49,548 bases of DNA, taken from positions 1-49,548 of the IMG/VR virus record IMGVR_UViG_3300030117_007285. One strand, 5' to 3'. How positions within the stretch are numbered: the stretch's first letter is position 1; each line of letters opens with the position of its first letter. The position numbers and the translations under genes were made by a program. Positions 1 to 49,548 of the stretch are shown in pieces. This stretch comes from a virus. The notes beneath the pieces were generated by a model. That model searched no databases and had not been told where the DNA came from. It saw only the letters and a program-made list of their open reading frames with translations.

Positions 1-48
1 AATATTAGATGCGGCTGACTAAATCCTCAAAAAGAAAGTAATTATATT

Positions 49-459
49 ATGTCTGGAATTACATTAAAAATACCGGTTACTCCATCACCACAAGATGGCT
101 TTTATGCTTTAACAAAAAATATAAGAGAAAACACCAAACAAGCAATAAAAATGATTGTACTTACAGCTCCTGGTGAAAGAATTATGAATCCATCTTTTGG
201 AGTCGGCGTTAAACAATATCTTTTTGAGCAATTTTCTGATAGTCTTTATAGAACAGTTAAAGGTAAAATATTAGAGCAAGTAAAACAACATATACCTTAT
301 GTTAATATTATTGATGTCAATTTTTTTGACACCAATAAAGATATTATTGAAAGAGCAGATGCCGAAGCAAATGTTTTGGCTATTGAAATTAAATATGCGA
401 TAACAAATTTAAATGTTTTTGATAGCCTATTTATAGAAAACATCCCAACAGGAATTTAA
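49..459 (+). CDS. 25: gp25-like baseplate wedge protein
   Basis: This 136-residue protein matches the GPW/gp25 family, a small baseplate wedge component with a lysozyme-like fold that joins the inner baseplate to gp6 and to sheath initiation. The visible family signature is the segment around residues 38-60, TAPGERIMNPSFGVGV followed by KQYLFEQ, which is the usual conserved core of gp25. The length matches the family (T4 gp25 is 132 residues). The gene begins the baseplate block and is followed after three bases by gp6, the same pairing seen in T4-like and P2-like phages. The upstream gene lies outside the window. An AAAGAAAG tract lies about 10 bases before the ATG and is only a moderate ribosome binding site. 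The family call is secure; the structural role is taken from the family. Confidence 0.93.
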   Translation: MSGITLKIPVTPSPQDGFYALTKNIRENTKQAIKMIVLTAPGERIMNPSFGVGVKQYLFEQFSDSLYRTVKGKILEQVKQHIPYVNIIDVNFFDTNKDIIERADAEANVLAIEIKYAITNLNVFDSLFIENIPTGI

Positions 460-462
460 TAT

Positions 463-2262
463 ATGGCAATAAAATCTAAAAAACCATCAATAAATTATAC
501 AAGCAGAGATTTTAATAGTATTCGTGACGATTTAGTTTCATACGCTAAAAGATATTATCCAGATAAAATAAAGGATTTTTCTCAACCTTCATTTGGTGCA
601 CTGATGTTGGATACAGTGGCGTATGTAGGCGACTTGCTTTCTTTTTATTTAGACTACCAAGCTAACGAATCTTTTCTATCGACTGCAATTGAATATAACA
701 ATATAGTTAAGCTATCTAGAACATTAGGATATAAAATACAAACTAATCCATCTTCTTTTGGTACTCTGACAACTTATATTTTAGTGCCGACTGAAAGTGA
801 TACTGTAGCACCAGATGAAAATTACATGCCAGTATTAAAAAGAGGGAGCACGTTTTCGTCTTCAAATGGCACTCTTTTTACACTAATTGAAGACATTGAT
901 TTTTCTGATCCAAGTTTGGAAAGAGTCGTAGCGCAAACCGATTCTCAGACTGGCGTGCCAATTAAATACGCAGTAAGGGCTTACGGCCAAATTGTTTCTG
1001 GTGAAATAGCTGTTGAAACTATCGATGTCGGAGAATATTCAAAGTTTCCAAGATTCCAATTACAAACTAGAAATGTAGCTGAAGTTTTGTCTATTATTGA
1101 TTCTGAAAACAATAGATACTATGAAGTTGATCATTTAACTCAAGATATCATATACATACCAGTTGTCAATATGGCTGTTAATAGAGACACTGTGAGAAAT
1201 ATTCTCAAACCAGTCTCTGTAAGTCGTAGGTTTACGGTAGAGAAGACAGCATTAGATACTTTTATACAATTTGGCGATGGTACAGATGAAACAGAAATTG
1301 AATATTTAGACCCATCAAATGTTGTTTTAGACACTTTTGCAAAGACTCACACTACAGACGTCTCTTTTGACCCTAGTATTTTAAATAAGTCAGGTAAATT
1401 AGGAGTAGCACCGTCTAACACTTCCCTTTTAGTGACCTTTAGGTTGAATACTGCTGATAATGTTAACGCAGCTGCGAATACTATAACAAATGTCGATAGT
1501 GCAATTCTTTCTTTTAGAAACCCAGAGGCGCTCGCAGTCGCTCAAATAAATGAAATCAGAACGTCTTTAGAGGTTGTAAATGAAGAAGCATTGGTTGGCG
1601 ATGTAAACCTTCCAACTTCAGAAGAAGTTAAAATCAGAGCATATGCAAATTTTGCAACACAAAATAGGGCTGTGACAAAGCAAGATTATATTAGTGTGGT
1701 TTACAACATGCCTTCAAAATTTGGTGCAATAAAAAGAGCTAGTATAAATTTAGATACAAACTCTTACAATCAAAGGAATTTAAATCTGTATGTTATCTCT
1801 GAAAATTTTGACAATAAATTAGTAAAAACCAATATGACTATTAAACAAAATTTAAAAAATTGGCTTAATCAGTATAAGATGATTAATGATACAATAGATA
1901 TACTAGATGCTAAAATAGTAAATTTCGGCATAAAATACACTGTGAAAGGCATGCCAGACGTTAACCAATTTCTAGTCTTGGATGATGCTAATAAAGCAAT
2001 AAGGCAATTTTATGAGGATAGGTTTTTTGAGATTGGTGAACCAATATTAATAACTGATGTTTTTGGTGTTTTAAAAAATGTCGGTACAATTTTAGATGTT
2101 ACCAACGTAGAAATATTTATTAAAACTGGAGATAAATATGCCGATGCTCCATTTAACACAGAGAAATTTTTAAACGCCGATGGTACAATGTTGGTACCGC
2201 CAAATGATTGTATTTTTGAATTAAAATTTCCAACCTCTGATATTTTGGGGACAATTAAGTAA
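463..2262 (+). CDS. 6: gp6-like baseplate wedge protein (Baseplate_J family)
   Basis: This 599-residue protein is the likely gp6 wedge protein, the component that forms the continuous ring around the baseplate hub in T4. The N-terminus carries YTSRDFNSIRDDLVSYAKRY (from residue 12), then QPSFGALMLDTVAYVGDLLS, both typical of T4-like gp6. The middle, around LPTSEEVKIRAYANFATQNR and TKQDYISVVYNMPSKFG, is the Baseplate_J core. T4 gp6 is 660 residues, so the size is normal. It follows gp25 by three bases and its stop codon overlaps the next start as TAATG, suggesting translational coupling. Nothing suggests truncation. Family membership rests on recognised motifs, and neighbouring gp25 makes it firmer. 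Confidence 0.92.
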   Translation: MAIKSKKPSINYTSRDFNSIRDDLVSYAKRYYPDKIKDFSQPSFGALMLDTVAYVGDLLSFYLDYQANESFLSTAIEYNNIVKLSRTLGYKIQTNPSSFGTLTTYILVPTESDTVAPDENYMPVLKRGSTFSSSNGTLFTLIEDIDFSDPSLERVVAQTDSQTGVPIKYAVRAYGQIVSGEIAVETIDVGEYSKFPRFQLQTRNVAEVLSIIDSENNRYYEVDHLTQDIIYIPVVNMAVNRDTVRNILKPVSVSRRFTVEKTALDTFIQFGDGTDETEIEYLDPSNVVLDTFAKTHTTDVSFDPSILNKSGKLGVAPSNTSLLVTFRLNTADNVNAAANTITNVDSAILSFRNPEALAVAQINEIRTSLEVVNEEALVGDVNLPTSEEVKIRAYANFATQNRAVTKQDYISVVYNMPSKFGAIKRASINLDTNSYNQRNLNLYVISENFDNKLVKTNMTIKQNLKNWLNQYKMINDTIDILDAKIVNFGIKYTVKGMPDVNQFLVLDDANKAIRQFYEDRFFEIGEPILITDVFGVLKNVGTILDVTNVEIFIKTGDKYADAPFNTEKFLNADGTMLVPPNDCIFELKFPTSDILGTIK

Positions 2263-3749
2263 TGGCTATTAAAAGATACTACGCTACAAAAGATAACACT
2301 ATAACCAACGCCTTTAAATCAAATTTAACAACTCGGGGTGTTAGCGGTAATATGGGACAGTCTGATATTTTAGAGGTGTTTAGTATTTATGCACAGTCTA
2401 CAACGTCATCTTCCGAATTATCAAGAGTACTTATTGAGTTTGATACAACAGTCGTGAACTCTGATAGAACTAATGGTGTAATACCCGCTTCTGGTAGTGT
2501 AGATTTTTTCTTAAGAATGTATAATGCTCGTCATTCTCAAACCACACCCAGTAATTTTACTATAACAACGACAGCGATATCGCAGTCGTGGAATGAAGGT
2601 CTTGGTTTGGATATGGAAAATTATTCTGATTTAGATGCTTCAAACTGGATATCTGCATCAGATGGAACTCAGTGGGTAGATGATGGCAATAATGCCACAC
2701 CTGGGGGTAGTTATAAAACTGGCTCTGCTTCGTCTCCTGTGGAGTATTTATTTACACAAAATTTTGACACTGGTTTTGAAGATTTAGAAATAAATGTTAG
2801 CCATCTTGTTGAAGATTGGATTAAAGGAGCTGCAGCCGGCGGACTGACAAATAATGGATTTGGAGTGCAATTAACTAGTTCTGATGAAACTGCAACAAAT
2901 TCGTTTTACACTAAAAAGTTTTTTGCTCGTGGCTCAGAATTTTTTCACAAGCGACCGGTTTTGGAGGCTCGTTGGGATAACAGTAAAAAAGATAATCGCG
3001 GAGAGTTTTATTTAAGTTCGTCTCTTGTCCCTGCCTCTGATAATTTAATGAACCTATACCTTTACAATGTCGTTAGAGGTCAACTAACTGATATACCGGC
3101 TGTAGGTAATGGAGATATTTTAGTTAGTATATACAGCGGGTCTACAAGTCCCACAGGAGACAAATTACCGCTTCCATTAGGCGGCGGTGTTGTTTCAGAT
3201 GGAGATGTAAATATCACAGGATCTCATATTGAAACTGGTATATATTCTTGTTCTTTTGCATATAATTCTTCTAGCATAACAACTATTTTTGATGTTTGGC
3301 ATAGTGCAAGTATTGAATATCACACCGGATCAGCAATCGAAGTAGAAAGATTCGATAGCCAGAATTATAATTTTGATCAAAGGTACGTTTCTAAAATAAT
3401 AAATTTAAAAACAAATTACTCAACTCAAGAAGTAGCAAGATTCCGATTATTTGTAAGATCAAAAGATTTTTCACCAAATATATATACGGTTGCCAACAAA
3501 GATATAGAGAACACCATAGTTGATAATATATATTATCAAGTCAAGAGATCTAGTGATGGTCTTTCGATTATAGAATATGGCACGGGTTCTTTAAATCACA
3601 CTAGACTTTCTTATGATGTTAGCGGTAGTTATTTTGATTTAGATATTGGAATGCTGGAGGTAGATAATTCCTACCAAATTAAATTTGTGTATCTAATTAA
3701 TGGTAGCTACGTTGAACAACCAGAAACGTTTAGGTTTAATGTCGTATGA
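2262..3749 (+). CDS. DNRLRE-like beta-sandwich virion protein, baseplate region
   Basis: This 495-residue protein has no T4 counterpart that I recognise. Residues about 1-240 look like a DNRLRE-type carbohydrate-binding beta-sandwich: an RVLIEFDT strand, an ISQSWNEGLGLDME segment (compare the family's W-x-E-G), INVSHLVEDWIKGAAAGG, and NNGFGVQLTSSDE near the end, the classic order of that fold. The rest is rich in Ser, Thr, Gly and aromatic residues, and the C-terminal YQIKFVYLINGSYVEQ resembles a final beta-strand pair. There is no signal peptide or membrane segment. It sits between gp6 and the giant protein, overlapping gp6 by 1 base (TAATG) and the next gene by 4 (ATGA), so it is probably a baseplate-peripheral or surface-binding subunit. 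The domain call is moderate and the role is inferred from position. Confidence 0.6.
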   Translation: MAIKRYYATKDNTITNAFKSNLTTRGVSGNMGQSDILEVFSIYAQSTTSSSELSRVLIEFDTTVVNSDRTNGVIPASGSVDFFLRMYNARHSQTTPSNFTITTTAISQSWNEGLGLDMENYSDLDASNWISASDGTQWVDDGNNATPGGSYKTGSASSPVEYLFTQNFDTGFEDLEINVSHLVEDWIKGAAAGGLTNNGFGVQLTSSDETATNSFYTKKFFARGSEFFHKRPVLEARWDNSKKDNRGEFYLSSSLVPASDNLMNLYLYNVVRGQLTDIPAVGNGDILVSIYSGSTSPTGDKLPLPLGGGVVSDGDVNITGSHIETGIYSCSFAYNSSSITTIFDVWHSASIEYHTGSAIEVERFDSQNYNFDQRYVSKIINLKTNYSTQEVARFRLFVRSKDFSPNIYTVANKDIENTIVDNIYYQVKRSSDGLSIIEYGTGSLNHTRLSYDVSGSYFDLDIGMLEVDNSYQIKFVYLINGSYVEQPETFRFNVV

Positions 3750-6700
3750 GCTTAAAAGATTTATTTAATAATCAAAATTTAAAATCTGTAACCAGTGCCA
3801 GCTTACAAGATGTTGTAGATGATACTGAATCACTTGGTTATATTGAATCTTATATTAAAGAGCAAAATAAATTCCGAACAAATTTAGATTTTTCCTCTGC
3901 ACAAAACTTCGTACGTTTCGGATCTGCAGAAAAATATTACGTTAATTCAATAGAGAGAATATATAAATCTTATCCTTATGATGGTTCTCGAAAAGAGAAA
4001 GTCGATTTCTTTTTGAGTTCGTCCGACTTAGATATTTTTATTTTTGAAAACGAATACCCCAGAACAAACGGCTATGCTAATTTCATAAGAGCAGCTTCAA
4101 CTAGTGGTGAAGAAGGCAATGATTATTACCCACCCACATCAGATGAATATATTTTAGTAAAAGGTGGTCCGAATACAAGTCAAAGAGCAAAAGATACGGA
4201 GATAATTAATACTTCCGGTGACTACAAAGATGGTTACGCTAATATATATGACTTCGGAAAAAATAGAGAAAACAATTTAAAGATTGGTGGTGTTGATGGT
4301 AATACTGTCGAGTTTTGGTTGAAAAAAGATGCGTTTGTCGAAAATCAAGATTATTTAGAATTTATTATAGACGCCCATGTTACAGGAACAAATTATGGCG
4401 ATGAAAATTATGGCCGTCTCCAAGTTGCTCTAGCAACAACTGGCACTACTGGTAACTCTTCTAATAAAGCAATTCATGTGCATTATGCATCAGGTAGTAG
4501 TAGAATATCAACTTATTTAGGTAGTACTACACTTACAACTGCTTCAATTGCAGATGGAAACTGGCATCATTATGCAGTTCGAATGAAAACAGTTGGAAGC
4601 AATACCGTTTTAGATTTGTTTGTTGATGGCGAACATAATGATACTACATCTACTGCCACAACAATAAATTATGTTTCTGGCAACGTAGTAGCAACAGTTG
4701 GTGCGTTAGCTGCTTCAATAGGTGGTAACGGCGCCAGAGGCTGGGCGCCATTCTCTGGATCATTAGATGAGTTTAGATACTGGAAAGTGTCAAGAGATTC
4801 ACAACAAATTGGTCGTCAATATATTGAACCCATCGGCGCCGGAACAAATACAGATGATGCCAATACTCATCTAGGTGTTTACTTTAAATTCAATGAGGGC
4901 ATAACACAGACCGCATCCATAGATGCAACAGTGTTGGACTACTCTGGTAGAATAAGTAACGGTGTTTGGACTGGATATAATTCCAACTATTCTAGAGAAA
5001 CCGGATCTGCTTTTGTAGAATCTGGCAAAGCGGCTTTTGAATTTAAGGATCCTATTCTTTACAGTTTTCATCCAGATGTCGCTGCTTTGATATCTAGTAA
5101 GACATTAATTGGTCGTGAATACGATTACACAAATCCAAATTCAATGTATAAAAGCATTCCGAGTTGGATCACAGATCAAGAGCATGGCAAAGAAAACCCA
5201 GCCTTGGAGAATTTAACACAAATTTTATCTAGCTATTTTGACACTTTACACTCTCAAATCGAGAATCTTTCTACCCTTAAGCATGTGTCTTATATTAGCG
5301 GAACTGCCGATAAAAATCAAAAACCTTTCTTTTTTAACAACAGAATATTGCAAAGTTACGGCTTTCCCTATATACCAGATTTGTTTAAAGATGCATCTTT
5401 CATGGAATATTTTAGAAATAGAGATGATAGAATTCTTTATGAACAAAAACTCTATGATATTAAAAATACAATTTATAATAACATTTACAATAATTTAGCT
5501 TATATAAACAAGTCAAAAGGAACAGAAAAAGCGTTTAGAAATTTCTTTAGATGTTTCGGGTTGGATGAAGAAATACTTAAATTAAGATATTATTCCAATA
5601 ACGGAGAGTTTGAATATACAGACAATGTTAAATCTGTAAGTCAGGTTAAAAAATATGTAAATTTTTCTTTAACAGGATCCTCTGAAGCAACAGTTTACCA
5701 ATACAAAATTGATGATAACAGCACATCGTTTATATCGGGTAGTGACGAACCCACTGACGGGCTGGAGTCAACTGGTTATGGTTTTTCTCTAGAGTGTCAA
5801 ACTGTGTTCCCGATTGTGCCATCACAAGCAGACTATAATACTTTGTTAGCTAATAAAAATTATACTGGTGGTAAAATAATAAATTCTTTTACTAAAGATA
5901 AGCAAACATCAATTTATGGTCTAAGGACTGCCGGCATTACTGAAAATGAAACAACTGTGCCAACAGATGATCGTGCAGGTTTTGTTATAAAGTCTATACG
6001 TGATGATGAATTTGGCGCGCGCTGCAAATTTAAATTAGTCCCAACAAACAATAGTTATTTTCCAGAAATAGAAACACCTTATTTCCAAAATGTTTTTGAT
6101 GAAACAAAATGGAATTTAGCTGTGGTTGTAAAACCAACAACTTATGGTCAAGCAAATTTTGTGAGCGGTAGTGAAGACGATGGCACATATGATGTTGTTT
6201 TTATGGGAACTCGTGTTATACTTGGAGAAACATTAGATAATTTTGAGTTAACATCAACAATTTCAAATACTTTTGGCAAAACGATATTAACTAAACCAAA
6301 AAGAGTTTTTATAGGCGCGGAAAGAGAGAACGTGACCGGATCAATAGTAACCCGCGCATTTTCAAATGTAACAGATTGTAGATTTTGGCTTAAGCCATTG
6401 TCAATGTCAGAAATTAAAAAACACAATACAGATATTTTAAATTATGGAGTTAACGATCCATATGAAAGTGCATATTTATTTCAAGATGATTTAACTGAAG
6501 TCAGAGTTTCTAACATCGATACACTAGCTTTACATTGGAATTTTTTAAACTTAACTTCATCTAACGCCAGTGGGCAATTTAATGTTAATGATTTTTCTAG
6601 TGGATCTGCTAATGACGAAAGATATGGTCCTTTAAGTGGAATATTATCAAAACAACACTCTGCTCGTGGGGATTACTTTATTCCCTCTTTTATCGATACA

Positions 6701-9700
6701 TTTTCTAGGAAAAATGTTTATAATGCAAAAACTGATTTACCTGGATATATTAATTCTAGTGACATGATAAATATCACAAACTTTGATGATATGACATTTA
6801 CTAGAGAAACTCGCCCCATTTCTTATTTTATGACAATTGAAAAGAGTATGTATCAAACAATCAGCGAAGATATGATAAAAATATTTAGCACGATGCAGGA
6901 TTATGGTTCATTAGTTGGTAAGCAATATAGCAAGTACAGAGTGGAAAATAAAGACTTAAAACATTTGAGGCAGTTGTTTTTCCAAAATATTTCTAACACA
7001 CCAAAACTAGAAAAATACGTTGATTACTATAAATGGTTTGACACCAGCTTGAGTGTGTTGATTGAAAATTTAATACCAATAACCGCTTTAAGGGAAGATG
7101 GCAATTCAGTTATTAGGCCAATCGTAGAAGAACATTCTTTTAATAAAGAAAAATATTTATCACAATTTCCAACTTTAGAACTTAAAGCCTCAGATCCCGA
7201 AGGTGTAATAAAATCGATTAACGAACTTTTATACCCATGGAAAGAAGGACACTTTCCGATAGGTACGCCATTCTTTAACCAACAAAGTCTTGCGTTTCCA
7301 GGTGGTGGTGGTGCCTCTTCAACCCACAAAGCAGACATTGGAGATCAAGCTAGTTTAAGCTTTGGTGCTGATGGCACAACTGGCAATGAACCATCTTTTA
7401 GTATATCAGCTTGGATTTACATGTCAGATACGGAAAACTTTGGTATTTTTTCAAAAGCCAGCCTTGCCACCAGAGAATATGAATTAGGAACTCAGGCTTC
7501 TAGTATTTTAGTTTTTAGAATATATGATAATAATTCTAGCCATTACATTGGAAAAACCTCTTCCGGTGTCGCTGCAACAAGAGCCATTGTGGAGGGTCTA
7601 CAAAATAAATGGGCGCATATAGTTGCAACATATGACGGTACCGGCGCCCCGGGTGCTGGTATAAAAATATACATAAATGGCACTGAAGTTACTATGGCTC
7701 AAGATAACGGCGGTACGTACCTCCACATGGAAAACACTTCGGCAAAAGCACAAATTGGACGCAGTAATGATAACGATACAATGGACACAGCCGGTTTTAT
7801 TGATGAGGTTTCTGTGATGACCGTTGCGCTTTCTGCTGAAGAGGTATCAAAATTATATAATGGTGGCAAAACATTCAACTTACAGAAATTTTCTAGATTT
7901 ACTGAGTTTGTGTCTTGGTGGCGATTAGGTGATTCAAAAACAGGCACTTCTCCAAATTTCACATTGCCTGATCTAGTCGGAAGCAATAATGTAACAATGT
8001 CTAATTTTGACGGCACTTCCACTAGTGGAATAGTTGATTTTCACGCTCCAAGTGAATATGATCAAGATGCTTTACAGGACACGAATTGTTTATGGGCAAA
8101 AGAGAGAGCAGAAAAGACATTAGTGCCTAGTAGAGACTCGGCCGTAGACTCAGATCGTCAAGAAATCCTTGATGTTATTAATAATTTAAATAACGCAACT
8201 CCTCCTAATCTAAAGGGTCCAAATGGAACCTATCAAGGTTCCACATACGCATTAAGAAAGTTTGCAAAGCCATTGAACTTAACAGTACAAAAGCAAAAGC
8301 AAATCCACGGCGGTGGCAATGTGCATGAAAATAAAAAAGTAGGATTTTGGGATTCTATCAGAAAACGACCTTCGCCTTCGGCCACTGATGAGGGAGGATT
8401 GATTTCTATTGAACCGCCTGATTCAAATTTAGAACTGTTTAAAGATTGCAACGACAATCTGGAGTTGAATAGGGGCAAAAGAAAATTCAAGTTTTCAGCT
8501 TTTGCAGAAATTGACGGAAATAATCCGGACTCTAGTAATGTTTTCAAAGGTGATCACATTTTCCCGTTTAGTTTGTATAGCTCTTCAGTAACAGGCAATC
8601 CAGCCATGGCCGATTTAGCTAATTTTCAAGCAAACCTTGCGATAACAAATTTACATCATGATACTTATGGTCCATTTAGTGATGTGCCAATGCAGGGTCC
8701 ATTTACGGAAAAATATGTTGGCGGTCGAGCATATCGTCATGTCATGACCAATTTTACACCTGATAACGAACAACCTGAAGGTGAAGGTGAAAGGCTAGAA
8801 GGCTGGAAAATAATTGCAAATGCAAACTTGATAGATTTAGTTAACGTCTCACCACATAATCCAAAGTCTGTTTACTTTAGAGAAGAGTATGCAAAAAGAC
8901 CGGTAAACATTAAAAATATCCAGCAAACAACAGGCGCCTTAGAAATAGACCCAGAAACTTCATTTGCTCAAGGCACCGACGCTCACCGCGTCACAAAAAT
9001 AGGCAACTATACCAGCGATTATGAAATTTTAATGACGGCCGGCCGCTCAACAAATAACCGCTACATGGTAGAGTCTGAAGGTTTATTAGATGTTGGCACT
9101 CTTGACACAGAATATGTTTCAGGGACATTTAACTTTTCTATCCCAAGAAGAGACTTAACTGGTTCAAATAAGTTTATTATTGTGAACCGCTTCTCTTCTC
9201 CGGGTGAACCGGCGACCATGGGCGAGGGTATGTTAGACGTTGCATCGGGAGAGTTCAGTGTGTATAACGCGCTGCCCTTTAGAAATCTACCGGTCAGGCA
9301 AGCATTACAAGAATTATATTCCGATCATACAAATCAATTTGGTTATTTTAGTGATCAGTTTAATTTTGCAGCTTATAGTAACGCCGGCGGACCCACATAT
9401 CCTGGCGGCAGCTCTTCTGTAAACCCCGAAGATTACAGTGGTACAGGCTCTTTTCATAAAGTTAATAGAAATGGTCGTCAATCGATTATATTTAGTGGAT
9501 CTACAGGATATGTCGATGATTCTTATCTACAAGTTGTTAAACATGATAATTTTCACGTACAGCATCAAATACCACAAACAGATGTACAATACTCTTGGAT
9601 TACCTCTAGTCTAATAGAGGATTATACTGGGTCCGCTCGCTATAATTTTGAACAGCCTGATTTTAGCAATTCTAGTTTTGCATCAACTGATATAACTTTT

Positions 9701-12700
9701 GTTAGTGCCTCTGATTCTGGCAGCACCAACATAAAGGTTGACTTTGCAGGATTAAATACTTTGGTATTAGATAATGTTTTTTCTGCATCTAATACACTTT
9801 CAAACACTGAATATTTTAATGATCGCATTGAGAGTTTAGAGGATGTGTTGACAACAAATGCGATTCTTCTCCACCGCGGTGGACCATATGGCGGTTCGAA
9901 CTGGAAACTTTACAGAAAAGACAGTCATCCTATTGTAAGAGCACATAAAAGAGAAAATAGATTAAGCTTCGCTCGACCAATTCAAGCAAAAGATCCGGAT
10001 GGTGCAACCGTAAAGACTTTTGCACTAAGATCAAAAATAGAATCGCCTGTCGTTTCAAAATACGATCCAGTAAGATTTAACGTTTTTATTACAGATCCAA
10101 GACTAGGCGGCAGTCAGAATGTCATATTTCAACAATCTTACATTAACAATTTTGCTAAGTTTTCTACAAAAATACCTGGAGAGTCACAATTAGATTTGAA
10201 CAATAGTCCATTTTTTACAGATGTAGAGGGATACGAAAACATAAAACTTTCCTACAATACATTAAAAGATTTGGTTAATAGAAAAGTAGCAGAAGATGTT
10301 AATCCAATTTCGTTAACAAATAATTTAATCACAAACGAGGTATTTTGGCCGAAACAACAGTATACATATTTGTCAGACCACAGACAAAGAGAACATTATG
10401 CAAATTTCTTTTGGAGAGATGATCCAGCAGTTAGACTAGAATTAGGATCACCGGCGCTCTTCTTTGACTTCCATTCTGGATCGGCAAAAAATATATATAA
10501 ATTTGGTATTAATATTGGTCTGGGTTCTGGATTTCCGGGTGGCACTTTTACACCATATTATCAGCCAGAAAACAGTGGAACATTCTCTGCTAGTATTTGG
10601 CCAATAGATGCTAGAAAAGATTTTCAAACAAATAGCCCGGGCAGAATTAGAAGAGATCCAGACGAAGGTTTAATTGTCGAGCCAGGTAGCGCACCGAACT
10701 TTACGTTCAGGCCTATTATTTCCGCTTCAGATGGATCAGGAATATTACAAAACGCACATGTGCCTTTTAGCAGTTACATATACGTAACACATAGTAACCC
10801 ATCAAGTAATACATTCTTTGAAGGATATCAGCCGGGTGAAGCACGATTACTACCACAGTACAATAGAAGGATCCAAGGGGTTATTTCAGATGATCCAATT
10901 TATGAATATAAATTTGGCGATACTAAGTGGGAAGCTGGAGATCAATCTGGATTATCGCCATTTTATAATACATATGATGAATATTGTGAAGATATTAAAA
11001 GAACCGGAAAAGATTATAGCATAATTCCAGAATTTAGAATATCAGATCATATGGATTTTTATCTTAACAATGCAAAGGACTTTTTGGTTAAACCTCTAGG
11101 AGCTTATGCGATAACCGGTACTGTCGTGGGGCCAAGTGAATCTGATCGTGCTCTCGGCCCCCCAGAGTCCGTAGGCCTACTAACTCCATTTGAGCAACAA
11201 CTTGAAGATCTAAATTTTGAAATAACTTATCTACACTCTGATTTTTTAAACACATTTAATATTGTTGATTCAGATTTTGACACACTTCAAAATACAAAAA
11301 TTACTTTGTCCGCAGATGCACTAATTAAATTTTTACCATATGATGGTTTTTACCCTGTTGACAGATCTGTTCAATTAGCCAAATTATTTCATGAAAGCTA
11401 CGAAAGCAGTTTTGCAATCACCGGTGCCGTCCGTGTTAACCTACAGGATGGTGATTTAGTGCCTGGTGAGACGCTGGATAGCAGAAGAAAAGGCTTTATG
11501 AATCCTGTATTTAAATCTTTGTTTGCACCTGGAATATTATATAATAGTATTAAATCAGGAATTGCTGTAGATTATCCAGTACACACATCGTCAGTAGCAT
11601 TTACAGGTGCGGCAAATCAACGAAATAATTTAGGATACTTAGTGAATATTCCTAGAATCAATAGTAATTTTGAGTATAGAGTTCCATTTGAAGCATTAGC
11701 TGACCCTGTAGGTGGGTTAAGCGGTATCAATGTATTAGACAATGAACCACACCCATCAGCTAGCATTAATTTGACTTCTTCTTTGCAGGCTGGCTCCGGA
11801 AAGCTTAATTATACTTTAGCTATGAATAATTTCTTGGCTTCGACAATTGATTTTTTCAAAGAAGATGGGAAACTAACAACATTAGCTTCAATATCAGATA
11901 CCGACAGTCAGTTCGGAGTTGGATCAAGTCAAGACAAAAGTGGAAAAAAATTCAGCGCATTTATTCCTGGTATAGAATACACCATGAGAATTGTTTGTTA
12001 CAACGGGGTTTTTGACACTTTGCAATCTTTTGTAGAATATTTTGAAAACAGTACAACAGATGCCATATTAAAAGCATCTTATAACAGATCTGTGCCTACG
12101 GTTATAAATTATGCCAGAACTGGTTCAGATACATTTGCTCGATCAGATTACTATGGAAGTTCTTTTGGGCCTCCAGTCTCCTCTGTTGGGACTTTAAATA
12201 ATCTGTTTGCTTCTGTAGACCCCAATCATAGTAGCGCATCTTATGAACCTTTTACGCCACCTTACTATGACGGTTATAGCCACATTGAATTAACTTATAG
12301 GTGCGAAAAGCTTGGAGAAAAAATACCTGATATAGTTGCGCAATTAACACAAAGTTTTGTTAGGTTAAACACATCAGTTGTAGAGGTTGGCAAGTCAGGC
12401 GAGGATAACGCGATGACTTTAGATTCTAGCTTAAATTATTTACAAATCGCCAAGAGTCCAAATCCAAAATTCGGCCCCAATGGTAACGTTTTAGAAGTAG
12501 ACGAAGCGAACAAAGGGAATGTTTTAGTAATTCAGCCTAAATGGGAATGTCCGATATTAGATTTTAGTAATGTACCGGTAACATTACCAAATATCGGCTC
12601 CGGCTCAGTAGCACGCGGAATGTGGCATCAATATGGTTCAATTCCTGACAATGGTAAAGGCGTATATTTGCAAATTCAAGACTTAGATCCATCCGAATTA

Positions 12701-13981
12701 GGATCAGATGGACTAACTGGATCTTTAGCGGATAAACTAGGATTTAAAAAAGAACCTGTTAGAATTGGAGAGCTAGCTAATAAAAAAAGAATATCAGAGG
12801 CCATTGTTGCAATACCGTTTAGAAAAATTACCCCTGGTACTAGGGAAAAAGAATTTTATGGAATAGGGCCGCGGACCATTTTTTTGGCTAAACAGCAAAT
12901 TAATGGTAATCTACCGCCTTCTACTGCTCCACAAACTTTACCAAGCGAAGAAATTATAGACATGGTTAGAAAAATGCAAAAGTTTGTTATACCTCCCCAT
13001 TTAGATTTTGTAAAAAACGAATCGATTAACCCTTTTGCAATGTTTATTTTTGATTTCGAAGTCGGATTAAGTCAACAAGACTTGGCAAATATTTGGCAGA
13101 ATCTAAGCCCAGATATAGGAAGAAAAGCTATAAAATCAAAAGCCTCTCTACCGGCTAGATTATTTGCTCCTAATAATGTTTCTGGAACGCCTTTAATGCC
13201 AGTTTTTGATAAAAACACAAGATGGATGGTTTTCAAAGTAAAACAAAGATCAGCATACAATTATTTTTCTAAAACGGCAGATTCTAAAGATGATGACAGA
13301 TTTAAATTTAATATTGAAATTGGCGCGAGAGATGCAGAAAAAGGTTCGGTACCGGATTACAGTTACAACTGGCCTTTTGATTTCTTTAGTTTAATCGAGT
13401 TAGGAAAAGTCTCAGCACAACATGAATTCCGAAAGCCGCTGATAACAGAAGAAGGCGAGCAGAAGGCAGACCCGGGTGCCGAAGAAATACCAACTTATTC
13501 AAAATTACCTAATTTTCCAAGTAGAACACCAGAACGGGATAGGTCAACTCGTAGAGTACCAGAAACTGATAGGAGTCAATCGGATCGCAGGAGAGGGGGT
13601 CGAAGGGGTCGTATAGCGACCACACCACGGGATCCTGTGGTATCACCAGTAGATCCATCACGATTACCTAATTTTGGCTTACTCACAGCTCAACTTCCAG
13701 CGCAAGGGCTTGCAGCTTCTCCACCGATATTTAATATTGGCGCAGCTGCCGCGGCAACCAGGGCGGCGCCGAACACGAGCGAACTTCGAATAGTGGATCC
13801 AGGCAACGTGCGTAATGTTAATCCAGTAGGCCCTCAAATTCAGAGAATAGCAAACACTACGCGCACCACCACGGTACAGACTCAAACCGTTAACCAAACA
13901 ATGAACACTAGTGTTAGCCCTGCAGTTCTAAATATTGGAACTGGGTATGGTGCAGGTTTAAATAGAGGTAGAATAGAATGA
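3746..13981 (+). CDS. giant virion protein with concanavalin/LamG-like modules
   Basis: At 3411 residues and 10.2 kb this is about a fifth of the window. Two LamG/concanavalin-like modules are visible: residues about 185-365 (NTVEFWLKKD, ADGNWHHYAVRMK, LDLFVDGEHN, FSGSLDEFRYWKVSR) and about 1198-1375 (PSFSISAWIYMSD, QNKWAHIVATYDGTG, IKIYINGTEV, AGFIDEVSVMTVALSAEEV). A third, degenerate one may lie near 749-898 (ETKWNLAVVV, CRFWLKPLSMSEIKKH). A conserved-looking block near the C-terminus (VPDYSYNWPFDFFSLIELGK) precedes a low-complexity tail of about 160 residues. The order gp25-gp6-(insert)-giant protein resembles T4 gp25/6/7, so a baseplate wedge or fibre-anchoring role is plausible, but I see no clear gp7 homology. 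It starts in an ATGA overlap. It is structural by context; the exact function is unknown. Confidence 0.7.
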   Translation: MSLKDLFNNQNLKSVTSASLQDVVDDTESLGYIESYIKEQNKFRTNLDFSSAQNFVRFGSAEKYYVNSIERIYKSYPYDGSRKEKVDFFLSSSDLDIFIFENEYPRTNGYANFIRAASTSGEEGNDYYPPTSDEYILVKGGPNTSQRAKDTEIINTSGDYKDGYANIYDFGKNRENNLKIGGVDGNTVEFWLKKDAFVENQDYLEFIIDAHVTGTNYGDENYGRLQVALATTGTTGNSSNKAIHVHYASGSSRISTYLGSTTLTTASIADGNWHHYAVRMKTVGSNTVLDLFVDGEHNDTTSTATTINYVSGNVVATVGALAASIGGNGARGWAPFSGSLDEFRYWKVSRDSQQIGRQYIEPIGAGTNTDDANTHLGVYFKFNEGITQTASIDATVLDYSGRISNGVWTGYNSNYSRETGSAFVESGKAAFEFKDPILYSFHPDVAALISSKTLIGREYDYTNPNSMYKSIPSWITDQEHGKENPALENLTQILSSYFDTLHSQIENLSTLKHVSYISGTADKNQKPFFFNNRILQSYGFPYIPDLFKDASFMEYFRNRDDRILYEQKLYDIKNTIYNNIYNNLAYINKSKGTEKAFRNFFRCFGLDEEILKLRYYSNNGEFEYTDNVKSVSQVKKYVNFSLTGSSEATVYQYKIDDNSTSFISGSDEPTDGLESTGYGFSLECQTVFPIVPSQADYNTLLANKNYTGGKIINSFTKDKQTSIYGLRTAGITENETTVPTDDRAGFVIKSIRDDEFGARCKFKLVPTNNSYFPEIETPYFQNVFDETKWNLAVVVKPTTYGQANFVSGSEDDGTYDVVFMGTRVILGETLDNFELTSTISNTFGKTILTKPKRVFIGAERENVTGSIVTRAFSNVTDCRFWLKPLSMSEIKKHNTDILNYGVNDPYESAYLFQDDLTEVRVSNIDTLALHWNFLNLTSSNASGQFNVNDFSSGSANDERYGPLSGILSKQHSARGDYFIPSFIDTFSRKNVYNAKTDLPGYINSSDMINITNFDDMTFTRETRPISYFMTIEKSMYQTISEDMIKIFSTMQDYGSLVGKQYSKYRVENKDLKHLRQLFFQNISNTPKLEKYVDYYKWFDTSLSVLIENLIPITALREDGNSVIRPIVEEHSFNKEKYLSQFPTLELKASDPEGVIKSINELLYPWKEGHFPIGTPFFNQQSLAFPGGGGASSTHKADIGDQASLSFGADGTTGNEPSFSISAWIYMSDTENFGIFSKASLATREYELGTQASSILVFRIYDNNSSHYIGKTSSGVAATRAIVEGLQNKWAHIVATYDGTGAPGAGIKIYINGTEVTMAQDNGGTYLHMENTSAKAQIGRSNDNDTMDTAGFIDEVSVMTVALSAEEVSKLYNGGKTFNLQKFSRFTEFVSWWRLGDSKTGTSPNFTLPDLVGSNNVTMSNFDGTSTSGIVDFHAPSEYDQDALQDTNCLWAKERAEKTLVPSRDSAVDSDRQEILDVINNLNNATPPNLKGPNGTYQGSTYALRKFAKPLNLTVQKQKQIHGGGNVHENKKVGFWDSIRKRPSPSATDEGGLISIEPPDSNLELFKDCNDNLELNRGKRKFKFSAFAEIDGNNPDSSNVFKGDHIFPFSLYSSSVTGNPAMADLANFQANLAITNLHHDTYGPFSDVPMQGPFTEKYVGGRAYRHVMTNFTPDNEQPEGEGERLEGWKIIANANLIDLVNVSPHNPKSVYFREEYAKRPVNIKNIQQTTGALEIDPETSFAQGTDAHRVTKIGNYTSDYEILMTAGRSTNNRYMVESEGLLDVGTLDTEYVSGTFNFSIPRRDLTGSNKFIIVNRFSSPGEPATMGEGMLDVASGEFSVYNALPFRNLPVRQALQELYSDHTNQFGYFSDQFNFAAYSNAGGPTYPGGSSSVNPEDYSGTGSFHKVNRNGRQSIIFSGSTGYVDDSYLQVVKHDNFHVQHQIPQTDVQYSWITSSLIEDYTGSARYNFEQPDFSNSSFASTDITFVSASDSGSTNIKVDFAGLNTLVLDNVFSASNTLSNTEYFNDRIESLEDVLTTNAILLHRGGPYGGSNWKLYRKDSHPIVRAHKRENRLSFARPIQAKDPDGATVKTFALRSKIESPVVSKYDPVRFNVFITDPRLGGSQNVIFQQSYINNFAKFSTKIPGESQLDLNNSPFFTDVEGYENIKLSYNTLKDLVNRKVAEDVNPISLTNNLITNEVFWPKQQYTYLSDHRQREHYANFFWRDDPAVRLELGSPALFFDFHSGSAKNIYKFGINIGLGSGFPGGTFTPYYQPENSGTFSASIWPIDARKDFQTNSPGRIRRDPDEGLIVEPGSAPNFTFRPIISASDGSGILQNAHVPFSSYIYVTHSNPSSNTFFEGYQPGEARLLPQYNRRIQGVISDDPIYEYKFGDTKWEAGDQSGLSPFYNTYDEYCEDIKRTGKDYSIIPEFRISDHMDFYLNNAKDFLVKPLGAYAITGTVVGPSESDRALGPPESVGLLTPFEQQLEDLNFEITYLHSDFLNTFNIVDSDFDTLQNTKITLSADALIKFLPYDGFYPVDRSVQLAKLFHESYESSFAITGAVRVNLQDGDLVPGETLDSRRKGFMNPVFKSLFAPGILYNSIKSGIAVDYPVHTSSVAFTGAANQRNNLGYLVNIPRINSNFEYRVPFEALADPVGGLSGINVLDNEPHPSASINLTSSLQAGSGKLNYTLAMNNFLASTIDFFKEDGKLTTLASISDTDSQFGVGSSQDKSGKKFSAFIPGIEYTMRIVCYNGVFDTLQSFVEYFENSTTDAILKASYNRSVPTVINYARTGSDTFARSDYYGSSFGPPVSSVGTLNNLFASVDPNHSSASYEPFTPPYYDGYSHIELTYRCEKLGEKIPDIVAQLTQSFVRLNTSVVEVGKSGEDNAMTLDSSLNYLQIAKSPNPKFGPNGNVLEVDEANKGNVLVIQPKWECPILDFSNVPVTLPNIGSGSVARGMWHQYGSIPDNGKGVYLQIQDLDPSELGSDGLTGSLADKLGFKKEPVRIGELANKKRISEAIVAIPFRKITPGTREKEFYGIGPRTIFLAKQQINGNLPPSTAPQTLPSEEIIDMVRKMQKFVIPPHLDFVKNESINPFAMFIFDFEVGLSQQDLANIWQNLSPDIGRKAIKSKASLPARLFAPNNVSGTPLMPVFDKNTRWMVFKVKQRSAYNYFSKTADSKDDDRFKFNIEIGARDAEKGSVPDYSYNWPFDFFSLIELGKVSAQHEFRKPLITEEGEQKADPGAEEIPTYSKLPNFPSRTPERDRSTRRVPETDRSQSDRRRGGRRGRIATTPRDPVVSPVDPSRLPNFGLLTAQLPAQGLAASPPIFNIGAAAAATRAAPNTSELRIVDPGNVRNVNPVGPQIQRIANTTRTTTVQTQTVNQTMNTSVSPAVLNIGTGYGAGLNRGRIE

Positions 13982-15009
13982 GATTTTTAGACCCAAAAGA
14001 AGAAGTATACAAAATAAAAATCACACCGTGGGGTAAATATCTTTTGACACAAGGCAAATTTAATCCAACTTATTATGCTTTTTTCGATGATGATATTATA
14101 TATGATTCTAGTTACTTAGAGGATACCGGCGATTCATTTGAACTTCAAAATGATATACAAGACAGAATATTAGATGAGACTCCTAGATTTGAGGGTCAAA
14201 CTAGTTTTAAAGGATCTGAAACCACTTTATTTACAAAATTTCCTAACATATTAGATGAAATATTCCCTGGGGTGTCTGAGAAGATTGACGACCCATCTTA
14301 CAACATTAATAATGCTGAGTCGCCAACAGATAATTATTATCTTCAAAAGCCATTAGCCAGAGGTGGTAACAATACAAATACAGCTCCATTTTTTAGTGTA
14401 GACATGATTACCGGCTCAATACTAGATGCAAAAATAGATGGATCTGGTTCTAGTGGATTTTTTGCTCAAAAAGGAGATGGACCAAGCGCTTTTATAAGCC
14501 AAGTTGAGTTTGAAATAGAAGACGAAATAACTATAGATACAGTACCGGACTTAACAATAACTCCAACAAAAACAATTGAAAACGATGAGTTGTTTGATTC
14601 TTTTTACGTTTTCAAAGATGGAACTCGTATGACATATGATAAAAAAGAATTGTTTTTAAAACTTGAAGAAGGGAACACTGAATTTTTAAAAGAAAATTTC
14701 GACATTGAAGTTTTTGAAATTACGGAAACATCCGACAACAATGGTGATGTAAAACAAAGTCTTAAAAGATTAAGTTTTGTAAAAGAAGGTGAAACTGTAA
14801 ATCAAAACAACATTGAATATTATTTTAATATATTAGTGGACAATGAAATAGACTCGGATTTTTATTGTCAAGCTCTTAGGACAAATAAAAATAAAACAAA
14901 AGATATATTTTCAGATAATACGTTTAAATGCCCAGACTTAGAGCAAGAAAAGTTTAATTTAAATATTTATAATACTGACAAAACAATAACACCGGTGGAA
15001 AAATGCTAA
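13978..15009 (+). CDS. conserved virion protein with YAF-DD N-terminal module
   Basis: This 343-residue protein starts in an ATGA overlap with the giant gene. Its N-terminus, MRFLDPKEEVYKIKITPWGK, continues to LLTQGKFNPTYYAFFDDDII and is a pattern I associate with conserved virion proteins of marine phages. The motif T-x-x-G-x-x-L-x-x-G-x-F-x(4)-Y-A-F-x-D-D-x-I-x-Y recurs in the protein at 21811, so the two probably share a domain. A second conserved-looking segment follows (SFELQNDIQDRILDETPRFE). The remainder is acidic, with no membrane segment. Its length happens to be close to T4 gp8 (334) and it sits one gene beyond a gp7 position, but I see no gp8 sequence similarity. A baseplate or tail-tip role is inferred from location only. 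Confidence 0.6.
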   Translation: MRFLDPKEEVYKIKITPWGKYLLTQGKFNPTYYAFFDDDIIYDSSYLEDTGDSFELQNDIQDRILDETPRFEGQTSFKGSETTLFTKFPNILDEIFPGVSEKIDDPSYNINNAESPTDNYYLQKPLARGGNNTNTAPFFSVDMITGSILDAKIDGSGSSGFFAQKGDGPSAFISQVEFEIEDEITIDTVPDLTITPTKTIENDELFDSFYVFKDGTRMTYDKKELFLKLEEGNTEFLKENFDIEVFEITETSDNNGDVKQSLKRLSFVKEGETVNQNNIEYYFNILVDNEIDSDFYCQALRTNKNKTKDIFSDNTFKCPDLEQEKFNLNIYNTDKTITPVEKC

Positions 15010-18000
15010 ATGGATTATAGTAAGTACGGAATATCAGAGAGCTATTTACCTACAGTTTACCATAATAGAATTATTATCGATAAAACAACTGCAGCAACTG
15101 TTAATAAAAACTTAACAGAGAATGCATATATACGGGGCGCCACAGGCTTTTTAGGAAATATATCCAGCTCTCCAATTCAAACTTTAGTTACAGTGGACAC
15201 CAATATAGTGTTCAACGTGCCTAGCTACTCAGACTTCGTTGATTTATCAAAAGATGATAATTTTGCAGATTCTTTTGAGGTTGTAACACATCTTTTCTGG
15301 AAAAATCCAAATTTTGGTACAAGCCCAAGTCCTTTGAACATTGATCTACCTAATAAATACACGGAGCAAGTGGCGGATATAATATCAAATATCAACAGCG
15401 TTGAATATCAAAAATATTCACTATCAACAGTTTTTAATAACATTGGCAAAGATAGTCTTAATTTAACCAACTTTGATAACTTTACCCGGTATCAACGTAA
15501 GTTTCCTGATGGCCAAACATATTTTCAAGTGCCATACACTATTAAGTTTCAAGTTCCACTTGAAAACATACCATATATGTACCTATTATCTCATGCGTCT
15601 GTAACTGATTTTAATATAGATTTGAATTTAAATTTTGGTGGGTTTGAAATAAATGATGATTCTATTACTTCTGTTTCTGCATTTGAAGCTTATAACTTAT
15701 CCAACGGAGATGGTGCGACAAGAGCTGGTCCTTTAATAGTTGATACTTTGATTAGCGATAATAACACGCAAACAAAAGGTGTGCTTTATACAATAGCTCA
15801 AAACCAATCCACGTACCAAGGACAGATTCCAGAAGGTGTGGACTTGCAGGAAGTAACCGGTTCTGATATCCTAAGAGAAGAAAAATTTAACGATTTAAAA
15901 GGCACACCGTGGCTTGGTGGAGTTCACAAACACGAAGGTAGATACATGGCCGGCGCCTCACATACCGATAAGCCTCATCCTTATTTAGATGCGAATGTAG
16001 TTCAAAATAAAAAACTCATCGACTTGCGACCAATAAAACAAATTACAGAGCAGAATCCGCCATATTTTGTCGACGCGCTATCAGATGTAAAAACAATCAG
16101 TACTGATTATTTTGCAGATAACTCTAAAAACAATTTATTAAAAAAATTAACTGTAATCTCTGAACCTTTTTTGAGCACTAGAAAAGCAAAAAAGGAATTT
16201 TATGGTGGTCAAGAACACATCGATGGATTTTTTGCGATAAATTATACAAACTTTTTAAGAAAACATAGTATTTTTTCTAGTTTTATAGTGCACTACCCTC
16301 TATTGCAAAAACTTTTTGAAGACGCTGAATTCGATATAAAAATTAAAATTTTAAGACATGATGTAAAAACTAAAATTTCTACACTAATTTTTGATTCTTC
16401 AGGTCAAAATTTTAATGGAACTTATACGGCTAAACCGTCTTTGCAGTCTCAACAATTTTCTGGTAATAAAAACAACATAGAAGTGCTTTTAGGTTATTTG
16501 AGCGTTGTAAATCTTTCAAAAGATGCGTTGAATCTTGATGTGACTAAAGGTTCAAAAATTGAGTTTTACACGTTTACAGATTTTGATAAAAACAAAACAT
16601 CTGCGACCGAATATAAATACGAAGTGCAGGTAGAGATGATAGATCCTGTTTTTGAATATTTATCAAATGGCATCGCCGCCATAGACAAAGCAATTAGAGG
16701 TGATGAAAAAACTTTAGGTTTAAAACAAATACTTCAATTAATAAAAGTAAAAAAAGGAGAAACAAATGTTGTTTCTGGTGGTAAGGATTTTCCTTATGTT
16801 GTCGATAATACAAATCAACAAAGTTTAAATCAAATAACAAACTCAACAATTATTGATTCAATAAAAGAATATGATTTAATAAATGAAACAGTTTCACTTA
16901 CAGAGGATAATAAACTAGTTCTTACTCAAGACATAGCTGAAAGTCGAATAATGCAATTATTCGCTTATGGCCCGGGCTCGTCCAATCTAGGGCTTCTTCT
17001 TTTTGATATAGTCAATAATATTTTGGACATTGAAAATGCAGGCAATGTATCAATTGATTTGATTAGGTTAGCGATAAACAGTCTTAGCACCATTAGAGAT
17101 GTCATAAAAGATAAAGTTAACGCGATATCAAACGTAGATATTTTAACTCAAAGTTTTGGTTATCGAGCAGCCACACTCTCAGCACAAAATGGAAACTCAG
17201 GTAAACGAATAATTAGAGAAAAAAAATTGTCAAAAAATAAAGTTACAAAACAGGAATATGGATTTGATTATTTAGCTAATTACTCAGATAATGTGGGATT
17301 AAAACAAGTACCGGTAAGTGTGTTAAAATATTTTATTGAATTTAATTATTTGCCTAGATATTTTAACAAAGAAGAATCAAACAATTTTCCCGCTCTTTTA
17401 AACGAATATTTACAAAATTATAAATATTCTACGTTAACTTTGACTAAACAAGGAGTTGTCCTGCCAAAAGGCTTGTTTACTCCAAAAGACTATGAAAACT
17501 GGCCAAATTTGTTACAAATTTTATTACTTTTTATAGAGAAGAATGCGTCTAAGCTTACAGGAAAAACAACGTTTACTTATACACAAAGTGATACAACTAA
17601 TTTTAAATTTGAGATTAATAAAAATATAGAAGCGCTTACCGACGCACAATTTAATGACCTTACCCTTTTAAAATCTCTTGACCGCGGCCAAAAGCAATTG
17701 GTAACAAAAGGTTTAAGTATACAAGATCAGATTACAACAAATCAATCTATATTTGTTGAATTTAACGATGAAATACAAACAGACCAAAATAATCCTGATG
17801 CGACCATTCCAATTGACAATTTGAAAAAAAATGACATATCCGATTATTTTTTAAATTATGTTAACAACGCAGTGGAAAATGGAAATGAAAACAAAAATAG
17901 AAATTTAAATGGAATAATAAATTTAAATGTTAACTCTTTACTCGAAGATGAGATAAAAGACTTTACTATACCACAACTTTCTTTGTTAGAATATAATACT

Positions 18001-18471
18001 GGAAATTCTAAAATTTTAGGCAATCCATCTCCTGGAGTGGGTTATGGGATGTATTACCGGGATGTTTGGTCGCTACAAACAAAAAAATTATTTTTAGACC
18101 AATTTGCAGATTTTTTCTTTGAATATATCAATTCTGTTAAAATAGAGTATCTATCAGGTTTTGATACGTACAATTATGTCGGTATACTAAATGAATCTAA
18201 TGAATCAACAGTTTTTGAACCAGTTGACGCTTTGAATAATATTGATATAAGCTCACATCGCTGGGAACAATTAACTAATTCGGTATTAGATCAATTACAA
18301 CAAGGTCAAGCTGTATTGTGTAAAATGGTTGATTTAATGCCTAACGGTTTTGTTGATATGAACGTTCCACTGATTCAAAAAATTAAGTTTTATAAAAAAT
18401 ATTATAATTATTTTCTAATTATAAAAGGTCAAAAAGATTTACAAATAAGAGAATATGGGAGCACTATTTAA
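15010..18471 (+). CDS. large baseplate-region virion protein of unknown function
   Basis: This 1153-residue protein is not recognised as any named family. It follows the previous stop codon directly and its own stop overlaps the next start (TAATG). The N-terminal third is rich in aromatic and Asn residues with beta-type alternation (for example TYFQVPYTIKFQVPLENIP near residue 175). Residues about 595-800 look more helical (DEKTLGLKQILQLIKVKKG, and a stretch from GPGSSNLGLLLFDIVNNI). There is no signal peptide, membrane segment or enzyme motif. Position inside the baseplate and tail block, size and lack of enzyme signatures suggest a structural baseplate or fibre protein. It may be distantly related to the 18682 protein, but the resemblance I see is weak and not relied on. 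Confidence 0.5.
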   Translation: MDYSKYGISESYLPTVYHNRIIIDKTTAATVNKNLTENAYIRGATGFLGNISSSPIQTLVTVDTNIVFNVPSYSDFVDLSKDDNFADSFEVVTHLFWKNPNFGTSPSPLNIDLPNKYTEQVADIISNINSVEYQKYSLSTVFNNIGKDSLNLTNFDNFTRYQRKFPDGQTYFQVPYTIKFQVPLENIPYMYLLSHASVTDFNIDLNLNFGGFEINDDSITSVSAFEAYNLSNGDGATRAGPLIVDTLISDNNTQTKGVLYTIAQNQSTYQGQIPEGVDLQEVTGSDILREEKFNDLKGTPWLGGVHKHEGRYMAGASHTDKPHPYLDANVVQNKKLIDLRPIKQITEQNPPYFVDALSDVKTISTDYFADNSKNNLLKKLTVISEPFLSTRKAKKEFYGGQEHIDGFFAINYTNFLRKHSIFSSFIVHYPLLQKLFEDAEFDIKIKILRHDVKTKISTLIFDSSGQNFNGTYTAKPSLQSQQFSGNKNNIEVLLGYLSVVNLSKDALNLDVTKGSKIEFYTFTDFDKNKTSATEYKYEVQVEMIDPVFEYLSNGIAAIDKAIRGDEKTLGLKQILQLIKVKKGETNVVSGGKDFPYVVDNTNQQSLNQITNSTIIDSIKEYDLINETVSLTEDNKLVLTQDIAESRIMQLFAYGPGSSNLGLLLFDIVNNILDIENAGNVSIDLIRLAINSLSTIRDVIKDKVNAISNVDILTQSFGYRAATLSAQNGNSGKRIIREKKLSKNKVTKQEYGFDYLANYSDNVGLKQVPVSVLKYFIEFNYLPRYFNKEESNNFPALLNEYLQNYKYSTLTLTKQGVVLPKGLFTPKDYENWPNLLQILLLFIEKNASKLTGKTTFTYTQSDTTNFKFEINKNIEALTDAQFNDLTLLKSLDRGQKQLVTKGLSIQDQITTNQSIFVEFNDEIQTDQNNPDATIPIDNLKKNDISDYFLNYVNNAVENGNENKNRNLNGIINLNVNSLLEDEIKDFTIPQLSLLEYNTGNSKILGNPSPGVGYGMYYRDVWSLQTKKLFLDQFADFFFEYINSVKIEYLSGFDTYNYVGILNESNESTVFEPVDALNNIDISSHRWEQLTNSVLDQLQQGQAVLCKMVDLMPNGFVDMNVPLIQKIKFYKKYYNYFLIIKGQKDLQIREYGSTI

Positions 18472-18668
18472 TGGCAATAAGCTACACTAAAATACCAGAT
18501 TATAATCAGTTTGTTCAAAGCTATTTTGTAGATCAAGAATTGTTAAACACACAAGATGTTGGAACAGTCTTGGTAGAGAATGCTAATACTCAAGCTGTCA
18601 TGAACAATGCTGAACAAGGTACGAATGGTAACAATACACAAGGCACACAGAATAGGTCTTATGATTAA
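18471..18668 (+). CDS. small Asn/Gln-rich protein between two large virion genes
   Basis: This 65-residue ORF is translationally coupled to the large gene before it through TAATG. The first half could form a helix (DYNQFVQSYFVDQELLNTQD), while the second half is low-complexity, rich in Asn, Gln, Thr and Gly (NAEQGTNGNNTQGTQNRSYD), and probably disordered. No family is recognised. Its placement between two large virion genes suggests a small linker, chaperone or adaptor subunit of the same structure, but this is inference only. Thirteen bases separate its stop from the next ATG. Confidence 0.5.
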   Translation: MAISYTKIPDYNQFVQSYFVDQELLNTQDVGTVLVENANTQAVMNNAEQGTNGNNTQGTQNRSYD

Positions 18669-18681
18669 TAAGGTATAAACA

Positions 18682-21600
18682 ATGGCAAATTTTGGAAAAA
18701 TAATATTATTTAGAATAGAGGATTTATTACCTGAAAATAATCAAAATGCCTACTACCCTACTTTTCAGGATCCAACACCACCAGGCACCTTTCCCGATGG
18801 CACATACCCATTTGCGCGAGGAACGACTGCCGGCTTGGAATTCCAGGGCGGCAGTGCATTGGAAGAGACTTGGAATAAATGGTATAGAATACTTGGAAAA
18901 AATTACAAATTAGATGAGGAAGGTGCGTTGGTGAGTGTCATCTATGACAAATTATCGGAGCCTATGGGCGGCGCCGGCTTTGAAGTTCCAAATTATTTTT
19001 CTGACTATAAATATTTAGGTACCATCGAATCTTTTCAATACGCCCCGAACGATTTAATTCAATTTACATTTGGAGATTTTTCGACCGGTAACGATGAGGA
19101 AGACATGCTAAACTACATGTTTGCTCAACTTCACAAATACGAGGCGCTCCGATTTACGAGCGCGTTTCACGGCGCGCCAGAAGACGAACGACCTGGTGGT
19201 TTTACAAATCACAACTTATCTTTACCAAAACCGTTGATGTCAAAAAGACTTTCGCGTTTCTCGCAGCCCCAAACCGAGCGCGAATTCCAAAATTTTTCTT
19301 TTGAACAATATGGTATCGGTGATGCCATAAAAATAAAACCCATATACAACTATTATTTAAAAGACTATGAACAGTTTTATAACTCTCTTTCCAATAGAGT
19401 AAATTTTAATATAAACTATCAGGAAGAAAAATCAATTCCAAACTTTTATTATTTGATAACTTTATTAGCTAATCCAGATGTTTTTTCAGAAGTGACATCT
19501 AACTCAAATGCGGCCGCGCCGTTTACAATAGAGGGAATTTTGGAGGGAATAATACCATCTTTGACTGGAGATCTCTCTACCGCACCACTGGGTGCGAAGC
19601 TAGCAACGGAAATTCTGGCGTATGAACAAGAAACCAATCGCGAAAGAAATTCAGTTGTTGTCGTAACTCCCAGCTTTTATAAAGCGCTTTCAAATGAAAT
19701 AAGCACCCAAAAAAGAGCGCATCCTTTTTATAATCAAATAGAGATACCGATCACTAAAGGCGGCACAGTTTTTAGAGATTTATTTAAAAAAGCAAAAATA
19801 TATGAGCAATTGCAGCATAGGGCTGGTTTGCAAATAAGAGTAATCAACCAGGCCGCTCGCTTCGGTAAGAATCTTACACAAACAGGAATTATATTAAATG
19901 ATTTGTCCTCGGGTTATAATTTGTTTTACACAGCGGCAACCACCACGAAGTATACGTCTGGTAAGTACGGCATTCGAGTTGAGTATAAAAGCGCAGATCA
20001 ACGAACTACTGACCCAGACGTTTTTTCACTACCATATAAATCCAGCCCAGCGAATGGCTTCGAAGCGGCTAGGGTGATTGAATTTGATGTTAGTTTACAT
20101 GATGAAGGTAATAATTATGACTTTAAACTAGGCGTCAAAACAGGTCAACAAGGCGCGACTTATATAAATTTTAATAATAACTACATATCGCGTGTAAGAC
20201 GATGGCCAGTTGAAAATGGAAAATTAGATAGCGCAGGTGTGAGATTTAATTTAACAAAAGTAAACCAGTTTACTACGACCCAAGATGACAAAATAATGAA
20301 CCCTTTGACGTTCTATGCGAATAATCCTGAATCTGAAAACAGTTATATTAGTAGCGTAATACAAAATAAAGCAAATTCAATATTGGAATATATTTTTAAT
20401 AAATCTAAGCTAAATGCTGGCTCTGTTTTTAATAATTTAGAAAATTATTCTGAAATTTTATTTTTTGAAGTTGAAAAATATGATATAGACGACAATGGAG
20501 TAGAAAAAAATCTAATTCAAACTTTTATTTTACCAAATGATCCGGATATTGGAAACACTATTACCTATATTGATAGTCAAATAAAATATGGAAAAGAATA
20601 CGTATATAAAATTTATGCGCATACAATATCAATCGGTAATAGATTACGGCGTTCCCGTCGCGTCGCCGAACCGATAATCGGGGCAATTGATGATAATCTC
20701 AACGCAGAACCTGGTCCCAATGGTTATCAAATTGGCACTATTTACCCGATTAGATTTGTATATAATAATAAATTTGATGTAAAAATATTACGAGTTCCAT
20801 ATCATAATACCTATGAATATCGTGAGAATGAGAATGATACACAAAGAGAAACAACTGTTAACGTAGACAATCCGCCAATACCACCACAAGTCACTTTCTA
20901 TCCATTTAAAAATGTTAGCAATAAAATTGGATTTTGGTTTAATATTGGGTTAGGGAGACTTAAAATGAAAGGGCATCGCGCTATGGAGACAGCGATATCG
21001 GATCCGGGCAGTAACGCGAAGGAATACAAAATCTTGCGCGATGTGGGCCAAGCCCAATATAAGCGTGGAGATCTGACCCCCCAGGAGTACTATGGACCCG
21101 ATGCTAGTTCAATCTTTGCCGCCGAGACGTACGGTATAAGCCATAAAATTTTGTATAGTACAGATGACTTTGGTGGAAAAATAGAAATATATCGGTTAAC
21201 TGAAAAGCCGGAAAACTATTCTGATTTTGCAAATAACAAAATTTCAGATGTTGATGTTATTGGTCCAAGAACCCTTATAGATGACATTATTCCAAATCAA
21301 GATTACTATTATATTTTTAGGCATTTAGATGTTCATGGAGCGCCCTCCAATCCAACTCCTGTTTATCATTTTAAAATGATTACTAGTAATTCTACAATGG
21401 AGGCCGATTCAGTTAGAGTTGGTGTAGAGGGTCTGCAGCCAATTTTATTTAATGAAATAATTTATTTAAATGATAATTCTTATGAGGAACAAAAAGTAGA
21501 AAAAAGTTTTAAGAAATACTTACTAGTAGAACCGACATTGGCTCAAACATATTTAAGCTTTGATAATTTTGAAAATGTTGGCGCAGAAAGTAACTTTAAT

Positions 21601-21780
21601 ACTGCTAGTAATATTAAATTAAATCAAACTAATTTGATAATCGGCAAAGGTGGCGCCGATTTTATTAATGTTAAAGGTAAAAAGTTTAAGATTAGAGTAA
21701 CCTCTAAACAAACTGGTAGAAAAATAGATTTAAACGTAGATTTTAAAAATTTGTCTGTAATTGAAAATTATAAAGAATAA
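18682..21780 (+). CDS. large tail or baseplate protein with fibronectin-III-like segments
   Basis: This 1032-residue protein has no confident family match. Two segments read like fibronectin type III edge strands: residues about 620-653 (DSQIKYGKEYVYKIYAHTIS) and about 860-900 (DDIIPNQDYYYIFRHLDVHG followed by APSNPTPVYHF), both with the pattern hydrophobic-x-P/Y-x-x-x-Y-x-Y/F. An N-terminal part (residues 1-60) is rich in Pro, Thr and Gly (FQDPTPPGTFPDGTYPFARG). No signal peptide or membrane helices. The ribosome binding site is modest (AAGGT nine bases upstream). The part coding for about residues 760-815 (20970-21125) is markedly richer in G+C than the rest. The position between other virion genes supports a tail or baseplate role; fibronectin-like folds are common in such proteins. 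Confidence 0.55.
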   Translation: MANFGKIILFRIEDLLPENNQNAYYPTFQDPTPPGTFPDGTYPFARGTTAGLEFQGGSALEETWNKWYRILGKNYKLDEEGALVSVIYDKLSEPMGGAGFEVPNYFSDYKYLGTIESFQYAPNDLIQFTFGDFSTGNDEEDMLNYMFAQLHKYEALRFTSAFHGAPEDERPGGFTNHNLSLPKPLMSKRLSRFSQPQTEREFQNFSFEQYGIGDAIKIKPIYNYYLKDYEQFYNSLSNRVNFNINYQEEKSIPNFYYLITLLANPDVFSEVTSNSNAAAPFTIEGILEGIIPSLTGDLSTAPLGAKLATEILAYEQETNRERNSVVVVTPSFYKALSNEISTQKRAHPFYNQIEIPITKGGTVFRDLFKKAKIYEQLQHRAGLQIRVINQAARFGKNLTQTGIILNDLSSGYNLFYTAATTTKYTSGKYGIRVEYKSADQRTTDPDVFSLPYKSSPANGFEAARVIEFDVSLHDEGNNYDFKLGVKTGQQGATYINFNNNYISRVRRWPVENGKLDSAGVRFNLTKVNQFTTTQDDKIMNPLTFYANNPESENSYISSVIQNKANSILEYIFNKSKLNAGSVFNNLENYSEILFFEVEKYDIDDNGVEKNLIQTFILPNDPDIGNTITYIDSQIKYGKEYVYKIYAHTISIGNRLRRSRRVAEPIIGAIDDNLNAEPGPNGYQIGTIYPIRFVYNNKFDVKILRVPYHNTYEYRENENDTQRETTVNVDNPPIPPQVTFYPFKNVSNKIGFWFNIGLGRLKMKGHRAMETAISDPGSNAKEYKILRDVGQAQYKRGDLTPQEYYGPDASSIFAAETYGISHKILYSTDDFGGKIEIYRLTEKPENYSDFANNKISDVDVIGPRTLIDDIIPNQDYYYIFRHLDVHGAPSNPTPVYHFKMITSNSTMEADSVRVGVEGLQPILFNEIIYLNDNSYEEQKVEKSFKKYLLVEPTLAQTYLSFDNFENVGAESNFNTASNIKLNQTNLIIGKGGADFINVKGKKFKIRVTSKQTGRKIDLNVDFKNLSVIENYKE

Positions 21781-21782
21781 TT

Positions 21783-21792
21783 ACTAATTATA
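21783..21792 (+). promoter_or_regulatory. ACTAATTATA late-promoter-like element
   Basis: The ten bases ACTAATTATA lie in the gap before the gene at 21811, ending 18 bases before its ATG. The identical ten bases occur before 44542 and 47205, and close variants occur before 39664, 44190 and 42929. I propose that they mark a phage late promoter. No conventional -35 box is evident. This is seen in the sequence; the function is inference. Confidence 0.45.
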
Positions 21793-21810
21793 GAGGTATA
21801 GGAGAATATT

Positions 21811-22740
21811 ATGGCGTTTCTAGACAATTCAGGTGATATTATATTAGATGCTGTGCTTACTGATGCTGGCAGAAAAAGACTAGCTCGTGGCGATGGCTCA
21901 TTCAATATCGCACAATACGCTTTTGGCGATGATGAAATAAATTATGGCAGTTATGACGCTACGAACGTTAGTGGGTCAGCTTACTTTGATTTACAAATCC
22001 TACAAACGCCGGTTCTAGAGGCGTTTACAAACAACATTGCCTCATTAAAAAGTAAACTTATAAGCTTAACAAATAATAATTTACTTTATTTACCAGTCAT
22101 TCTATTGAATGACACTGAAGGTCAGTCTTTTTCTCCGAACACAAATATTGCTTCTGGTTCACATGCTGTGCTTGTTGACAAAGACTCAGTGGATACTTTT
22201 GGATTTAATTCAACAACAGCAAATATTGAAAGATATATTAATGGGTTTGATGGCCCTTCCGGAGACAACAATGGAGGGTTCATACGTCTCGACCAAGGAT
22301 TAGACACAGTAGAAATCAGCAACGCGTTCAATTTAGATGCAGAGTTAACTGAAAACCAGTATATTGTTGAGATCGATAACCGCTTTGGATCTTTAGTTGA
22401 CGAAAATGGAAATACAGTAAATCCATCTTTTATTGATGATGATAATATTGCTAGCTATTATCTATCGACAGCCCCGTTTGTTAGTAATTTAAGTGTTGTC
22501 GTCGAAGGGGCGGGTAATGATAACCTTAGCGTTATTGATGGTCCAAGAGGAACAAAATTACAATTTTCTATTTTAGCATCTTTAAACTTAAGAACTTCAC
22601 AATTTTTATTCGATCAGGTTGGAGATACTGCGACATATAATTCTTTCTCGTTTAAATTTATAGATACTTTAGTGAGAGTTAACGGTGCTACAACTGGGTA
22701 CAGGGTTGATGTGCCTGTGAGATTTATTAAGAAAACTTAA
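21811..22740 (+). CDS. conserved virion protein with YAF-DD N-terminal module (second copy)
   Basis: This 309-residue protein begins MAFLDNSGDIILDAVLTDAG and continues RKRLARGDGSFNIAQYAFGD then DEINYGS. That N-terminus aligns without large gaps to the 13978 protein (T-x-x-G-x-x-L-x-x-G-x-F, Y-A-F-x-D-D/DE-x-I-x-Y), followed in both by a Leu/Gln/Pro segment (DLQILQTPVLEAF here). The remainder is a beta-rich, Ser/Asn/Asp-rich body ending in a short strand VDVPVRFIKKT. Phage tail-collar-type proteins have a comparable N-terminal opening (a T-x-x-G helix followed by a GDG-type strand), which suggests a baseplate-attachment module. The start is supported by AGGAGA seven bases upstream. It heads a three-gene run with the paralogous pair at 22752 and 23835. 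Confidence 0.6.
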   Translation: MAFLDNSGDIILDAVLTDAGRKRLARGDGSFNIAQYAFGDDEINYGSYDATNVSGSAYFDLQILQTPVLEAFTNNIASLKSKLISLTNNNLLYLPVILLNDTEGQSFSPNTNIASGSHAVLVDKDSVDTFGFNSTTANIERYINGFDGPSGDNNGGFIRLDQGLDTVEISNAFNLDAELTENQYIVEIDNRFGSLVDENGNTVNPSFIDDDNIASYYLSTAPFVSNLSVVVEGAGNDNLSVIDGPRGTKLQFSILASLNLRTSQFLFDQVGDTATYNSFSFKFIDTLVRVNGATTGYRVDVPVRFIKKT

Positions 22741-22751
22741 AAGGAAATAAC

Positions 22752-23819
22752 ATGGCTTCTACATTTAAGAATTTTGCAGCATCAGATGTTGCCACAACAA
22801 GAACGCTTCTACACGAGGCAATTCCCGTAACGGGGACAATTGTTTCCGGCACATACGCTGATGAAAACATTAAATACTTTAGCAGTGGTTTATTCACCGC
22901 AGTTTTTGATTACCCATTTTTAAGCTCCTCCGCTAATCACATTTTTGATATCACGGCTGGCTATGCTTCTGGTTCAGATTTTTCGGATACCGAGAATGTG
23001 CAAAACCAAAAGAAAATTAATATATATAATCAGTTTGCACAAGTGCTAGTACCATACGATGTTACTGGCAATATTCAACAATTTGACCAAGACGGCAATA
23101 TCGCCGGCGGCGGAACCAAAATGGATTCGGCTTTCTTTTTAACTTTTGGTAGATTGTTAGCAAAAGACGAAATTAAAAAAGGATCTTTTAGATTTGATTT
23201 GTTTTCCAATAACGCACTCGGAGCCACTACTGCCGGCGACCGTGGTGGGTCAATAACAATAGGTGATTATGGCGCCGCAACAGTATTTAAACAAAATTCA
23301 CCAACTGGTGAATATGGATTGCTTTATACCGGTTCAGGCGATGCAGGAGATTCCAGTAAATGTATAGGTCACATATATTATCAAGCTGGCGCAGTTGTTC
23401 TTACCTCATCAGTCCTCGACGCCGCCACGCCGACGATGACCACGGCCTCTGTTATGTCGCAAATCGGCACAGGCTCCGCAAAAGATCTTTTTGTTTCAGG
23501 TACGATTGATGAGTGCGCGAATGCAATCAGATACGCATACGGAAATATAGACTTTAATAATACGACTGAATTAAATTCAACTGTTTATTTCTGTAGGGCA
23601 AACACTTCTGAATATAATTATAGTTCAAACCCGACTTATTTAGATTCTAGTAAGATTGTTGTTAAGGGTGATAACGCATTTGCAGAACCAGTGTCTTATA
23701 TAACCACAGTTGGTCTTTATTCCGCTGATAATGAGTTATTGGCAGTGGCAAAACTATCTGAGCCTCTCAAGAAGGCCCCAAGCAATGAACTAACTTTGAG
23801 GGTAAGATTGGACTACTAG
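22752..23819 (+). CDS. tail appendage protein, first of a paralogous tandem pair
   Basis: This 355-residue protein is Ser/Gly/Ala/Thr-rich and beta-type, with no signal peptide or membrane helix. It is clearly related to the next gene. Shared landmarks are IKKGSFRFDLF near residue 140, a hydrophobic IYYQAGAVVLTSSVLD strand pair, YNYSSNPTYLD near residue 295, and a C-terminal block SYITTVGLYSADNELLAVAK then LSEPLKK ending in L-R-V-R-L-D-Y. The C-terminal block has the look of a trimer-forming fibre tip, but I recognise no named domain. An AAGGAA ribosome binding site precedes the start. Virion surface or baseplate appendage is the most likely role given the neighbours. Confidence 0.55.
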   Translation: MASTFKNFAASDVATTRTLLHEAIPVTGTIVSGTYADENIKYFSSGLFTAVFDYPFLSSSANHIFDITAGYASGSDFSDTENVQNQKKINIYNQFAQVLVPYDVTGNIQQFDQDGNIAGGGTKMDSAFFLTFGRLLAKDEIKKGSFRFDLFSNNALGATTAGDRGGSITIGDYGAATVFKQNSPTGEYGLLYTGSGDAGDSSKCIGHIYYQAGAVVLTSSVLDAATPTMTTASVMSQIGTGSAKDLFVSGTIDECANAIRYAYGNIDFNNTTELNSTVYFCRANTSEYNYSSNPTYLDSSKIVVKGDNAFAEPVSYITTVGLYSADNELLAVAKLSEPLKKAPSNELTLRVRLDY

Positions 23820-23834
23820 TATTGGTTAATTTAC

Positions 23835-25049
23835 ATGTCCAGTTATTATAAATTTAAAAAAAACGATAAGATCGTTAATTACATTACTTCTTACCCACAC
23901 TATAAATTTTCTGTGTATGACGCTAGCGTTTATTTAAATAACCAAGCTTCATACAGCGGGTCTTTCACTGATGAAATTGGAGAGGTACCGTCTGGTTTTA
24001 TAAGTCTTTACGAAATGAACGTTGATAGAGACTTTGCTGCGCATACTTTTGATCCAGACACCGAAACAGGTGTAAAATCAAAAATATTTCCATTTATAAC
24101 AAAAGATTCTAGTTTAAACTCATTTGGAACTGTTACGTCCACAGATTGGAATCAATTTACATACGGCACTGTATTGACTGGCGCATATCCGTTAAGTGCG
24201 TCGATCACTCGTGAAGGATTTGCAGAGGGTGATTTAACAAGACCCCACATCACGGCGCTAAAAAACACATTAAATTATTATAAACCACTAAGTCCGCATT
24301 ATCAATTTTCTTCTTCTTTGGGGGATAAATCTCAACAGAGGTGTAACTTGATAAGTATTCCCTCTATATTTTTCGGAAAACAAATTAAAAAAGGATCAGT
24401 AAAGTTAGATTTTTATCTTTCCGGCGCTTCGATAGCCACACTAGAAGATGTCTATAAAAATGGAACGCTGGTACAAACTAGCGGCACTGCGTATGCACAA
24501 TCACAAGGATCCGGCTCAGTGGCCGGCGTGGTTTTATACAATGAGGGCTTCATGGTATTAACTGGAGCCTGGAACTTAGATCCGGATGCCACGCGTGACA
24601 TGGGTAGTACAACCGAAACTGCTAAGTGGGTTAATTTTGCTGTTGGCTGTAATGATGAATTTACAACTAATAATATAACACCTTCGGCTAGTTTTGACAT
24701 ACAGTTTAGAGGCACAACAGTAACTCCAACCTTAACCATGTTCGCTCATGCAAACAAAAATGATTTAAATTATTCAAACAATCCGACATTCATCGACAAG
24801 ACAACAGTATCAGACACACCGTTTGCTTTTAGCTCTTCATCTTTTATAGAGCAAAGTAACATGAAATTTAAGAATACAATTAGCTCGTCCTTCTCTACTT
24901 ATTCGGGGTCATTTAAAAAACAAACATTTATAAGTAAAATGGGTATATATGATTCTAACAAAAACTTAATAGCTATAGTCAACCTGGCCAGACCAGTTAG
25001 AAAAAAAGAATCTGACGAATATACTTTTAAAATTAATCTAGACATTTAA
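23835..25049 (+). CDS. tail appendage protein, second of a paralogous tandem pair
   Basis: This 404-residue protein is the paralogue of the preceding gene. It shares IKKGSVKLDFY near residue 183, GVVLYNEGFMVLTGAWNLD, LNYSNNPTFID, and a C-terminal FISKMGIYDSNKNLIAIVNL then ARPVRKK ending F-K-I-N-L-D-I. Its N-terminal 120 residues differ from those of the neighbour, with more Lys, Tyr and His (YKFKKNDKIVNYITSYPHYK). The ribosome binding site is weak (TTGGTTAATTTAC), so expression may depend on read-through translation from the gene before. Tandem duplication followed by divergence is the simplest reading. Possible roles are heteromeric baseplate tip or receptor-contact subunits; this is inference from position and paralogy. 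Confidence 0.55.
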   Translation: MSSYYKFKKNDKIVNYITSYPHYKFSVYDASVYLNNQASYSGSFTDEIGEVPSGFISLYEMNVDRDFAAHTFDPDTETGVKSKIFPFITKDSSLNSFGTVTSTDWNQFTYGTVLTGAYPLSASITREGFAEGDLTRPHITALKNTLNYYKPLSPHYQFSSSLGDKSQQRCNLISIPSIFFGKQIKKGSVKLDFYLSGASIATLEDVYKNGTLVQTSGTAYAQSQGSGSVAGVVLYNEGFMVLTGAWNLDPDATRDMGSTTETAKWVNFAVGCNDEFTTNNITPSASFDIQFRGTTVTPTLTMFAHANKNDLNYSNNPTFIDKTTVSDTPFAFSSSSFIEQSNMKFKNTISSSFSTYSGSFKKQTFISKMGIYDSNKNLIAIVNLARPVRKKESDEYTFKINLDI

Positions 25050-25062
25050 GGAAATTTAATAT

Positions 25063-25575
25063 ATGATATTAGGATTAGATATAAGCACCAGTATAACTGG
25101 TTTTTGTATCTTAGACAGTGAGGGCGAAATAATACGCGCTGATGTTTGGGACACAAGAAATAAAAACAAATTTGAAACATTTTTTGATAAAATACAATTT
25201 ATCAAAGATGGCCTACAAGAGATTAAAGTTCAATACCCGATTCAGCATGTTTATATAGAAAAGCCATTTATGTTTTTTGGTTCAGGAGGTTCAACAGCAA
25301 AAACAATGGCAACACTCCAGAGATTCAATGGCACCGTTTCTTGGATTTGTTATGAAACTTTTAAAAAACAACCGACCTATTTTACTGCACAACAAGCAAG
25401 AAAGCTAAATGAGATTAAAGTTACCAAAGGTAAAGACACAAAAAAACAAATTTTAAAATGGGTGCTTGACAAATACCCTGACTTTAGTGTAGAATATACG
25501 CATAAAGGTAATCCAAAACCAAAATATTTTGATATTGCCGATGCTATTGTAATCGCTAAAGCAGGGAATAAGTGA
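25063..25575 (+). CDS. RuvC-like Holliday-junction resolvase
   Basis: This 170-residue protein has the RNase H-fold layout of RuvC-type resolvases. The first strand is MILGLDISTSITGFCIL with the catalytic Asp at residue 6, a second acidic residue is Glu66 in VYIEKPF, and the last acidic cluster is Asp157 and Asp160 in FDIADAIVIA. The length is typical (E. coli RuvC is 173). The usual reaction is symmetric cutting of four-way DNA junctions with Mg2+. T4 uses the unrelated gp49 endonuclease VII for this, so here a RuvC-type enzyme may resolve branched DNA before packaging. It is the first of three DNA genes and its stop overlaps the primase GTG start (GTGA). A ribosome binding site AAGGAAA lies upstream. 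No key residue is missing. Confidence 0.85.
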   Translation: MILGLDISTSITGFCILDSEGEIIRADVWDTRNKNKFETFFDKIQFIKDGLQEIKVQYPIQHVYIEKPFMFFGSGGSTAKTMATLQRFNGTVSWICYETFKKQPTYFTAQQARKLNEIKVTKGKDTKKQILKWVLDKYPDFSVEYTHKGNPKPKYFDIADAIVIAKAGNK

Positions 25576-26498
25576 GAAGTAAAAACAATATTTTAACAGA
25601 AGTTCTTGGGTCTGGGTATCAATCCAAAGATGAAACACTTTTTAGCTGTCCTTTCTGTAAACATCACAAAAAGAAATTATCCGTCAACATCAACAAAGGC
25701 TTTTTCAAATGCTGGGTGTGTGATACAAAAGGCGGCATATCTTATCTTATAAGAAGATTTGGGTCTATTGATGATCGACACGATTGGGCTGTATTAGATC
25801 AGGAGGTTGATTTCTCTACTATGGATTTGATATTCAACCAACCAGAAGAAAAATTACCTCCTGTAGATATACCACCAGAATATATTTGTTTAGCAAAGAA
25901 AGGCTTACCTCCTGCTGCCAATGAAGCCATATCTTACTTATGGTCGAGAGGCATAGGACAAAAGGATATTATATATCACAAAATAGGATTTTGCTTGACA
26001 GGCAAATATAAAAAGCGTATAATAATACCATCCTTTGATGATGAGGGTAATTGTAATTACTTTACAGCACGGTCATACAGTGGTGATTGGTTGTCTTATA
26101 AAAACCCCCCAGCGTCAAAAAATATTATTTTTAACGATCTTTTGGTTAATTGGGATGAGCCAATAACTTTAGTAGAAGGCCCTTTTGATGCTATAAAGAT
26201 GAAAAACTCGATTCCTATTCTTGGATCGACCCTAAAAGAAACAACAAGATTATTTAAAAAAATTGTTGAAAAACAAACAAAAGTTTACATTGGTTTAGAT
26301 GAGGATGCATTAAATAAATCAATGAAGATTATATCTTTACTTCTTGAATATGGACTAGATGTCTATAAATTAGACACCTCAGATATAGAAGATATTGGGT
26401 CTATTACAAAAACAGAAGCAGAAGATTTAAAAACAAACGCAAGTCAAATTAATCTAGAAAGTATTTTTAATATTTATTGGAGCATGAATGAGCTATAA
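25572..26498 (+). CDS. DnaG-type DNA primase (zinc ribbon plus TOPRIM)
   Basis: This 308-residue protein combines an N-terminal zinc ribbon (Cys26, Cys29, Cys47, Cys50 in CPFC and CWVC) with a TOPRIM catalytic fold (Glu202 in LVEGPFD, and Asp243-x-Asp245 in GLDEDA). This is the architecture of DnaG and of phage primases such as T4 gp61, which make RNA primers for lagging-strand synthesis. T4 gp61 is 342 residues. The start is GTG at 25572, inside a four-base overlap with the resolvase; no other in-frame start includes the zinc finger so neatly. The protein has no C-terminal helicase domain, so a separate replicative helicase must be encoded outside the window. The 3' end overlaps the next gene by 11 bases. 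Confidence 0.88.
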   Translation: MRSKNNILTEVLGSGYQSKDETLFSCPFCKHHKKKLSVNINKGFFKCWVCDTKGGISYLIRRFGSIDDRHDWAVLDQEVDFSTMDLIFNQPEEKLPPVDIPPEYICLAKKGLPPAANEAISYLWSRGIGQKDIIYHKIGFCLTGKYKKRIIIPSFDDEGNCNYFTARSYSGDWLSYKNPPASKNIIFNDLLVNWDEPITLVEGPFDAIKMKNSIPILGSTLKETTRLFKKIVEKQTKVYIGLDEDALNKSMKIISLLLEYGLDVYKLDTSDIEDIGSITKTEAEDLKTNASQINLESIFNIYWSMNEL

Positions 26499-29400
26499 AA
26501 TCGCCCATATCGCAGATACACACATAAAAAATCTAAAATATCATACAGAATATCGTGAGGTTTTCTCTAAGCTTTACAAGCACTTAGAAGAAGAGAAAGT
26601 AGATTACATTGTACACTGTGGAGATATTGCACACTCTAAGACAAACATCTCTCCAGAGTTTGTTAAGATGTGTTCAGAATTTTTAAATGGGTTAAGTTCT
26701 GTTGCACCGACCTATATAATACTCGGCAATCACGACGGTAATTTAAAAAACAGCAGTCGTGAGGATGCTATTACTCCAATAGTCGAGGCCTTGGATCTTC
26801 CAGACCTTCATCTGTTGAAGAATAGCGGAGAGGTAAAAATAAATGAAGAAATATGTCTCAACGTTCTTAGCGTATTTGATAGAGATAATTGGAGAGATCC
26901 TACCGACTATAATGTTATTAACATTGGTTTGTATCACGGGTCTATTTCAAATTGCCGCACGGATGTCGGCTGGACAATGCAGCACGGGGAAAACGAGATA
27001 TCGATCTTTGACGAATTCGACTACGCCTTTTTAGGCGACATCCATAAAACAAATCAAGCATTAGACGACGCAGGAAAGATACGGTATCCAGGTTCTACTG
27101 TTCAGCAGAACTTCGGAGAGACGAATGATAAAGGTTTTCTTATTTGGGATATTCAAGATAAAGAAAACTTTACGGTGAAGCATGTCGTAATTCCAAATCC
27201 AAAACCTTTTGTCACTATCAATCTAACAAGAACTGGTCGCTTGCCTAAAAATGCAGAGTGTCCCCTTGGTGCTCGAATCCGTTTAGTATCAGAAAATAGT
27301 TTGCCTGTTAGCACAATGAAGCGCGCCATGGATGCAGCAAAGCATAGGTTTAAACCAGAGAGCATTGGATATCTTAATCGCTCTGCTGGTCAAAGAGGCA
27401 ACGTAGAGGATCTAGCAACTGATGACGTAGAAGAAAATCTACGCGACGTTACCGTGCAAGAAAAGCTTATCAAAGAATATCTTAAAGACTTTGAACCTAC
27501 AGACGAACAGCTAGAGGCAGTTTTCAAGCTTAATCGTAAGTGCAATGCTACATTAGCTGAGAAAGAAGATGTTCAGCGAAACATCAACTGGAACTTGCGT
27601 ACAATGCATTGGAACAATTTATTTAATTATGGTGAGGATAACTCTATAGATTTTGATAAGTTAAATGGCATTGTTGGTATATTTGGTAAGAATTTTTCTG
27701 GTAAGTCTTCTGTTATTGATAGCATGCTTTACACCATCTTTAACTCTACAAGTAAAAATGAACGTAAAAACCTTAACATTATTAATCAAAATAAGGAACA
27801 AGCTGACGGCTTAGTTACTATCGACGTTGGACACCAGCGCTATACAATAGAACGTAAAAGTGAAAAGTATGTTAAAAAGCTCAAAGGTGAGGAAACACTA
27901 GAAGCAAAAACAGACATTTTGTTTAAAGTAAAAGATATGGTAACTGATGAAGAAACCATTCTTAACGGCACAACTAGAAATGAAACTGATGCCATAATCA
28001 GAAATCATTTTGGTAATGTTGATGATTTCTTGATGACCTCTATGTCTTCACAGATAGACTCTCTTCGTTTTATTAACGAGGGTTCAACAAAAAGAAAAGA
28101 AGCATTGGCCAAGTTTTTAGACTTAGAATTCTTTGAAAAAAAGTATAAGCTAATAAAAGACGAAGCTGCCGACTTAAGAGGGGCGCTACGGAAAGCAGAA
28201 GATATAGATTATAACAGCGAAATATATGAAATAGAAAAACAAATAATGTTTTCTGAAAATAAAATCGCAGATAAAAATGAGATGTGTGAAACGTTAAATC
28301 AAGAGTTGATGTCTTTACAGATAGATAAAAATGAACTGGAAACAAAGATAAGTTCAATTCCAGCAGAAGTTATTGACATATGTAAAGTTTTGAAAGATAA
28401 AGATAAACAAGAGAGAGATATTGTAACATATTATACTAGCGTAAGCCAATGTAATGCAATACTTGCTGAAAAGAACCAACTTTTAGATAAAATAGCGAAG
28501 TTTGAAGAATCATTTGATGTTGTCTCTGTTAAAAATCAAAAAGACGAAATAGATGAAAAACTTCTTAAAATAAGTAATCTTTTAACAGAGTTAGAAAATG
28601 CAGAGAAACTTAAAGAACTAAACGAGAAAAAAGTAAAACTTCTTGGTGAAGTTCCATGTGGAGATAAATTTAAATCATGTAAGTTTATTAAAGATGCTCA
28701 TTGCTCAAAAGAAACACTTGTTGATCTTGTGGGCCAAGTTCAATCAATAAACAATGAGAAAGAAAAAGCAGAAAAGCTTTTAAACAGATCAAATGAAGAA
28801 AAAATAAACTCTCATTTAGAAAATTATCAAAAGCTAATGGAAAAGCGCAAAGAGGCCGAACGCATTGTTTTAAAAACAGATCTTGAAAAAGGCAAGTGGG
28901 AGAACTCTATATTATCAGCACAAAACGAATTGCAACGTATCAATCTTTTAGTTGATGATTATAACAAAAATAAAAATCTCATTGAAAATAAAGAGACGTT
29001 CACTTTGCAATTAGCAAGTGTGATAAAAGAGATAACCAAAAAGCAAAAGAGTATAGATAAGTGTCGGACTGAATTACAAAGTCTCCATAGAGATAACGGC
29101 TCACTAGCCCAAAAAGTACAGACGCTACAAGAGAAAAAAGAATGGTTGCATAATCTGCAAAATGAGATTACAGCTTTTGATCTTCTCATGAAGTGTATGC
29201 ATCCTAACGGCATTGCTTACGACATCATTAAAAAGAAGTTGCCCATTATTAACGATGAGATGTCTCGCATCTTAGCCAATGTTGTCGACTTCGAAATATT
29301 CTTTGAGGCAGAAGAGAAAAGACTTAATATTTTTATCAAGCATCCAAAGTATGACCGTCGACCCATTGAGATGGGCTCAGGCGCAGAAAAGACCCTAGCT

Positions 29401-29646
29401 GCAATGGCTATCCGTCTTGCTCTACTATCTGTATCATCTCTTCCAAAATCTAACATCTTTATTCTTGATGAACCAGGGACTGCGCTAGATGCTGAAAATA
29501 TGGATGGTTTTATTTCAATTTTAGAACTAATTAAGACATACTTTAAAACGGTCATTTTGATTTCACATCTTGACCATCTTAAAGATTGTGTGGATCAACA
29601 AATTACAATTGATAAAAAAGAGGGGTTCGCACACATTATGATTTGA
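26488..29646 (+). CDS. single-chain gp47-gp46 (SbcD-SbcC, Mre11-Rad50) nuclease-ATPase fusion
   Basis: One 1052-residue chain carries both halves of the recombination nuclease that T4 makes as gp47 (339 residues) and gp46 (560). Residues 1 to about 340 are an Mre11-type phosphoesterase: Asp10-x-His12, Asp46 in HCGD, Asn81-His82-Asp83, a YHGS histidine, and Asp184-x-His186. Residues from about 365 are a Rad50/SbcC ATPase: Walker A at 400-407 (GKNFSGKS), long coiled coil about 560-900, hook cysteines at 724, 731 and 739, signature MGSGAEKT at 962-969, Walker B ILDEP at 992-996 and ISHLDH after it. The complex processes DNA ends for recombination-dependent replication. There is no stop or frameshift between the halves. 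It overlaps the primase gene by 11 bases. Confidence 0.9.
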   Translation: MSYKIAHIADTHIKNLKYHTEYREVFSKLYKHLEEEKVDYIVHCGDIAHSKTNISPEFVKMCSEFLNGLSSVAPTYIILGNHDGNLKNSSREDAITPIVEALDLPDLHLLKNSGEVKINEEICLNVLSVFDRDNWRDPTDYNVINIGLYHGSISNCRTDVGWTMQHGENEISIFDEFDYAFLGDIHKTNQALDDAGKIRYPGSTVQQNFGETNDKGFLIWDIQDKENFTVKHVVIPNPKPFVTINLTRTGRLPKNAECPLGARIRLVSENSLPVSTMKRAMDAAKHRFKPESIGYLNRSAGQRGNVEDLATDDVEENLRDVTVQEKLIKEYLKDFEPTDEQLEAVFKLNRKCNATLAEKEDVQRNINWNLRTMHWNNLFNYGEDNSIDFDKLNGIVGIFGKNFSGKSSVIDSMLYTIFNSTSKNERKNLNIINQNKEQADGLVTIDVGHQRYTIERKSEKYVKKLKGEETLEAKTDILFKVKDMVTDEETILNGTTRNETDAIIRNHFGNVDDFLMTSMSSQIDSLRFINEGSTKRKEALAKFLDLEFFEKKYKLIKDEAADLRGALRKAEDIDYNSEIYEIEKQIMFSENKIADKNEMCETLNQELMSLQIDKNELETKISSIPAEVIDICKVLKDKDKQERDIVTYYTSVSQCNAILAEKNQLLDKIAKFEESFDVVSVKNQKDEIDEKLLKISNLLTELENAEKLKELNEKKVKLLGEVPCGDKFKSCKFIKDAHCSKETLVDLVGQVQSINNEKEKAEKLLNRSNEEKINSHLENYQKLMEKRKEAERIVLKTDLEKGKWENSILSAQNELQRINLLVDDYNKNKNLIENKETFTLQLASVIKEITKKQKSIDKCRTELQSLHRDNGSLAQKVQTLQEKKEWLHNLQNEITAFDLLMKCMHPNGIAYDIIKKKLPIINDEMSRILANVVDFEIFFEAEEKRLNIFIKHPKYDRRPIEMGSGAEKTLAAMAIRLALLSVSSLPKSNIFILDEPGTALDAENMDGFISILELIKTYFKTVILISHLDHLKDCVDQQITIDKKEGFAHIMI

Positions 29647-29654
29647 GGTTCTAA

Positions 29655-30857
29655 ATGGCTACGATATATGTTAAAGCATCTGACTCCGGCGCCAGTGATA
29701 GTAATGCCGGTACAGACCCTTCTGCACCGAAAGCAACTATTCAATCTGCAGTCGACGCCGCAGATGACTCTTCCCCTGCTGTGGTCATAATACTGGATTC
29801 AAATACATATAACGAAGCACCACAATTGGGTCGAGATAGTGGATTTAATTTCCAAAGTATAACCATTAAAGGAGATACTGGTCAATTACCGGTAATGGAT
29901 GGTAATGGAACAGGCAATGTCGGCGCTTTTCGTAGTGGTGGTATTCGTGGCGGCGGCATATCCATAAATGTAATACAAAACATTAAATTTATAAGGTACG
30001 GTGGCACAAGCGGTGTATTGCGAGGAGATAACGGCGGCGATGGTGGTACTTATTTGGTTTCTGATTGCGAGTTTAACGCTAATACCACTAATATAATAGC
30101 AAAGACCTTCGGTGACGCCAGCAATCACACTGTTGTAAATAGATGTAAATTTACAGAAAACACTGCTAACATAGTCCAGCCAGCTGGTGATATGTTTTGT
30201 GATTTTATTAATTGTGTTTTTGGGATCCCAGCAGACACCGAGGGAATCAATTTTGGGAATGGACCGACCAACGGCACTGTTCAAAATTGTTCTTTTGTCG
30301 TAAATACAGATATAAATGGTCATTTCATTATTCAAGCTGGTACAATTGAAAACAATGTTATTCAAAATTTAGCGTCTAGCGGCGATCATCTAATTGGTAT
30401 CGAGGCGCATGGTTCAAGATCAAACAATGCTACATTTGGAAATTTTGCTACTGCTCAAACTGGTGGTACAAACGGAGGAAATAATTTAGAAGGACAAGAC
30501 CCTCTCTTTACCGATACTACTCTTAGCAATCCAGATCTTTCAGTGCCCACAAACTCACCACTTATAGGTGCTGGTAAAACAATCGCAGCTATAACTGCTG
30601 ATTTCATTGGTACTCCTAGAACTGTGCCTTATGACATTGGTGCTTTTCAATTTGTATATTGGATGGATACTGATAATCCAGAGGGTGATGAAACAAAGTT
30701 TGGACCTAATGGATTTGAAATAAGATCAACAAAAAGAAAACTTGCGAGTAGAGTGTTTCCAGCAGGAGAAGACAATAGACAGGCACCTTTTTTCACTACC
30801 ATCCAGGGACCTGTAAATATTAGGGGGAGAACAACACCCTACAAAGCAGAAACATAG
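29655..30857 (+). CDS. parallel beta-helix fibre or tailspike-like protein
   Basis: This 400-residue protein resembles right-handed parallel beta-helix proteins (pectate-lyase-like fold). The N-terminus, MATIYVKASDSGASDSNAGT followed by APKATIQSAVDAA, is the usual first turn of such helices. Repeating short strands with Asn and Gly turns follow (VQNCSFVV, IENNVIQNL), and the segment DFIGTPRTVPYDIGAFQF is the familiar closing motif of this class. No catalytic acid cluster is obvious, so enzymatic activity is unproven. The C-terminal 70 residues are charged and not helix-like (about 330-400). It may be a host-surface-binding fibre or spike. It follows the recombination gene after eight bases, with a GAGG ribosome binding site. 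Confidence 0.7.
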   Translation: MATIYVKASDSGASDSNAGTDPSAPKATIQSAVDAADDSSPAVVIILDSNTYNEAPQLGRDSGFNFQSITIKGDTGQLPVMDGNGTGNVGAFRSGGIRGGGISINVIQNIKFIRYGGTSGVLRGDNGGDGGTYLVSDCEFNANTTNIIAKTFGDASNHTVVNRCKFTENTANIVQPAGDMFCDFINCVFGIPADTEGINFGNGPTNGTVQNCSFVVNTDINGHFIIQAGTIENNVIQNLASSGDHLIGIEAHGSRSNNATFGNFATAQTGGTNGGNNLEGQDPLFTDTTLSNPDLSVPTNSPLIGAGKTIAAITADFIGTPRTVPYDIGAFQFVYWMDTDNPEGDETKFGPNGFEIRSTKRKLASRVFPAGEDNRQAPFFTTIQGPVNIRGRTTPYKAET

Positions 30858-30868
30858 GAGATGATAAA

Positions 30869-31069
30869 ATGGCAAGAGTAAAACCTTTTTTAGATAAATT
30901 TTTAGGAAGATTTCTTTCTAGAAAGCTCATGGTTTGGATGACCGCAACATGGTTTATGTTAGTAGGCGATGCGTTAACCTCATCTGATTGGGTAGCTGTG
31001 TCACTAGCTTATATTGGAATACAAGGCGTTGCTGATATTGCAGCAACATGGAAACACGGGAATCAATAA
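30869..31069 (+). CDS. small two-helix membrane protein, holin-like
   Basis: This 66-residue protein has a basic amphipathic N-terminus (PFLDKFLGRFLSRK) and two hydrophobic segments, residues about 20-37 (LMVWMTATWFMLVGDAL) and about 42-58 (VAVSLAYIGIQGVADIA), joined by a short polar turn (TSSD). Size, topology and placement just before two membrane or coiled-coil proteins suggest a small holin, which would open the inner membrane at lysis. No holin family signature can be confirmed by eye. A good ribosome binding site, AGGAGATG, precedes the start. Alternatives are a membrane anchor for a lysis-inhibition or superinfection-exclusion protein. No endolysin gene is visible in the window. Confidence 0.5.
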   Translation: MARVKPFLDKFLGRFLSRKLMVWMTATWFMLVGDALTSSDWVAVSLAYIGIQGVADIAATWKHGNQ

Positions 31070-31473
31070 TGTTAACTTTACTAGCAACAAAATCAGCGTT
31101 AAAGAAAGTGTGGGTCTGGTTAAAACATAATTGGTACGTACCAGCCGTAATCGTTTACACTATAGTTCTTTGGTTTTTATTTAGAGATAAGACAAAAGCC
31201 TTAGAGGTCTTGGAGGTTCGTTCAAAAAGTTACGAGGGTCAAATAAAAACAATAGAGGAAACACATAAAAAAGAAATAGAAGCAAGAGATCAAATATTAA
31301 AAAATTATGATAACGTTTTATCTCAACTAGAAAAAGACTATGAAGAAAAAAATATGAAGTTGGACAAAAAGAAAAAACAAGAGATAAAAAAGATAGTAAA
31401 AGAGTTTAATGATCGACCTGACGATCTTGCAAAAACTCTAGCAGAAAAATTTGGATTAGATTATGTGGAATAA
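31069..31473 (+). CDS. N-terminal membrane anchor plus coiled-coil protein, i-spanin-like
   Basis: A 134-residue protein results if translation starts at 31069, where TAATG couples it to the preceding gene; an in-frame ATG seven codons earlier (31048) would overlap that gene by 22 bases and seems less likely. One transmembrane helix lies near residues 20-38 (WYVPAVIVYTIVLWFLF), followed by a strongly charged coiled coil (KTKALEVLEVRSKSYEGQIK through KKKKQEIKKIVKEF) and a short C-terminal tail (KTLAEKFGLDYVE). This topology, a short cytoplasmic segment, one helix and a long periplasmic coiled coil, is that of Rz-type inner-membrane spanins. It overlaps the next gene by 11 bases. The spanin role is inferred from topology and context only. 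Confidence 0.5.
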   Translation: MLTLLATKSALKKVWVWLKHNWYVPAVIVYTIVLWFLFRDKTKALEVLEVRSKSYEGQIKTIEETHKKEIEARDQILKNYDNVLSQLEKDYEEKNMKLDKKKKQEIKKIVKEFNDRPDDLAKTLAEKFGLDYVE

Positions 31474-31924
31474 AATAATAGCATTGCTTGTTTGTTTTTG
31501 CCTTGTGTACACGCCAGTTTGTTTTGCAGAGGAACCGGCACTACCAAAAGGTAAAATAACCGGTCTTTCAAAAGGAGAGCATGCACCCTACACCGGTGTG
31601 TTGTTAGACAATATTGCTGCAGCAAGAGTTTTTTCAAATAAAAAATATTTTGAAGAGCAATGGCAGCTTAAGCTTCAGTATGAATTGGGAAAACAAAAAG
31701 CTAGACTGGATCTTACTATACAATCTCAAAAAGCTAGCCTAGATGCCTTACAAGAAAAGCACACCACTTTGATGAAGATAAAAGATGACGAGATAAAAAG
31801 ACTATCAGACTTGGCTACTGGGAAAGAAGATTATACAACTTGGTGGACAGTTGGTGGTGTGCTTGTTGGTATTGGCTTAACTATTGCTGTTGTTTATGCA
31901 GTTGATGCTGGAACAAATAGATAA
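31463..31924 (+). CDS. secreted coiled-coil protein with C-terminal membrane helix
   Basis: This 153-residue protein starts with a signal peptide (NKIIALLVCFCLVYTPVCFA, likely cleaved before EEPALPK), continues with a polar stretch and a coiled coil near residues 60-112 (LGKQKARLDLTIQSQKASLD), and ends with a transmembrane helix near residues 125-146 (WWTVGGVLVGIGLTIAVVYA). After export, the coiled coil would sit in the periplasm, tethered by its C-terminus. The cysteines near the signal peptide do not form a lipobox. It overlaps the previous gene by 11 bases. The pair could span the periplasm as unusual spanins, or be a membrane complex acting at infection or lysis. No family is recognised. 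No terminator is visible after it. Confidence 0.5.
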   Translation: MWNKIIALLVCFCLVYTPVCFAEEPALPKGKITGLSKGEHAPYTGVLLDNIAAARVFSNKKYFEEQWQLKLQYELGKQKARLDLTIQSQKASLDALQEKHTTLMKIKDDEIKRLSDLATGKEDYTTWWTVGGVLVGIGLTIAVVYAVDAGTNR

Positions 31925-31948
31925 TATCATTAAAAAATATTCACCTTA

Positions 31949-31957
31949 TGTTATAAT
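31949..31957 (+). promoter_or_regulatory. candidate extended -10 promoter (TGTTATAAT)
   Basis: TGTTATAAT is a perfect extended -10 element (TG-N-TATAAT) in the 42-base gap before 31967. There is no good -35, which extended -10 promoters often lack. A start about seven bases downstream would place the 5' end within a few bases of the ATG at 31967, implying a leaderless or nearly leaderless message. The match is seen; activity is inferred. AT-rich DNA produces TATAAT by chance, hence the low score. Confidence 0.35.
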
Positions 31958-31966
31958 GAGATACAA

Positions 31967-32347
31967 ATGAGCAAAAATTATGATAAGATCGCAAAGATAG
32001 AAAAAGCCATGTCCAAAAAGTTTGGACGTGAATCCATCGTAAACCCAAAATCAGGTTGGGATGATGAAAAAGAAAAACAATATCTAGAGGATTTAAAAGA
32101 ATTTTATTCCGAAGATTACAAAGAGGCTGCCGACAAAATAAATGAAGACGGCTTTTTAATCACTAGAAACCTAATTAATAAAGAAATAAATAGAGTTTGC
32201 CCAGTTTGCGAAACTTATTCTTTCTCTGGTAAAGATGATCTCTATATGAATAAATTTGAATGTTGTCAAAATTGTTACATTCAATGGGTTGAAGATAGAG
32301 AAGAAAGATGGCTAGAAGGCTGGCGACCTGATAAGGAGCAAAATTAA
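31967..32347 (+). CDS. zinc-ribbon protein upstream of terminase
   Basis: This 126-residue protein is acidic and helical in its N-terminal 60 residues, followed by a zinc-ribbon-like set, Cys78-x-x-Cys81 and Cys99/100 to Cys103 (VCPVCETYSF and ECCQNCYIQW), and then a Trp- and Arg-rich end (WVEDREERWLEGWR). The four-cysteine knuckle suggests metal binding and perhaps nucleic-acid or protein contact. No family is recognised. It lacks a good Shine-Dalgarno sequence (GAGATACAA before the ATG). It is two genes before the large terminase, a spot where packaging accessory proteins are often found. Its stop overlaps the next start by one base (TAATG). Confidence 0.6.
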   Translation: MSKNYDKIAKIEKAMSKKFGRESIVNPKSGWDDEKEKQYLEDLKEFYSEDYKEAADKINEDGFLITRNLINKEINRVCPVCETYSFSGKDDLYMNKFECCQNCYIQWVEDREERWLEGWRPDKEQN

Positions 32348-32895
32348 TGGCTACAGTTTATGATATTGTAAAGGGAATTAACCAAGCGGCAGCGAATGCT
32401 TATGACGGCGCACAAGACGCCCGATTCAGAACAGATGGTAAAGATGACCCTATTGGTCTTAAAAGAGAAGAGGGGTGTCCTCTTACCGATTCGAGGGTTA
32501 TGGATGGGTTTAAAGTTCGAATAGCTGGGCCGATTTTAATTGTTTCCTATCAATCAGAAATGCCGATAAAATCTTTTCACAATACAAAATTAGGTGATGA
32601 GATGGAAGCAGTGTTTAGAGATATTGTCAAGTATCTTAAAAGAGAATATCAAAATATAAATAACGAAGCACTTTCGCTTACTCCAGTTGGTCCTTGTGAT
32701 ATATTATTGCAAAATCTTTCGAAAGTTAGAACTTTTGTGACATGTCATAAAAATTATAAAATTGGTAATATGAAAGATACTACACCAGTTGGTGAAGCAT
32801 CAGGAGATCGCCTGGAAGACAATTTTAAAAAGTTTCTTGAGCAATCGGCCGGAGGTAAGCCACCTTCGAACGTAACAAGACCAAAAAATGATTAA
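32347..32895 (+). CDS. conserved phage protein immediately upstream of the large terminase
   Basis: This 182-residue protein starts VYDIVKGINQAAANAYDGAQ and contains REEGCPLTDSRVMDGFKVRI and a beta-strand GPILIVSYQSEMPIK, a pattern I associate with a conserved phage protein next to packaging genes, though I cannot name its family. It is mixed alpha/beta. The C-terminus (from about residue 155) is charged and probably disordered. It is coupled to neighbours by TAATG at both ends. T4 places the small terminase gp16 just before gp17; this gene is in that position but is not the long coiled-coil, DNA-binding type expected, so I do not call it gp16. A role in packaging or head assembly is inferred from context. 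Confidence 0.6.
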   Translation: MATVYDIVKGINQAAANAYDGAQDARFRTDGKDDPIGLKREEGCPLTDSRVMDGFKVRIAGPILIVSYQSEMPIKSFHNTKLGDEMEAVFRDIVKYLKREYQNINNEALSLTPVGPCDILLQNLSKVRTFVTCHKNYKIGNMKDTTPVGEASGDRLEDNFKKFLEQSAGGKPPSNVTRPKND

Positions 32896-34472
32896 TGGCC
32901 TACAAACTAACAAAAGACAAGATAGTAAAAGAAGTTGTAAAATCAGGCAAGAAGCCTGTTTATTTTATTAATACTTATTGTAAAATACCTCACCCGGGCA
33001 AAGGCCTTATACCATTTAAAACCTATGATTTTCAAGCAGAATTGGTAGATAATTTAGCGTTACATCGTTTTATTGTTGTTTTAAAAGCAAGACAACTGGG
33101 TATATCTACTATTACGGCTGCTTACGTGGCTTGGTTAGTGCTCTTTCATCGTGATAAAAATGTTCTAATCGTCGCAACTAAACTGGCAACTGCAGCAAAT
33201 TTAGTAAAAAAAGTAAAAACTATTTTAAAAAATTTACCACCGTGGCTGAAGATAGCAGATTTTAGTGTAGATAACAAAAACAGCATAGAGTTGACAAATG
33301 GTAGTCAAGTAAAGGCGTCATCAACTTCTGGTGATGCTGGTCGTTCTGAGGCATTATCTTTACTTGTAATTGATGAGGCAGCGCATATTGATGGGCTTGA
33401 TGAACTTTGGACTGGTCTATACCCTACAATTTCAACTGGTGGACGATGTATTGCCATATCAACACCAAATGGTGTAGGTGATTGGTTTCACGAGACGTTT
33501 GTAGGCGCTGAGAGCGGAGAAAATGATTTTCTACCAGTAAACTTACCATGGGCCGTTCATCCTGATAGAGATGATGAGTGGTTTAAAATAGAAACTAAAA
33601 ACATGTCTCGTCGCCAAATAGCACAAGAGTATGAATGTAATTTCAATACATCAGGCGATACTGTTATTCACGGAGACGACATCCTAAGAATAAAAGAGGG
33701 ATTGGCAGAACCAAGATATAGAGTCGGTTTCGATAGAAATACTTGGATATGGGAAGAGGCACAAGATGATCATGGTTATCTTCTAGTCGCAGACGTTGCA
33801 AGAGGCGATGGTGCAGATTCAAGTACATTCCACGTTTTCAAGCTTCAAACCATGGAGATAGTCGCAGAATATAAAGGTAAACCGACTTCAGATCTTTTTT
33901 CTGAAATTCTTTTTACAACAGGCAATGAATATAAAGAAGCGATGATTGTTGTAGAAAATAACAATGTTGGCTTTCATGTTTTAGAAAAATTATTAGAGAG
34001 GGGTTATGAAAATGTTTATCATAGTAAAAAAGGTTCTCATGAATATGTGGAACAATATGCTGCTTTGGGCGATTCATCTGTTATCCCTGGTTTCACTACA
34101 TCGCTCAAGACAAGACCTTTAATAATAGCAAAGTTTGAAGAGTTTATAAGAAACAAAGTTTTAACTATTTATTCTAAACGTTTAGCAAACGAATTAGATA
34201 CTTTCATTTGGAAAAATGGAAGACCACAGGCGCAGCGGGGATACAATGACGATTTAGTCATGGCGGCTGCGATAGGTTGTTGGGTTAGAGATACTGCTAT
34301 TGTAGAGAATCAAAAAGATGTAGAATATAAAAAAGCTTTCTTGAACAGCATTATATTTACTAGTACAACACTAAATACAAACACGCCAGAGCAAAGAAAA
34401 AGAAGCATTAATGAGATGGCAATAGATGAAAAAAACAATTTAAAAGATCACATATGGGTTTTAAAAGGATAA
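32895..34472 (+). CDS. 17: gp17-like terminase large subunit
   Basis: This 525-residue protein is the ATP-driven DNA-packaging motor and headful nuclease. The ATPase P-loop reads KARQLGIST at residues 64-72 (the lysine precedes the glycine as in many terminases, so the lack of GKS is not a defect), and Walker B is LLVIDEAAH with Asp160 and Glu161. An STPNG motif follows near residue 190. The nuclease (RNase H-like) half shows Asp300 in VADVARGDG, the strand MIVVENNNVGFHVLE, and Asp452-Asp453 in YNDDLVMAAA. T4 gp17 is 610 residues, so this is a compact version. It lies directly before the portal gene with three bases between, the classic packaging pair. The start overlaps the preceding stop (TAATG). 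Confidence 0.95.
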   Translation: MAYKLTKDKIVKEVVKSGKKPVYFINTYCKIPHPGKGLIPFKTYDFQAELVDNLALHRFIVVLKARQLGISTITAAYVAWLVLFHRDKNVLIVATKLATAANLVKKVKTILKNLPPWLKIADFSVDNKNSIELTNGSQVKASSTSGDAGRSEALSLLVIDEAAHIDGLDELWTGLYPTISTGGRCIAISTPNGVGDWFHETFVGAESGENDFLPVNLPWAVHPDRDDEWFKIETKNMSRRQIAQEYECNFNTSGDTVIHGDDILRIKEGLAEPRYRVGFDRNTWIWEEAQDDHGYLLVADVARGDGADSSTFHVFKLQTMEIVAEYKGKPTSDLFSEILFTTGNEYKEAMIVVENNNVGFHVLEKLLERGYENVYHSKKGSHEYVEQYAALGDSSVIPGFTTSLKTRPLIIAKFEEFIRNKVLTIYSKRLANELDTFIWKNGRPQAQRGYNDDLVMAAAIGCWVRDTAIVENQKDVEYKKAFLNSIIFTSTTLNTNTPEQRKRSINEMAIDEKNNLKDHIWVLKG

Positions 34473-34475
34473 AAA

Positions 34476-36527
34476 ATGGCTGATAATAATAGTAAAAACA
34501 CAAAGAATGCCGATTCAGTTTTATTTAAAAGACTGACAAAATTGTTTTCAGGCCCAATTATTAATTATCGTTCGCAAAATACTAGGCAGCTGCGCAGAAG
34601 AAAATTAGAAAAATATGCTACAACCTTTAATGATGTCGCCGGCCAAAAATTTGAGCGTCTAGATTACAATCCTTTTAATTCACTTTCATCTTATACTATG
34701 GGCGCCCAGAGTCGTGTACAAAGATACAATGATTTTGAACAAATGGAATACACACCAGAGATAGCATCAGCACTAGATATCTATGCTGATGAGATGACAA
34801 CGTTTAATAGTTTTCATAAAATGCTTTTAATTAAATCCTCCAATGAAGAAATAAAAGGCATATTAGAAGTGCTTTTTGAGCAAATTTTAAATATAAATTA
34901 TAATTTATTTGGTTGGTCTAGAACAATGTGTAAGTATGGAGATTTTTATTTATACTTAGATATTGATGACAAACTAGGTGTAAAGCAAGTTATCGGCCTA
35001 CCCTCAAAAGAAGTGCAGCGATTAGAGGGGGAAGACAAACAAAATCCAAATTATGTTCAATATCAATGGAACAGCGCTGGTTTAACTTTTGAAAACTGGC
35101 AGATTGCACATTTCCGTATTCTAGGAAACGATAAGTTTGCTCCATATGGAACTTCTGTACTCGACCCTGTGAGAAGAATTTGGAGACAACTTACACTTAT
35201 CGAAGATGCGATGATGGCTTACCGTATTGTTCGCTCACCAGAAAGAAAAGTTTTTTATGTTGATGTTGGGAACATACCACCACAAGATGTAGAGCAGTTT
35301 ATGCAACGATTTATCACTTCGATGAAAAGAAACCAAGTTGTAGATCCATCAACAGGGAAAGTTGATCTTCGCTATAATCCAATGTCTGTTGAAGAGGATT
35401 ATTATATTCCAGTTCGTGGTGGAACAAGCCAAACTAAAATTGATACAATTCAAGGCGGTAAAAATGCTGATGCAATAGAAGACGTGAAATATCTTAGAGA
35501 CAAAATGTTTTCTGGTCTAAAAATCCCTCAAGCTTACTTAACCTCTGGGGAAGGACAAGTAGAAGATAAAGGCACATTGGCGCAGAAAGATATTCGTTTT
35601 GCTAGAACTATTGGTCGTCTACAAAGGTGTGTTCTCGCAGAGTTGGAAAAAGTTGCTATGATCCATCTTTATGTGCTTGGGTTTAGAGGTAAAGATTTAT
35701 TATCATTTAAATTAAAACTGAACAACCCATCAAAAATTGCCGAGCTTCAAGAACTTGAATATTGGAAAGCTAGATTTGAAGCAGCAAAACAGGCGCCTGA
35801 TGGATTCTTTAGCAAACGATGGTTGGCAACAGAACTACTTGATATATCTGAGGAAGAATACTTACGAAACCAAAGAGAGCTTTTCTACGATAAACAAGTG
35901 TCTCTTGAACTAGAGTATGTCGGACAAGAAGCACAAGGTGGAGCAGCTGGCGGTGATGCCGCCGGCGGACTTGGTGGTGACTTAGGTGGTGACTTAGGTG
36001 GTGGAGATCTAGGAGCTGCCGCCGGCGAATTCGCTGCTGGAGAAGATATTGCCAAGCCTGAAGCCGGCGGCGAAGCTGCAGCCGCCACCCCAGAAGCTGG
36101 GGGTGACACTGCTCTATTAGCCACTCCAGGTGGAGACACTGGTGGAGAAGCTCCACCCCCAGCGGCCCCGCCGCCTGGAAAAAGAGATGATGATAAGAGT
36201 ATAAAATATGTAAACACAAAGACCGGTGAAACCACTACTACAAAGTCAAAAGACTGGTATATGCCAAAAAAAGTTGACAGAAGAGGCGCCGGCGCAAGAT
36301 CACGACACATAAAATCACTTGGATCACGCCCAGAGGCCGCTAGCATGACAAAGCGATATGTTAATGGTTTATCTCCCAATGCAAAAGAGATACTTGGGTT
36401 GTCTGCTTTAAGTAAAGGAATTTTTGAGAATCAAAACACTAATTATGATGAAGAGGAAAAGAAGCTTTTTGAAACAAAAGAAAGTGTAAAAAAACTCTTT
36501 GAAGATTTGGAGTTGCTAGATGAGTAA
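34476..36527 (+). CDS. 20: gp20-like portal protein with Gly/Ala-rich C-terminal insert
   Basis: This 683-residue portal is longer than T4 gp20 (524). Conserved portal segments include EYTPEIASALDIYADEMTTF near residue 90, NWQIAHFRILG, YGTSVLDPVRRIWRQL near residue 228, RSPERKVFYVDVGNIPPQDV, and VEDKGTLAQKDIRFARTIGR near 365. It forms the dodecameric DNA gate at the capsid vertex and nucleates head assembly and motor docking. Residues about 486-566 are a low-complexity insert rich in Gly, Ala, Asp and Pro, after which a charged tail ends the protein (YDEEEKKLFETKESVKKLFE). The gene overlaps the next by eight bases. Long reading frames on the opposite strand here are shadows of the low-complexity segment. 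Confidence 0.93.
   Translation: MADNNSKNTKNADSVLFKRLTKLFSGPIINYRSQNTRQLRRRKLEKYATTFNDVAGQKFERLDYNPFNSLSSYTMGAQSRVQRYNDFEQMEYTPEIASALDIYADEMTTFNSFHKMLLIKSSNEEIKGILEVLFEQILNINYNLFGWSRTMCKYGDFYLYLDIDDKLGVKQVIGLPSKEVQRLEGEDKQNPNYVQYQWNSAGLTFENWQIAHFRILGNDKFAPYGTSVLDPVRRIWRQLTLIEDAMMAYRIVRSPERKVFYVDVGNIPPQDVEQFMQRFITSMKRNQVVDPSTGKVDLRYNPMSVEEDYYIPVRGGTSQTKIDTIQGGKNADAIEDVKYLRDKMFSGLKIPQAYLTSGEGQVEDKGTLAQKDIRFARTIGRLQRCVLAELEKVAMIHLYVLGFRGKDLLSFKLKLNNPSKIAELQELEYWKARFEAAKQAPDGFFSKRWLATELLDISEEEYLRNQRELFYDKQVSLELEYVGQEAQGGAAGGDAAGGLGGDLGGDLGGGDLGAAAGEFAAGEDIAKPEAGGEAAAATPEAGGDTALLATPGGDTGGEAPPPAAPPPGKRDDDKSIKYVNTKTGETTTTKSKDWYMPKKVDRRGAGARSRHIKSLGSRPEAASMTKRYVNGLSPNAKEILGLSALSKGIFENQNTNYDEEEKKLFETKESVKKLFEDLELLDE
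35973..36008 (+). repeat. tandem 12-base repeat in portal low-complexity region
   Basis: GGTGGTGACTTA occurs twice in tandem (35973-35984 and 35985-35996) and a partial third copy (GGTGGTGGAGAT) follows. It encodes a short Gly-Gly-Asp-Leu repeat inside the Gly/Ala-rich insert. In-frame multiples of three allow length changes without frameshift, so this may be a slippage-prone length-variable spot. Confidence 0.75.
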
Positions 36528-37350
36528 GCACAATAAAAAAAGAAACACCGCTTTTATTTATGAAGCATTGGTAAGAGAAGTTGTAAAACAATCAATTGCC
36601 AAAAACACACGAAAGAGAAATCTAGCTATATCTTTACTTAAAGAATATTTTAATAAAAACACACTTTTATACAAAGATCTACAGCTTTACAAAAGTATAT
36701 TAGAAACTAGACAAGTAAAAGAAAAAATCGCTTTTAAAATTTTAGTGGAGGCGAAAACTGTAAAAAGCAATCTAGATAAAAAAACGCTGTTTACAGAACA
36801 AAGTAAAATAATTAAAAAAATAAATAAAGATTTGTCACCGGATGTTTTCATGAATTATATTCCAACTTATAAGTACTTGGCTAGTATTGGTATGTTTTTT
36901 GGAGACAATTTAAATCCAAAACAAAAAGTTCTCTTAGAAGAGAAAATTTTAGAATATATGACTTTTACTGAAAGTAAAGATAATTTCGAGGAAGATAAGA
37001 AGGTAGACAATTTAGTGGTTAAATCTTTCGTTAAAAGATTTAACGATTCTTATAGCAAAAGTCTTTTAAGTGAGCAAAAAGAATTAATCAATCATTTTAT
37101 AAATTCGGCAGATCCTGAGAGGAAAGTAGAATTTAAACTTTATGTTGATAGAGAAATAGAAAGATTAAAAAGCACATTAACAGAAAATAGCTTGTCTGAT
37201 GAAATAAAGAAGGACACAAATATTGAAGCTAAACTCAATAAAGTGCTTGAATTTTTAAAAACAACCAACCAGAAAAAAATAAATGAGTCTTTTATATTAA
37301 AAATTGCTCAAATCCAACAATTGGTAAAAGAGATACAAACAAATGATTAA
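36520..37350 (+). CDS. basic helical protein between portal and protease
   Basis: This 276-residue protein is Lys-rich and predicted almost wholly helical (for example NTAFIYEALVREVVKQSIAK, YKDLQLYKSILETRQVKEKI, SEQKELINHFINSADPERKV). No enzyme motif, signal peptide or membrane segment is visible. T4 places the head-core proteins gp67 and gp68 between portal and protease; this gene occupies a similar slot, but the sequence does not let me equate them. A prohead core or packaging accessory role is therefore only positional. The ATG lies inside the end of the portal gene (eight-base overlap), and its own end overlaps the next gene by eight bases, suggesting coupled translation. Confidence 0.55.
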   Translation: MSKHNKKRNTAFIYEALVREVVKQSIAKNTRKRNLAISLLKEYFNKNTLLYKDLQLYKSILETRQVKEKIAFKILVEAKTVKSNLDKKTLFTEQSKIIKKINKDLSPDVFMNYIPTYKYLASIGMFFGDNLNPKQKVLLEEKILEYMTFTESKDNFEEDKKVDNLVVKSFVKRFNDSYSKSLLSEQKELINHFINSADPERKVEFKLYVDREIERLKSTLTENSLSDEIKKDTNIEAKLNKVLEFLKTTNQKKINESFILKIAQIQQLVKEIQTND

Positions 37351-37873
37351 AATTACATTAGAAAATCCAATTGATGCAAAATTGAAACTTAAGGCTAGAA
37401 AAACAGTGCGTGGTGATATTGTTATATTAGATCATCCGGACATTGATATTGTAGTATCCCCGCACGAAAATAGAGTTGTTGCGTATTCTAAGAAAGAATA
37501 TGGAGATCATGTTTACGCGCTACAATCTAGGTTATTTGATTATTTAGTAAGAAAAGGTTGTATTTTGAACGGCTCCGTACGTTCTAGTAATGTGTATAGC
37601 TCCATTCAGGGTTTTCTTTTACCAGACACTGATAGTCAAAAAAAAGTAGATCCTCATCAAATCGCAATTTATTTGATAGCAAAATTTTTGAAAAGTGAAC
37701 TTGGTGAGCAAGATGTTATCGATGATTATCAAAAAGCCTATGATGATCTTTTAACTGATCCCCCCGAAGAGGACGCCACTAGATTAGGCAAAGTACCCCA
37801 TCAGCCAACCAAAGGAGATGCCTATGCAAATACCGGTAACTACTTTGGCCTCTATGGTTACTACGGAGAATAA
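37343..37873 (+). CDS. unknown protein in head-assembly cluster
   Basis: This 176-residue protein starts with beta-type segments (IKITLENPIDAKLKLKARKT, DIVILDHPDIDIVVSPHENR), then a helical middle (GDHVYALQSRLFDYLVRKG, DPHQIAIYLIAKFLKSE) and a Gly/Tyr-rich end (YANTGNYFGLYGYYGE). Charged throughout, with no membrane segment and no catalytic motif that I recognise. It is directly followed by the next start codon without a gap. Location between portal and prohead protease argues for a role in head assembly, as with the gene before it. No family name is offered. Composition matches neighbours, so it is probably a native resident of this cluster. Confidence 0.5.
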   Translation: MIKITLENPIDAKLKLKARKTVRGDIVILDHPDIDIVVSPHENRVVAYSKKEYGDHVYALQSRLFDYLVRKGCILNGSVRSSNVYSSIQGFLLPDTDSQKKVDPHQIAIYLIAKFLKSELGEQDVIDDYQKAYDDLLTDPPEEDATRLGKVPHQPTKGDAYANTGNYFGLYGYYGE

Positions 37874-38182
37874 ATGAATTTAATACATTTTGTTTTATGT
37901 GCTTACGGTTTGACAATGATCGTAGTGTATGGTTCTATATTTGAAAAATTTAGAAAATTAACGGATAAAGCAGGCTTCTACGGAAAGTTATTTAGATGTC
38001 CTTTGTGCTTTGGCTTTTGGGCTGGGGTATTTTTATGGAGTATTAATCCGTATACAGAACTATTTACATTTGATTACATTTTAATAAATGCTTTTCTTTT
38101 AGGGTGTCTGTCTTCAGGAACAAGCTATTTATTAGCAATGCTTATAAATGATTTTGGTTTGAAAATAAACCAAAAGGAGTAA
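37874..38182 (+). CDS. small membrane protein with CPLC motif (DUF1360-like)
   Basis: This 102-residue protein has three hydrophobic segments: residues about 4-22 (IHFVLCAYGLTMIVVYG), 46-57 (FGFWAGVFLWSI) and 68-92 (YILINAFLLGCLSSGTSYLL). The motif RCPLCFGFWAG (Cys42, Cys45) just before the second segment is the hallmark I associate with DUF1360-type membrane proteins of bacteria and phages, whose function is unknown. Cys pairs at a membrane edge may bind metal or be redox-active. It begins on the base after the previous stop. A membrane protein between head-assembly genes is unexpected; T4 head assembly does begin at the inner membrane, so an assembly-site anchor is one possible explanation. 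Confidence 0.6.
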   Translation: MNLIHFVLCAYGLTMIVVYGSIFEKFRKLTDKAGFYGKLFRCPLCFGFWAGVFLWSINPYTELFTFDYILINAFLLGCLSSGTSYLLAMLINDFGLKINQKE

Positions 38183-38184
38183 TT

Positions 38185-38292
38185 ATGCGTAACGAGTGGA
38201 CTTCAAAGTGGAAACTACAACCTGTCCGCCGCTGCTGCAGCGGATCGATAAACGTGCGGGTGGCGCCCGCAGCAAGGATTAATAATGGCTAA
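38185..38292 (+). CDS. 35-codon ORF in GC-rich leader of the protease gene
   Basis: A short ORF starts at 38185 behind an excellent ribosome binding site, AAAAGGAG six bases upstream, and ends at 38292, overlapping the first eight bases of the protease gene. Its product (MRNEWTSKWKLQPVRR then two Cys and an Ala/Arg/Asn-rich end) has Trp, Cys and Arg residues but no family I recognise. Its second half coincides with the GC-rich hairpin region, so the codons there may be by-products of RNA structure. It could be a genuine micro-protein, or a leader ORF whose translation opens the protease start. The strong ribosome binding site is the main argument; homologues elsewhere would decide. Confidence 0.4.
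   Translation: MRNEWTSKWKLQPVRRCCSGSINVRVAPAARINNG
38229..38271 (+). promoter_or_regulatory. two GC-rich hairpins before the protease ribosome binding site
   Basis: Two perfect stems sit in a row: CCGCTG-CTG-CAGCGG (38229-38243) and TGCGGG-TGGCG-CCCGCA (38255-38271). The second ends three bases before the AAGGA ribosome binding site of the gene at 38285. The stretch 38217-38277 is about two-thirds G+C in an AT-rich genome. Neither stem is followed by a T-run, so they are not intrinsic terminators. A role in translation control, mRNA processing or a structured RNA is inferred. Confidence 0.5.
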
Positions 38293-38929
38293 ACAACTTT
38301 TAAGAGAATTTTTTGAATTAAAATGCGACGATAGAGGATGTCAAGACTTATTAAATGAAAATGAGAAAAGAATGGTTACTCAAGGTTTTCTTGTCTTCCC
38401 TGCGAAATTACAACAATGTAACGTTAGAAATGGTAATGGCAGAACCTATCCACGCGATGTTTTAGAAAGAGAAGTTGAAAATTATCAAAAGTTGATTAGA
38501 GAAAATAGAGCTATTGGTGAGTGTGATCATCCTGACGATTCAGTTATTAATCTTAAAAATGCATCTCATATTATTACGAGAATGTATTGGGATGGCGATA
38601 GTGTATTGGGCACTGTTAAAGTGCTTAAAACACCCTCTGGAAACATTCTTAGAGGACTTTATGAGAGCGGCGTATTGTTTGGTTTTTCTTCTAGAGCAAT
38701 GGGCTCACTACAAGAGGGTCGCGACGATGATGGCAAATCAATTCAAGTAGTGCAGGATGATCTTCAGCTGATTTGTTTTGATGCGGTATCTGAGCCATCT
38801 TCACCAGGGGCTTATGTTTTGGAGCCCAAGTATGATCAGATTAAACTTAAAATGGCTGAAAATACGACGAAAAGTTTTTTCACCAAAGGTGATAGAATTA
38901 ATCGTATTCTAAACGAAATAAAATTTTAA
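38285..38929 (+). CDS. 21: gp21-like prohead core protease
   Basis: This 214-residue serine protease matures the prohead by cutting scaffold and capsid proteins. Expected catalytic residues are present: His82 in GECDHPDD and the serine pair 135-136 in FGFSSRAMGS, as in the S80 (gp21) family. Other family hallmarks are NGNGRTYPRDVLEREV near residue 50 and a late strand LICFDAVSEPSSPGAYVLE with an acidic residue near 167. T4 gp21 has 212 residues. It precedes a Gln-rich gene, the bS21-like gene and scaffold. Its leader is unusual, with GC-rich hairpins and a short overlapping ORF. T4 gp21 cuts after Glu in L/I-x-E sites; candidate sites are seen in the capsid protein N-terminus. Confidence 0.92.
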   Translation: MAKQLLREFFELKCDDRGCQDLLNENEKRMVTQGFLVFPAKLQQCNVRNGNGRTYPRDVLEREVENYQKLIRENRAIGECDHPDDSVINLKNASHIITRMYWDGDSVLGTVKVLKTPSGNILRGLYESGVLFGFSSRAMGSLQEGRDDDGKSIQVVQDDLQLICFDAVSEPSSPGAYVLEPKYDQIKLKMAENTTKSFFTKGDRINRILNEIKF

Positions 38930-38939
38930 AAAGGGTAAG

Positions 38940-39362
38940 ATGAAAAAATCACAATTAAAACATGTTATTAAACCTATAGTTAAACAATGCTTAAATGAAC
39001 TTCTTATCGAGCAAGGTTTATTATCTAATATTATTTCTGAAGTTGTAAAAGGCATACAGCCTATACAACAACAAACAACACAACAGCCAATTGCTGTTGC
39101 TGAACAACAAAAGCTGCTGCAACAGCAAAGATTTGAATTGCAAGAGCAAAAACAGCAGATGATAAAAGAAAATAAAAGAAAACTTCTGGATGCGGCCGGC
39201 TTTGGAGTCGACGTGTTTAGAGGAACAAATCCAATTGAAGAAGCTAGTGACCCTTCAAATGGAAAAGCAGGCGCCTTAAGTGGCGTATCAGCAAATGACC
39301 CAGGCGTGGATATCAATGGAATTATGGCAATTGCTAATCGCGACTGGAGTAAAATGATTTAG
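38940..39362 (+). CDS. Gln-rich coiled-coil protein between protease and bS21-like gene
   Basis: This 140-residue protein has a basic N-terminal helix (KKSQLKHVIKPIVKQCLNEL), a glutamine-rich low-complexity and probably coiled-coil centre, residues about 42-80 (VAEQQKLLQQQRFELQEQKQ), and a C-terminal Gly/Asp/Asn segment (SGVSANDPGVDINGIMAIAN). It lies ten bases after the protease gene with an AAGGG ribosome binding site. No family is recognised. Position suggests a prohead core or scaffold-associated protein. The cysteine-rich reading frame on the reverse strand is an artefact of the CAA/CAG repeats. Confidence 0.55.
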   Translation: MKKSQLKHVIKPIVKQCLNELLIEQGLLSNIISEVVKGIQPIQQQTTQQPIAVAEQQKLLQQQRFELQEQKQQMIKENKRKLLDAAGFGVDVFRGTNPIEEASDPSNGKAGALSGVSANDPGVDINGIMAIANRDWSKMI

Positions 39363-39370
39363 AGGTAATT

Positions 39371-39607
39371 ATGGGAAGTAAAAAACCTATCAACGTCGAG
39401 GTTAAACCGAGACATAGAGACGAACCACCTGAAAAATTAATAAAACGTTTTATGAAAAAAGTTAAAAATGAGAGAATCATTGAAAAAACTTTAGATAAAA
39501 GAAGATATACAAAACCTTCTGTAAAACGCAGGAAAGAAAAAATCAGAAGAAAAAAATTAATGCAGAAGCTAAATCAAAAGCGTAAGCAATTACTCGATGA
39601 TAAATAG
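39371..39607 (+). CDS. bS21-like ribosomal small-subunit protein
   Basis: This 78-residue, very basic protein aligns without gaps to bacterial ribosomal protein bS21. From residue 18, EPPEKLIKRFMKKVKNERII runs on to KTLDKRRYTKPS; compared with E. coli [20 protein letters not shown] then AEVRRREFYEKPT, the EP, RF, Y and KP positions all agree in spacing. The N-terminal INVEV strand and the Arg/Lys-rich tail also fit. bS21 sits near the mRNA exit and anti-Shine-Dalgarno region of the 30S subunit and helps initiation. Phage-borne bS21 is known from marine and large phages and may bias host ribosomes. Its location between protease and scaffold is notable, so a structural role cannot be excluded. 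Ribosome binding site: AGAGGTAATT. Confidence 0.82.
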   Translation: MGSKKPINVEVKPRHRDEPPEKLIKRFMKKVKNERIIEKTLDKRRYTKPSVKRRKEKIRRKKLMQKLNQKRKQLLDDK

Positions 39608-39630
39608 AAAAGCATTTTAGTTTAATTAAT

Positions 39631-39640
39631 ACTAATTAAG
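39631..39640 (+). promoter_or_regulatory. ACTAATTAAG late-promoter-like element
   Basis: ACTAATTAAG, eight of ten bases matching the ACTAATTATA element, lies in the 56-base gap before the scaffold gene, ending 23 bases before its ATG. It follows an AT palindrome (TTAATTAATACTAATTAA). It may start a transcript for scaffold and major capsid protein. Inference from recurrence. Confidence 0.4.
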
Positions 39641-39663
39641 AATAGGTCAAGGGAGTTTTATAT

Positions 39664-40950
39664 ATGTCTTCATCTATGCTAGAGCAAGCAATTATTGACG
39701 CGAAAGAGTTAAAAGAATCAGCACAAAGAAACGCTGAAGAAGCAATTGTTGAAAAATATCAATTTGAGATCAAAGAAGCGGTTGAAAAAATCTTAGAACA
39801 GGACGATCTTGGATTGGGTGGGGCTGATATGGGCGGCGGTTTAGGCGCCGCCGCAGCTGGTAAACCAGAGTCAGCTAAACAGCCAGAGGCTGGTAAAGAT
39901 CAAGTTGACATGGTACTTGAACAACTTCCTTTTCTTCAGACAACAGATGATAATGAGGTTATAGAATTAGATTTAGCTAAATTAGAAGAATCTTTAAATA
40001 TTGTTAGTGAAGTAGATGAAACAGCATTTGAAGAAAGGTTTGAAGATGATAAAGATGAGTTTAAAGTCGATGCTAAAGATTTAGGATTAGATGAAGAACT
40101 TGAACTTGAAGAAGATATGCTTGAGGAAGATGATTTAGATGAAGAAGTCACGGTTAACTTAAGTAAAGAACAGGCCGAAGAATTAATTCAGCGAGGTCTA
40201 GGCAAACCCGAAGGTGGAGGTGCATCTCCAATAGCCGAAGACCTCTCATTGGAAGAGATGATCGCTGAAGCTCTTGAAGAGATGCTTGGCGAGGAAGATG
40301 TTCTAGAAGAAGACGAAGATCTATTTGAGATCGAGGATCTTGAAGAGGAGAAAAAGCCAGACTTTCCTGATGTGGATGGCGATGGTGACACAAAAGAGCC
40401 TATTTCAAAAGCTCAAAAGGATAAAAAGGAAAAAGAAGGCGGCGAGAGTAAAAAAGATAAAGATTATTCCAATGTGCCTCCTCAACTTCGAAAGCATATG
40501 CAAAAAGAATCAAAACTTCTCCAAAGAAAAAACAAAACTCTTATTAAAGAGCAAACAAGAATGAGCAGCAAAGTCCAGCTGCTTGAAAATAAACTTGATA
40601 AATATGGCACAGTCATCGATCAACTTAAACAAAAGTTGGACGAAAGCAATTTAGCTAGCGCTAAGTTGTTATATCAAAACCGTGTTCTAGATAGCGTCTC
40701 CTTGAATGAGCGACAGAAAGATAGAATTGTCGAAGCAATTAAAGATGCGGAAACCGTTGAAGAAGCCAAAATTATTTTTGAAACTCTTCAAAGTACAGTG
40801 GAAACGGCCGGTCAATCCAGTCGCGGAAAAGAATCACTGGACGAAGTTGTTTATCGCGGATCTTCAGCTTTTATGCCTCTTAAAGAGGATAAACAAAAGG
40901 TATCCGATCCTTTTGTTGCAAGAATGAAAACTCTTGCAGGACTTAAATAA
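39664..40950 (+). CDS. 22: gp22-like prohead scaffold protein
   Basis: This 428-residue, highly acidic protein lies between protease and capsid genes, as in T4. Residues about 95-232 are runs of Glu and Asp (for example LDEELELEEDMLEEDDLDEE), fitting a scaffold that is degraded into acidic peptides. A DVDGDGDTKEPI segment at 236-247 resembles a calcium loop. Residues about 280-345 form a coiled coil (KLLQRKNKTLIKEQTRMSSK). The C-terminal LNERQKDRIVEAIKDAETVE and the ending AFMPLKEDKQKVSDPFVARM match gp22-type scaffolds. T4 gp22 is 269 residues; the extra length is in the acidic part. A GGGAG ribosome binding site and a promoter-like element lie in the 56-base gap before it. Confidence 0.88.
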   Translation: MSSSMLEQAIIDAKELKESAQRNAEEAIVEKYQFEIKEAVEKILEQDDLGLGGADMGGGLGAAAAGKPESAKQPEAGKDQVDMVLEQLPFLQTTDDNEVIELDLAKLEESLNIVSEVDETAFEERFEDDKDEFKVDAKDLGLDEELELEEDMLEEDDLDEEVTVNLSKEQAEELIQRGLGKPEGGGASPIAEDLSLEEMIAEALEEMLGEEDVLEEDEDLFEIEDLEEEKKPDFPDVDGDGDTKEPISKAQKDKKEKEGGESKKDKDYSNVPPQLRKHMQKESKLLQRKNKTLIKEQTRMSSKVQLLENKLDKYGTVIDQLKQKLDESNLASAKLLYQNRVLDSVSLNERQKDRIVEAIKDAETVEEAKIIFETLQSTVETAGQSSRGKESLDEVVYRGSSAFMPLKEDKQKVSDPFVARMKTLAGLK

Positions 40951-40951
40951 A

Positions 40952-40968
40952 TTGTTTATGTTAAACAA
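40952..40968 (+). promoter_or_regulatory. perfect hairpin in the leader of the major capsid gene
   Basis: TTGTTTA-TGT-TAAACAA is a perfect seven-base-pair inverted repeat, three bases before the AAGGAG ribosome binding site of the capsid gene. It has no T-run, so it is not a standard terminator. Possible roles are mRNA stabilisation, a processing site, or an operator. Seen in sequence; function is inference. Confidence 0.45.
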
Positions 40969-40986
40969 AAAGGAGATAAAAAAACA

Positions 40987-42804
40987 ATGTCTATTTTAGG
41001 TAAACTAACTGAAGGCGTCGTTAGTCGTGACATGAAAAAAGAAGGTGCGGCCCTGCTTAATAAGTGGGAACAAACCGGTCTTTTGGAAGGTCTACAAGGC
41101 GACGTTGAAAAAAACAACATGGCTCGTCTACTTGAGAACCAAGCCAAGCAGCTTCTTAAAGAGGCCGCATCTTCAATGGCTGGTGGTGATGTAGAAGGTT
41201 TCGCTGCTGTAGCGTTTCCTATTGTTCGTCGTGTATTCGGCGGACTTATTGCTAATGACCTTGTGAGCGTTCAGCCAATGTCGCTTCCGTCTGGTCTTAT
41301 TTTCTTCCTTGACTTTACTTTCGGTGGAGCCGAGGATAGCGAAGGTAATACTATAACTGATCGTGATGGCTTCCTTAACGGAACATCGCTTTACGGCGGT
41401 GGCAAAGTTGGGTCAGAACTTACTGGCGGTGTTGATCTTGCTGGTAGAGCTGGTACTAACGCTGGTCAATTTTATGGCTTGACTAACGGTTATACCTCAC
41501 CAACTGGCACCATTGGTTCCTTCTCGGTGTTGTCCTCTGGCACGATGGATCAGGGCGGCAAAGCTTCAAGCTTCTTCGACGGGACCACTTCACCATTTGA
41601 TACTTTAGATGATGTCAACAGCACACTACGTTATGATCCAGATCTTGTATCCGGTTCACACTGGTTTATTGCTGAAGTTGATTTAACAGCTGCTACGCCA
41701 GCACAATTCAACTTTGACAACTTAGTGTCTATTGCACTTACAGGTGCTGATAATCCAGCTACAGCTGGCTCAACCACACCAGTAACGTTAGTGCGTCGTT
41801 TAACTCAGCTAGATGGAGAGGATGACACTAAGGCAAATCTAGTTTTTGTAACTACTGCATCGTCGGGTGTAACGGTGGCAAGTGAGATCCATGCAGCAAA
41901 GCTCAGAATTCAAAGCTTTGTTGCTCAATGCGCAATAAAAGATGATTTTATTGCTGCATCTGGTGATAACAAGATTGGAGCCGTTGTGGGCGATACTGCA
42001 TTTGGACTTGAGGGAGCGGAAGAAATTCCAGAAATTAACCTTAAGGTCGATTCCGTATCGGTAACTGCAATGACCAAAAAGCTCAAGGCAAAGTGGACTC
42101 CAGAATTAGGTCAAGACCTAAACGCTTACCACAACCTTGATGCCGAGGTCGAGCTTACTTCAATTCTCTCTGAGCAAATTGCACTAGAAATTGATCGTGA
42201 GATCGTTGAGGACCTTGTTAAAGGTGCAACCGGTGCGACTTATTACTGGTCGCGCAGCCCGGGCCTCTTCGTTGATAAAAATACTGGTGCAGAGGTTGGA
42301 GCATCTTCGGCTGCGCCAGACTTCACCGGTACCGTCTCAGAGTGGTACGAGACACTGCTTGAGACAATCAATGACGTATCGGCACAGATTCACCGTAAGA
42401 CTCTACGCGGTGGCGCAAACTTTATTGTTACCTCACCAGAGGTTGCGTCCATCCTAGAGATGACTTCCGGTTTCCGTGCTAGTGTTACTGTTGAGGGTCC
42501 GAAAGGAACTGCTGGTCCTCAAAACGTTGGTTCTTTGAACAAGCGTTTAGATGTCCATGTTGATCCTTACTTCCCACGTAACCTCATTCTTGTAGGCCGA
42601 CGTGGAGGATCTTTCCTAGAGAGCGGATATGTATACGCTCCATACGTGCCACTACAAGTCACGCCTACCATCTTTGGTGTGGAAGACTTCGTACCACGTA
42701 AGGGTGTCATGACTCGCTATGCGAAGAAAATGGTTCGACCAGATATGTACGGTCTAGTCATTTGTCGCGGACTCTTAGGTGAGAGCGGCGCTACCTCCGC
42801 ATAA
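40987..42804 (+). CDS. 23: gp23-like major capsid protein
   Basis: This 605-residue protein forms the capsid hexamers. The N-terminus has a cleavable region with L-x-E candidate sites for the gp21 protease (Glu34, Glu50 and Glu59). Family landmarks are FPIVRRVFGGLIANDLVSVQ then PMSLPSGLIFFLDFTFG near residue 95, the MTKKLKAKWTPELGQDLNAY segment near 365, and a C-terminal VFG-type ending around RMKYAKKMVRPDMYGLVICR-like sequence (here TRYAKKMVRPDMYG). T4 gp23 has 521 residues. Arginine is encoded mostly by CGT and CGC, unlike the AGA-rich tail genes, a sign of selection for high expression. It is preceded by a hairpin and AAGGAG and followed 31 bases later by a strong terminator. Confidence 0.96.
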   Translation: MSILGKLTEGVVSRDMKKEGAALLNKWEQTGLLEGLQGDVEKNNMARLLENQAKQLLKEAASSMAGGDVEGFAAVAFPIVRRVFGGLIANDLVSVQPMSLPSGLIFFLDFTFGGAEDSEGNTITDRDGFLNGTSLYGGGKVGSELTGGVDLAGRAGTNAGQFYGLTNGYTSPTGTIGSFSVLSSGTMDQGGKASSFFDGTTSPFDTLDDVNSTLRYDPDLVSGSHWFIAEVDLTAATPAQFNFDNLVSIALTGADNPATAGSTTPVTLVRRLTQLDGEDDTKANLVFVTTASSGVTVASEIHAAKLRIQSFVAQCAIKDDFIAASGDNKIGAVVGDTAFGLEGAEEIPEINLKVDSVSVTAMTKKLKAKWTPELGQDLNAYHNLDAEVELTSILSEQIALEIDREIVEDLVKGATGATYYWSRSPGLFVDKNTGAEVGASSAAPDFTGTVSEWYETLLETINDVSAQIHRKTLRGGANFIVTSPEVASILEMTSGFRASVTVEGPKGTAGPQNVGSLNKRLDVHVDPYFPRNLILVGRRGGSFLESGYVYAPYVPLQVTPTIFGVEDFVPRKGVMTRYAKKMVRPDMYGLVICRGLLGESGATSA

Positions 42805-42835
42805 AACTAATTTAATTTAGTTTAAACAAATCCGA

Positions 42836-42872
42836 CCCCGTGTTTCTTTTGAGGCACGGGGTTTTTTGTTTT
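42836..42872 (+). terminator. intrinsic terminator after the major capsid gene
   Basis: CCCCGTG (42836-42842) pairs perfectly with CACGGGG (42855-42861) across a 12-base loop and is followed by TTTTTTGTTTT. This is a textbook Rho-independent terminator placed right after the most heavily expressed late gene. Confidence 0.93.
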
Positions 42873-42880
42873 GGGGCTTG

Positions 42881-42890
42881 ACTATTTATT
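42881..42890 (+). promoter_or_regulatory. ACTATTTATT late-promoter-like element after terminator
   Basis: ACTATTTATT matches ACTAATTATA at eight of ten positions and begins nine bases after the capsid terminator, 38 bases before the gene at 42929. A TTGACT also precedes it (42878) and could act as a -35 box. A promoter here would restart transcription after the terminator. Inference. Confidence 0.35.
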
Positions 42891-42928
42891 GTAAAGTAAC
42901 ACAAGAGGGTGTGTTATGGAGGAAAAAA

Positions 42929-43204
42929 ATGGCTAGGCAATCAGTTGGAAACATAAAAAGATTAGTAGAGCAAATTGTTGGAGATGTTTTGTTTAAGGCA
43001 AACGTGCTACCAACAGCGAATGGAGGGGCCGAGCTAGGGTCGCGAGAAAATAGATTTGCAAATATATATTGTCAAGACTTAAATCTTGCTAATGAGCGCG
43101 GAGACTATACAGTTATTGAGGAAGAAGAATATCTTTCTTTAAGAAACAACAAAACGGGCAAAGTTTATAAATTTGTTTTGGAAGAGATAAAGGAGGAGGA
43201 ATAA
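42929..43204 (+). CDS. small virion fibre or decoration protein
   Basis: The 91-residue product starts at 42929, where GGAGG lies six bases upstream; an in-frame ATG at 42866 would lie inside the terminator and is rejected. The sequence runs MARQSVGNIKRLVEQIVGDV, then AELGSRENRFANIYCQDLNL, NERGDYTVIEEEEYLSLRNN and TGKVYKFVLEEI. The G-S-x-x-x-R-F-A-N-I-Y-x-x-D-L-x-L-x-N-E-R-G-D-Y/W-T-x-I-E-E-E pattern is frequent in marine phages, in fibre or head-decoration proteins. Directly after the capsid terminator it opens a small cassette. Function is inferred from that pattern and from its neighbours. Confidence 0.65.
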   Translation: MARQSVGNIKRLVEQIVGDVLFKANVLPTANGGAELGSRENRFANIYCQDLNLANERGDYTVIEEEEYLSLRNNKTGKVYKFVLEEIKEEE

Positions 43205-43205
43205 A

Positions 43206-43493
43206 ATGCCTATTGATATAAGCGGCAGTAATGGACAAACTACCATTAGCGGCAGCAGCACAACAATTAGTGGCTCTGGTGGAACTACGGTTATCAGCGG
43301 AAGTGTTTTGAGTGGATCGGAAGGCGCACCAGCATTTTCTCTACCGGTAGGACCTCTAAGTATTACAGGTTCATATCAAACCACTGGGAGTATGGTAATT
43401 GTTTCTGGATCAGATGGCTGTTATCAATTGTATGTTTTGTTACCTTCTGGCTCATCAATGCAGTGGGTAGACATAACCGGCTCTTGTTCATAA
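43206..43493 (+). CDS. Ser/Gly-rich repeat protein (ISGS repeats)
   Basis: This 95-residue protein is built of short repeats, I-S-G-S or close variants, in its first 40 residues (DISGSNGQTTISGSSTTISG, then SGGTTVISGSVLSGS). The end is less repetitive (QLYVLLPSGSSMQWVDITGS). The hydrophobic-Ser-Gly-Ser pattern with alternating Thr suggests a beta-structured, fibre-like shaft. No enzyme motif and no signal peptide. It follows the previous gene after one base, with GGAGGAATAAA as the ribosome binding site, and so is probably co-translated. A small fibre or surface decoration is plausible; no family is recognised. Confidence 0.55.
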   Translation: MPIDISGSNGQTTISGSSTTISGSGGTTVISGSVLSGSEGAPAFSLPVGPLSITGSYQTTGSMVIVSGSDGCYQLYVLLPSGSSMQWVDITGSCS

Positions 43494-43561
43494 TAATATA
43501 ATTCACTTTATAACTCTTTATTAACTACTTACTATACCCATGTTTCTGACATGATTATAAA

Positions 43562-43574
43562 TGGCCGAGGGCCA
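43562..43574 (+). promoter_or_regulatory. hairpin just before the ribosome binding site of 43592
   Basis: TGGCC-GAG-GGCCA is a perfect five-base-pair stem one base before AGGGAGGG. A TATAAATG box (43556-43563), one base off the T4 late promoter TATAAATA, overlaps its edge. In the 98-base gap this may be a promoter and a leader hairpin. Both are short enough to be chance. Confidence 0.3.
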
Positions 43575-43591
43575 AGGGAGGGTTTTAAATT

Positions 43592-44095
43592 ATGGGTTCA
43601 AAAAGAATAGGTCTTGCAAGAACGCAAGCATTATTAGAGAATTTAAAGAGAGAGTTGGATTTAACCAGCACACAGTTTAATGGTTTGCATAGAGGTGTTA
43701 AAACTTTAGTAACCGGTGGAGCAGGGACAACAGAGGTAACTACTGAAGATTCAGGTAAAGTTATTTTTGTTGATGGTAGCGCCGAAGGTAATCATACTAT
43801 TACTTTACCTCCACCGACAACGGTAGGTTTAGAATACATAATTGTTTTAAATGCAAATAACCACACAAACACTGAAATCTTATTAGATTCGCAAGTAAGT
43901 GGTGGCATTAAGGGAATGTTAAAAAAGCTTGCAGCATCTGCAATAGCTAATGTTGTAGCACACAGTAATCAAAAGCTTGGCTTTGGTGATGCATCCAAAA
44001 TAGGAAGCACCATTCATGTTGTATCGAGTGGTGAGTTTTATCACGTAGTTGAAGCAGTTTCGGACGTTGTGCACATCAGCGCATTCACCGCCTAG
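43592..44095 (+). CDS. beta-rich virion protein, probable head fibre or decoration
   Basis: This 167-residue protein has a short helical N-terminus (RTQALLENLKRELDLTSTQF) followed by a beta-sandwich-like body: VTTEDSGKVIFVDGSAEGNH, TITLPPPTTVGLEYIIVLNA, TEILLDSQVSGG and IGSTIHVVSSGEFYHVVEAV. The ITLPPP-x-x-V-G-x-x-Y block is one I associate with phage virion surface domains, but I cannot name a family. It is the last gene of the cassette between two terminators; a 98-base gap with its own promoter-like box and a strong AGGGAGGG ribosome binding site precedes it. High expression is suggested. The role of head decoration or neck fibre is inferred from position and composition. Confidence 0.6.
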   Translation: MGSKRIGLARTQALLENLKRELDLTSTQFNGLHRGVKTLVTGGAGTTEVTTEDSGKVIFVDGSAEGNHTITLPPPTTVGLEYIIVLNANNHTNTEILLDSQVSGGIKGMLKKLAASAIANVVAHSNQKLGFGDASKIGSTIHVVSSGEFYHVVEAVSDVVHISAFTA

Positions 44096-44123
44096 AAATA
44101 AATAATAAAAGTTTTTTGCTTTG

Positions 44124-44150
44124 CCCCCTTCTTTTGGAGGGGGTTTTTTT
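44124..44150 (+). terminator. intrinsic terminator closing the small virion cassette
   Basis: CCCCCTTC (44124-44131) pairs with GGAGGGGG (44136-44143) around TTTT, with one T-G pair, followed by seven Ts. A clear Rho-independent terminator, 28 bases after the gene at 43592. Confidence 0.93.
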
Positions 44151-44161
44151 ATCTAAAAACA

Positions 44162-44171
44162 ACTATTTATA
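44162..44171 (+). promoter_or_regulatory. ACTATTTATA late-promoter-like element after terminator
   Basis: ACTATTTATA differs from ACTAATTATA by one base and lies 11 bases after the second terminator, ending 18 bases before the ATG at 44190, the same distance as at 21811. Its placement directly behind a terminator is what a promoter for the neck and sheath operon would need. Inference. Confidence 0.45.
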
Positions 44172-44189
44172 AAAATAGGAGTTTGTGTA

Positions 44190-44495
44190 ATGGGAAAGAA
44201 AAGAAAAATCATAGCAAAACCTCAAAAGTTTGGTAAAAAATTTGCTTTACATCCAGTTTCACAGGTACCACCAGTGGTGGATCCCAAAGAAGAGGAGCAG
44301 AAAGTAGAACTAGAAAAACAAAAAGTGGAGGAAGAAATGAGTAACAGAAGAAAATGGTTAAAAGAGCAAGCTGCAGAAAAAAAGAAAAAAGAAGAAGCCG
44401 CAGCTAAAGCAGAGAAAGTGGCCGCACCCAAAACAAAAAAAGTCGCGACCCCGCAAAAGAAAACAACCAAAAAAACTAAAGCCGCGACTGAGTAA
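44190..44495 (+). CDS. Lys/Ala/Glu-rich basic protein, possible DNA-binding or internal head protein
   Basis: This 101-residue protein is low-complexity. A basic start (GKKRKIIAKPQKFGKKFALH) is followed by a charged helix (EEEQKVELEKQKVEEEMSNR), then a Lys/Ala/Pro/Thr-rich tail (AAPKTKKVATPQKKTTKKTK) reminiscent of histone H1-type tails. No folded family domain is recognised. The AGGAG ribosome binding site is 10 bases upstream. It could be a packaged internal protein that binds DNA, or a head-neck linker; these are inferences from composition. It lies between a terminator and the neck genes. Confidence 0.6.
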   Translation: MGKKRKIIAKPQKFGKKFALHPVSQVPPVVDPKEEEQKVELEKQKVEEEMSNRRKWLKEQAAEKKKKEEAAAKAEKVAAPKTKKVATPQKKTTKKTKAATE

Positions 44496-44514
44496 GCTGT
44501 TTAAAATGTCTCCT

Positions 44515-44524
44515 ACTAATTATA
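44515..44524 (+). promoter_or_regulatory. ACTAATTATA late-promoter-like element
   Basis: Exact copy of ACTAATTATA in the 46-base gap before the neck gene, ending 17 bases before the ATG and running directly into AAGGAGGAG, so promoter and ribosome binding site would be adjacent. Inference from exact recurrence. Confidence 0.45.
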
Positions 44525-44541
44525 AGGAGGAGATTTAATAA

Positions 44542-45786
44542 ATGGCGACACCCACCTTATTACCAGCATCACAAACTAGTGTGGTTGCACTTCCCAGCGG
44601 ATCAACTGCAACAGAGGCCAGTACTTCTACATTTCCATTTGATATCTATACAGACGATCAATTCTTTTTAACTGGTGCTGCTGATCAAGTTAGCTACACG
44701 TATGCTAAGTTGGGCGGCGATGTCCTTGATATTGAACTAACGAAAGAACAAGTATTTTCTGCTTATCAAGAAGCAGTTCTAGAGTACTCTTACATTTTAA
44801 ACGTCCACCAAGTTAAAAACTCAATTGGTGATCTTTTGGGCGCTAAAACGGGTTCTTTTAATGAGGAGGGCCAGCTCCAAGATACCACCGATCTTGAAGA
44901 TGTTGCTCTAAAATTCCCTAAGTTTAAGTTTGAATATGCTAGAAGAGTGGCGCATGGATATGCAACTGAAGCCGGCTTTGGCGGTGTGACCCCTATATTC
45001 TCTGCTTCTTTTCAAACCGTACAAAACCAACAAGATTATGATCTTCAAGCTATAATATCTTCATCTTCTGATTATAGTGGAAGTGTCGGAGATAAGAGAG
45101 TAAACATAACGAGAGTATTCTATAAAACACCACAAGCAATTTGGAGGTTTTATGGTTATTATGGCGGGCTAAACACTGTTGGTGATTTAGCTAGCTACGG
45201 CCAATATTCAGACGACAGCACATTTCAGCTGGTACCGGTTTGGCAAAACAAGTCACAGGCTCAGGCGTTTGAGGATGCTATATACACAAGAAATAGTCAC
45301 TATAGTTATGAAATTAAAAACAACAAATTAAGAATATTTCCTCAGACTGTTGTAGTTAGTCCAAAAACAATGTGGGTCGAATTTTTTGTAGACACTGATA
45401 CACCTTGGAAAGAAGATACAGCCACAGATAATGGAGTTAATGGTATCAACAATATGAACACGATGCCGTTTGAAAATACGCCTTATCAATCAATTAACTC
45501 AATTGGTAAACAATGGATCAGGCGCTTTGCATTAGCGCTAGCAAAAGAAATACTAGGGAATATTAGATCAAAAATAGCAACAATTCCAATCCCTGGTGCG
45601 AATACTACTTTGAACGGCGCCGCACTTTTAAGTCAAGCAATAACAGAACAAAAAGAACTAAGAGAGGAATTAAAGAAAACTCTTGATGAGCTAACCTATG
45701 CAAAAATAGCAGAGGGAGATGGCGCCTTAACAAAGGCAATCAATGAAATACAACAAAAGATACCAATGACGGTATATGTGGGGTAA
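44542..45786 (+). CDS. 13: gp13-like neck protein
   Basis: This 414-residue protein corresponds to the T4-type neck (head completion) protein gp13, which sits beneath the portal and joins head to tail. Supporting motifs are TKEQVFSAYQEAVLEYSYIL near residue 73, TRVFYKTPQAIWRFYG, and the C-terminal helix ALAKEILGNIRSKIATIPIP then TLNGAALLSQAITEQKELRE, a typical gp13 ending. T4 gp13 is 309 residues; the extra length is in a variable middle part. The order gp13-gp14-gp15-gp18 here follows T4. A very strong ribosome binding site (AAGGAGGAG) and a promoter-like element precede it. Confidence rests on the C-terminal block and gene order. Confidence 0.8.
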   Translation: MATPTLLPASQTSVVALPSGSTATEASTSTFPFDIYTDDQFFLTGAADQVSYTYAKLGGDVLDIELTKEQVFSAYQEAVLEYSYILNVHQVKNSIGDLLGAKTGSFNEEGQLQDTTDLEDVALKFPKFKFEYARRVAHGYATEAGFGGVTPIFSASFQTVQNQQDYDLQAIISSSSDYSGSVGDKRVNITRVFYKTPQAIWRFYGYYGGLNTVGDLASYGQYSDDSTFQLVPVWQNKSQAQAFEDAIYTRNSHYSYEIKNNKLRIFPQTVVVSPKTMWVEFFVDTDTPWKEDTATDNGVNGINNMNTMPFENTPYQSINSIGKQWIRRFALALAKEILGNIRSKIATIPIPGANTTLNGAALLSQAITEQKELREELKKTLDELTYAKIAEGDGALTKAINEIQQKIPMTVYVG

Positions 45787-45792
45787 AAATAG

Positions 45793-46281
45793 ATGTCTGA
45801 TGAAAATAAATGGTCACAGCCAGCTGCTCCACCGCCCCCTTTGTTTTTAGGAGAAAAAGAAAGAAACTATGTAAAGCAGGTAAATGATGAGCTGATAGAG
45901 AAGGTTGTTGGTCAGGATTTACTTTATTATCCAATAAGTCTTGAACATACTAATTTTCATCCGATTTATGGCGAATCAATAAATAAGGTTTATTATCCTC
46001 CAATAAGAGTGTATGCTTTAGTTACTTGGCAGGGTTATTCAACAGAAACAACAAGTTTAGGGATTGATAGACGACCCTCGATAAAAATCAATTTTCATAA
46101 AAGAAGACTAACTGAGGATCAAGACGTTTTTGTAAGAGAGGGAGACTTTGTTTTATACGGAGAAAGCTTTTACGAAATAGTCACGTTAAATGAACCAATG
46201 CAGATGTTTGGTCAAATAGAACACAGAATGGAAATAGAGGCAACTTGCATCAAAGCTAGAAAAGGAGTTTTCAATGGCTAG
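45793..46281 (+). CDS. 14: gp14-like neck protein
   Basis: This 162-residue protein has the layout of a T4-type gp14: a Pro-rich start, then RNYVKQVNDELIEKVVGQDL followed by LYYPISLEHTNFHPIYGES, which corresponds to the family's helix-Gly-x-D-x-x-Y-x-P-R segment and D-x-x-F/Y-G-E turn. Beta-strands follow (RVYALVTWQGYS, FVREGDFVLYGESFYEIVTL). T4 gp14 is 256 residues, so this one is shorter. It acts with gp13 to seal the filled head and dock the tail. It starts six bases after gp13 and overlaps the next gene by eight bases. The family call depends partly on gene order. Confidence 0.72.
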   Translation: MSDENKWSQPAAPPPPLFLGEKERNYVKQVNDELIEKVVGQDLLYYPISLEHTNFHPIYGESINKVYYPPIRVYALVTWQGYSTETTSLGIDRRPSIKINFHKRRLTEDQDVFVREGDFVLYGESFYEIVTLNEPMQMFGQIEHRMEIEATCIKARKGVFNG

Positions 46282-47137
46282 AGAAGAATATGGCGATTTG
46301 GAATTAAAACCTTCAACTTTAGAAAATATTGACACGGCTTTATACAGATTTTTAGATGAAGCTCTAAATTTACATTCAGAAACTGCCGAAGGAGTTATTA
46401 AAGTTCCAGTGGTTTTCGCTTCAGCAGAAAGAACATTTTTATCAAAAAAAACAGCTGAAGGCAGAGACAGCGATGGAACTCTTAACTTACCCATAATAAG
46501 TGTTGAAAGGACCACGGTTTCTAAAGATTTAAGTAAAACAACTTCTTATTATGGCCCAACTCCTTTTTTTATTGATTCGATACATGGAAGCTATATTAGA
46601 ATAAATAGAAGAATAGTTGAGGACAAAACAAATAATTTTGCAGTAGCAGATAATATAAAAAATTTAGACGGCGTAAGAAGAACACCAAATGGCCAAGCGC
46701 ATTTTCCAAGCAATAATAAAAAAATAGTAACAGTAAGCTATTATGTGCCACGTCCCATATCGATTAACGTAAATTACAATATTATTGTAAAAACAAATTA
46801 TTTACAACAAATGAACAATCTGGTTGTACCCTTTATAAACATCGGAGATTATGCCAAAATGGTAAAAATTTCTAACGACGGGCATTTTTATGAAGCATTT
46901 TTTAATGGCACTTTTAACACAACGAACACTGTTTCTAATTTAGCAAATAATGAAAGAACTTACCAAACTAGTATAACTGTTGGAGTAATAGGTTATTTAA
47001 TTGGAGAGGGCGATAACCAAATTAGAGCAAAGGTAATAAAAAGAGAAAATGTTGTTGAGGTTAAGATACCTAGAGAAAGAGTAATCGTCGGTGATGTTCA
47101 GCAACTACCTGAGTCTAGTGGCTTTTACAAAGATTAG
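46274..47137 (+). CDS. 15: gp15-like tail terminator / sheath stabiliser
   Basis: This 287-residue protein is the likely gp15, which caps the tail at its head-proximal end. A characteristic run is IKVPVVFASAERTFLSKKTA with LNLPIISVERTTVSKDLSKT near residue 72, then VSYYVPRPISINVNYNIIVK and LQQMNNLVVPFIN near residue 180, a pattern shared by this family of tail completion proteins. T4 gp15 has 272 residues, a close match. It overlaps gp14 by eight bases and comes before the tail sheath, the expected place. The start is supported by AAAGGAG upstream. Confidence 0.8.
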   Translation: MAREEYGDLELKPSTLENIDTALYRFLDEALNLHSETAEGVIKVPVVFASAERTFLSKKTAEGRDSDGTLNLPIISVERTTVSKDLSKTTSYYGPTPFFIDSIHGSYIRINRRIVEDKTNNFAVADNIKNLDGVRRTPNGQAHFPSNNKKIVTVSYYVPRPISINVNYNIIVKTNYLQQMNNLVVPFINIGDYAKMVKISNDGHFYEAFFNGTFNTTNTVSNLANNERTYQTSITVGVIGYLIGEGDNQIRAKVIKRENVVEVKIPRERVIVGDVQQLPESSGFYKD

Positions 47138-47159
47138 AAAGCACTTTGAAAAAAACAAA

Positions 47160-47169
47160 ACTAATTATA
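47160..47169 (+). promoter_or_regulatory. ACTAATTATA element upstream of tail sheath
   Basis: Exact copy of ACTAATTATA, ending 35 bases before the sheath ATG. Six bases further on (47175-47182) TATAAACA matches the T4 late box TATAAATA at seven of eight bases. One of these may be the sheath promoter. Inference. Confidence 0.45.
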
Positions 47170-47204
47170 TTTGATATAAACACATTATAAAGGAGAGTTT
47201 ATAC

Positions 47205-49548
47205 ATGTCTTCAAGAAAATTTAAATTTATTTCCCCCGGAATATTCATCAATGAAATTGATCGATCACAAATTGCATCGCTACCTGCAGCGGTCGGACCA
47301 GCAATCATAGGTAGATTTGAAAAAGGTCCGGTTTTAAAACCTGTTCAAGTTAATTCATTTGAAGATTTTGTTTTAACTTTTGGAAACCCAATAGCCGGCG
47401 GCGCAAATGGAGACATGTTTAGAGATGGCAATTACTCCGCACCTACTTATGGCGCATATGCAGTGCAAGCTTACTTAAGAAATAACTCTCCTGTAACTGT
47501 TGTTCGTTTGTTAGGCGACACAAACAAAGATGCCACCGGCGTTTCCGCTCCAAACTCCTTGGCTGGCTGGCGAACTGATAATCTAGATATATCAGGAAGC
47601 ACTTTAGCGAATCAAGGTGGAGCTTATGGTCTTTTTGTTGCAAAACATGACCCACTTAATACTTACACAATCGATTTTAACATTACAGCTTCGGAGGGTG
47701 AACCACCTGAAGCCATAGGTGTTACTGGTTCTTTTAGTGGCTCCGTAGGGCACGGGTTCACTTTAACTTCTTCAGCTGATGAGAACGCCTCATCTGCATT
47801 TGATGCCACTAGCGGTGAAGGTTCTTTTGGTACAGGATCAAGTGATTCACAAACGGCAACAAACTTCGTAGACGCTATAAACAAAGCAGCTGCAGCTGGT
47901 TATGGTGGCTTTAGCGCCGTCGTCAGCAACACAGCAAACGGCACTGTTAGCATTACTTTGTCTAGTGTCTATTCATACCTAAATATTTCTAGTTCTGATG
48001 GTGGTTTCCGAGCGGCCCTAACAGGCGCCACAAGCAATGATACATACACCGGTGTGATCACAAATGACTCAGACGCTTATGCAACTGGGTCAACCTTTGA
48101 TGCAACTGGTACTCTGGCAGCAATCTGGTATCTAGATGAAGGAGTGGTACAACTAGAGGGTAATGATCTGACAACAGGCTCAAATGAACAAACCGGCGCC
48201 GGCGTGTTCCTTAGACCTTCAGAGAACGGTGTCTTTAAGGCAATCGTTAAAAACGGAAACGATACTACAGTAGCAAGAACTGCTTTTAATTTTAATGAAA
48301 CATCTGCAAGATTTATTCGTAAAAGATTTAACACTAATCCGACTTTAACTAATGAAGCTATAACCACCAATTCAACAAGCTATTTCCTTGGTGAAACATA
48401 CGAAGGCAGTGTTAAAGATGTAATTGGTAGTGTAAATTTTGACAAAAACTTGTGTATTGGTGCGATTATTCCACTGACTACCCCTGATGGAACAACGGTT
48501 GCAGGCGGCAACTTTAAAAAGACATTTACAACAATAGATGGTGGTGAAGGAGTCACCGGCAAAACTGGTTACTTTATTGCACAAGACACTGATGCAGATT
48601 ATACAAATTTTAATCCTGCTAACATGGAAAAATTATTCCGTTTTTGCGGACGTCTAACCCGTGAGGATGTCCAACAAAACATTAAGATTTCTATTCAAGA
48701 TATTAGAGTATCAGATGATCCTACTAATGATTATGGTACTTTTACGGTTGCTATACGCGATATTCGCGACACTGACGAATCTCCAATTTATTTAGAACAA
48801 TACAATAATTGCAATTTAAATCCTGCTTCTGATAATTTTATTGCAAAGAAAATTGGTGATAAATATGAAAAATGGGATTATGACAGTAATCTTTACAAAG
48901 AATATGGCGACTATGCAAATATTTCAAAGTATGTTCGGGTTGATTTAACAGAGAAACTTAGAAATAATCAACTAGATGCAACTTTACTGCCATTTGGATT
49001 CTTTGGGCCGCCGGTCTTTAATGCATTCACCATCGATGGTTCAGGTGATGCATTTAAAGTGCACGATGGCTTTGTTTTAGAAAATACAGCTGGGTCTGGA
49101 ACATTGATTTATGCAGACACTGACTACACTGGCGCCTTTGAAGACAATGATGGCGCGCCAGTATCAGAATCAGGGACGTTTGGTCCTTTTGCCGGAGAGG
49201 CTGATACCTTTACTGGATCGATCAGGATATCATTCCCAGAACTACGTTTAAGGGTTAATACATCTGAAGGATTTTTACAAGATCCGACAGACGCGTATTT
49301 TGGCGTCGATACCACTTATAACTCAAATGTATTTAATAAAAGTGTGTTAGACGTTATTAGAACAAAGCCGGCCAATATTAATTCTCACGCGGCAGACACC
49401 GACCAGAAAAACACAAGCAACTCATTTGTGTTTACGCTTGATAACATTAGAAACGTTGCAGTTACCGGTACAGATGACGGCTTTACTGGGGCTTATAAAG
49501 TTGGTGCTGCATATGATGAAAACGCTCGTAAAAACAAAATAGCTTATA
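47205..49548 (+). CDS. 18: gp18-like tail sheath protein (3' end beyond window)
   Basis: The ORF starts at 47205 behind AAGGAGAG and stays open to the window end (781 codons so far). Sheath landmarks are the start FKFISPGIFINEIDRSQIAS, then GPAIIGRFEKGPVLKPVQVN and SFEDFVLTFGNP, and, near residues 480-560, CGRLTREDVQQNIKISIQDI, YGTFTVAIRDIRDTDESPIY, LEQYNNCNLNPASDNFIAKK then IGDKYEKWD. The sheath contracts to drive the tube through the envelope. T4 gp18 is 659 residues, so this one is longer; a Ser/Thr/Ala/Gly-rich domain at about 135-300 looks like a variable surface insertion. It follows the gp15 homologue, as expected. Confidence 0.93.
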   Translation, partial: MSSRKFKFISPGIFINEIDRSQIASLPAAVGPAIIGRFEKGPVLKPVQVNSFEDFVLTFGNPIAGGANGDMFRDGNYSAPTYGAYAVQAYLRNNSPVTVVRLLGDTNKDATGVSAPNSLAGWRTDNLDISGSTLANQGGAYGLFVAKHDPLNTYTIDFNITASEGEPPEAIGVTGSFSGSVGHGFTLTSSADENASSAFDATSGEGSFGTGSSDSQTATNFVDAINKAAAAGYGGFSAVVSNTANGTVSITLSSVYSYLNISSSDGGFRAALTGATSNDTYTGVITNDSDAYATGSTFDATGTLAAIWYLDEGVVQLEGNDLTTGSNEQTGAGVFLRPSENGVFKAIVKNGNDTTVARTAFNFNETSARFIRKRFNTNPTLTNEAITTNSTSYFLGETYEGSVKDVIGSVNFDKNLCIGAIIPLTTPDGTTVAGGNFKKTFTTIDGGEGVTGKTGYFIAQDTDADYTNFNPANMEKLFRFCGRLTREDVQQNIKISIQDIRVSDDPTNDYGTFTVAIRDIRDTDESPIYLEQYNNCNLNPASDNFIAKKIGDKYEKWDYDSNLYKEYGDYANISKYVRVDLTEKLRNNQLDATLLPFGFFGPPVFNAFTIDGSGDAFKVHDGFVLENTAGSGTLIYADTDYTGAFEDNDGAPVSESGTFGPFAGEADTFTGSIRISFPELRLRVNTSEGFLQDPTDAYFGVDTTYNSNVFNKSVLDVIRTKPANINSHAADTDQKNTSNSFVFTLDNIRNVAVTGTDDGFTGAYKVGAAYDENARKNKIAY

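Follow-up and report, generated by a model that had tools for sequence, protein, structure and literature searches.

The window, meaning the whole stretch of DNA analysed here, covers 49.5 kb (49,548 nucleotides) of a 75.6-kb viral record. The locus is that of an uncultured T4-like phage and lies in a T4-like head gene cluster. This cluster runs from the portal gene (34476-36527; Portal_T4, E 6.8e-78) through two ORFs without a family, a small DUF1360-like gene, the micro-ORF described here, the prohead core protease and two small genes to a gene that, judged by its position, probably encodes the scaffold protein, followed by gp23, the major capsid protein. All features from the DUF1360-like gene to the protease lie on the + strand. 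The DUF1360-like protein (37874..38182) carries a CPLCFGFW motif and matches PF07098 at E 0.0025, short of the cut-off, and the protease (38285..38929) is a T4 gp21-like enzyme of the Peptidase_S77 family (PF03420, E 1.8e-28; phrog_207, E 7.7e-47).

The micro-ORF consists of 35 codons (MRNEWTSKWKLQPVRRCCSGSINVRVAPAARINNG; 38185..38292). Its Shine-Dalgarno sequence, AAGGAG (38174..38179), sits within the end of the DUF1360-like gene, 5 nt before the ATG, and its own end falls 8 nt inside the protease gene, which has the Shine-Dalgarno sequence AAGGA at 38274..38278. An earlier, sequence-only reading of this DNA had described a short ORF with a strong Shine-Dalgarno sequence that ends in the protease gene, as well as some 60 G+C-rich bases amid AT-rich DNA. 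Both descriptions hold, with a G+C content of 0.667 at 38220-38279 and of about 0.27-0.35 in both flanks. It had also placed two perfect hairpins before the ribosome site of the protease. Both exist in the window, hairpin 1 at 38229-38243 (CCGCTG-CTG-CAGCGG, -7.9 kcal/mol) and hairpin 2 at 38255-38271 (TGCGGGT-GGC-GCCCGCA, -10.6 kcal/mol), but only the second is conserved in relatives. The region as a whole folds no better than its own dinucleotide shuffles (z -0.63); folding energy alone therefore proves nothing, and support has to come from the relatives.

A scan with the protease yielded 79 loci. The micro-ORF is present in most of those that have enough upstream flank and a protease that is not too distant, either immediately upstream of the protease or ahead of an inserted gene. 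A peptide-alignment scan gave at least 600 candidate stretches, at least 504 of them confirmed, and a pattern scan contributed further loci. Relatives of the micro-ORF are found on at least 500 environmental viral contigs, although the collection matches may omit records very close to the window. The counts below refer to 163 distinct copies, which are not independent of each other. Each of 11 long records (92-204 kb) contains a single instance of the peptide pattern; the hairpin pattern accompanies it in eight of the 11, and only two of them have it elsewhere, once each. The micro-ORF and hairpin 2 form a unit within the prohead gene cluster, present once per genome.

Two cultured relatives that were inspected, with proteases 41% and 35% identical, have neither peptide nor hairpin, and searches of cultured phages with peptide or DNA queries returned no credible match (one match at E 10). 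The sequence-only reading had regarded relatives lacking both the stems and the ORF as evidence against it; distant relatives and cultured phages do lack both, whereas a large uncultured group keeps both. PHROGs, NCBIfam and PADLOC contain no match for the micro-ORF, PDB sequences gave chance matches only (E 0.8 or worse), and a Pfam HicB hit (E 0.019) was dismissed as a sub-threshold chance match. Rfam, searched at gathering and permissive thresholds, has no match at the site; the one sRNA match, below threshold, lies at a different position. Because the micro-ORF is below the length that most annotation pipelines call, it has probably gone unseen so far.

The DUF1360-like protein is usually encoded next to the micro-ORF, on its upstream side; motif and inspection place it at about 123 of 148 loci, where the motif takes the form CP(M/L)CxGFW. 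It is absent from cultured phages, and two 735-kb uncultured phage records contain a weak match to it. The gene that follows the micro-ORF is the protease in many copies and elsewhere a small gene beginning MKITKxQLKxIIKEE or similar, whose position suggests that it plausibly encodes a prohead core protein. Small genes are also inserted before or after the micro-ORF-hairpin unit in L002, L006, L007, L008, L037, L038, L087, L112, L117, L118 and L124, as though its edges formed a hot spot for insertion, and many of them begin MKITKxQLKxIIKEE or MKLTESQLKELIxEE. In Microcystis phage Mel-JY01 (L270, 2562-2789), a gene annotated as ribosomal protein S21 lies two genes past the prohead protease.

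The conserved core of the peptide (KWKLQPVRRCCSGS, 38206..38247) reads (K/R)W-x-LQP-VRRCC(S/K)GS, with variants [LI]-[QP]-[PE]-V-R-[RHN]-C-C-[SKN]-G-S. None of the 163 copies departs from V, R, C, C or G, and the full set of synonymous codons occurs for V, R, C and G. The switches in the core include Arg CGN/AGR and Ser TCN/AGY. Among distinct single-step codon variants, taken from a set not picked by the hairpin pattern, 18 of 20 are synonymous, as against 25% expected. Synonymous variation so far above expectation shows selection at the amino-acid level and, judged by its codons, ORF 38185-38292 is a real conserved micro-gene. The suggestion that it might be a micro-protein or leader ORF is borne out to this extent. 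Two marks of arrest leader peptides of the TnaC, SecM and Erm kind, a short ORF that precedes the gene it would regulate and selection at the amino-acid level, are found.

Conservation in the window is confined to the first 21 codons, that is, up to the final GS of the core. The length from start to GS ranges from 16 to 34 codons, and the N-terminal part varies in sequence as well. The ORF stops directly after GS in 103 of the 163 copies and reads on through the hairpin in the other 60, the window included. On the protease tree, this stop changed at least 12 times on well-supported branches and 22 times by parsimony. Thus, the stop is dispensable, and the 14 codons past the core in the window, with their overlap into the protease gene, are not the conserved part. 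Among stop-less copies, the codon after GS (38248-38250 in the window) is ATA in 29 of 60, compared with 0.7 expected, and in several separate groups. ATA makes up 2.8% of codons in the window's own genome and is not rare, which bears on rare-codon pausing in the stop-less forms. Third positions are G+C-rich only at core codons 16-21 (0.44-0.66 versus 0.30-0.40 expected; window 38230-38247 and the same codons in the 163 copies), not at codons 12-15, and the core cysteines are mostly TGC, though TGT is commoner in these phages. No conserved helix accounts for these G+C-rich third positions.

The sequence-only reading had also proposed a structured RNA, and here the two hairpins part. In hairpin 1, a palindrome of the RRCCSG codons (38229..38243), observed pairing equals that of column-shuffled alignments (4.26 versus 4.25), so it is a by-product of those codons. 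Its structure is not conserved and shows no covariation, and hairpin 1 was rejected as a selected structure.

Hairpin 2, on the other hand, consists in the window of a 5-bp stem, GCGGG/CCCGC, closed by a pentaloop (38256..38270), and its loop is UNRYG, or rarely GNGAG, in the family. Over 79 distinct sequences, 395 of 395 cells are paired (100%), and three of the five pairs have changed on both sides. The covariation score is 0.198 versus 0.071 when shuffled, with none of 500 shuffles as high, and sliding the partner strand by 1-3 columns lowers pairing to 38-52%. The middle pair (positions 11 and 21) is GC in 123, AU in 14, CG in 10 and UA in two of 149 distinct sequences, with no exception. 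The hairpin is also kept where it lies 3' of the stop codon, hence untranslated, which identifies it as an RNA element. Taken together, covariation and retention indicate that hairpin 2 is an RNA structure under selection. The covariation analysis suggested in the sequence-only reading, which had asked whether the codons or the stems are conserved, thus finds the core codons and the stem of hairpin 2 conserved, and hairpin 1 not. In two copies (L153 and L154), the peptide is present and the hairpin is absent from the expected place. L048 and L049 have a different, longer hairpin upstream of the protease (CCTCTCGGA...TCTGAGAGG) at another distance, and they are the sole peptide-bearing copies of the protease-selected set to do so. 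A pseudoknot between spacer positions 6-8 and the hairpin 2 loop was rejected, as no covariation was seen, and no alternative helix was found that most sequences form with excess pairing.

The two conserved parts stand at a fixed distance. In the window, the last core codon (Ser, 38245-38247) is separated from the stem by an 8-nt spacer (38248..38255). Since the peptide and pattern scans could favour hairpin-bearing copies, the fair count is restricted to loci fetched by the protease alone; there, the stem starts exactly 8 nt past the last core codon in 38 of 39 distinct copies, the exception being L048. In a wider set, with alternative registers allowed, the loop centre is constant in 83 of 84. 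Spacer positions 1-5 are variable, whereas 38 of 39 copies have C at position 6 (38253). In the same protease-selected copies, the stem-to-start distance for the next gene spans -8 to 36 nt, and the ORF start and the presence of the stop likewise vary while the spacing holds. A free peptide or an independent hairpin would not suffer from an insertion or deletion in the spacer, yet such changes are not tolerated. As no nucleotide is fixed between the codons and spacer position 6, only a reader of both codons and RNA can hold this ruler, and its natural reader would be the ribosome. A ribosome whose P site holds the Ser codon would have the start of the stem 11 nt downstream of its first P-site base; stem-loops are known to block A-site binding at 11-12 nt, with relief at 13 (PMC7282821).

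From comparative evidence we infer, with about even confidence, that the micro-ORF is a cis-acting leader in which the nascent peptide and the hairpin together pause a ribosome ahead of the prohead protease or core genes. When the last core codon (Ser) occupies the P site, nascent VRRCCxGS would lie in the exit tunnel and the base of the stem would lie at the mRNA entry. The stem would then hinder entry to the A site, of a release factor where a stop follows and of a tRNA where a sense codon follows. A block that acts on a stop or a sense codon alike fits the labile stop. With the hairpin beside it and the Shine-Dalgarno sequence of the next gene immediately behind, the paused or slowly terminating ribosome would set the output of that prohead gene, be it protease or core protein. 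It could do so by way of re-initiation or mRNA stability, or of transcription read-through in copies with a T-tract behind the stem. In support of a pause, conservation of the peptide stops at the presumed P site, and the length of the N terminus may vary freely. On the other hand, known pausing stems are stronger than a 5-bp hairpin, and this one would be opened routinely by ribosomes in the 60 of 163 copies whose ORF reads through it. In addition, the core fits no known arrest-peptide pattern across the whole family, and the next gene is not always the protease. Of the earlier proposal of a leader-peptide switch for protease dose, the leader part is favoured by the rigid spacing, whereas control of dose is only a candidate role, as another prohead-type gene is next in many relatives.

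The very strong conservation of VRRCCxGS, with its invariant cysteines, would also be expected of a free micro-protein of 16-35 residues, for example one that a head or host protein binds through a Cys-Cys metal or thiol motif, alongside an unrelated hairpin for RNA processing or binding. A single copy per genome and the tolerance of random C-terminal extensions suit this explanation, but it leaves the exact 8-nt distance to the hairpin unexplained, given the variable nucleotides 1-5 and the labile stop, and sixteen residues is short for a folded protein. We consider it unlikely, if still a serious candidate.

A leader peptide and a hairpin ahead of an operon are also the classical layout of a transcription attenuator, in which the hairpin would be a weak intrinsic terminator or polymerase pause, prevented by a ribosome held at the leader end. 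In 24.8% of copies, TTTT lies no more than 8 nt from the stem, versus 7.1% just upstream of other Shine-Dalgarno sequences, and at least six T of eight occur in 15.3% versus a background of 2.8%. However, three quarters of the copies, the window among them, have no T-tract, the stem is just 5-6 bp, and neither a conserved alternative helix nor conservation past the stem is seen. As a general explanation attenuation is improbable; with T-tracts in a quarter of copies, at 3-5 times background, it may serve part of the group, though not the window.

The invariants of the hairpin 2 loop and flank (C6, U14, R16, Y17 and G18) exceed what pairing requires, and the hairpin lies just ahead of the next Shine-Dalgarno sequence. 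Both would suit an operator, on which a phage or host protein blocks the ribosome site of the next gene, with the micro-ORF as a separate gene. This account, which could coexist with the ribosome model, leaves the fixed distance to the peptide codons unexplained, and by itself it is very unlikely.

Programmed recoding, in which a frameshift or T4-gene-60-like bypassing at GS would fuse the micro-ORF with the next gene, has the right anatomy in peptide, hairpin and nearby stop, and the window's KWKLQ-PVRR is similar to the gene 60 signal KKYKLQNNVRRSIKSSS (PMC11194080; 6 of 5000 shuffles as good). Recoding is nevertheless scarcely credible: the next gene is equipped with a Shine-Dalgarno sequence and start of its own, other members lack the resemblance (for L265, 1225 of 5000 shuffles score as well), and direct fusion is disfavoured because the frame of the next gene, set against that of the micro-ORF, takes all three values (57, 76 and 30 copies) and in-frame matched landing codons are not in excess (Gly 26 versus 19.8 and Ser 24 versus 19.7 when shuffled). 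A programmed -1 frameshift site was rejected on the same frame counts, and GGN-TCN is not a slippery heptamer.

The putative ribosome-pausing leader may represent a widespread regulatory class of phages, previously undescribed in the open-licence literature, in which a micro-peptide and a hairpin at fixed distance act on one ribosome, occlude its A site whether it contains a stop or a sense codon and so set the timing or dose of capsid maturation. We hold this broader view tentatively, at somewhat less than even confidence; the literature covered was open-licence papers, and an earlier description may exist, for example within a large small-gene catalogue. To our knowledge, there are very few natural elements that unite a nascent-peptide signal with a hairpin in A-site range, and the best studied of them is T4 gene 60. 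The hundreds of natural variants, with strict spacing, labile stop and covarying stem, provide a data set on how peptide and mRNA might jointly hold a ribosome, and they belong to an operon for capsid assembly in uncultured phages that are widespread.

We know of no such hairpin ruler in TnaC. Nevertheless, the leader shares with TnaC, which stalls at a stop codon (PMC8429421), a short ORF before an operon, conserved residues near the C terminus and a stop after the conserved end (103 of 163), and its Trp lies 12 residues before the last residue, the spacing of Trp12-Pro24 in TnaC. It differs in that this Trp is not invariant and the stop can be dispensed with, and it has no known Rho site or amino-acid sensing. 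T4 gene 60 take-off combines a nascent peptide signal, K14KYKLQNN21VRRSIKSSS, with a short 5-bp hairpin (PMC11194080, PMC7282821), which was seen in the A site, where it excludes RF1 at the take-off site (PMC7282821). The leader likewise joins a putative peptide signal to a 5-bp hairpin in a T4-like phage, and resembles gene 60 in sequence in the window's version. As regards a stop directly behind the take-off codon, the family has one after GS in 103 of 163 copies. In contrast to gene 60, the family has no bypassing or in-frame landing site, its hairpin begins 5 nt past the A-site codon instead of including it, and its conserved peptide extends to the P site, whereas in gene 60 the distance is 16-30 residues; a KKYK distant from the P site is not kept, the resemblance being limited to some members. 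Stimulatory hairpins of the dnaX type place the stem at a similar 11-12 nt from the P-site codon (PMC7282821), but here there is no slippery sequence, the stem is shorter and a conserved peptide is added. By analogy with these systems, the micro-ORF leader would work like a hairpin-assisted arrest leader peptide.
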